From the NCBI GenBank assembly GCA_022705135.1, contig JAKJFA010000015.1:1771-40218 (forward strand): a stretch of 38,448 nucleotides of DNA, in the 5' to 3' direction. The position numbers and the translations under genes are program-made. This DNA comes from Pseudomonadota bacterium (GTDB taxonomy: Bacteria > Pseudomonadota > Gammaproteobacteria > Burkholderiales > Rhodocyclaceae). Positions 1 to 38,448 of this stretch are shown here, one piece after another. Below the pieces are notes generated by a model. The model had not been told where the DNA came from. It was given only the letters and a program-made list of their open reading frames with translations, and did no database searches. The first letter of the stretch is position 1. Each line of letters opens with the position of its first letter.

Positions 1-1
1 C

Positions 2-430
<429 letters not shown>

Positions 431-453
431 CCGCGCCGGTCGGGAGCGGTCGC

Positions 454-1029
454 GTGCGCAAGAAGTCCGCAATTAAAGCGCCTCACCCGGAAGAAATCGC
501 CCTCTTCCGGGCCACCGTCGCCGACGCCACTCCACTTAAACCGAGCAATCGCGTTCATCACGGCAAACCTTTGCCGCCCCCTCGGGCAAAACAACATCTC
601 GCCGACGAGCAGGCGGCCCTGCGCGAGAGCCTGCACGGCGCCATCGGCCTGCAGGACCGGCTCGAAGGCGGCGACGAGCCGAGCTACCTGCGCACCGGAT
701 TGGCCAGCAGCGTATTGCGGGATTTGCGGCGCGGCCGCTGGGTCGTCCAGGATGAAATCGACCTGCACGGTCAAACCCGGGAAGAAGCGCGGCTTTTGCT
801 GGCGCAGTTCATCGCCGATGCGCTTCAGGATGGCGTGCGCTGCGTACGCATCGTGCATGGCAAGGGGTTGCGCTCCCCCGGCCGGCAAGCAGTGCTACGC
901 CAACTGGTGCGCGGCTGGCTGATACAAAAAGATGAGGTGCTCGCCTACTGCCAGGCCCGTCCGCAGGACGGCGGCGAAGGCGCCCTGATCGCGCTGCTGC
1001 GTTCGGTCAGGAGGACTGCGGCCGGTTGA
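454..1029 (+). CDS. Smr-domain protein (putative DNA/RNA endonuclease)
   Basis: A protein of 191 residues. The N-terminal half is charged and low in complexity; the C-terminal 85 or so residues form a Smr domain, with the DLHG motif (EIDLHGQTREEA) and the HGKG motif (VRIVHGKGLRS) that define the family. Smr domains bind and nick structured nucleic acid; stand-alone proteobacterial members of the YdaL/SmrA/SmrB kind act as nucleases, and SmrB cleaves mRNA at collided ribosomes. Which substrate this one uses cannot be read from sequence. I chose the GTG at 454 because a purine-rich GGGAG sits about 8 bases upstream and because the frame upstream of it overlaps trxB. The 3' end overlaps the convergent small gene at 1007-1348 by 23 bases. 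Confidence 0.85.
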   Translation: MRKKSAIKAPHPEEIALFRATVADATPLKPSNRVHHGKPLPPPRAKQHLADEQAALRESLHGAIGLQDRLEGGDEPSYLRTGLASSVLRDLRRGRWVVQDEIDLHGQTREEARLLLAQFIADALQDGVRCVRIVHGKGLRSPGRQAVLRQLVRGWLIQKDEVLAYCQARPQDGGEGALIALLRSVRRTAAG

Positions 1030-1348
1030 AGAAACCGGGATCTGGGTTCCAGTCCCAGGGGGTTTTCGGACGGCCAGAAACCCGGAACGAAGCATGCAGG
1101 GTCGCCAGATGAAAAATCTCCAGCGCCACTTTCTCCGGAAATCCCTGCCGGCCGGAACGCCCCGGCGTAATCAACTCGTCAAAAAAATCATCGAGTTCCG
1201 GTTTTTTCCAGAGTTCGACGATGCGCGCCAGAATGCGCGGGAATTGGCGCTCGACTTCCTGCGGATAAAGCCAGGCGCGGTCGCCCTCCGCCATCAGCGC
1301 CGACATCAAACGCTGCCGCAGGGACTCGACATCCAGTTCGTCCGTCAT
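1007..1348 (-). CDS. Conserved small protein of unknown function, 113 aa
   Basis: This open frame of 113 residues starts at the ATG at 1348, preceded by a GGGGGCAAGG stretch, directly downstream of glnB (16 bases apart, same strand). The protein is acidic and aromatic-rich in its second half: a predicted helical N-terminus (TDELDVESLRQRLMSAL), then segments with WLYPQEVERQFPRIL, and a C-terminus containing KTPWDWNPDPGFF. No membrane segment, signal peptide or metal motif is evident. I do not recognise a family. Its position behind nadE-glnB suggests it is the last gene of that operon. The frame could in principle extend upstream to 1597 but would then run through glnB in another frame, so the internal ATG is preferred. 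It overlaps the end of the smr gene by 23 bases on the opposite strand. Confidence 0.6.
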   Translation of the reverse strand: MTDELDVESLRQRLMSALMAEGDRAWLYPQEVERQFPRILARIVELWKKPELDDFFDELITPGRSGRQGFPEKVALEIFHLATLHASFRVSGRPKTPWDWNPDPGFFNRPQSS

Positions 1349-1364
1349 CCTTGCCCCCGGCAGG

Positions 1365-3333
<1,969 letters not shown>

Positions 3334-3435
3334 GGGCGAAATATGGGAGTGGATTTGGGCTTCGATTATACAATCAGCTACAAACGCTTTCCCCATGACT
3401 TGTTCCGGAATGGCCCTTGGCAACATAATCTGCCC

Positions 3436-3978
3436 ATGCGCCACTGGCTTCGCAACAAACTGCCCGACCACCAGGCCGTCCTCGCCAACCGCTGGTTGCG
3501 GCCGTTCTCCAACACGCTGCTGCACCCGGCGCTCTGGCACCTGAACCGGCGTTCGGCCGCGGGCGCCGTCGCCGCCGGACTTTTTTGCGGCCTGATTCCG
3601 GGGCCTCTGCAAATGCCCGGTGCGGCGCTTTGTGCCCTCATTTTCCGCATCAACCTGCCCTTGGCCTTGTTCACGACGCTCTATACCAATCCGCTGACCA
3701 TCGTGCCGCTCTACATGCTGGCCTATCAGATTGGCCGCCTCGTCACCGGAGAAGGGGCCGGATTCACCACTCCGCCCGAATTCGACTGGTACGGCATCGT
3801 CGACTGGGGACGCATGATGCTCGATTGGATGCTCGGCCTCGGCAAACCACTGGCCGTCGGCCTACCCATCCTCGCTGCTAGCCTGGCCATCGTCGGCTAC
3901 TTTATCGTCAAGGGCGCTTGGCGCCTCTACCTCATTCGAGCCTGGCGCCAACGCCGCCACGTTCAGCGTGGCCAGTGA
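3436..3978 (+). CDS. DUF2062 inner-membrane protein
   Basis: A 180-residue membrane protein. After a basic N-terminal region (WLRNKLPDHQAVLANRWL) come the DUF2062 hallmarks: LWHLNRRS, then a GxxAGLFCGLIPGP stretch leading into hydrophobic segments (about residues 45-75 and 80-100) with TTLYTNPLTIVPLY between them, and a last transmembrane segment near residues 140-165 before a strongly basic tail. The function of DUF2062 proteins is unknown; some are fused to or sit near glycosyltransferases. The ATG at 3436 gives the usual N-terminus; upstream starts would extend into the divergent nadE promoter region. It stands alone on this strand, convergent with lolD 95 bases away. I see no clear hairpin terminator in the 3979-4073 gap. 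Confidence 0.8.
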   Translation: MRHWLRNKLPDHQAVLANRWLRPFSNTLLHPALWHLNRRSAAGAVAAGLFCGLIPGPLQMPGAALCALIFRINLPLALFTTLYTNPLTIVPLYMLAYQIGRLVTGEGAGFTTPPEFDWYGIVDWGRMMLDWMLGLGKPLAVGLPILAASLAIVGYFIVKGAWRLYLIRAWRQRRHVQRGQ

Positions 3979-4073
3979 CGCGGCCTTGCGGTAGAGCGCC
4001 GCCTTGACCAAAAATACGCTGGGGTTATGGGCAAAACCTGCGCAAGACAGGCGTAAGAGGGATTGAACCGGGC

Positions 4074-4763
4074 TCAGCGCGACGGCGCAACAATCCTGCC
4101 GTCCTGCAATTCCAGAACCCGGTCGGCGCGCTCCGCCAGATGGGGGTCGTGCGTTACCACCACCAAACTGGCGCCGCGGCGTGAAACTGATTCGAGCAAC
4201 AGATCGAAGACCACTTGAGCCGTCCGCCGATCCAGATTGCCGGTTGGCTCATCGGCCAGGATGCAGGCGGGTTCCGCCACCAGGGCACGGGCAATGGCGG
4301 CGCGTTGGCGTTCGCCGCCGGAAAGTTCGCCCGGCCGGTGTTCCAGACGGTGCCCAAGCCCGACTGCTGTCAGCACTTCATCGGCTCGCCGCAACGCCTC
4401 TTCTTTCGGCAGGCGCCGGATGAGGAGCGGCATGGCGACATTTTCCCGGGCCGAAAATTCCGGCAGCAAATGATGGAATTGATAGACAAAGCCCAAGTGA
4501 CGATTGCGCCAATCACCCCGTTGAGCCTCGTTCATGTCCGAGAATTGGCTGTCCATCAGGCTGACCTCGCCCGCCGTCGGGCGATCCAGCCCGCCGAGCA
4601 GATGTAGCAGCGTGCTCTTGCCCGAACCGGAAGCGCCGACCACCGCCAGCGTTTTCCCGGCCGCCACCTCCAGATCAACCGCACGCAAAACCTCGACCTC
4701 CAAGCCGTCTCCGGAAAAGATCTTGCACAAACCGCGGCAGGCGAGAACGCTGGCCTCACTCAT
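4074..4763 (-). CDS. lolD: Lipoprotein-releasing system ATP-binding protein
   Basis: A 229-residue ABC ATPase with Walker A GASGSGKS at about 43-50, Q-loop ([10 protein letters not shown], about 94-103), signature LSGGERQR at about 147, Walker B ILADEP at about 168 and the H-loop VVTHDP near 205. The [14 protein letters not shown] segment is typical of LolD, which powers release of outer-membrane lipoproteins from the inner membrane to LolA. The start ATG at 4763 overlaps the last codons of lolC by 8 bases, so the pair is translationally coupled, and this adjacency distinguishes LolD from MacB or FtsE. The gene ends 95 bases from the convergent DUF2062 gene. Confidence 0.94.
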
Positions 4764-6003
4764 AGCGCAACGCCTCCGCCGGATTGACCCGCGCCGCCCG
4801 CCAGCTCGGGTAAAGCGTCGCCAGCAGCGCCAACACAAAAGAAATACCGGTCACCAGTGCCACATCGCCCCAGCGCAGATCCGAAGGCAACTGGGAAATG
4901 TAATAGACCTGCTTGTCGAGGAATTGCGTTCCCAACAGTTGCTCGATAAACGGCACAACGACGTCGATATTGAGTGCCAGCGCCACCCCGCCGGCTATGC
5001 CGAGCAGCAGACCAAACAGCCCGACCACTGCCCCCTGCACGATGAACACCGCCATGATCGAAGCCGGCCGCGCCCCCAGGGTGCGGAGAATGGCGATATC
5101 GGCCTCCTTGTCGGTCACCGCCATCACCAGCGTTGTTACCAAATTGAAAGCGGCCACCGCGACGATGAGCGACAGGATGATGAACATCATGTTCTTTTCG
5201 ATCTGGACGGCGCGGAAAAAATTGGCGTGGCTTTTGGTCCAGTCGTAAATGAAGGCGTCGGCGCTGATCGTCCCCGCCAGTTCGCGCGCGACCCGCGGCG
5301 CCAGAAAAAGATCATCCAGCTTGAGACGGACGCCGCTGACGCGGTCGCCCATACGATACAGGCGCTGAGCGTCTTCGAGGTGGATCAGGGCCAGACCGCT
5401 GTCGTACTCGTACATACCGACCTCGAAAATACCCACCACCGTAAAGGTCTTCAGGCGCGGCACGATTCCCGCCGGCGTCACCGTCCCCTGCGGCGCGATC
5501 AGCGTAATGCGGTCGCCAACAAAGGTACGCAAGGCCCGCGCCAACTCGATGCCAAGCACGACATTGAATGCGCCCGGCCGCAGATCGTCGAGCCGCCCCT
5601 CCTTGAGATGGGCGCGAAAATCGGCGACGCGATCTTCCAGTTCAGGAACGATGCCGCGCACCAGGGTGCCGCGTACCCCCTGATCGACCGAAAACATGCC
5701 CTGCGACTGCACAAAGGGCGCCGCCGCCCGCACCGATTTGTGGCGCCCAGCCTGTGCAGCGACCTCCTGCCAGTGGGCCAGATCCCCTTCGGCACCCATA
5801 ATCTGGATATGCGACGCCACGCCCAGAATACGGGTGCGCAATTCCTTCTGGAAGCCATTCATCACCGACAGCACGACGATCAAGGCGGCAACCCCCAATG
5901 CGATTCCCAGCACGGAAAAAGCCGAAATAAAGGAGATGAAGTGGTTACGCCGCTTGGCACGGGTATAGCGCAGGCCGATCCAGAATTCGTAGGGCAAAGC
6001 CAT
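4756..6003 (-). CDS. lolC: Lipoprotein-releasing system permease (LolC/LolE type)
   Basis: A 415-residue FtsX-family permease. A first transmembrane segment lies at about residues 22-50 ([27 protein letters not shown]), followed by a periplasmic domain of about 220 residues and three transmembrane segments in the C-terminal third ([52 protein letters not shown]). The MNGFQKELR motif after the first segment is characteristic of LolC/E. With LolD it extracts lipoproteins from the inner membrane. Only one permease gene is present here, as in many betaproteobacteria, so it probably works as a homodimer; a second permease elsewhere cannot be excluded. It is divergent from recJ fragment A with only 62 bases between the start codons, where both promoters must lie. 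Confidence 0.92.
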
Positions 6004-6065
6004 GGGGTGCGGTCGGAAAATCCAAAGGCGTTATAGTACACGTTTGCCGCACCACTTAGCGTTTC

Positions 6066-6401
6066 ATGCCCGCCACCCGTCTCACCACCCGCAGCGCTTC
6101 CCCGCAGCACATCTGGCAACTCGAACGGCAGGGCCTGCACCCACTGCTCGCCCGCCTGTACGCGGCACGCGGCGTGCAGGATGCCAGTGAACTCGATTAC
6201 CGCCTCGAACATCTGCTGCCGCCGGCCAGCCTCACCCATGCTACCGAAGCCGCGTGCCTGCTGGCCGACGCCATCGAGACCGGGGCGCGGCTCTTGATCA
6301 TCGCCGATTACGATTGCGATGGCGCTACGGCCTGTGCCGTCGGCATTCGCGCCCTGCGCGCCTTTGGCGCCGAGGTCGATTATCTGGTGCCGGCCTGCTG
6401 A
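6066..6401 (+). pseudogene. recJ: recJ 5' fragment A (truncated)
   Basis: This open frame of 111 codons is the N-terminus of RecJ, the single-strand 5'-3' exonuclease. Compared with the intact copy at 10353-12041 it is about 89% identical in protein up to LVP (base 6393), including the first DHH motif (ADYDCDGATACAV). It then stops after two foreign codons. The last 55 bases before the break (6339-6393) are identical to the intact gene. The remaining DHH motifs, DHHA1 and OB domains are missing, so it cannot be a nuclease. A TATAGT box at 6032-6037 could still drive it. Its place next to divergent lolC suggests this is the original position of recJ and that incoming DNA displaced the rest of the gene downstream. 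Confidence 0.88.
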
Positions 6402-6414
6402 AGATTTAACTATC

Positions 6415-6433
6415 TAATTCGACCCTGGCCCCC
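6415..6433 (+). repeat. Direct repeat, left copy
   Basis: The 19-base sequence TAATTCGACCCTGGCCCCC recurs in the same orientation at 8383-8401 with a single C/T difference. The two copies bracket the CGGC/peroxiredoxin/rhodanese cassette. Immediately after this copy, 6431-6451 forms a perfect 8-bp hairpin (CCCTAAAT, loop TATTG, ATTTAGGG). The copy lies 21 bases beyond the break in recJ fragment A. Confidence 0.75.
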
Positions 6434-6507
6434 TAAATTATTGATTTAGGGCTGGATATTGGCACCAAAGTGAATATCTCATTCAAAACAGCCGCGGTTC
6501 ATGTTTT

Positions 6508-6957
6508 CTAATCATAAAGCGTCCGCGTCGCCTTATCCGCCATCGTGGGCGCAATCAAAGGTTGCCATTCCGGGCCGTCCCACGTTCCGAGGCAGGTATG
6601 CGTTTCCAGATATTTAGTGGGAATGGGGTGGGTTCCGACTACCACCTGCACGGGATAGCGTTGCTCGAGAAAAGCCCTGAAGGACGAAATGTACGGACAG
6701 GGAGGGTAGCCAACCACCATGCCGGTTGCCAGGTGGATGACCTCGGCCCCGTTTCTGGCCATTTCGTCCACCGCGTATTCGATGTTGCCGCCGGGGCAGC
6801 CATCGCAGGTCGTGAATCCGACCAGTTCAAGCTCGGTATCATTGCTGTAGATGCTGAAGGCGCCTTCCTTGTTCCGCATAGCCCGCAGGCATTTCCCGCC
6901 AGCGCAACGGCGATAGCGGTCACAGATGATGATGCCGACTTTCTTTTTTTGCGTCAT
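6508..6957 (-). CDS. CGGC-domain protein, probable metal-binding
   Basis: A 149-residue protein with the cysteine pattern of the CGGC domain family: an N-terminal CxGGxC cluster (RRCAGGKCLRA, about residues 18-24), a central TTCDGCPGGN cluster and a YPPCPY motif near residue 85. The N-terminal VGIIICDRYRRC and the CPGGNIEYAV segment are typical. The family is thought to bind a metal or carry redox cysteines; no enzyme activity is established to my knowledge. The start at 6957 has GGAGGG about 8 bases upstream. It is the last gene of the cassette and is separated from the upstream peroxiredoxin by a strong terminator at 7090-7115, so it is probably transcribed from its own promoter within 6958-7085. 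Confidence 0.8.
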   Translation of the reverse strand: MTQKKKVGIIICDRYRRCAGGKCLRAMRNKEGAFSIYSNDTELELVGFTTCDGCPGGNIEYAVDEMARNGAEVIHLATGMVVGYPPCPYISSFRAFLEQRYPVQVVVGTHPIPTKYLETHTCLGTWDGPEWQPLIAPTMADKATRTLYD

Positions 6958-7089
6958 GTGGGTTCCCTCCGATGTTCATTTGGCGCAATCGTAAGCCATC
7001 CTTGGCACAATAACAGATACAGAATCTCGGTATTTGAACCGAAACAGAAATAGGGCCGAATACGGGCCATCTGTTTTCCGTTAAACCAT

Positions 7090-7115
7090 GAAAAAACGCC
7101 CGCGGCCAAGGGCGT
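7090..7115 (-). terminator. Rho-independent terminator after the peroxiredoxin gene
   Basis: On the minus strand a 6-bp GC-rich stem ACGCCC / GGGCGT encloses an 8-base loop and is followed by a run of T residues (TTTTTT, then C). It begins 38 bases after the peroxiredoxin stop codon. This is the clearest intrinsic terminator in the window. Confidence 0.8.
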
Positions 7116-7153
7116 ACGGACGTTTTCAAGCTGTCGACCAAAATCGCGTCGGG

Positions 7154-7867
7154 CTATTTTTCCATCTTGGGGTTCCAGACTTCCCAGATCTTGCCGACCA
7201 ATGCTGGCCCGGGTTTCAGGGCGGGCTGTCCTGGTTCCCATCCTGCTGGTGTCGCCTCGGCACCCTTGGTGGCGCGCACATGCTGGAAGGCTTGAACCTG
7301 GCGTATGGTTTCCGCCAGTTTACGGCCGACCGGTGGGGTCATGACTTCCATGGCCTGTATGACGCCATCCGGATCAATAATGAAACGGCCCCGCATTTCG
7401 ATGCCCTGCACTTCATCCCAAACTCCGTAAGCGCGGCCGATATGGCCGGCCTGGTCAGAGGCCATATGGAAGGGCACGCCGCCGTCGACCATGCGGCTCA
7501 GTTCGTGATCGTTCCACATCTTGTGGACAAAATGGCTATCCACGCTGACCGAAATGACTTCGACTCCCAAATCCTGCAACTTCTTGTACTGATCAGCGAC
7601 CGCTGATACTTCGGTGGCTCATACAAAAGTAAAGTCGCCGGGATAAAAGCAGAGCATGACCCATTTGCCCAGATAATCGGAAAGCCTGACCGGGGTGAAT
7701 TCACCCTTGTAATAGGCGGGCGCCGTAAAATCCGGGGCCTTTTGCCCGACGCGTACCGACATTGTCCTCTCCTTCTTTTCCACGGGTTGATTTGCGGCGG
7801 CTTCTTCTGGCGCTTCGCCAGCCACCGAGCCTGTGACACGGGCGCATCCTTTCGGTTCTTCAGCCAT
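7154..7867 (-). CDS. Selenocysteine-containing peroxiredoxin (UGA read as Sec83)
   Basis: An AhpC/Prx1-type peroxiredoxin whose frame is broken only by one UGA, at 7621-7619. Read through, it gives 237 residues: an extension of about 35 residues with one Cys (C8), the Prx core from residue 36, and the active-site loop [19 protein letters not shown], where UGA falls exactly on the peroxidatic Cys and the conserved Thr (T85) follows. The partner Arg ([12 protein letters not shown]) and the AhpC-like C-terminus PAGWEPG are present, but the resolving Cys normally just before PAGW is a Thr. A SECIS-like hairpin follows the UGA. The ATG at 7867 has AAGGAG 8 bases upstream. Promoter and terminator are intact. 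Sec peroxiredoxins (PrxU) are known in anaerobes such as Eubacterium acidaminophilum. A nonsense-mutated gene is the alternative. Confidence 0.85.
7592..7621 (-). promoter_or_regulatory. Bacterial SECIS-like element including the Sec UGA
   Basis: After the UGA (7621-7619) and an 11-base spacer, the minus strand has ATCAGC, loop GGTC, GCTGAT: a perfect 6-bp stem with a 4-base loop. The first loop G lies 17 bases after the UGA. Bacterial SECIS elements need a stem-loop just downstream of the UGA with G residues (GGU) at the apex; the E. coli fdhF element has GGUCU about 18 bases away. Flanking GTA and TAC could add an outer stem with a bulge. Confidence 0.75.
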
Positions 7868-7942
7868 AGTTTCTCCTTCTGAAAAAGCTTGCGAGAAAAG
7901 GGAAAAAGACACTTGGTATCCTGCATCTGTTCCCCTTTGACC

Positions 7943-7970
7943 ATGATAAGCCAGTATTGGCAAATGCCAA
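7943..7970 (-). promoter_or_regulatory. Sigma70-type promoter with overlapping palindrome, peroxiredoxin gene
   Basis: The minus strand has a -35 TTGGCA (7970-7965), a 16-base spacer and a -10 TATCAT (7948-7943). The -35 is half of a perfect inverted repeat TTGGCA-TT-TGCCAA (7957-7970), a likely operator covering the promoter. The untranslated leader would be about 70 bases. Which regulator binds is not evident. Confidence 0.55.
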
Positions 7971-7990
7971 AGCTGGCGTCAGGCGGATCC

Positions 7991-8383
7991 TTATTTCTCG
8001 CGCGGGAAAGGCCAGGCCATGACGCCGCCTTCCATCACCTTGATGTTGGTCCAGCCATGCCCTTCCAGCACACGGGCCGCTTCGTAGCCACGCAGCGAAA
8101 TTTTGCAGTAGCAGATGATTTCAGCGTTCTTGTCAGCGGGCAGTTCGTTGAGGCGGTTGCGCAAGGCGCCAAGCGGTATCAGGTGTTCGCCGATGCCCAG
8201 ACGCATCTGCTCGAATTCATCCGGTCCGCGGGTGTCGAGCAGGAAGGGCTTTTCGCCGGCATCGACCTTCTTTTTAACGTTGGGAAAAGGTGCCAGGCTC
8301 GAATTTCTATGGGCAATATGAATGAAGTGGCAAACCGGCAAGGTGGATTCTGGGGCGGCGTGGCGTTGGAAAAATGCTACCAT
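7991..8383 (-). CDS. Rhodanese-domain protein, probably 5'-truncated
   Basis: The C-terminal 90 or so residues form a rhodanese domain: LLDTRGPDEFEQMRLG, then IIPLGAL-like residues (LIPLGALRNRL), then the active-site loop with Cys93 (CYCKISLRG) and the closing VMEGGVMAWPF. Rhodaneses carry persulfide sulfur on that Cys. The segment closely resembles the C-terminal rhodanese domain of FAD-dependent CoA-disulfide/polysulfide reductase-like proteins, and the first 30 residues look unrelated. The only nearby ATG, at 8383, falls inside the right-hand direct repeat. I infer a gene cut at its 5' end when the cassette was formed, with a start supplied by the repeat. Upstream of the peroxiredoxin by 123 bases, with the peroxiredoxin promoter in between. 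Confidence 0.65.
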   Translation of the reverse strand: MVAFFQRHAAPESTLPVCHFIHIAHRNSSLAPFPNVKKKVDAGEKPFLLDTRGPDEFEQMRLGIGEHLIPLGALRNRLNELPADKNAEIICYCKISLRGYEAARVLEGHGWTNIKVMEGGVMAWPFPREK

Positions 8384-8401
8384 AATTTGACCCTGGCCCC
8401 C
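8383..8401 (+). repeat. Direct repeat, right copy
   Basis: TAATTTGACCCTGGCCCCC matches the copy at 6415-6433 at 18 of 19 bases in the same orientation. Read on the minus strand (GGGGGCCAGGGTC followed by AAATTATG) it resembles the GGGGTCAGGTC-type sequences often seen next to REP-associated transposase genes in proteobacteria; that link is only a resemblance. The ATG in it is the putative start of the rhodanese frame. Confidence 0.7.
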
Positions 8402-8474
8402 AGCACGCATCAGCCCTTTCCCGCCCTGCAATATTCCGGCTTTGGCCGCAATGTCTCTTCGGTTTTGCGCTGCG

Positions 8475-8480
8475 TATAAT
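8475..8480 (+). promoter_or_regulatory. Duplicated recJ promoter, -10 box of copy B
   Basis: TATAAT sits 8 bases before the ATG of recJ fragment B in the context GCGTATAATC. The same context occurs before the intact recJ (10339-10344), and TGTCTCT is shared about 25 bases upstream in both. The promoter region was therefore duplicated together with the coding part. No good -35 hexamer is visible in either copy. Confidence 0.5.
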
Positions 8481-8488
8481 CCGGCACA

Positions 8489-8740
8489 ATGACCCGTCTC
8501 ACCACCCGCAGCGCTTCCCCGCAGCACATCTGGCAACTTGAACAGCAAGGCCTGCACCCACTGCTCGCCCGCCTGTACGCGGCACGCGGCGTGCAGGATG
8601 CCACTGATCTGGATTACGCGCTGGAACGCCTGCTGCTGCCCGTCAGTCTGACCCATGCTTCCGAAGCCGCAGCGTTACTGGCCGAAGAAGGATATGAAGC
8701 GGTAAACCAGCAAGGTGAATTCGAGATCGGCATGGCATGA
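8489..8740 (+). pseudogene. recJ: recJ 5' fragment B (truncated, mosaic)
   Basis: This 83-codon frame matches the RecJ N-terminus through about residue 66 (base 8685) and then continues as an unrelated tail (EGYEAVNQQGEFEIGMA) to a stop at 8740. By hand alignment its first 112 or so coding bases differ from fragment A at about 3 positions but from the intact copy at about 16. The next 82 bases differ from the intact copy at about 10 and from A at about 21. It is therefore a mosaic of A-like and C-like sequence. It lacks every RecJ catalytic motif. The foreign tail may be the end of a gene brought in with the decarboxylase module; I do not recognise it. Confidence 0.85.
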
Positions 8741-8786
8741 GAGAGGATTACCATAAATCGATCACCACCCTTTTATCTCAGTTTCC

Positions 8787-10061
8787 TTATTGGGAAGCGG
8801 CGGAAAAGGCCGTCAGTGAATTGAAATCCAGAGTAGCGAAGTAATCTTCCATGGTCTCGTTGCGGCGGATCCGGAGAACCGAACTATCCGGTCGCAGCAG
8901 AAGCTCCCCGCAACGCAGCTTGCCGTTGTAGTTGAAGCCCATGGCCCGGCCGTGCGCCCCGGCATCGTGGATGATGACGAAGTCGCCCACCTCGATATGG
9001 GGCAATTGCCGCTGGACGGCGAACTTGTCGTTGTTCTCGCACAGGCTGCCGACGACGTCGTATGTCTCGGTATGCGGCGCCGTCTCCTTGCCGGGAACGG
9101 TGATGTGGTGATAGGCGCCGTACATACCCGGACGCATCAGGTCGGCCATGCAGGAGTCGAGGCCAACATATTCGCGGTAGATGCTCTTCTTGTGGATGGC
9201 CCTGGAAACGAGCCAACCATAGGGGCCGGTGATGATGCGCGCCCATTCCATGCGCAGCCCCAGCGGGTCCAGGCCGGCGGGAACGATGGTCTGGTCGTAG
9301 GCCGTGCGCATGCCCGCGGCGATGGTCTCGATATCGAGGGGCTCTTGCTCCGGCCGGTAGGGAATCCCCGCGCCGCCGCCGATATTGACGAACTCGATGC
9401 GAATACCCAGCTTGGTCTTCAACTCGACCGCCAGTTCAAACAGCATGCGTGCCGTCTCGACATGGTAATCGTTGCAGAGCTCGTTGGAGGCCACCATGGT
9501 ATGCAGTCCGAAACGCCTGGCGCCCAGTTCGCGCAGCCTGGCGTAGCCGGCGAACAACTGATCCCGGGTAAAACCGTACTTGGCCTCTTCAGGCTTGCCG
9601 ATGATGACATTACCCTCCTTCAAGGGGCCGGGGTTGTAGCGGCAGGAAATCAGCTCAGGGATGCCGCAGACGCCTTGCAGGTACTCGATATGCGTGATGT
9701 CGTCCAGATTGATCACCGCGCCGCACTCCTTGGCAGCGATAAACTCCTGCGCGGGCGTCTGGTTCGAGGTATACATCAGCGCTTCGCCCTGCATGCCCGC
9801 TTTCTCGGCGAGAACAAGCTCGGGGATGCTGGCACAGTCGGCGCCAAACCCTTCATCCGCCAGAATCTTGAGAATGAAGGGATTCGGCAGCGCCTTGACC
9901 GCGAAATGCTCCTTGAAACCCGGGAAGATGGAAAAGGCCTTGGTCAGCCGGCGTGCGTTGGCACGGATGGCACCCTCATCGTAAAGAAAGAAGGGAGTTG
10001 GATAACGGGTCGCAAGCTCGGAGAGCCGCTCCCGGGAAAGCGGAAAAGATTTTCTGTTCAT
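8787..10061 (-). CDS. Diaminopimelate decarboxylase-like PLP enzyme
   Basis: A 424-residue fold-type III PLP decarboxylase. The PLP lysine lies in HFAVKALPNPFIL (about residue 54), the glycine-rich phosphate loop in VNIGGGAGIPY (about 235), the catalytic Cys in GSLCENNDKF (about 345) and the C-terminal substrate/PLP motif in DAGAHGRAMGFNYNG. This pattern fits LysA-type meso-diaminopimelate decarboxylase, the last step of lysine synthesis. The GAH in place of the usual GAY places it with a divergent LysA subgroup, so another substrate such as a polyamine precursor is possible. It sits alone between two recJ copies, pointing towards fragment B. No lysine genes are adjacent, which suggests an acquired or second copy. 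Start ATG at 10061 lacks an obvious Shine-Dalgarno sequence. Confidence 0.85.
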   Translation of the reverse strand: MNRKSFPLSRERLSELATRYPTPFFLYDEGAIRANARRLTKAFSIFPGFKEHFAVKALPNPFILKILADEGFGADCASIPELVLAEKAGMQGEALMYTSNQTPAQEFIAAKECGAVINLDDITHIEYLQGVCGIPELISCRYNPGPLKEGNVIIGKPEEAKYGFTRDQLFAGYARLRELGARRFGLHTMVASNELCNDYHVETARMLFELAVELKTKLGIRIEFVNIGGGAGIPYRPEQEPLDIETIAAGMRTAYDQTIVPAGLDPLGLRMEWARIITGPYGWLVSRAIHKKSIYREYVGLDSCMADLMRPGMYGAYHHITVPGKETAPHTETYDVVGSLCENNDKFAVQRQLPHIEVGDFVIIHDAGAHGRAMGFNYNGKLRCGELLLRPDSSVLRIRRNETMEDYFATLDFNSLTAFSAASQ

Positions 10062-10062
10062 A

Positions 10063-10079
10063 ATGCCAATGATTGGTAT
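10063..10079. promoter_or_regulatory. Palindrome at the decarboxylase start
   Basis: The sequence ATGCCAAT-G-ATTGGTAT is a near-perfect 8-bp inverted repeat with a 1-base centre, lying 2 to 18 bases before the decarboxylase ATG, where a ribosome-binding site would be. It could be an operator blocking transcription or translation. The rest of 10080-10352 holds no convincing gene, only the recJ promoter near its right end. Confidence 0.35.
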
Positions 10080-10338
10080 GCCTTTTGTCTTGAGAAACCC
10101 TGCCCTGACGACAATACCGCCAGCGACACGAGAATGGAAAATTCAACTGCGTTCTCCGGAGTATCCCCGCTCCTTCCGCCCATCGTCAACCGTGATTTCC
10201 CGGCAGATTTCCCGTTTTTCTCGTTCGATTCATCCCCAAATTCGTGCCCAGAAAAATCGGAGCCGGGACAGTCTATTCACCCGCGCAGGACACAACCGCT
10301 TTCGCCATCTTCAGTGTCTCTCCAGGTTTGGCGCCGCG

Positions 10339-10344
10339 TATAAT
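10339..10344 (+). promoter_or_regulatory. recJ promoter, -10 box of the intact copy
   Basis: TATAAT lies 8 bases before the recJ ATG at 10353 in the context GCGTATAATC, as before fragment B. The very short leader leaves no room for a Shine-Dalgarno sequence, so a nearly leaderless transcript is implied if this box is used. The -35 region (TGTCTC) is far from consensus. Confidence 0.45.
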
Positions 10345-10352
10345 CTGCGGCG

Positions 10353-12041
10353 ATGACCCACCTCACGACGCGTAGCGCTTCTCCCCGCCAGATCTGGCAG
10401 CTTGAGCAGCAAGGCCTGCATCCCCTGCTCGCCCGGTTGTACGCGGCACGCGGCGTGCAGGATGCCGCTGATCTGGATTACGCACTGGAACGCCTGCTGC
10501 CCCCCGCCAGCCTGACCCACGCTGCCGAAGCCGCAACATTGCTGGCCGACGCCATCGAGGCCGAAGCGCGGCTACTGATCATCGCCGATTACGATTGCGA
10601 CGGCGCTACCGCCTGCGCGGTCGGCATTCGCGCCCTGCGCGCCTTTGGCGCCGAGGTCGATTATCTGGTGCCGGATCGCTTCAAACTCGGCTACGGCCTC
10701 TCACCCGATCTGGTCGACATCGCCGCCCGCCGTGAGCCGGATCTGATCATCACCGTCGATAACGGCATCGCCAGTATCGAAGGCGTCGCCCGCGCCCGCG
10801 AACACGGCATCGCCACGCTGATCACCGATCATCATCTGCCCGGCGAGGCGTTGCCAGAGGCCGATTGCATCGTCAATCCCAACCAGCCCGGTTGCGCCTT
10901 TGCCTCCAAAAACCTGGCCGGGGTTGGCGTCCTGTTTTACGTCATGCTGGCGCTGCGCGCCGAACTGCGCGCACGCGGCCATTTTGCCGAACGGCCCGAA
11001 CCCAATCTGGCGCAACTGCTCGATCTGGTCGCGCTCGGCACCGTTGCCGATGTGGTCAAGCTCGACGGTAATAACCGCATTCTGGTCAGCCAGGGCTTGC
11101 AGCGCATGCGTGCAGGCCGCATGCAGCCGGGCATCGCCGCGCTCTTCCATGCCGCTGGCCGCAATCCGGTACAGGCCACCGCTTTTGATCTCGGCTTTTT
11201 GCTCGGCCCGCGCCTCAATGCCGCCGGACGGCTGGCCGATATGGCGCTCGGCATCGAATGCCTGATCACCGACGATACGGCGCGCGCCAACAACATCGCC
11301 CAACGCCTCGACGATTTCAATCAGGAGCGACGCAACATCGAAGCCAGCATGCGCGAACAGGCGCTGGCCATTCTGGAGCGCATGGAAACGGAAGTGGAAG
11401 CCCCCGGCATCGCCCTCTTCGATGAAAGCTGGCACGAGGGTGTGATCGGCATTCTCGCTTCCCGCATCAAGGACAAGCTGCATCGGCCGGTTTTTGTTTT
11501 TGCCCGCAGCGAGAGCGGCGACTTGAAAGGTTCCGGCCGTTCGATTGCCGGATTGCACTTGCGCGATGCGCTCGACCTCATCGCCAAGCGCTTTCCCGAT
11601 CTGCTCGTGCGCTTCGGCGGACACGCCATGGCCGCCGGCGTCACGCTGCGCACTGGCGATTTCGAGCGTTTTCGTCAGCTTTTTGCCGAAGTGGCCGGCG
11701 AATTGATCGCCCCCACCGATCTGGATCGCTGCCTGACCACCGATGGTGGCCTCGAAACCGGCTATTTCTCAATCGAAATCGCCCGTTTGCTCGAACGCGA
11801 AATCTGGGGGCAGGGCTTTCCCGCACCGCTTTTCGTTGATGAATTCGAGGTCGAGGAGCAAAAGGTGCTGAAGGAAAAACACCTGAAACTGAAGCTCAGG
11901 AAAGGGGCCATGCGCATCGACGCCATCCAGTTCAATTTCAGCGCCCAACCGGGCAGCAAGACCCGCGCCGCTTACCGGCTGGAAATCAACGACTATATGG
12001 GCGTGCAACGGCCGCAACTGGTCATCGAGTACCTGGAATAA
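10353..12041 (+). CDS. recJ: Single-stranded-DNA-specific exonuclease RecJ (intact copy)
   Basis: A complete 562-residue RecJ. The DHH phosphoesterase motifs are present: ADYDCDG (about 78-84), TVDNG (134-138), TDHH (158-161) and the ALGTVAD segment (228-234). The DHHA1 domain follows with GRSIAGLHLRDAL and FGGHAMAAG (421-429), then the C-terminal OB-type domain ending in YMGVQRPQLVIEYLE. RecJ degrades 5' ends of single strands in recombination and mismatch repair, with Mn/Mg bound by the Asp and His residues. This is the only complete copy of three 5' ends in the region. Its first 108 codons are duplicated upstream with divergence, so the gene appears to have been rebuilt downstream of two inserted modules. 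Start and length agree with the family. Confidence 0.96.
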   Translation: MTHLTTRSASPRQIWQLEQQGLHPLLARLYAARGVQDAADLDYALERLLPPASLTHAAEAATLLADAIEAEARLLIIADYDCDGATACAVGIRALRAFGAEVDYLVPDRFKLGYGLSPDLVDIAARREPDLIITVDNGIASIEGVARAREHGIATLITDHHLPGEALPEADCIVNPNQPGCAFASKNLAGVGVLFYVMLALRAELRARGHFAERPEPNLAQLLDLVALGTVADVVKLDGNNRILVSQGLQRMRAGRMQPGIAALFHAAGRNPVQATAFDLGFLLGPRLNAAGRLADMALGIECLITDDTARANNIAQRLDDFNQERRNIEASMREQALAILERMETEVEAPGIALFDESWHEGVIGILASRIKDKLHRPVFVFARSESGDLKGSGRSIAGLHLRDALDLIAKRFPDLLVRFGGHAMAAGVTLRTGDFERFRQLFAEVAGELIAPTDLDRCLTTDGGLETGYFSIEIARLLEREIWGQGFPAPLFVDEFEVEEQKVLKEKHLKLKLRKGAMRIDAIQFNFSAQPGSKTRAAYRLEINDYMGVQRPQLVIEYLE

Positions 12042-12116
12042 GCGCGCGATTCCATTCGCGGCGCCGGGCTGGTATGGTGAACGCACAAAAACAGAAGAGG
12101 CATAAGGACCGAAACC

Positions 12117-12341
12117 ATGGCGCGCAAAACCAAAACGTGGACGCCCCCCATCGGCGTCATCGCCAATTACGTCGGCAAGTCGGGCGGCGCGTCCAGACGC
12201 GGCTACACCGTGCGCGTCAAGGCCGAGGCGCGCGGCGGGCGCTTTGTCGTCGAGGCGCTGGGACGCAACGGCAAACCCGTGCTGTTTACCATCAAGCGCG
12301 AAAACCTGGCGCCGCTGCAGCCCAGCCTGTTTGACGAATAG
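12117..12341 (+). CDS. Small conserved basic protein, 74 aa
   Basis: A 74-residue basic protein beginning ARKTKTWTPPIGVIANYVGKSGG and ending NLAPLQPSLFDE. The ATG at 12117 follows a purine-rich region with AAGGA about 9 bases upstream. The middle (TVRVKAEARGGRFVVEALGRNGKPVLFTIKREN) reads as an all-beta segment. I recognise no named domain; the basic start could suggest nucleic acid binding but nothing proves it. It lies 75 bases behind recJ and 70 bases before the nfeD gene, on the same strand. Codon use matches its neighbours, so I treat it as a real gene. Confidence 0.65.
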   Translation: MARKTKTWTPPIGVIANYVGKSGGASRRGYTVRVKAEARGGRFVVEALGRNGKPVLFTIKRENLAPLQPSLFDE

Positions 12342-12411
12342 GCGGCATATCCCGGCCACATTGGCGCATGATAGGATTCGGCTGTCCAACAGTTTTTTCG
12401 CGGGAGGTTGT

Positions 12412-12834
12412 GTGCAGGACTATCACTATTGGCTCATTGCCGGTTTGGCGCTCTGTACTGCCGAGATGTTGAGCGGCACCTTCTTCCTGCTGGTTCTGGG
12501 GATCGCCGCGCTGGCCGGAGCGGCCACCGGCTGGCTGGGCGGCGGCCTCTGGCTGCAGACCTGCATCGCTGTGCTGCTTGCCGTCGTTGGCGTGATCTGG
12601 GTGCACCATTACCGCCACCGCCTCCAGGTTTCGGCGCTCCCGTCCTTCGACATCGGCCAGCCGGTGAGCTTTGAGCAATGGGTCAGCCAGAGCGACGGCA
12701 TGGCGCGGGTCAATTACCGGGGCACGACCTGGGACGCCCGCGTTTCGTGCGAACAATCCCCGGTGGCCGGCAACATCCTCTTCATTCAGTCTGTCGAGGG
12801 CAATCTGCTTTGCGTTTCTGACGTCAAGCCCTGA
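12412..12834 (+). CDS. NfeD-family membrane protein
   Basis: A 140-residue protein with two or three hydrophobic segments in its first 65 residues (HYWLIAGLALCTAEMLSGTFFLLVLG; AALAGAATGWL; LQTCIAVLLAVVGVIW) and a C-terminal OB-fold of about 70 residues (GMARVNYRGTTWDARVS), the layout of short NfeD/YbbK proteins. These partner SPFH/stomatin-like proteins in the membrane, and one such gene follows after 27 bases. The GTG at 12412 is preferred because GGGAGG lies 5 to 10 bases upstream and the next in-frame starts would cut the first membrane helix. Confidence 0.87.
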   Translation: MQDYHYWLIAGLALCTAEMLSGTFFLLVLGIAALAGAATGWLGGGLWLQTCIAVLLAVVGVIWVHHYRHRLQVSALPSFDIGQPVSFEQWVSQSDGMARVNYRGTTWDARVSCEQSPVAGNILFIQSVEGNLLCVSDVKP

Positions 12835-12861
12835 TTTCACGCATTCACGGAAGGAAACCCC

Positions 12862-13860
12862 ATGTTCTTGAAAATCATCATCGTCGGCATCGTCACCTTT
12901 GCCCTCACCATGCTCGAACCCACCAGCGGGTTTGCCCTGCCCTTCTTCGTGCTCGCCATGGCGATCGTCTTCGTCATCGAAAGCGTGCGGGTCGTGCCAC
13001 AGCAAAATGCCTGGGTGGTCGAACGCTTGGGCAAATTCCACTCCGTCCTCACGCCCGGCCTCAACATCATCGTGCCCTTCTTCGACAAGGTGGCTTATCG
13101 CCACTCACTGAAGGAAGTCCCGCTCGATGTTCCCGAGCAGATCTGCATCACGCGCGACAACACCCAACTGGCCGTCGACGGCATCCTCTACTACCAGGTC
13201 ACCGATCCGCAACGCGCCTCCTACGGTTCATCGAACTACATCGCTGCCATCTCGCAACTGGCCCAAACCACCCTGCGCAGCGCCATCGGCCGCATGGAAC
13301 TGGACAAGACCTTCGAGAGCCGCGACGAAGTCAACCGCCAGGTCGTCTCGGCACTGGACGAAGCCGGTATGGCCTGGGGTGTCAAGGTATTGCGCTACGA
13401 AATCAAGAACATCACACCGCCGGAATCCATCCTGCGCGCCATGCAGGCACAGATCACCGCCGAGCGCGAAAAGCGCGCCCTGATCGCCAAATCGGAAGGC
13501 CAGAAACAACAGGAAATCAACATTGCCGAAGGCGAGAAACAAGCGGCTATCCTCAAATCGGAAGGCGCCAAACAAGCCGTCATCAACAAGGCCGAAGGCG
13601 AAGCCAAGTCGATCCGCATGATCGCCGAGGCCACGGCGGCGGCGGTCGAAGCGGTCGGTCAGGCCATCGGCAAGGAAGGCGGGCGCGACGCCGCCAACCT
13701 GAAAGTCGCGGAACAATACGTCGGCGCTTTTGGCAATCTGGCCAAGAACAGCAATACCATGATCGTTCCGGCCAGCGTTGCCGACGTGGCCACCCTGGTG
13801 ACCACGGCGATGACCGTGCTCGACAAGACCAAAGCCGGTCTGCCCGCCGGCAAGAGTTAG
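12862..13860 (+). CDS. SPFH/Band 7 (paraslipin/stomatin-like, QmcA type) protein
   Basis: A 332-residue SPFH protein. Two hydrophobic stretches in the first 40 residues anchor it. The Band 7 domain runs from about residue 45 (SVRVVPQQNAWVVERLGKF) to 210, with PEQICITRDNTQLAVDGILYYQV in the core. A long Ala/Glu/Lys-rich helix of about 70 residues (repeated IAEGEKQAAI/KAEGEA units) forms the coiled coil that drives oligomerisation. Such proteins build ring scaffolds that organise membrane microdomains or control proteases; the exact partner here is inferred to be the NfeD protein encoded just upstream. AAGGA precedes the ATG at 12862. Confidence 0.9.
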   Translation: MFLKIIIVGIVTFALTMLEPTSGFALPFFVLAMAIVFVIESVRVVPQQNAWVVERLGKFHSVLTPGLNIIVPFFDKVAYRHSLKEVPLDVPEQICITRDNTQLAVDGILYYQVTDPQRASYGSSNYIAAISQLAQTTLRSAIGRMELDKTFESRDEVNRQVVSALDEAGMAWGVKVLRYEIKNITPPESILRAMQAQITAEREKRALIAKSEGQKQQEINIAEGEKQAAILKSEGAKQAVINKAEGEAKSIRMIAEATAAAVEAVGQAIGKEGGRDAANLKVAEQYVGAFGNLAKNSNTMIVPASVADVATLVTTAMTVLDKTKAGLPAGKS

Positions 13861-13899
13861 CGATCGTTAAGCCCCTCAGAGGGAACTGGAGGAGTCCCC

Positions 13900-14568
13900 A
13901 TGCCGAATCGCCGCACCTTTTTCCACCACATCGCCGCCGCCGGAGCGCTCGGCACACTGACGGGTCTTGCCCGCGCCGCGCCAGCGAATCCTGAACAAAA
14001 GGCCGCCGCCGGTCTCTACCTTGCCAGCGGCAACGTCAAGATCAACGACCGGATCGCCACCCGGGGAATGCGAGTACTCGCTGGCGATACCCTCACTACC
14101 GGCCCCGGCAGCACAGCGATCTACGTCATCGGCCAGGACGCTTACCTTCAGCGTGACACATCGACGGTCACCCTTGTCGGCGACAGCCTCATCAGCGGAT
14201 TGCGCATCCTCAACGGCAAGCTGCTGGCCGTGTTCGGCAAGGGGCGCAAGAATATACAAACCGCCACCAGCACTATCGGGATCCGCGGCACCGGCTGTTA
14301 TCTCGAAGCCGACGGCGAGCGCACCTACTTCTGTCTGTGTTACGGGGAAGCCGACCTCGTTCCCGCCTCGACGCCGGATGCAGTGACCCACATGACCAGC
14401 GACTACCACGAAGCCGTGTGGATTCCCGCCGACGCCCGCAGACAAGCCATCAGCAAGGCGCCGATGATCAACCACACCGATGCCGAACTGATGCTTCTGG
14501 AAAGCCTGACTGGACGCCTGCCGCCATTTTCCGGGAAGCAGATGCAGAAGGGCCACAGCGGCTATTGA
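13900..14568 (+). CDS. Tat-exported FecR-domain protein
   Basis: A 222-residue protein with a twin-arginine signal (NRRTFFHHIAAAGALG, cleavage probably after ARAAPA, about residue 28). The mature part is a FecR-like domain: GDTLTTGPGSTAIYVIGQDAYLQRDTSTVTL, then NGKLLAVFGKG and the characteristic TATSTIGIRGTGCYLE. FecR domains usually sense TonB-transducer signals or bind in the periplasm, often with an ECF sigma factor. Here there is no transmembrane anti-sigma part and no sigma factor gene nearby, so it is a free periplasmic FecR domain of unknown role. Several cysteines near residues 132-147 (GTGCYLEA, FCLCYGEA) might bind a ligand or pair. GGAG precedes the ATG. Confidence 0.8.
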   Translation: MPNRRTFFHHIAAAGALGTLTGLARAAPANPEQKAAAGLYLASGNVKINDRIATRGMRVLAGDTLTTGPGSTAIYVIGQDAYLQRDTSTVTLVGDSLISGLRILNGKLLAVFGKGRKNIQTATSTIGIRGTGCYLEADGERTYFCLCYGEADLVPASTPDAVTHMTSDYHEAVWIPADARRQAISKAPMINHTDAELMLLESLTGRLPPFSGKQMQKGHSGY

Positions 14569-14577
14569 GCGTTTTTT

Positions 14578-14597
14578 GCGGGCAACAAGTTGCCCGC
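14578..14597. terminator. Hairpin between convergent genes
   Basis: GCGGGCAAC-AA-GTTGCCCGC is a perfect 9-bp inverted repeat between the convergent fecR-domain and mtnP genes. A T6 run lies before the stem on the plus strand and none follows it on either strand, so it is not a textbook intrinsic terminator. The location still suggests it stops or stabilises both transcripts. Confidence 0.4.
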
Positions 14598-14603
14598 CAC
14601 GTC

Positions 14604-15359
14604 CTATTGCGCGGCAGGTTGGTAAGCCTCGACCAGGCACTCCAGAATACGGCGAACCCGCCCCAAGGCTTCGCGCAAAATAGGTTCCAGTGCCGACAGT
14701 TGGATTCCCTGCGCGCTGTCGGCGCGGCCCGCCGCGTAATTGGCCACGACATTGATGGCGGCGTAAGGCAAGTTCAATTCCCGGGCCAGCGCCGCTTCGG
14801 GCATCGCGGTCATGCCGACCAGATCGGCACCGTCATGCTCCAGGCGATTGATTTCAGCGGCGCTTTCCAGGCGCGGCCCCTGCGTTGCGGCATAGACTCC
14901 GCCGACCTTGAGTTCGACCCCGGCAAGGCGGGCCGCTTCGGCTATCGTCGCGCGCAGGGCTTCATCGTAGGGATGGGTGAAGTCGATGTGGGTCACCGGG
15001 GTATTTTCGTCATCGAAATAGGTCGAAACCCGCCCCCAGGTGTAATCGATGATCTGATCGGGCAAGACCAGATCACCGGGCTTGAGATCGGCGCGGATGC
15101 CGCCGACCGAGGCCACCGAAAGGACGCCGCAGGCGCCGACATGATGCAAGGCCCAGAGATTGGCACGGTAATTGACGCGATGCGGTGGAATGGTGTGGCC
15201 ATACCCATGGCGCGCCAGAAAAACCAACGGCTTTCCAGCCAGAGTGCCAAAAGTCAGCGCACCGGAAGGTTCACCGTAGGGCGTGCGCACCACTTCCTGG
15301 CGAATGCCCTCGAGATTGGAGAGTGAGGTGAGCCCGCTACCGCCGAGAATGGCCAGCAT
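14604..15359 (-). CDS. mtnP: S-methyl-5'-thioinosine/thioadenosine phosphorylase
   Basis: A 251-residue PNP/MTAP-family phosphorylase: AILGGSGL at the start (phosphate loop), ARHGYGHTIPPHRVNYRANLWAL, ASVGGIR, and the purine/ribose-site motif GMTAMPEAALARELNLPYA. These enzymes split methylthio-nucleosides from polyamine or quorum-signal synthesis into base and methylthioribose-1-phosphate. The immediately upstream gene is a hypoxanthine phosphoribosyltransferase, which suggests methylthioinosine (releasing hypoxanthine) as substrate, as described for Pseudomonas aeruginosa MTIP; adenosine-type substrate remains possible. The ATG at 15359 begins 2 bases after the hpt stop codon; a TTG 6 bases further upstream is less likely. 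It is the last gene of the smc-led chain. Confidence 0.88.
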   Translation of the reverse strand: MLAILGGSGLTSLSNLEGIRQEVVRTPYGEPSGALTFGTLAGKPLVFLARHGYGHTIPPHRVNYRANLWALHHVGACGVLSVASVGGIRADLKPGDLVLPDQIIDYTWGRVSTYFDDENTPVTHIDFTHPYDEALRATIAEAARLAGVELKVGGVYAATQGPRLESAAEINRLEHDGADLVGMTAMPEAALARELNLPYAAINVVANYAAGRADSAQGIQLSALEPILREALGRVRRILECLVEAYQPAAQ

Positions 15360-15361
15360 GG

Positions 15362-15907
15362 TCAACCTTCCGGCATGGCGTAAATGGCCGGCAGGTGACG
15401 CCAGGCGCCGCTGACATCCATGCCAAAGCCAAACACAAAGCGATCCGGCACCGTCAGCCCGATAAAATCGGCCTTGATCGGCTTCTGCTTGCCGTTTTCT
15501 TTTTCGACGAAGACGGCCGTCTTTACCTCGGCCGCGCCCAGGCGCTTGATGCTTTCACACACCGCCGCCAGGGTCAGACCTTCATCGAGAATATCATCGA
15601 TCACCAAAACCGTACGGCCTTTGACCGTCGTCCACGGCGCGCTGCGCCAGGACAGCTTGCCACCCTGCGTGTCCTGCCCATAGCGGGTGACATGCAGATA
15701 ATCGAATTCAAGCGGAAAATCGAGCTTGGGCAGCAGTTGCCCGGAAAAGATGAGGCCGCCCGTCATCACGCACAACACCAGCGGATTTTTGTCGGACAGG
15801 GTCGCGGCAATCTCGCCAGCTACGCGCTGCAGCGCCGCCTGCACGGCTTCCGGCGAATGGACGAGGCTCGACTTGGCCAGAATATCGCGGGCTTCCTGTG
15901 CTTCCAT
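15362..15907 (-). CDS. hpt: Hypoxanthine(-guanine) phosphoribosyltransferase
   Basis: A 181-residue type I phosphoribosyltransferase. The PRPP motif is VLVIDDILDEGLTL (about 98-111), the N-terminal loop is VMTGGLIFSGQL and the base-binding loop includes VPDRFVFGFGMD. It converts hypoxanthine (and perhaps guanine) plus PRPP to IMP/GMP in purine salvage. Its start ATG shares one base with the galU stop (TGATG) and has AAGGAG upstream; its stop is 2 bases before mtnP. The strict coupling with mtnP suggests recycling of the hypoxanthine released there. The length is near that of E. coli Hpt. Confidence 0.9.
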   Translation of the reverse strand: MEAQEARDILAKSSLVHSPEAVQAALQRVAGEIAATLSDKNPLVLCVMTGGLIFSGQLLPKLDFPLEFDYLHVTRYGQDTQGGKLSWRSAPWTTVKGRTVLVIDDILDEGLTLAAVCESIKRLGAAEVKTAVFVEKENGKQKPIKADFIGLTVPDRFVFGFGMDVSGAWRHLPAIYAMPEG

Positions 15908-16782
15908 CAATCATCTCCTTGTTGTTGATTCAAATACTGGCGGAAGGCCTCTCCCACCTCCGGGTGCCGCCGGCCGAAAACCACGGTCGCCTGCAGATAG
16001 CCCAGCTTGGAACCGCAATCATAGCGCGTTCCGTCGTAACGGTAGGCCAGAGCCCGCTCATCGGCAAGCAAGGCGGCAATGCCGTCGGTCAACTGAATTT
16101 CGCCGCCGGCGCCGGGTTTGCCGTTCTCCAGATAATGGAAAATGCGCGGCGTCAGAATGTAACGGCCGACCACCGCCAGCGTCGACGGCGCTTCTTCGGG
16201 CTTCGGCTTTTCGACAATCGCTTCAATCTGTTCAATGCGCTCGGCGACCGGCCGCGTCGCCACAATGCCGTAACTGCGGGTATCCTGGCGCGGTACCTCC
16301 TGTACCCCCAGCACCGAGCAACCATACGTCCCGTAGATGCCAACCATCTGCTGCAACACCGGCTGCGCGCCGTCGAGCAGATCGTCGGCCAGCAGTACGG
16401 CAAACGGCTCGTCGCCGATCACCGGCCTGGCGCACAGCACCGCATGTCCCAGACCGAGCGGCTCGGCCTGGCGGATATAAATGCAATTCACCTGCTTGGG
16501 CAGGATAGTGCGCACCAGTTCCAGCATGTCGGTCTTCTGCTTGCGCTCGAGTTCCAGTTCCAGCTCGACCGACTTGTCGAAATGATCCTCGATGGCGCGC
16601 TTGCTGCGGCCGGTGACAAAAATCATGTCGGTCACGCCCGCCGCCACCGCCTCTTCCACGGCATACTGGATCAGCGGCTTATCGACAATCGGCAGCATCT
16701 CTTTCGGACTCGCCTTGGTCGCCGGCAAAAAGCGGGTGCCCAACCCGGCCACCGGGAAAATGGCTTTACTCACTTTGTTCAT
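15907..16782 (-). CDS. galU: UTP-glucose-1-phosphate uridylyltransferase
   Basis: A 291-residue nucleotidyltransferase with the N-terminal signature [19 protein letters not shown], the [18 protein letters not shown] segment, the metal-binding ADDLL region and [20 protein letters not shown], all as in GalU. It makes UDP-glucose for envelope polysaccharides and trehalose or galactose metabolism. It overlaps the upstream unknown gene by 4 bases (ATGA) and the downstream hpt by 1 base. The location within a DNA-maintenance operon is probably a matter of shared expression, not of shared pathway. Confidence 0.95.
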
Positions 16783-17696
16783 GCGCTATCTTTCTCCCAC
16801 CGGTCTTCTGAAGCATTCAGGGCCAAATTATCCGCCAGTTCGAGGACAAGACGATAAAGTTCTCCGGGCAGGCCGGGATCGTCCTGATCGGAACAAAGCA
16901 ACAGGGTCTTGCGCCCCGGCGCCGTCTCTTGCAGGCAAATTCCCTCGAACTTCTGGTGGCCAGGCAGGCGGCACCAGCCGCGCGGAGAAAAACCGGCAAG
17001 ATCGAAACAGGCGATCAGGCTGCCGACAAGCTCGCCATCATCATAGGTCGACTCGCTTCTCTCGGCGGCGGCAATCACAAACAGCAGCCCATCGCTGGCG
17101 AATCCGTCGGTACAGGTGGCGGGCACCCCGTCGAGTTCGGGCAGTTTCAGGCGATGGCTGACCACCGGCTCGGACTCCAACAAGTGTTCGCCCTCCAGGA
17201 GAACGATCAGGTTCTTGCGCTTCGGACCATTGCCGCGATTGAGCAGGAACCAGCGGCCCTTGCCCAAAATCCCGCCTCCTTCGATGTTCAAATCCTTTTC
17301 GCCAATGTCCGCTGCCTGCATCACGCGGGCGTAGAGCGGGCCAAAATCGGCGGCGCGGGAAGGGTATGCGGTCGAATCCAGGTCGACCAACGCGCCGGAA
17401 AAGCGGTTCTTTTTCGAGCCGGAAGGCAAGACCCACAACTGCCGGCCAGCGGCATCCAGCACCAACCCTTCAAAATCCGGTTTTTGTTTCTTGGGCAAGG
17501 GCTCGACCGCAAGATCGGCCTGGGGCGTGAGCGGAAAGCGGCTCACTTTACCGGCATCGAGAACATGAAGGAACTGGCTGCTGTCGCCGATCAGGAAGCA
17601 GCGCCCACAATAAAAGGCCAGCGCCGACGCGGCCGGCAACTCGGGAAGCTGGTGGATGAGGCGATATTCAAGAATTTTGGGGTGCGCGAGATCCAT
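16779..17696 (-). CDS. Conserved protein, predicted beta-propeller, unknown function
   Basis: A 305-residue soluble protein without signal peptide. The sequence is rich in short strands with repeated patterns such as [47 protein letters not shown] and [28 protein letters not shown]. These resemble the blades of esterase-like phytase or DUF6929-type propellers, in which a repeated EG motif marks each blade. No catalytic set is evident. It lies between ligA (15 bases upstream) and galU (4-base overlap) in the smc-led chain. Family naming is tentative; the gene itself is well supported by coupling and codon use. Confidence 0.7.
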
Positions 17697-17711
17697 CGCA
17701 GAATGCCTTAT

Positions 17712-20964
<3,253 letters not shown>

Positions 20965-20968
<4 letters not shown>

Positions 20969-23900
20969 GCCGCATCCCTCATTTTCAGCGCTTCTTCCAT
21001 ATCGACTTCCACCACCCGCGAAACGCCCGCTTCCTGCATGGTTACGCCGACCAGTTGTTCAGCCATTTCCATGGCAATTTTATTATGAGAAATGAACAGG
21101 AACTGCGTTTGCGGCGACATTTTCTTCACCATGGCGCAAAAGCGGTCGGTATTGCTGTCGTCGAGCGGTGAATCCACCTCGTCAAGCAGGCAGAAGGGCG
21201 CCGGATTCAACTGGAACATGGCAAAGACCAGCGCAATCGCCGTCAGCGCCTTCTCGCCACCGGAAAGGAGCTGGATGGAGGCATTTTTCTTGCCTGGCGG
21301 CTGGGCGATGACCTGCACGCCGGCATCGAGGATTTCCTCACCAGTCATCACCAGTTCGGCACGACCGCCGCCGAACAATTCCGGGAACAACTGGCCAAAA
21401 TGGCCATTGACCGCGTCGAAGGTCGATTTCAGCAATTCGCGGGTTTCGCGGTCAATGCGGCGGATGGCGCTTTCCAGCGTTTCCAGCGCTTCGGTCAAAT
21501 CAGCCGCCTGGGCATCGAGAAAACCCTTACGCTCGCCGGCCGCTTCCAGCTCCTGCAAGGCGGCCAAATTGACCGCGCCGAGTTCAAGAATGGCGCCCTG
21601 CAGGCGGTTGATTTCGTTTTGCAGTGCCGTTGGACGCGCCGACCCCAATTCCGGCAACAAGGCCGCCTCGTCAGCGCCGGCCTCCAGCAACTGGGTCGCC
21701 AGTTGCTCGGCATTCAGCGCCGCCGCCTGTTCTTTCAGCTTCAATTCGCCGATGCGTTCGCGCAAGGGCTCCAATCCCTGTTCGATGCGTAGGCGCTGCT
21801 CTTCCAGCATGCGCAAACTGGCGGTGGCTTCTTCCAGCGCATCGCGACAGGCCGCCAGCGCCTTTTCGCGCACATCGCGCAATTCCAGCGCCTGCTGCAA
21901 AGCCCCTTCCATTTCGTCCGGCGGCATGGCGCCAACTTCCCCAGCGCACTGGCCGCGCTCGGCCTCGATGCGCTCCAGCTGGCGCTGTGCCATCACCAAC
22001 TGCTCCTCGTTGTCCTGCAATTTGCCTTCGCATTCGCGCAGGCTGAACTGCGCCTCGCGCACGGCACGGTCGAGGTCGCTGTGTTTTTCGCGCTCCGCCC
22101 GCACGGCACGCTCGGTTTCTTCCAGACGGCCCCGTGCGCCGGTGACCAGTACCTGAATGCGCGAAAGCCCTTCGCGCACTTCGGCAATTTTTTCGTCCGC
22201 CGCCAACTCGCGCTCGCGTTCGCCCTCTTCCTCCTGGGCCAAATCCGAAAGTTGCTCGCTCAGGCGTTCCTTCTGTTCCTGATAATGCAGGGCGGCCTGC
22301 GTCAGGCGCGAAACCTCCATCTGGAGCGCATGCACTTTCTGCTGGCGGTCAGCCACGTAGCGCCGCGCTTCCTGCACGGCGACCTGCTTCTCCTCCAGCG
22401 CCTCATCCAGTTCGGCGACTTTTTCCTGCGCTGCGGCGTGCTCGATCTCGCCGCGCGCAATGTCCGCCGTCAGCGCCTCGATTTCGCGCTGGCGTTCGAG
22501 CAGGCCATGCTCGGACTTGTCCGGCGCAAAAAAAGTGACGGAGAGCCGGCTGACCAGATCGCCGCCGGGCGTCACCAGCACCGTACCCGGCGCCAAGTTG
22601 GCCCGCCGCGCCAGGGCTTCCGCCAATGACGGTACGGTGAAAACACCCGCCAGCCAATCGGCCAGCGCTGCCGCGATGGCCGGATCGTCGGCCTTGACGC
22701 GCTCAATCAGGCGGCCGCTTGCCGCCGGCAGGCTCACCTGTCCCGGCAACAGCACGGTCAGCTTGGCATCCGGACGGTCCTGCAACCAATCGGCCAATTT
22801 CGAAGCATCATCGGTGGCAATCGCATTCAGATGCTCGCGCAGCACGGCTTCCACCGCATCTTCCCAACCGGCTTCGACGTGGATACGCTTCCACAGCGGT
22901 AAGGCATTGGACAAACCGTGGCGTTGTAACCATTCGGGCAAATCGCCGCTTTGCTGGGTGCGCGCCTGCATCTGTTCGAGCGCTGCCCGCCGCGCCTCCG
23001 CCGCCGCCAACTGTTTGCCGATATGCTGAACGGCGCTTTGCGCTTCCCGGCGCACCGCTTCAATCTGAGGCAATTCCTGCTGCAATTCCAGCAATTGCTG
23101 CTGATCGGCGGCCAGTTCCTCACGCAGAAACTCCAGTTCGTCCTGCTTTTCAGCCAGCGCATCAGAACCGGGTACCGTCAGCGCGGCAATGTCGTCGCGC
23201 AGGCGTTCCCGACGCTGCGCAATAGCCTGCAAAGTCCGCTGGGCATGGCTCTTGTTAGCCAATTCGACCTGCAGGCGCTGCTCACCTTGCGCCGTGCGCG
23301 CCTTCAGGCGATTCAATTCTTCTTCGGCCTGGGCATGCGTTTCCTCGACCTGCGGCGCCAGTTCCATCTGCGCTTCCAGATGCGCCTTGGCCTCCTCGAC
23401 CCGTTGGCGGCTCGTTTCCCGCAGTTCTTCCCAACGCTGGCGGTCGGCATTGTATTTTCCTGCCAGTTCCCGCCAGTGCGCCAGTTCGCCTTCCAGTTGT
23501 GTCAGCCGCGATTTCAGCGTCATCAGCGCTTCGCGGCGGTGGCGCATTTCCGTTTCCAAGCGCACCACCTCGGCATTGGCTTCATACATCTGGCTCTGCG
23601 CCGCATGCAGGCCATCGCCCGCGGCAAAATGCGTTTCGCGTGCTGCTTCCAATTGGGCTTCCGTGTCGCGCAGCGCAGCCACCTGCGCTTCCAACTCGAT
23701 GCCGGCACGTTCGACTTCCTGCGCCAGCCGCCGCCGCTCGTTGTCGGCTTCATTCTTCTTCAATAACCAGAGCAATTGCTGCTTCCTGGTCAGCGATTCG
23801 TGAAAGGCATGGTAACGGCGCGCCACTTCGGCCTGCGCCTCCAGCTTTTCCATCTGGTGGCCAAGTTCGAGCCGGATATCCTCGACCCGCGCCAGATTTT

Positions 23901-24465
23901 CGCGCGTATCCTCGATGCGCCCTTCGGTTTCCTTGCGGCGCTCCTTGTAACGGGTCACCCCCGCCGCTTCTTCCAGAAAAACGCGCAGATCGTCCGGCCG
24001 CGCCTCGATAATGCGCGAAATCGTGCCCTGACCGATGATGGCGTAGGCGCGCGGCCCCAGGCCAGTGCCCAGGAACAAGTCGGTAATGTCCTTGCGGCGC
24101 ACCTTCAAATTATTGATGAAATAATCGGACTGGCCGTTGCGGGTCAGCATGCGCTTGACCGACAACTCGGCGTATTGCGACCACTGGCCCAGCGCCCGGC
24201 CCAGCGTATTGTCGAAAATGAGTTCAACCGAGGCGCGCGACACCGGCGCCCGGCCGGTCGTACCGTTGAAAATCACATCCTGCATCGACTCGCCGCGTAA
24301 TTCCGAGGCTTTCGATTCGCCCAGCACCCAGCGCACGGCATCCATGATATTGGACTTGCCGCAACCATTCGGGCCGACCACGCCCACCAGTTGCCCCGGC
24401 AGGGCGACCGTCGTGGGGTCGACAAAGGACTTGAACCCGGCGAGTTTGAGCTTGGTCAGACGCAT
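20965..24465 (-). CDS. smc: Chromosome partition protein SMC
   Basis: A 1166-residue SMC ATPase: N-terminal Walker A GPNGCGKS (31-38), two long heptad-rich coiled coils, a hinge in the middle (about 510-660, EWLQRHGLSNALPLWKRIHVEAGWEDAVEAV onward in part) and a C-terminal head with the ABC signature LLSGGEKALTAIAL and Walker B CLLDEVDSPLD. It organises and segregates the chromosome with ScpA/ScpB. The start at 24465 gives the canonical N-terminus RLTKLKLAGFKSF. It heads the chain that continues with zipA through a 4-base overlap. Its 5' end faces queF, with a shared intergenic region of 112 bases. Confidence 0.97.
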
Positions 24466-24527
24466 GGTTTGGGCATTCCCACCGCAACATCAGGGGATTC
24501 GGATTATTTGGTCACGCGCCACTCACG

Positions 24528-24555
24528 CATGACCTCTTAAGCGGGCCGGTATAAT
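24528..24555 (+). promoter_or_regulatory. Probable queF promoter
   Basis: TATAAT at 24550-24555 lies 22 bases before the first queF ATG. A weak -35 (CATGAC, 24528-24533) is 16 bases upstream. The expected leader is only about 16 bases. I saw no preQ1-riboswitch-like fold in 24466-24577. Confidence 0.4.
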
Positions 24556-24577
24556 ACCACTTTGTCTTTCCGTCCCG

Positions 24578-25018
24578 ATGGCCGCCATGACCACCCAGCC
24601 CAGCACCCAGCCAGCAAAATCCCTCGAAACCTTCCCTAATCCAGCGCCGGAGCGGGATTACCACATCCACATGCAGATTCCGGAATTCACCTGCCTGTGC
24701 CCCAAAACCGGCCAGCCGGATTTCGCCACGCTGACGCTGGACTACATTCCCGATCAGCTTTGCGTCGAATTGAAGAGCCTGAAGCTCTACATCTGGTCGT
24801 TCCGCAACGAAGGCTGCTTTCACGAAGCGGTCACCAACCGCATCCTCGACGATCTGGCCGCCGTTACACAACCGCGCTACATGCGCCTGACCGCCCGCTT
24901 CTACGTGCGCGGCGGCATTTTCACCAATGTCGTGGCCGAGACCCGCCAAACAGGCTGGCAACCAGCGGCGAAAGTCGAACTCAGCAGCTTTGAGCAAGAC
25001 TCGAACGTAAGGGATTAA
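24578..25018 (+). CDS. queF: NADPH-dependent 7-cyano-7-deazaguanine reductase
   Basis: A 146-residue single-domain QueF. The nucleophile Cys41 and general acid Asp48 are in [12 protein letters not shown], and the QueF motif [20 protein letters not shown] is intact, as is [16 protein letters not shown]. It reduces the nitrile of preQ0 to preQ1 in queuosine tRNA modification. Two in-frame ATG codons (24578 and 24587) are possible; neither has a strong Shine-Dalgarno sequence. The stop codon TAA is part of the TTAA duplicated around the MITE-like element that follows, so the element ends almost exactly where the gene does. Confidence 0.94.
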
Positions 25019-25296
25019 CAGGCTGTTGAAAAACTCGCCGGGAGAGTGCGTTTGACACGAAAAATGCTCAGATGCGCGGCGCGCGACGAAGGTCGTAGCC
25101 GGGCCTACGATGCCGAGGAGCGCAACAATGCAGATGGGCATTTTTCGCGCAAACCCGAAGGGGCGCGTCTTTCCGGGCGGTCTGCTTTGTCAGGAAGCTC
25201 GCCAAGGGCATCGACCATTGGCTTCGCTTCCCTTCGCGCATCCCATCCCGGAAAGCCTGCGCCGCAACCCCGTGGAGTTCTTCAACAGCCTGTTAA
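25015..25296. mobile_element. MITE-like element with 18-bp inverted ends and TTAA flanks
   Basis: The 274-bp unit 25019-25292 begins CAGGCTGTTGAAAAACTC and ends with its inverted complement, with one mismatch in 18 bases. TTAA flanks both sides (25015-25018 and 25293-25296), the form of a 4-bp target duplication. Inside are further inverted pieces (ACGAAAAATGC near 25056 against GCATTTTTCGC near 25138) and a small hairpin CGTAG-CCGGGC-CTACG. There is no transposase frame, so it is a non-autonomous element. The ends resemble those of IS1182/IS5-type insertion sequences from memory. The two TTAA copies supply the stop codons of queF and iscX. Confidence 0.8.
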
Positions 25297-25487
25297 GCCA
25301 CTTCATCAATCCAAGCCTGCTGGATGGCTTCGAGGATTTTTTCACCACAGTGATTGGGGTCGTCGTCGAAACCAGGGAGCGCCATCACCCACTGGCTTAG
25401 ATCGACAAAATTGATTTTGAGCGGGTCGGTGTCGGGATGCGCCTCGCTCAGTTCAATGGCGATATCGTGGATGTCCGTCCATTTCAT
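25293..25487 (-). CDS. iscX: Fe-S cluster assembly protein IscX
   Basis: A 64-residue acidic protein matching IscX ([18 protein letters not shown], then DPLKINFVDLSQWVMALPGF and the C-terminal EAIQQAWIDE). IscX binds IscS and iron and tunes cluster assembly; it is typically the last isc gene, as here. Its ATG overlaps the fdx stop by 4 bases. The stop TAA is at the edge of the MITE-like element, whose TTAA flank contributes it. The length is the family norm of about 66. Confidence 0.93.
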   Translation of the reverse strand: MKWTDIHDIAIELSEAHPDTDPLKINFVDLSQWVMALPGFDDDPNHCGEKILEAIQQAWIDEVA

Positions 25488-25825
25488 TTCTTGCCCTCCT
25501 TCGCCCTATTGATCGAATAGCGCGGAATTTCGACCACCAGTGGCGTTTCGCCGACAATCGCCTGACAACCCAGACGGGAATTGGGCTCCAGTCCCCAGGC
25601 CTTGTCGAGCAGGTCTTCCTCAATCTCTTCCGCCGGTTCCAGAGAATTGAAGCCTTCACGCACAATCACGTGGCAGGTCGTGCAGGCACAGGACATTTCG
25701 CAAGCGTGTTCAAGTTCGACGCCATTGGACAGCAGATTTTCGCAGATCGATTTACCGGCTTCAGCTTCGATCACAGCGCCTTCCGGGCACAACTCGACAT
25801 GCGGCAAGACGATGATTTGGGTCAT
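25484..25825 (-). CDS. fdx: ISC-type [2Fe-2S] ferredoxin
   Basis: A 113-residue adrenodoxin-like ferredoxin. The cluster Cys residues are in [11 protein letters not shown] plus the later SRLGCQAI. It supplies electrons for cluster assembly on IscU. The start overlaps the hscA stop by 4 bases and the end overlaps iscX by 4 bases, so expression is coupled. The N-terminal [18 protein letters not shown] is typical of bacterial Fdx. Confidence 0.95.
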
Positions 25826-27723
25826 GATTTTTCCCCTCTGTTCTCCATTTTTCCCAACGCATCCAGCTCTTCCAGCGTGCGGCCGGACAGGGCACGATTG
25901 ATGTTCTGATCCATGCGGCGCTGGGCGAATTCCTGCGTTCCGCGCCCCAGTTCATCCATGGCCCGGTTGATCTGCACGCGGTTGTCGCCGAGCAGGGTCG
26001 TCTGCAATTTGCCGATGGCCGCCTGAATCTGGGCAATTTCAGTAGCGGAAAGCAGGTGCGCATCCTGCGCCAGCGCGGCGCTGGTCGCCTCGATCAGGCG
26101 CTGCGCCTCGACCTGCGCTTCCTTCAAGGCGCGGCGCTGGGCGTCGTCCTTGGCATGCGCCAGCGAATCCTTCAGCATGCCAGTCACCTCGTCGTCGGAA
26201 AGCCCGTACGACGGCTTGACGGTAATGTTGGCCTCAACGCCAGTCGTCTGCTCGCGCGCCGACACCGACAGCAAACCGTCGGCATCGATCTGAAACGTCA
26301 CGCGGATGCGCGCCGCCCCCGCCACCATCGGCGGAATGCCGCGCAACTCGAAGCGCGCCAGCGAACGGCAGTGCTCGACCAGCTCGCGCTCGCCTTGCAC
26401 CACGTGAATCGCCATCGCCGTCTGGCCGTCCTTGAAGGTGGTGAATTCCTGCGCCCGCGCCACCGGAATGGTGGCATTGCGCGGAATGACCTTTTCGGCC
26501 AGTCCGCCCATGGTTTCCAGTCCCAGCGATAGCGGGATGACATCGAGCAGCAGCCAGTCGTCGCCGCTGGCGCGGTTGCCCGCCAGCAGATTCGCCTGCG
26601 TGGCAGCGCCCAGCGCCACCACCTTGTCCGGGTCGAGATTGGTCAAAGGCTGCTGGCCAAACAATTCGCCCACCGCCTGCTGCACTTGCGGCATGCGCGT
26701 GGCGCCGCCGACCATGACCACGCCTTTGATGTCTTCCGGCTTCAGACCAGCATCGCGCAGGGTTTTCTTGACCGCTTGCAGGGTCTTGGCAATCAGCGTT
26801 TGGGTGATACCGGCGAAGGTGTCGACATCGAGTTTGAGGTCGATCACCTCGCCGGTGGAAAGTTGGGCCGTCATCGGCGCTTCGGCATGCGTCGTCAGGT
26901 ATTCCTTGGCTTCCCGCGCTTTCGCCATTAACAACCGCGCATCGTTCGGCGACAGCGGCTGCGGCCGCGCCTGCTCCAGCGTCCAGCAAAACACGCGATG
27001 ATCGAAATCGTCACCGCCCAAGGCCGAATCGCCGCCGGTCGCCAGCACTTCGAAAATGCCGCGCGTCAGTCTCAGAATGGAAATATCAAACGTGCCGCCA
27101 CCGAGGTCATAAACGGCGTAAGTGCCTTCGGCTGCGTTATCCAGCCCATACGCCACCGCCGCCGCGGTCGGCTCGTTGATCAGGCGCAGCACATTCAGCC
27201 CGGCCAGACGGGCCGCATCCTTGGTCGCCTGCCGTTGCGCATCGTCGAAATAGGCCGGCACGGTGATGACTGCCCCCACCAGTTCGCCGCCGAGCGCCGC
27301 TTCCGCCCGCAGGCGCAGGCTTTTGAGAATTTCAGCCGAAATCTCGACCGGACTTTTGACGCCGGCGCAGGTCTTGAGTTTGAGCATGCCCGGCGTATCG
27401 ACAAAGTCGTAGGGCATGGCCTCGATGTGGGCGATGTCCCTGAGGCCGCGCCCCATGAAGCGTTTGACGGAAACCACGGTGTTGTGGGGATCACGGGCCT
27501 GATGGCGCTCCGCCGCGTAGCCGACTTCCGTCGTGCCATCGGGCAAATAGCGCACGATGGAAGGCAGCAAGGGGCGGCCATGCTCGTCGGCCAATACCAT
27601 CGCCAGACCACTACGAACGGTCGCGACCAATGAATTGGTGGTGCCCAGGTCGATGCCCACCGCCAGCTTGTGCTCATGCGGGGCGGCAGATTCGCCGGGT
27701 TCGGCAATTTGAAACAGAGCCAT
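25822..27723 (-). CDS. hscA: Fe-S assembly chaperone HscA
   Basis: A 633-residue Hsp70 of the HscA type: the nucleotide-binding domain starts at [14 protein letters not shown], with [14 protein letters not shown] (about residue 195) and the [10 protein letters not shown] motif (about 340). The substrate-binding domain follows, then a helical lid. It takes apo/holo-IscU by its LPPVK motif together with HscB. The extended N-terminus ([12 protein letters not shown]) and the isc context separate it from DnaK. In most isc operons hscA follows hscB closely; here 744 bases with an inserted cassette lie between, and no clear Shine-Dalgarno sequence is seen near 27723. Confidence 0.95.
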
Positions 27724-27739
27724 GATTTATCCTGAATTC

Positions 27740-28456
27740 TTCAACGCAGAGAGGCAAAGGCGCAGAGGGCTGCAAAGAAAAACAAACCGAAAGGAAAAAA
27801 GTCAGAGATATTTCGCATTTCCCTCAAAAACCAATTTTCCCCGACCCCTTTGTTTGGCCCCCTTTGGTTACTGTTTGGTTGCTGCTATCCGCTGCGGCCG
27901 AAATCCTCCAGGCAGAACCGGGCAAGCCCAAGCGATGGCAGAGGTCGTCATAATCGGACATAACATCGTTCGACGGACGGATGTAACCGGCGATGCGGAA
28001 TTTCACTCCTTTGAGTATGACCTCGGCCACGTAACGGTCTTTACCCGTAAAGCCGGCATTGGGAATGTAGAGATCACGCGTTCCGTTTTCATCAGAGACG
28101 GTTTTGATCACGCCGTTCTGCGGCTGCCCGATGTATTTCACGGAGTAGTCGGAGGGTTTCGAGTCCTTGAGGTAAGCTTTTTGGTAAGACTGAACATAGG
28201 CATAAATTGCGCCTAATGGACGCAAACCATTAGCACTCGCACCATTATGAAGATTGTACGGGTCATTGGGATCATAGGTTTCACACGAGCCAATGTTCCT
28301 AGTGTTGACTTCCGCAGGCTCAATGGTGGGCGGTCGTGCTGTCGCGTCTGGGGCACCCACAAAGGCCGAAGTCAGCGCAAATAGCGCAAAAATAATAATA
28401 GGGGATAGACCACTTTTTTCTGCGTCTCTCATCGTTCTCTACGCCTCTGCGTTGAA
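27740..28456. mobile_element. Inverted-repeat-bounded cassette splitting hscB from hscA
   Basis: A 12-base inverted repeat TTCAACGCAGAG begins at 27740 and its complement ends at 28456. Both ends continue with degenerate GCAGAGG units (GGCAAAGGCGCAGAGG on the left; GGCGTAGAGAACG on the right), a widespread class of dispersed repeat. The interior carries a single secreted-protein gene and is visibly richer in A and T than the isc genes on both sides. No transposase is present. I infer an acquired gene cassette. Confidence 0.6.
27824..28432 (-). CDS. Secreted protein of unknown function, Ig-like domain
   Basis: A 202-residue protein with a Sec signal peptide (hydrophobic core IIIFALFALTSAFVG, likely cleavage after DATA near residue 32). 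The central 70 or so residues (YSVKYIGQPQNGVIKTVSDENG ... in pieces, then YIPNAGFTGKDRYVAEV) follow the pattern of a small beta-sandwich: a glycine-rich turn, Y.P..GF.G.D.Y and a closing strand. That resembles cadherin-like/Ig-like bacterial domains. A DYDDLCHRLGLP segment and a low-complexity tail end it. The first codons are made of the cassette's own repeat sequence (ATGAGAGACGCAGAAAA), so the repeat provides its start. Function unknown; it has no obvious link with Fe-S assembly. Confidence 0.65.
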   Translation of the reverse strand: MRDAEKSGLSPIIIFALFALTSAFVGAPDATARPPTIEPAEVNTRNIGSCETYDPNDPYNLHNGASANGLRPLGAIYAYVQSYQKAYLKDSKPSDYSVKYIGQPQNGVIKTVSDENGTRDLYIPNAGFTGKDRYVAEVILKGVKFRIAGYIRPSNDVMSDYDDLCHRLGLPGSAWRISAAADSSNQTVTKGGQTKGSGKIGF

Positions 28457-28467
28457 AAAGTGTTGCA

Positions 28468-28995
28468 TCATTCCTCCAAGGCCACCAGGGCATCCTCAAT
28501 TTCAGACAACAATCTTTCCATGAACATCAGCCGGCGCACCGCCTCGGCCGCTTTCGGCCAATCTGCCACGTCGTCGATCAACGCTGCCAATTCGCCATAG
28601 TGCGCCGCCAGATCAGTGTTCAAGCGCTCAAGCAATTGTTCCAGTTCATGATGGTCGCCACCGGCGCGGGCATCGGCTACCGCCTCGCGCCATTCCATCT
28701 GCTCCATCAGGAATTCGGCGGGCATGGCGGTATTTTTATCGGCCTGCACGTCATGCCCCGCCAGATGCAGCAGGTATTTCGCCCGTTCCAGCGGTTTTTT
28801 CAGCGTGCGGTAGGCTTCGTTCGCCTGCGTCGCCCACTGCATGGACAGGCGCTTTTCCGCCTCGCTCGCGGCGGCGAAACGGTCGGGGTGAACCTCGGCC
28901 TGCACATTTCGATAGCGTGCATCCAGTTCCGTCATATCGATCTTGAAAGAACGCGGCAACTGAAAGAGCGAAAAATAATCAGCGGTCAAATCCAC
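28468..28995 (-). CDS. hscB: Fe-S assembly co-chaperone HscB
   Basis: A 175-residue J-protein. The J-domain occupies the first 75 or so residues with DYFSLFQLP and the HPD motif (EVHPDRFAAA, about residues 36-38). The C-terminal three-helix domain (about 85-170, EFLMEQMEWREAV) binds IscU. It stimulates HscA ATPase. Start choice: GTG at 28995 has GAGGTG about 7 bases upstream; a TTG one codon earlier is also possible. It precedes the inserted cassette by 11 bases and follows iscA across a REP-type repeat. Confidence 0.93.
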   Translation of the reverse strand: MDLTADYFSLFQLPRSFKIDMTELDARYRNVQAEVHPDRFAAASEAEKRLSMQWATQANEAYRTLKKPLERAKYLLHLAGHDVQADKNTAMPAEFLMEQMEWREAVADARAGGDHHELEQLLERLNTDLAAHYGELAALIDDVADWPKAAEAVRRLMFMERLLSEIEDALVALEE

Positions 28996-29040
28996 CAAAG
29001 CACCTCAAGGCGAAGGCGGAGCCAGGCACGCCCCGCAAAA

Positions 29041-29138
29041 CTCCCTCCCCTTCAAGGGGAGGGCTGGGGTGGGGATGGGGTAGACACGGCTTACAATCAT
29101 CCCCATCCCCCTCCTAGCCTCCCCCTTGAAGGGGGAGG
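29041..29138. repeat. Paired inverted REP/BIME element between iscA and hscB
   Basis: Two related units of about 38-40 bases face each other: 29041-29080 (CTCCCTCCCCTTCAAG, then GGGGAGGGC and G-rich tail) and the inverted copy 29101-29138. Each unit has its own palindrome (CCTCCCC-TTCAAG-GGGAGG type). Together they can fold into a very stable stem. The element fills most of the 194-base gap between iscA and hscB, where it may attenuate or protect the mRNA. Confidence 0.75.
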
Positions 29139-29189
29139 AACAAACCAGAGGCGACATTACGGCCTGGCCATTCATGTCAAATAAACGGC

Positions 29190-29513
29190 TCAAACCGTAA
29201 AACTTTCGCCGCAACCACATTGATCCTTGACATTCGGGTTATTAAACTTGAAGCCCTCGTTCAACCCTTCCCGCGCATAATCCAGTTCCATGCCATCCAG
29301 GTAGGGCAAGCTCTTGGCATCGACCACCACCTTGACGCCATTGCTCTCGAAAATGGTGTCGTCCTCGCCGATTTCGTCGACAAATTCCAGCTTGTAGGCC
29401 ATGCCGGAACAACCGCTGGTGCGCACACCGAGGCGCAGCCCGATGCCCTTGCCGCGCTTGGTCAGGTAGTTGGCGACGTGTTGCGCCGCTTTTTCCGTCA
29501 GGATCACTGCCAT
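29190..29513 (-). CDS. iscA: A-type Fe-S carrier IscA
   Basis: A 107-residue A-type carrier with the three ligand Cys residues in [13 protein letters not shown] (C35) and CGCGESF (C99, C101 region). It carries clusters from IscU to targets. Start ATG at 29513, 1 base after the iscU stop region (iscU ends at 29515). IscA is separated from the downstream hscB by the BIME-like repeat. ErpA is a possible alternative by sequence alone, but the operon position fixes IscA. Confidence 0.95.
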
Positions 29514-29514
29514 G

Positions 29515-29898
29515 TCATTCTCCGTGTTTTTTCTTGTAATCTGCCACCGCCGCCTTGATGGCGTCTTCCGCCAGAATCGAGCAGTGGATTTTCACCGGCG
29601 GCAAAGCCAGTTCCTCGGCGATGTCGGCATTCTTGATCGCCAGCGCCTGATCAACGCTTTTGCCCTTGACCCATTCCGTCACCAGCGAGGACGAGGCAAT
29701 GGCCGAACCGCAGCCGTAGGTCTTGAATTTGGCGTCTTCGATGATGCCGTCCTTGTTGACCTTGATCTGCAGTTTCATCACGTCGCCGCAGGCCGGCGCG
29801 CCGACCATGCCGGTGCCGACCCCCTCTTCTTCCTTGCCAAACGCCCCGACATTGCGCGGGTTTTCGTAGTGATCAATCACCTTTTCGCTATAGCTCAT
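29515..29898 (-). CDS. iscU: Fe-S cluster scaffold IscU
   Basis: A 127-residue scaffold with the three Cys ligands in [20 protein letters not shown] and KIHCSILAE, and the HscA-recognition motif LPPVK just before the last one. It receives sulfur from IscS and assembles the [2Fe-2S] cluster. AAGGAG lies 7 bases before the ATG at 29898. It follows iscS by 10 bases. Confidence 0.97.
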
Positions 29899-29908
29899 TG
29901 CATTCTCC

Positions 29909-31120
29909 TTAGTGGGCGGCCCACTGCACCGTATTCAAATCCACGCCTTCCTGCACCATCTCCCACAGCGGTGACATTTCGCGCAGTTTGCCGATCTTTT
30001 CGTGCAACTGCTTGATGGCGTAATCGATTTCCTCTTCGGTCGTAAAACGGCCAAGGGTGAAGCGGATGGAGGAATGCGCCAGTTCGTCGTTGCGCCCCAG
30101 CGCGCGCAACACGTAGGACGGTTCCAGGCTGGCCGAGGTACAGGCCGAGCCGGACGAGACGGCCAGATCCTTCAGCGCCATCATCATCGATTCGCCTTCA
30201 ACGTAGGCAAAGCTGATATTCAGGTTGTGCGGCACGCGCTGTTCGAGGTCACCGTTGACGTACGTGGCCGGCAAATCCTGAATGCCTTTCAAAAGGCGGT
30301 CGCGCAACGCCCCGATGCGCCGGTTTTCTTCAGCCATCTCGGCCTTGGCGATGGCGTACGCCTCGCCCATGCCGACAATCTGGTGCGTCGCCAGCGTGCC
30401 GGAGCGGAAACCGCGCTCATGGCCGCCACCGTGCATCTGCGCTTCCAGCCGCACGCGCGGTTTGCGGCGCACGTACAGGGCGCCGATGCCCTTGGGGCCG
30501 TAAGTCTTGTGGGCGGAAAAACTCATCAGATCGACCTTGAGCGCCGCCAGATCGATGTCCACCTTGCCGGTCGCCTGCGCCGCATCGACATGAAAAAGGA
30601 TGCCCTTGCTGCGGCAAATCTCGCCAATTTCGGCAATCGGCTGGATCACGCCGATTTCATTGTTCACCAACATTACCGACACCAGCACGGTGTCAGGCCG
30701 CAAGGCCGCCTGCAAGGCTTGCAGATCAATCAGGCCGTTTTCCTGCACATCGAGGTAAGTGACTTCAAAGCCCTCGCGCTCGAGTTCACGGCAGGTATCG
30801 AGCACCGCCTTGTGCTCGGTCTTGACGGTGATGATGTGCTTGCCCTTGGTCCCGGCATAGAAATGCGCCGCGCCCTTGATGGCAAGATTGTTCGATTCGG
30901 TCGCGCCGGAGGTCCAGACGATTTCCTTGGGGTCGGCATTGACCAGCGCCGCCACCTGCGCCCGCGCATGCTCGACCGCTTCTTCCGCCTTCCAGCCGAA
31001 GCTGTGCGAGCGCGAGGCCGGATTGCCGAAGAACTCGGTCAGGTAGGGGATCATTTTTTCGGCCACGCGCGGATCGACCGGGGTCGTCGCCGAATAATCG
31101 AGATAGATAGGCAGTTTCAT
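29909..31120 (-). CDS. iscS: Cysteine desulfurase IscS
   Basis: A 403-residue class V PLP enzyme: N-terminal [19 protein letters not shown] Lys in [12 protein letters not shown] and the catalytic Cys in a long flexible loop ([21 protein letters not shown]), followed by the C-terminal helix ending [11 protein letters not shown] that contacts IscU. It converts L-cysteine to alanine and hands persulfide sulfur to IscU, thiouridine enzymes and others. I take the ATG at 31120 because it gives the classical N-terminus ([10 protein letters not shown]); a TTG at 31141 would add seven residues. A second desulfurase gene lies immediately upstream. Confidence 0.96.
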
Positions 31121-31154
31121 GACTTTTTCACTTTCATTCAAAACCTCTTGATGT

Positions 31155-32312
31155 TCAGATCGTCACAGCGGTCATTCGTTTCAAAGAAACCGAAATTTCT
31201 TGCAGCGCAGCAAGAAAGCACTCGACCTGATCCAGAGTATTCGCCACGCCCAAGCTCACCCGTACCGCGCCAAGCGCCACTTCCGGCGCCACCTGCATTG
31301 CCAGCAGGACGTGCGAGGGCCCCGGATGCACGCTGGAGCAGGCCGAGCCGCTCGCCACCGCAAAACCGGCGCGGTCGAGCTTGCCAACCAGGGTTTCGCC
31401 GTCAATCTCCGGAAAAGCGAAAAAACTCGTATTCGGCAAACGCTTGGCCGATTGGGCAAAAATCTGTGCCCCCATGGCCAGCAGCCCGGCCTCCAGCCGG
31501 TCACGCAGGACTCGCAGACGCTGCGGCGCTTCATTCAGGCGCTGCGCCGCCAGTTCGCAAGCTACGCCAAAGCCAACGATGGCCGCGACATTCTCAGTGC
31601 CAGAGCGCAGATCGCGTTCCTGCCCGCCACCGGCAATGAGCGGCTGCAATTCAACCCGCTTATCGACCACCAGCGCCGCCGCGCCTTGTGGGCCATAAAT
31701 CTTGTGCGACGAAATCGTCATGGCCCGCACCCCTGCCGCATTGAGGGCTCGAAAATCCAGCGGTAAACGGCCCAACGCCTGCACGGCATCGGTATGAAAG
31801 CAGGCATTTGCTGCTTTGGCTGTAGTCGCCAGTGTTTCAATCTCCTGAATGACGCCGGTTTCGTTGTTGGCTAGCATGATCGAAACCAGTTCCGGCATAT
31901 CCAGCAGAGATTCGGCAAAGTCGTCGGCATCGATAATGCCGCATGTATCAACTGCCAGTTTGTGCAGTAACCACCCTTGTTTCGCCAGTTGTTCGGCCGG
32001 TCGCAACACCGAGGGATGCTCGATGGCACTCACCACCAGAAGGCCGGGACGACGACAAGCCACCACGCCTTTCATCAACAGGTTGTTGGCCTCGCTGCCG
32101 CCGCTGACGAAAATGAGTTCAGTCGGATGCGCGCCCACCGCCGCCGCCACCTGCTGGCGCGCCGCATCAATAGCCGCCCTTGCCATACGGCCATATTCGT
32201 TGCGGCTGGAAGCATTGCCGAAGCGCTTGCCCAGCCAGGGCAACATCGCCTTGCGCACCGCGGGATCAAGCGGTGTCGTGGCATTGTGGTCGAAATAGAC
32301 AGGCTGGAACAT
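31155..32312 (-). CDS. Second cysteine desulfurase (NifS/IscS-like)
   Basis: A 385-residue class V PLP enzyme, clearly a paralogue of IscS and not a duplicate: N-terminal [18 protein letters not shown] Lys in [12 protein letters not shown] and catalytic Cys in [20 protein letters not shown]. The loop and C-terminus differ from IscS, and the IscU-contacting tail is absent, so the sulfur acceptor may differ. It lies 4 bases after the iscR stop and 34 bases before iscS, in an arrangement I recall from betaproteobacteria. The start ATG at 32312 gives [10 protein letters not shown]; the frame can extend upstream to 32348 but overlaps iscR. Confidence 0.9.
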
Positions 32313-32316
32313 GGCT

Positions 32317-32736
32317 TCAGTCTGCCGCCTTCTGCAACTCGCGTTCAACCAGACTTTGCAGCGACACGCTATCCAGATACTCGTACATTTTGCGGTTGAG
32401 GCTTTCCCACAAATCGTGCGTCATGCAGCAATGCTGATCGCAGCAATCCTGGTGCCCGTGGCATTGCGTCGCATCAAGCACTTCGTCCACGGCCCGCACG
32501 ATGTGCGCAACCGTAACCTCCTCGGCCGGGCGCGCCAAGCTGAAGCCGCCGCCGGGGCCACGCACGCTGGTCACCAGTTCCCGCCGACGCAATTTACCGA
32601 ACAACTGCTCCAGGTAGGAAGGCGATATTTTCTGGCGCTCACTGATGCTGGCCAGCGTCACCGGACCGGATTGGCTGTTCATCGCCAGGTCAACCAGGGC
32701 GGTCACAGCAAAGCGCCCTTTCGTCGTCAATCGCAT
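32317..32736 (-). CDS. iscR: Rrf2-family Fe-S cluster regulator IscR
   Basis: A 139-residue Rrf2 regulator. The winged helix-turn-helix is in the first 65 residues (MRLTTKGRFAVTALVDLA; KISPSYLEQLFGKLRRREL; VRGPGGGFSLA), and the cluster region has the Cys-rich HGHQDCCDQHCCMTH with a preceding C (ATQCHGH), compatible with the C92-C98-C104-H107 ligand set. With a [2Fe-2S] cluster it represses isc genes; it senses cluster demand. GGGAGG precedes its ATG. It is second in the operon behind cysE, with 52 bases between. Confidence 0.95.
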   Translation of the reverse strand: MRLTTKGRFAVTALVDLAMNSQSGPVTLASISERQKISPSYLEQLFGKLRRRELVTSVRGPGGGFSLARPAEEVTVAHIVRAVDEVLDATQCHGHQDCCDQHCCMTHDLWESLNRKMYEYLDSVSLQSLVERELQKAAD

Positions 32737-32788
32737 CCTATGCCTCCCAGTTCATCGGCTGCCGCTTTCGGCAAATTCGCCGACCGGA

Positions 32789-33544
32789 TCAGTCCACGAT
32801 CTTGCCCAGGTGTTCGGGATCGAAATGGCTGCCCCGTTTCGGCGCCGCCGCGCATTTGATGCCGGCGGCCTTGAGTTGCTTGATCAGGAGATTGAGCCGG
32901 CGATCGGTTTCGGCGGCGTGGTCAATCAGGCCATGAATCGCCTCGGATACCGGATCGTTCTGGTCGCGCGCCACGGCATAGGCGGAAAAGCCCATTTTCT
33001 CCGCCTGCTTCTCGCGCTCTTTGCCCTCTTCCGATTTATCGATGATGCGCGCCGGATTGCCGACCGCCGTATCACCAGCCGGCACCGGCTTGGTCACCAC
33101 CGCATTGGAACCGATCTTGGCATTTTCACCGATGACGATCGGCCCCAGCACCTGCGCACCCGCCCCCACCACCACACCATTTTGCAGGGTCGGATGGCGC
33201 TTGCCCTTGTTCCACGACGTCCCGCCCAGGGTGACGCCATGATAGAGGGTGACATCATCGCCAATCTCGGCCGTTTCGCCGATGACCACGCCCATGCCAT
33301 GATCGATGAAGAAACGGCGGCCAATCGTCGCGCCGGGGTGAATCTCAATACCGGTCAGGAAGCGGGAAAATTGCGACAGGAAGCGCGCCAGCCAACGCAG
33401 GCGGTGGCCCCACAGCCAATGCGCCACACGATGCAGAATCAGCGCATGAATGCCGGGATAGCAGGTCAGCACTTCCCAGAAGGTGCGCGCCGCTGGATCG
33501 CGGTCAAATACAGAACGGATGTCTTCGCGCAAACGCTGGAACAT
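32789..33544 (-). CDS. cysE: Serine O-acetyltransferase
   Basis: A 251-residue CysE: the N-terminal helical domain ([26 protein letters not shown] and [11 protein letters not shown]) followed by the left-handed beta-helix of hexapeptide repeats ([42 protein letters not shown]). It acetylates serine for cysteine synthesis. The ATG at 33544 has GGGAG about 8 bases upstream. It heads the isc operon, so substrate supply for the desulfurases and cluster assembly share one promoter. The tail after residue 200 is longer than the minimum and charged. Confidence 0.93.
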
Positions 33545-33575
33545 GAAAGGCACTCCCGAGTCAGATCAGGAGCGC

Positions 33576-33608
33576 ATTTTAAAATACCCGACTAAATTTG
33601 TCAGCAAT
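33576..33608 (-). promoter_or_regulatory. cysE-isc operon promoter overlapped by an IscR type 1 site
   Basis: On the minus strand CTGACA (-35, 33604-33599), a 17-base spacer and TAAAAT (-10, 33581-33576) make a good sigma70 promoter. The 25 bases 33584-33608 match the IscR type 1 consensus (ATASYYGACT, RWWWY, AGTCRRSTAT, recalled from E. coli work) at 23 of 25 positions, with one half-site perfect (AGTCGGGTAT). The site covers the -35 and the spacer, as expected for repression by holo-IscR. Confidence 0.7.
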
Positions 33609-33618
33609 TATTCGGCCC

Positions 33619-34548
33619 TTACACGAATGAGGACTGCACCGCCTGCCGCACCACACTTTCGTTCAGAGCAGGCGCACACAACTCAATGAATCGGTAGGCG
33701 TAGCTGCGCAGATAGTGCCCCCGGCGAAGGGCAATCTGGATCGTATTGCTGCCAAACAGTTCTTCACAGGGGAGCAGGCGAAGCGCGCTGTCCTTGTCCG
33801 GGCAATAGGCCAGGGAAGGGATAATGCCGATCCCCAAACCCCCCTCGACATAAGGCTTGATCACATCCGAATCCAGCGCGGACATGACAATATTGGGTTC
33901 CAGCCCGGCATCGGCAAACACCCGCTCAATATTTCCAGGCCCGGAAAAAACTTCGCAGTAGGTCACGATGGGGTATTGGACAATGGCTTCGAGGGTCAGG
34001 GGATGGCATTGTTCCAGGGGGTGCCCGGCCGGGACAATGACCGCGGCTTGCCATGTCCAGTAGGGGAAGCCCACCAGTTCCGGCGCGCCATCCGTCAGAT
34101 CACCGGCGATCCCGAGGTCGGCAACGCCTTCCTGCAGCATGTTCTTGATTTCCTGGTAGCTGTTCTGATAGAGCACCAGATGCACCTTGGGGAACAACTG
34201 CTTGAATCGCGTCACCACCTCGGGCAAAAGGCGGCGCGCCACGGTATGCGCCGTCGCGACGACGAACCTGCCCTGGTCCCGGTTACTGAACTGCGCCGAC
34301 AAACTCTTGATGTTGCTGGCGTCCTGCAGCATGCGCTCGACCAGTTGCAGCAGTTCCCGCCCCGGCTCGGTCATACCCAGAAGCCGCTTGCCCTTCCTGA
34401 CGAAAATCTCGATGCCAAGTTCGTCCTCAAGATCCTTGATGTGCTTGGAAACCCCAGACTGCGCGGTATAGAGGGCGTTGGCCACTTCGGTCAGGTTAAA
34501 ATTCTGCCGGGCCGCTTCGCGGATGATGCGCAATTGCTGAAAGTTCAT
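33619..34548 (-). CDS. cysB: LysR-type regulator CysB
   Basis: A 309-residue LysR protein very close to CysB: the helix-turn-helix region FNLTEVANALYTAQSGVSKHIKDLE, then the effector domain with ATAHTVARRLLPEVV and VADLGIAGD, and SALDSDVIKPYVEGGLGIGIIPS. CysB activates sulfate assimilation in response to N-acetylserine and low sulfide. The effector is the isomer of CysE's product, and the two genes are neighbours on the same strand, 74 bases apart. Cbl, a close relative, cannot be fully excluded but is rarer in this lineage. Confidence 0.9.
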   Translation of the reverse strand: MNFQQLRIIREAARQNFNLTEVANALYTAQSGVSKHIKDLEDELGIEIFVRKGKRLLGMTEPGRELLQLVERMLQDASNIKSLSAQFSNRDQGRFVVATAHTVARRLLPEVVTRFKQLFPKVHLVLYQNSYQEIKNMLQEGVADLGIAGDLTDGAPELVGFPYWTWQAAVIVPAGHPLEQCHPLTLEAIVQYPIVTYCEVFSGPGNIERVFADAGLEPNIVMSALDSDVIKPYVEGGLGIGIIPSLAYCPDKDSALRLLPCEELFGSNTIQIALRRGHYLRSYAYRFIELCAPALNESVVRQAVQSSFV

Positions 34549-34571
34549 CGCCCTCTATCCTCACCCCGTTG

Positions 34572-35843
34572 TCAAACGGCAGCCAAGGCCTGCCCCAGGT
34601 CTTCCAAGATATCATCGATGTGCTCAATGCCGATGGACAGGCGCACGGTATCTTCGGTCACGCCTGCCTTGTGCAATTCCTCCGGCGAAAGCTGGCGGTG
34701 CGTGGTCGAGGCCGGATGGCAGGCCAGCGACTTGGCATCACCAATATTGACCAGACGAGTAATCAGCTTCAAGGCATCCTGAAAGCGTGCGCCGCCGGCA
34801 CGCCCGCCCTCGACACCGAAGGTCAGAATGCCGGACGGACGGCCACCCAGATACTTTTGTGCCAAAGCATGATCGATGTGATCGGGCAGCCCGGCGTAAT
34901 TGACCCATTTGACCTTGGGTTGCTCCAGCAGGAACTTGGCCACAGCCAGGGTATTGTCGCAAATGCGGTCCATCCTGAGCGCTAGGGTCTCAATCCCTTG
35001 CAGGATCAGGAAAGCGTTGAAGGGCGAAATGGCGGCGCCCATATTCCTGAGCGGCACGACGCGAGCCCGGCCGATATAGGCAGCGGCGCCAAGCGCTTCG
35101 GTGTAGACGACACCGTTATAGGAAACGTCCGGCGTGTTCAGGCGCCTGAATTTCTCCTTGTGTTCGGCCCAGGGAAATTTGCCGCTATCGACGATGGCAC
35201 CGCCCAGCGTCGTGCCATGGCCGGCCAAGTACTTGGTCAAGGAATGCACCACGATGTCGGCACCGAATTCAAAGGGGCGCAGCAGGTAGGGCGAAGGCAC
35301 GGTATTGTCGACAATGAGCGGCACACCGTGGCGATGGGCGATTTCGGCCAGTTTCTCGATATCCGTAATATTGCCGAGCGGATTGCCGATCGATTCGGCA
35401 TAGACCGCCCTGGTTTTGCCGTCGATCAGTTTCTCGAACGAAGACGGATCACGATGATTGGCAAAACGCACTTCGATGCCGAATTGAGGCAGAGTATGCG
35501 CAAACAGGTTTTGTGTCCCGCCGTAGAGGGTGGCAGAAGAAACGATGTTGTCGCCCGCTTCGGCGATATTCTGGATGGCATAGGTAATGGCCGCCGAGCC
35601 GGAAGCCACCGCCAGTGCGCCCACACCGCCTTCCAGCGCGGCAACACGCTTTTCCAGAACGTCCTGGGTCGGATTCATGATGCGGGTGTAGATATTACCC
35701 GCCACCTTGAGATCAAACAGATCAGCGCCGTGCTGGGTGTTGTCGAAGGCGTAAGAAGTCGTCTGGTAGATCGGGACCGCCACCGCCTTGGTGGTGGGGT
35801 CGGGAGAATAGCCGCCATGCACGGCAATGGTTTCTGGTTTCAT
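34572..35843 (-). CDS. metY: O-acetylhomoserine (thiol)-lyase
   Basis: A 423-residue Cys/Met-metabolism PLP enzyme of the MetY group: N-terminal ETIAVHGGYSPDPTTKAVAVPIYQTTSYAF, Tyr in GNIYTRIMNPT, PLP Lys in VHSLTKYLAGHGTT, and a length above 420 with the MetY-type insert (GARFQDALKLITRLVNIGDAKSLACHPASTTH). It makes homocysteine from O-acetylhomoserine and sulfide. GAGG lies 6 bases before the ATG. The gene sits beside cysB, in line with regulation by sulfur status, and 23 bases upstream of it on the same strand. Confidence 0.94.
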   Translation of the reverse strand: MKPETIAVHGGYSPDPTTKAVAVPIYQTTSYAFDNTQHGADLFDLKVAGNIYTRIMNPTQDVLEKRVAALEGGVGALAVASGSAAITYAIQNIAEAGDNIVSSATLYGGTQNLFAHTLPQFGIEVRFANHRDPSSFEKLIDGKTRAVYAESIGNPLGNITDIEKLAEIAHRHGVPLIVDNTVPSPYLLRPFEFGADIVVHSLTKYLAGHGTTLGGAIVDSGKFPWAEHKEKFRRLNTPDVSYNGVVYTEALGAAAYIGRARVVPLRNMGAAISPFNAFLILQGIETLALRMDRICDNTLAVAKFLLEQPKVKWVNYAGLPDHIDHALAQKYLGGRPSGILTFGVEGGRAGGARFQDALKLITRLVNIGDAKSLACHPASTTHRQLSPEELHKAGVTEDTVRLSIGIEHIDDILEDLGQALAAV

Positions 35844-35900
35844 AATGCCTCGCTCGGTTAATGATGGTGAGGTGAAAACGGTTGATGGTGCCTGTTGTGC

Positions 35901-35929
35901 AAGATAGCAGGCTGAAATCCCTTAACCAA
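35901..35929 (-). promoter_or_regulatory. Probable metY promoter
   Basis: Minus-strand TTGGTT (35929-35924), a 17-base spacer and TATCTT (35906-35901) lie about 60 bases before the metY start. Both hexamers are only moderate matches. CysB-regulated promoters are typically weak, which would fit, but no CysB site can be named. Confidence 0.35.
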
Positions 35930-35978
35930 CCAATGAATTCTGGATTGTTTTTTCCAATTCCTGCAAAGCGACGAACTG

Positions 35979-37085
35979 TCAGTATCCCCAAATCTTGGAA
36001 AGATTGAGCCGGTGCAAAATTTTCTCGGGCGGCACCGCAGTCTTGACGGCATATTCCGGGCGTGCCGTGTCGCGCCTCAAACCGTCGATGTACGGCATGC
36101 CGTCGCCACGCGATAGCGCAATGACCTTGGGTGTACTGACCGTTACACCGCGCTTGACTACCAGCGCGGTCTCGCCGTTTTCCAGCTTGACAAAGGTTCC
36201 GGGCATGTAGAGTCCGATCTCCTTGATCAGGGCATCAACCAGTTCGGCGCAACCCTCACGCTCCTGCATATAGATTTCCCGCGCCGCCACTGGCGGTTGG
36301 ATGGCGCGGCGATAGCTGCGGGGGCTGATCTTGGCGCAAAACACATCCAGCACGCGCAACAACTGCGACAGGACTCGGCCCGACGCCCGGTGACCTTCCG
36401 CCGCCATCGCGATGCGCTGGTGGTGCAGGCGCACGGCTTCCAGCCAGTTGGGACTGGAGATTCCCTGTGCGCGAAGGAAAAGGGAGCCGCGCTCGGCATG
36501 AGTATCCACCTCGCGCCTCTGGTCCTCAGTCAGAGGTTCCTTCTGCAACAGCAACTCCGTTTGCAGGTCGAGCATTGCGATATTCATCGTCAGCGCTGCC
36601 CGCACCACATCGCGTCGTGTCGCCTCGGGCCATCCAAACCGCCTGGAGAGAATGGCGGCAAGAACCGCGACATGGACGGAATGGGCAAAGGCATAGCGGC
36701 TGGAATCCTTCAACAGGATCGAGGCCAGTGCCGCATCGGCATCGTTATCGACCAAGGTGGTCACCAGAAGGGAGATTCCGGAAAACTTATCCTCAAGCAT
36801 CGGCTCGGTCGCGGCGTACTTGAGGAAGTGGCTGACCTTGGAGGAGATGTCGTCCCAGAGCCAGAAGGGGTTGAAACGTTCAGATTCTTGAGGGGCCTGC
36901 GGCGTCGCCAGGACGGCAGCGAAATCTTCCTCTGAAACATACATACCGCGCTCGAGCAAACCGTCGAGCTGATGCTGGCTCTCAATCACATAGCCCCGGC
37001 TCAAAAGCAGATTGTTTTGCGCGTCGAACACATCCCAGGGCAGGGGCCTGCCCTGCCTGACGTGACTCGCATTCAGCCGATTCAT
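35979..37085 (-). CDS. Degenerate HD-GYP-like protein
   Basis: A 368-residue cytoplasmic protein. The N-terminal 60 residues look like a DUF3391-type segment (LPWDVFDAQNNLLLSRGYVIESQHQLDGLLERGMYV in part). Residues 130-260 align with HD-GYP c-di-GMP phosphodiesterases: H135 and H138 (FAHSVHVAVLA), a later H (THAERG), HH at 221-222 (HHQRIAMAAEG) and LDVFCAKISPRSYRRAIQP in place of the D-YDALTS-RPYR block. The HD pair itself is replaced (Met-Asn at 167-168) and the GYP motif is lost. A catalytic role is unlikely; binding of c-di-GMP or a structural role is inferred. A C-terminal beta-rich part (GTFVKLENGETALVVKRG) follows, as in related proteins. Confidence 0.75.
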   Translation of the reverse strand: MNRLNASHVRQGRPLPWDVFDAQNNLLLSRGYVIESQHQLDGLLERGMYVSEEDFAAVLATPQAPQESERFNPFWLWDDISSKVSHFLKYAATEPMLEDKFSGISLLVTTLVDNDADAALASILLKDSSRYAFAHSVHVAVLAAILSRRFGWPEATRRDVVRAALTMNIAMLDLQTELLLQKEPLTEDQRREVDTHAERGSLFLRAQGISSPNWLEAVRLHHQRIAMAAEGHRASGRVLSQLLRVLDVFCAKISPRSYRRAIQPPVAAREIYMQEREGCAELVDALIKEIGLYMPGTFVKLENGETALVVKRGVTVSTPKVIALSRGDGMPYIDGLRRDTARPEYAVKTAVPPEKILHRLNLSKIWGY

Positions 37086-37258
37086 CCCAACCTCATCCCT
37101 GAAACCGCCCCCTCGTCGAACCTATGGCCAGCGGTGAAAAAAGTATAGGCGCTGGCGGAATCCGTCCACAACCCGACCGCACAAAGCAATCAAAAACGGT
37201 GCACCCCTGTTGTACCGGCAAGACAAAACCGGCGAGCACGGCTCCTTGATACTGCCGC

Positions 37259-38448
37259 TCAAACCGATTGAGCGATGTACGCCTTGATCGCCTCCGCGTC
37301 GGGCGGCATCACCCGCACCCGCTGCGGCAAGTCCTCTATTCCCTGCAGTTCGGGCGGGCGTTCGGCGCCCCGCCCCAAAGCCTCGCGCAGCGTCGCCTCA
37401 AACTTGACCGGCTGGGCAGTCTCCAGCACCAGCATCGGTACGCCGGCCTGACGGTATTGCAGCGCCACTTTCAGGCCGTCCGCCGTATGCGGGTCGATCA
37501 TCAGGCCATACTTGTCGAAGACCGACTTGATCGTCGCCAGCCGATCAGCATGGGTGCTCTTGCCGGTCACAAAACCGAATTTAGGGGCATCGGCCCAGTA
37601 CGGCGACGCAGAAAGGTCAAAACTGCCGCCAGCCTCAACCCTGCTCCACAATTCGCGTACCACGGCCGCATCGCGCCCGACCAGATCGAAAATGAAGCGT
37701 TCGAAATTGGAGGCTTTGGAAATATCCATCGACGGGCTGGAAGTCACAGCGGTTTCCGCCGCGCCGCGTGGGCGATAAAGGCCAGTGCGGAAAAACTCGT
37801 CGAGCACGTCGTTTTCGTTGGTCGCCAGAACCAACCGAGAAATAGGTAAGCCCATCATGCGGGCGATGTGGCCGGCGCAAATATTGCCGAAATTGCCGGA
37901 CGGCACGGCAAAAGACACCTGCTCGTCGTTGCTCTGCGTCGCTTCGAAATAACCCTTGAAATAGTAAATGACTTGCGCCGCCACCCGCCCCCAGTTGATC
38001 GAATTGACCGCGCCAATCTTGTATTTGGCCTTGTAAGCGGCATCGTTGAACACCGCTTTGACCACGTCCTGCGCATCGTCGAACATGCCGGTCACGGCGA
38101 TATTGAAGATGTTCGCATCCGGCAGCGAATACATCTGCGCCCGCTGGAATTCCGACATCAAGCCGTGCGGCGACAACATGAACACCCGCACATTATGCTT
38201 GCCGCGCATGGCGTATTCCGCCGCCGAGCCGGTATCCCCCGACGTGGCGCCGAGAATATTGATCGACGCACCACGTTGCTCCAACACGTACTCAAACAGA
38301 TTGCCCAGCAGTTGCATGGCCATGTCCTTGAACGCCAGGGTCGGGCCATTCGAGAGTTCGAGCAGGAACAGATCGTCCTCGAGCCGGGTCAGCGGTGTAA
38401 TGTCGGCCGGGTTGCCGTCATGGCGCGAAAAACAGTAGGTCTCGGCGG
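37259..38448 (-). CDS. thrC: Threonine synthase, 5' part outside window
   Basis: The C-terminal 396 residues of a long-form threonine synthase. The frame runs off the right edge. The PLP Lys is in NGPTLAFKDMAMQLLGN, ATSGDTGSAAEYA binds the phosphate, and VPSGNFGNICAGHIARMMGLP and EFFRTGLYRPRGAAETAVTSSPSMDI are typical of the E. coli/yeast long type. It converts O-phosphohomoserine to threonine, the branch competing with metY for homoserine carbon. The 173 bases between its stop and the HD-GYP gene hold no clear gene and only weak hairpins. Confidence 0.94.
   Translation of the reverse strand, partial: AETYCFSRHDGNPADITPLTRLEDDLFLLELSNGPTLAFKDMAMQLLGNLFEYVLEQRGASINILGATSGDTGSAAEYAMRGKHNVRVFMLSPHGLMSEFQRAQMYSLPDANIFNIAVTGMFDDAQDVVKAVFNDAAYKAKYKIGAVNSINWGRVAAQVIYYFKGYFEATQSNDEQVSFAVPSGNFGNICAGHIARMMGLPISRLVLATNENDVLDEFFRTGLYRPRGAAETAVTSSPSMDISKASNFERFIFDLVGRDAAVVRELWSRVEAGGSFDLSASPYWADAPKFGFVTGKSTHADRLATIKSVFDKYGLMIDPHTADGLKVALQYRQAGVPMLVLETAQPVKFEATLREALGRGAERPPELQGIEDLPQRVRVMPPDAEAIKAYIAQSV

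Follow-up and report, generated by a model that had tools for sequence, protein, structure and literature searches.

A PrxU-type peroxiredoxin gene with a predicted selenocysteine codon and a conserved second start in a Rhodocyclaceae genome

Here, we report a gene in a 38,448-nucleotide stretch of Rhodocyclaceae DNA (the window, meaning the whole stretch analyzed) that almost certainly encodes a PrxU selenoprotein, a peroxiredoxin whose peroxidatic residue is predicted to be selenocysteine (Sec), inserted at an in-frame UGA. The assignment follows from the score of the read-through protein against the PrxU model, the conservation of TGA at that codon, the presence of selA, selB, selD, and tRNA-Sec in the same assembly, and a covarying hairpin downstream of the codon, which together support the selenoprotein interpretation put forward in the original prediction. 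That prediction had also stated that Sec-containing peroxiredoxins are already known, and passages of three papers describe them as established (PMC13188914, PMC1088965, PMC1794560). The prxU gene is thus a known but easily misannotated kind of protein gene: gene finders that take UGA only as a stop split such genes, and here several independent lines support read-through. The window adds a PrxU member in a lineage where PrxU is rare. The gene also has a second start, an N-terminal cysteine arm, and flanking recJ fragments, on all of which the original prediction was silent (Table 1).

Table 1. Coordinates of prxU, its elements, and the flanking recJ copies in the window
Feature	Position	Strand	Details
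prxU long frame	7154..7867	(-)	237 residues, Sec83 (TGA), stop TAG
UGA codon for predicted Sec83, peroxidatic position	7619..7621	(-)	Codon 83; TGA in 80/80 fetched related loci
N-terminal arm with Cys8	7763..7867	(-)	35 residues; long form only
Cys8 codon, candidate resolving residue	7844..7846	(-)	Cys in 82/82 aligned proteins
Short frame from internal ATG (7762-7760)	7154..7762	(-)	202 residues, usual AhpC-type N-terminus
Internal Shine-Dalgarno AAGGAG before ATG 7762	7769..7774	(-)	Sequence and set comparison
SECIS-type hairpin	7592..7607	(-)	6-bp stem AUCAGC/GCUGAU; covariation and bSECIS criteria in passages of PMC13188914
Partial 5' recJ copy	6075-6425	(+)	82% identity over residues 2-118
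Partial 5' recJ copy	8489-8686 (from 8492)	(+)	90% identity over residues 1-51

Translation of the long frame from 7867 to 7154 gave one internal stop, the TGA at 7621-7619, which lies in the context FTFV-TGA-ATE at the catalytic Cys position of an otherwise open peroxiredoxin frame. Downstream of it, 154 sense codons with intact peroxiredoxin motifs run to the TAG stop; both observations agree with the original prediction. Among the control signals that had been described as intact, the Shine-Dalgarno (SD) sequence was found (AAGGAG before the ATG at 7867), and the promoter and terminator were not distinguishable from chance: a scan gave one sigma-70-like site (7970-7943, 10/12 matches) where shuffled sequence averaged 1.0, and one terminator-like hairpin (7115-7096) where it averaged 2.3. 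TGA terminates 9 of the 17 open reading frames checked in the window and is therefore an ordinary stop there, so a general reassignment of UGA was rejected.

The read-through protein scored 391 bits against NCBIfam model NF040737 (PrxU; cut-off, 270), with the match spanning protein residues 6-235 and profile positions 2-233, and 193.6 bits against the AhpC model TIGR03137, below the cut-off of 272. It shares its superfamily and peroxidatic position with the Cys-type AhpC/2-Cys peroxiredoxins (TIGR03137), but its C-terminal resolving position is Thr206, where a typical 2-Cys member would have Cys. Unlike the window PrxU, a Cys-type paralogue on another contig of the same genome (G000:C69; TGC at the peroxidatic codon) has a peroxidatic Cys and a C-terminal resolving-type Cys (EVCPAKW); no Cys arm was seen in the stretch of it that was inspected. 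In the plasmid collection, a prxU-annotated record from Peptoclostridium acidaminophilum matched best (62% identity over 96%) and a Chloroflexota plasmid came next (55%); the codon aligned with the window's UGA is TGA in both. PrxU of Eubacterium acidaminophilum, named as the known relative in the original prediction, was therefore the right one, given this identity and the NF040737 score. P. acidaminophilum PrxU resembles that of the window in its TGA codon, its N-terminal Cys arm, and its internal start with an SD motif, but the motif is weaker and the host and gene neighbors differ.

Relatives in named genomes were searched for with the query limited to the 154 residues downstream of the UGA, so that the choice of relatives could favor neither TGA nor Cys. 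The search found 366 relatives, of which the best 80 were fetched and checked; all 80 had TGA at the peroxidatic codon, which answers whether homologues carry UGA or Cys there. These loci were labeled Chloroflexota, Acidobacteriota, Pseudomonadota, Actinomycetota, Neomarinimicrobiota, and others. Because TGA is shared at this codon by 80/80 fetched loci, chance is ruled out for the prxU TGA, and the earlier argument that a nonsense mutation here would be an unlikely coincidence holds. Cys versions of PrxU do exist, but they are a minority in the class of one host: PrxU was matched at E up to 1e-70 in 95 of its 396 genomes, 94 of them over the cut-off, and the 99 matched places comprised 90 with TGA, 8 without a stop, and 1 with TAG only. 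A pseudogene or sequencing error, in which a nonsense mutation or miscalled base had replaced a Cys codon, would suit a single TGA in a draft assembly of 146 contigs; we consider it extremely improbable and rejected it on the 80/80 TGA count (best 80 of 366, several phyla), and the intact downstream motifs, the covarying hairpin, and the full sel machinery also speak against it. Separately, PrxU of an Anaerolineales bin (L084, the same gene as L164) has a TAA soon after its internal start (L084:3875-3877), reflecting either a pseudogene or an assembly error.

The assembly of the window (2.22 Mb, 146 contigs, 90% complete) contains the complete Sec machinery on a single contig (C85), and the presence of selA, selB, selC, and selD, on which the original prediction had been made to depend, was thereby established. 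Profile searches gave 528.5 bits for selA (cut-off, 267.9), 347 bits for selB (cut-off, 242.25), and 368.9 bits for selD (cut-off, 125); tRNA-Sec scored 61.6 bits (cut-off, 47), and its anticodon was read as tca (UCA) by ARAGORN. The selD gene has one in-frame TGA of its own, in KAAGUAAK, a site occupied by Sec in other SelD proteins. selA scored 526.1 bits in one same-genus genome, close to the 528.5 bits on C85 (scores alone compared). Across the 50 PrxU genomes examined, which supplied 50 of the 80 loci, selA was over the cut-off in 46; three of the other four had no selA match and one had a 55-bit partial match. By comparison, selA was over the cut-off in 31 of 101 related genomes, a set that includes the window's own. 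The order of the sel locus (L023:544-638 to end) is tRNA-Sec, a membrane protein, a short TusA-like protein (labeled by eye from the translation), selD, and selA with selB.

For the hairpin, the 45 nt from the UGA were aligned in 83 sequences (80 distinct), placing the stem at columns 15-20 paired with 25-30. In the window, a GGUC loop lies at 7601-7598 with a UGA-to-loop gap of 17 nt. Pair 18-27 joins two wobble positions and was a standard pair in 80/80 distinct rows, in all four Watson-Crick types (GC, 60; AU, 12; CG, 6; UA, 2). The covariation score was 0.264, compared with 0.091 (standard deviation, 0.011) in shuffled alignments, and slid controls did not exceed 0.111; one of the five covariation measures was weaker, pairs altered at both positions numbering 3 against 2.2, a value reached by 99/500 shuffles. 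The 4-bp core pairs in every row and is invariant at three of its four pairs; RNAalifold gave only this core, and the two outer pairs fail in 15/80 rows each. We regard the covariation at wobble positions as clean evidence for a putative PrxU SECIS.

The bSECIS model, as given in passages of PMC13188914 that include the Fig. 2A legend, has a loop of 3 to 9 nt, a stem of 4 to 16 bp, a G in the first two loop positions, a distance of 16 to 37 nt from the UGA, and a folding energy no higher than -7.5 kcal/mol. The prxU hairpin fits in its 4-nt loop, 6-bp stem, loop G, and 17-nt spacing, but at -7.1 kcal/mol the bare hairpin falls narrowly short of the energy limit quoted there. Stretches of 36 to 60 nt from the UGA gave -7.9 to -10.8, with the GGUC hairpin formed only in the 60-nt one; most longer stretches of window sequence fold otherwise. 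An Rfam search of the prxU region returned no SECIS family and three chance hits.

In the proposed mechanism, SelB carrying Sec-tRNA(Sec) would bind the GGUC-capped hairpin downstream of a ribosome at the UGA (7621-7619), and Sec would be inserted there rather than translation being terminated. The selenol would reduce peroxide and become a selenenic acid, which would then be resolved by a thiol, with thioredoxin-type reductants recycling the enzyme. The long form would carry a candidate resolving cysteine in its arm (Cys8), and the short form would be made without the Cys8 arm.

Long proteins were aligned for 82 members, leaving out L084, in which the arm is also present. Only three columns held Cys or Sec in all 82, namely Cys8, Cys73, and Sec83, and the usual C-terminal resolving position held Thr in 63, Met in 10, Cys in 8, and Ala in 1. 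Since the C-terminal resolving Cys is missing in most members, Cys8 is the likely residue to resolve the oxidized selenium. Further Sec forms were drawn from 37 loci (seven of which were picked for a late-beginning model match), which gave 30 unique loci after removal of 7 duplicates. An in-frame cysteine arm was present in 26/30; in L181 the arm lay in another frame, and L183, L185, and L186 were without it. The residues around the arm Cys vary in this wider set (GCARP, SCVQP, QCVTP), and the Cys itself is kept.

Of the armless Sec forms, L183 has no N-terminal Cys, and in L185 and L186 residue 2 of the apparent start is Cys. Five Cys-type close relatives of PrxU (L171, L172, L173, L175, and L176) begin MTC (MTCRIG) and have neither the arm nor a C-terminal resolving Cys. 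Because seven armless relatives thus carry Cys at residue 2 or 3 of their apparent start, the comparison suggests selection for an N-terminal thiol. Another Cys type (L177 to L179) has Phe at the Cys73 position and a Cys in PACW; one of these, L178, has an in-frame GCAR stretch without a preceding ATG. No readable site was obtained from L174. The idea of a simple rule, with an arm in Sec forms and none in Cys forms, is weakened by L183, L185, and L186 on the one side and by L178 on the other.

The resolving thiol could instead be Cys73 or an external thiol, with the arm serving, for example, metal or partner binding. Cys73 lies ten residues before Sec and is Cys in 82/82, as conserved as Cys8, and a Sec form without any N-terminal Cys (L183) exists; set against this are the seven relatives (L171, L172, L173, L175, L176, L185, and L186) that are armless and retain Cys at residue 2 or 3. 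We treat this as a serious contender that falls somewhat short of even likelihood, and it is compatible with the alternatives concerning the two starts. Resolution by Cys8 would remain the likely course.

The second start was analyzed in a first PrxU set of 83 genes (the window, two plasmid records, and the 80 loci, the best 80 of 366). When offsets of 3 to 7 codons before the conserved G-x-x-A-P-D/E-F motif were scanned, all 83 had an internal ATG or GTG at 4 to 6, the place at which ordinary AhpC proteins start, and all 83 had an SD motif of at least 4 bases ahead of it. The mean SD score was 5.94, compared with 3.25 (standard deviation, 0.24) after the six upstream codons were recoded synonymously according to the codon usage of each locus; elsewhere in these genes, at 169 control offsets, the excess never went above 0.45. 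GAG was used for Glu after Lys or Gln near the internal SD in 68/70 cases (35.9 expected). Since the shuffles ignore shared ancestry, the set was also thinned to 56, 26, and 14 genes, which left 49, 21, and 12 strong motifs (15.7, 4.7, and 3.4 expected). Taken alone, the internal motif of the window is unremarkable, with 22% of recodings equaling it, and the case rests on the set. Mean folding energy around the internal start was weaker than at 54/55 control positions. Where ATG was lacking at the internal site, the Val codon was GTG in 7/7 genes (product of local usages, 6e-5, a figure softened by the scan having let the position slide by about a codon). The synonymous-codon comparisons indicate that an internal ribosome site is maintained.

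On balance, we lean slightly toward two products being made, a long one with the Cys8 arm and a short one without it. The three armless Sec forms among the 30 further ones (L183, L185, and L186) and the armless Cys forms count against this reading. That the short form from ATG 7762 is the only product, with the upstream arm as a nonfunctional in-frame leader, would fit its usual AhpC N-terminus and the strong SD before its start. Published P. acidaminophilum PrxU, reportedly of 203 residues with Sec47, would likewise correspond to the short form only. We judge this improbable, in view of the arm Cys in 82/82 aligned proteins, the long start's own SD of at least 4 bases in 81/82 (start ATG in 80, GTG in 2), and the distance from the arm cysteine to the internal start, which is 26 to 34 codons and varies by whole codons, in frame and with no stop between in 83/83. 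Production of the long form alone, with the internal SD-like motif as a relic or a site of ribosome pausing before the Sec codon, is rather unlikely but carries more weight: the long form is the one spanned by the NCBIfam model (profile 2-233) and annotated in the P. acidaminophilum prxU record, but the motif is kept against synonymous drift, ATG or GTG follows it in 83/83, and GTG serves for Val in all seven ATG-less genes, with the softening noted above.

With two forms, prxU might be a dual-start gene across phyla, giving a long Sec form resolved by its flexible arm and a short form lacking that Cys; mixed assemblies, in proportions that depend on how strong each ribosome site is, might tune turnover against overoxidation or signaling. 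We offer this wider scheme tentatively, with less confidence than the existence of two products. If confirmed, the second start and Cys arm would suggest how a Sec peroxiredoxin without the usual resolving Cys completes its cycle, and the two-form idea could be put to a direct test in cultured hosts, for instance P. acidaminophilum or Thauera. Neither the second start nor the N-terminal Cys of PrxU was mentioned in the literature passages searched (from PMC13188914, PMC8533274, PMC1088965, PMC5109826, PMC1794560, PMC9312934, and PMC7409299); the 2001 PrxU paper, which lies outside these, may describe them.

The gene was probably acquired by transfer, through insertion. The window's own genome was the only one with PrxU over the cut-off, both among 101 close relatives and among 398 genomes of the probable host phylum. 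RecJ matches in the plasmid collection (53.6% to Mitsuaria) point to a probable betaproteobacterial host; a search of the genome for 16S found none. The window grouped with five Chloroflexota sequences (SH-aLRT, 96) and apart from 13 sequences labeled Pseudomonadota in a quick tree of 82 PrxU proteins (36/79 inner branches weak). RecJ on the window contig shares 88, 80, and 79% identity with that of three same-genus genomes, so the contig belongs to the genome, and misbinning was rejected. The full recJ lies at 10353-12041, and two partial 5' copies upstream of it flank the prxU segment. Within a stretch of about 4.3 kb, these copies separate a prxU-CGGC-rhodanese segment from a lysA segment, and they look like scars of successive insertions. 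Two same-genus genomes have a MacB-type gene about 1.1 kb from recJ, and the stretches fetched from them contained no match to prxU or lysA. A search of viral contigs gave no match, and a phage search led nowhere (23 records, each under 60% identity).

A CGGC-domain protein (6508-6957, minus strand) is encoded directly downstream of prxU. CGGC relatives occurred within 4/82 PrxU loci examined and rhodanese-domain relatives within 2/82, so there is no conserved operon. The rhodanese open reading frame (7991-8656, minus strand) has its first ~65 residues antisense to a recJ fragment, and its true start is therefore probably well inside the listed frame. Elsewhere in the window, two adjacent cysteine desulfurase genes (29909-32348, minus strand; IscS over the cut-off, NifS-like below) accompany hscA at 25822-27723.
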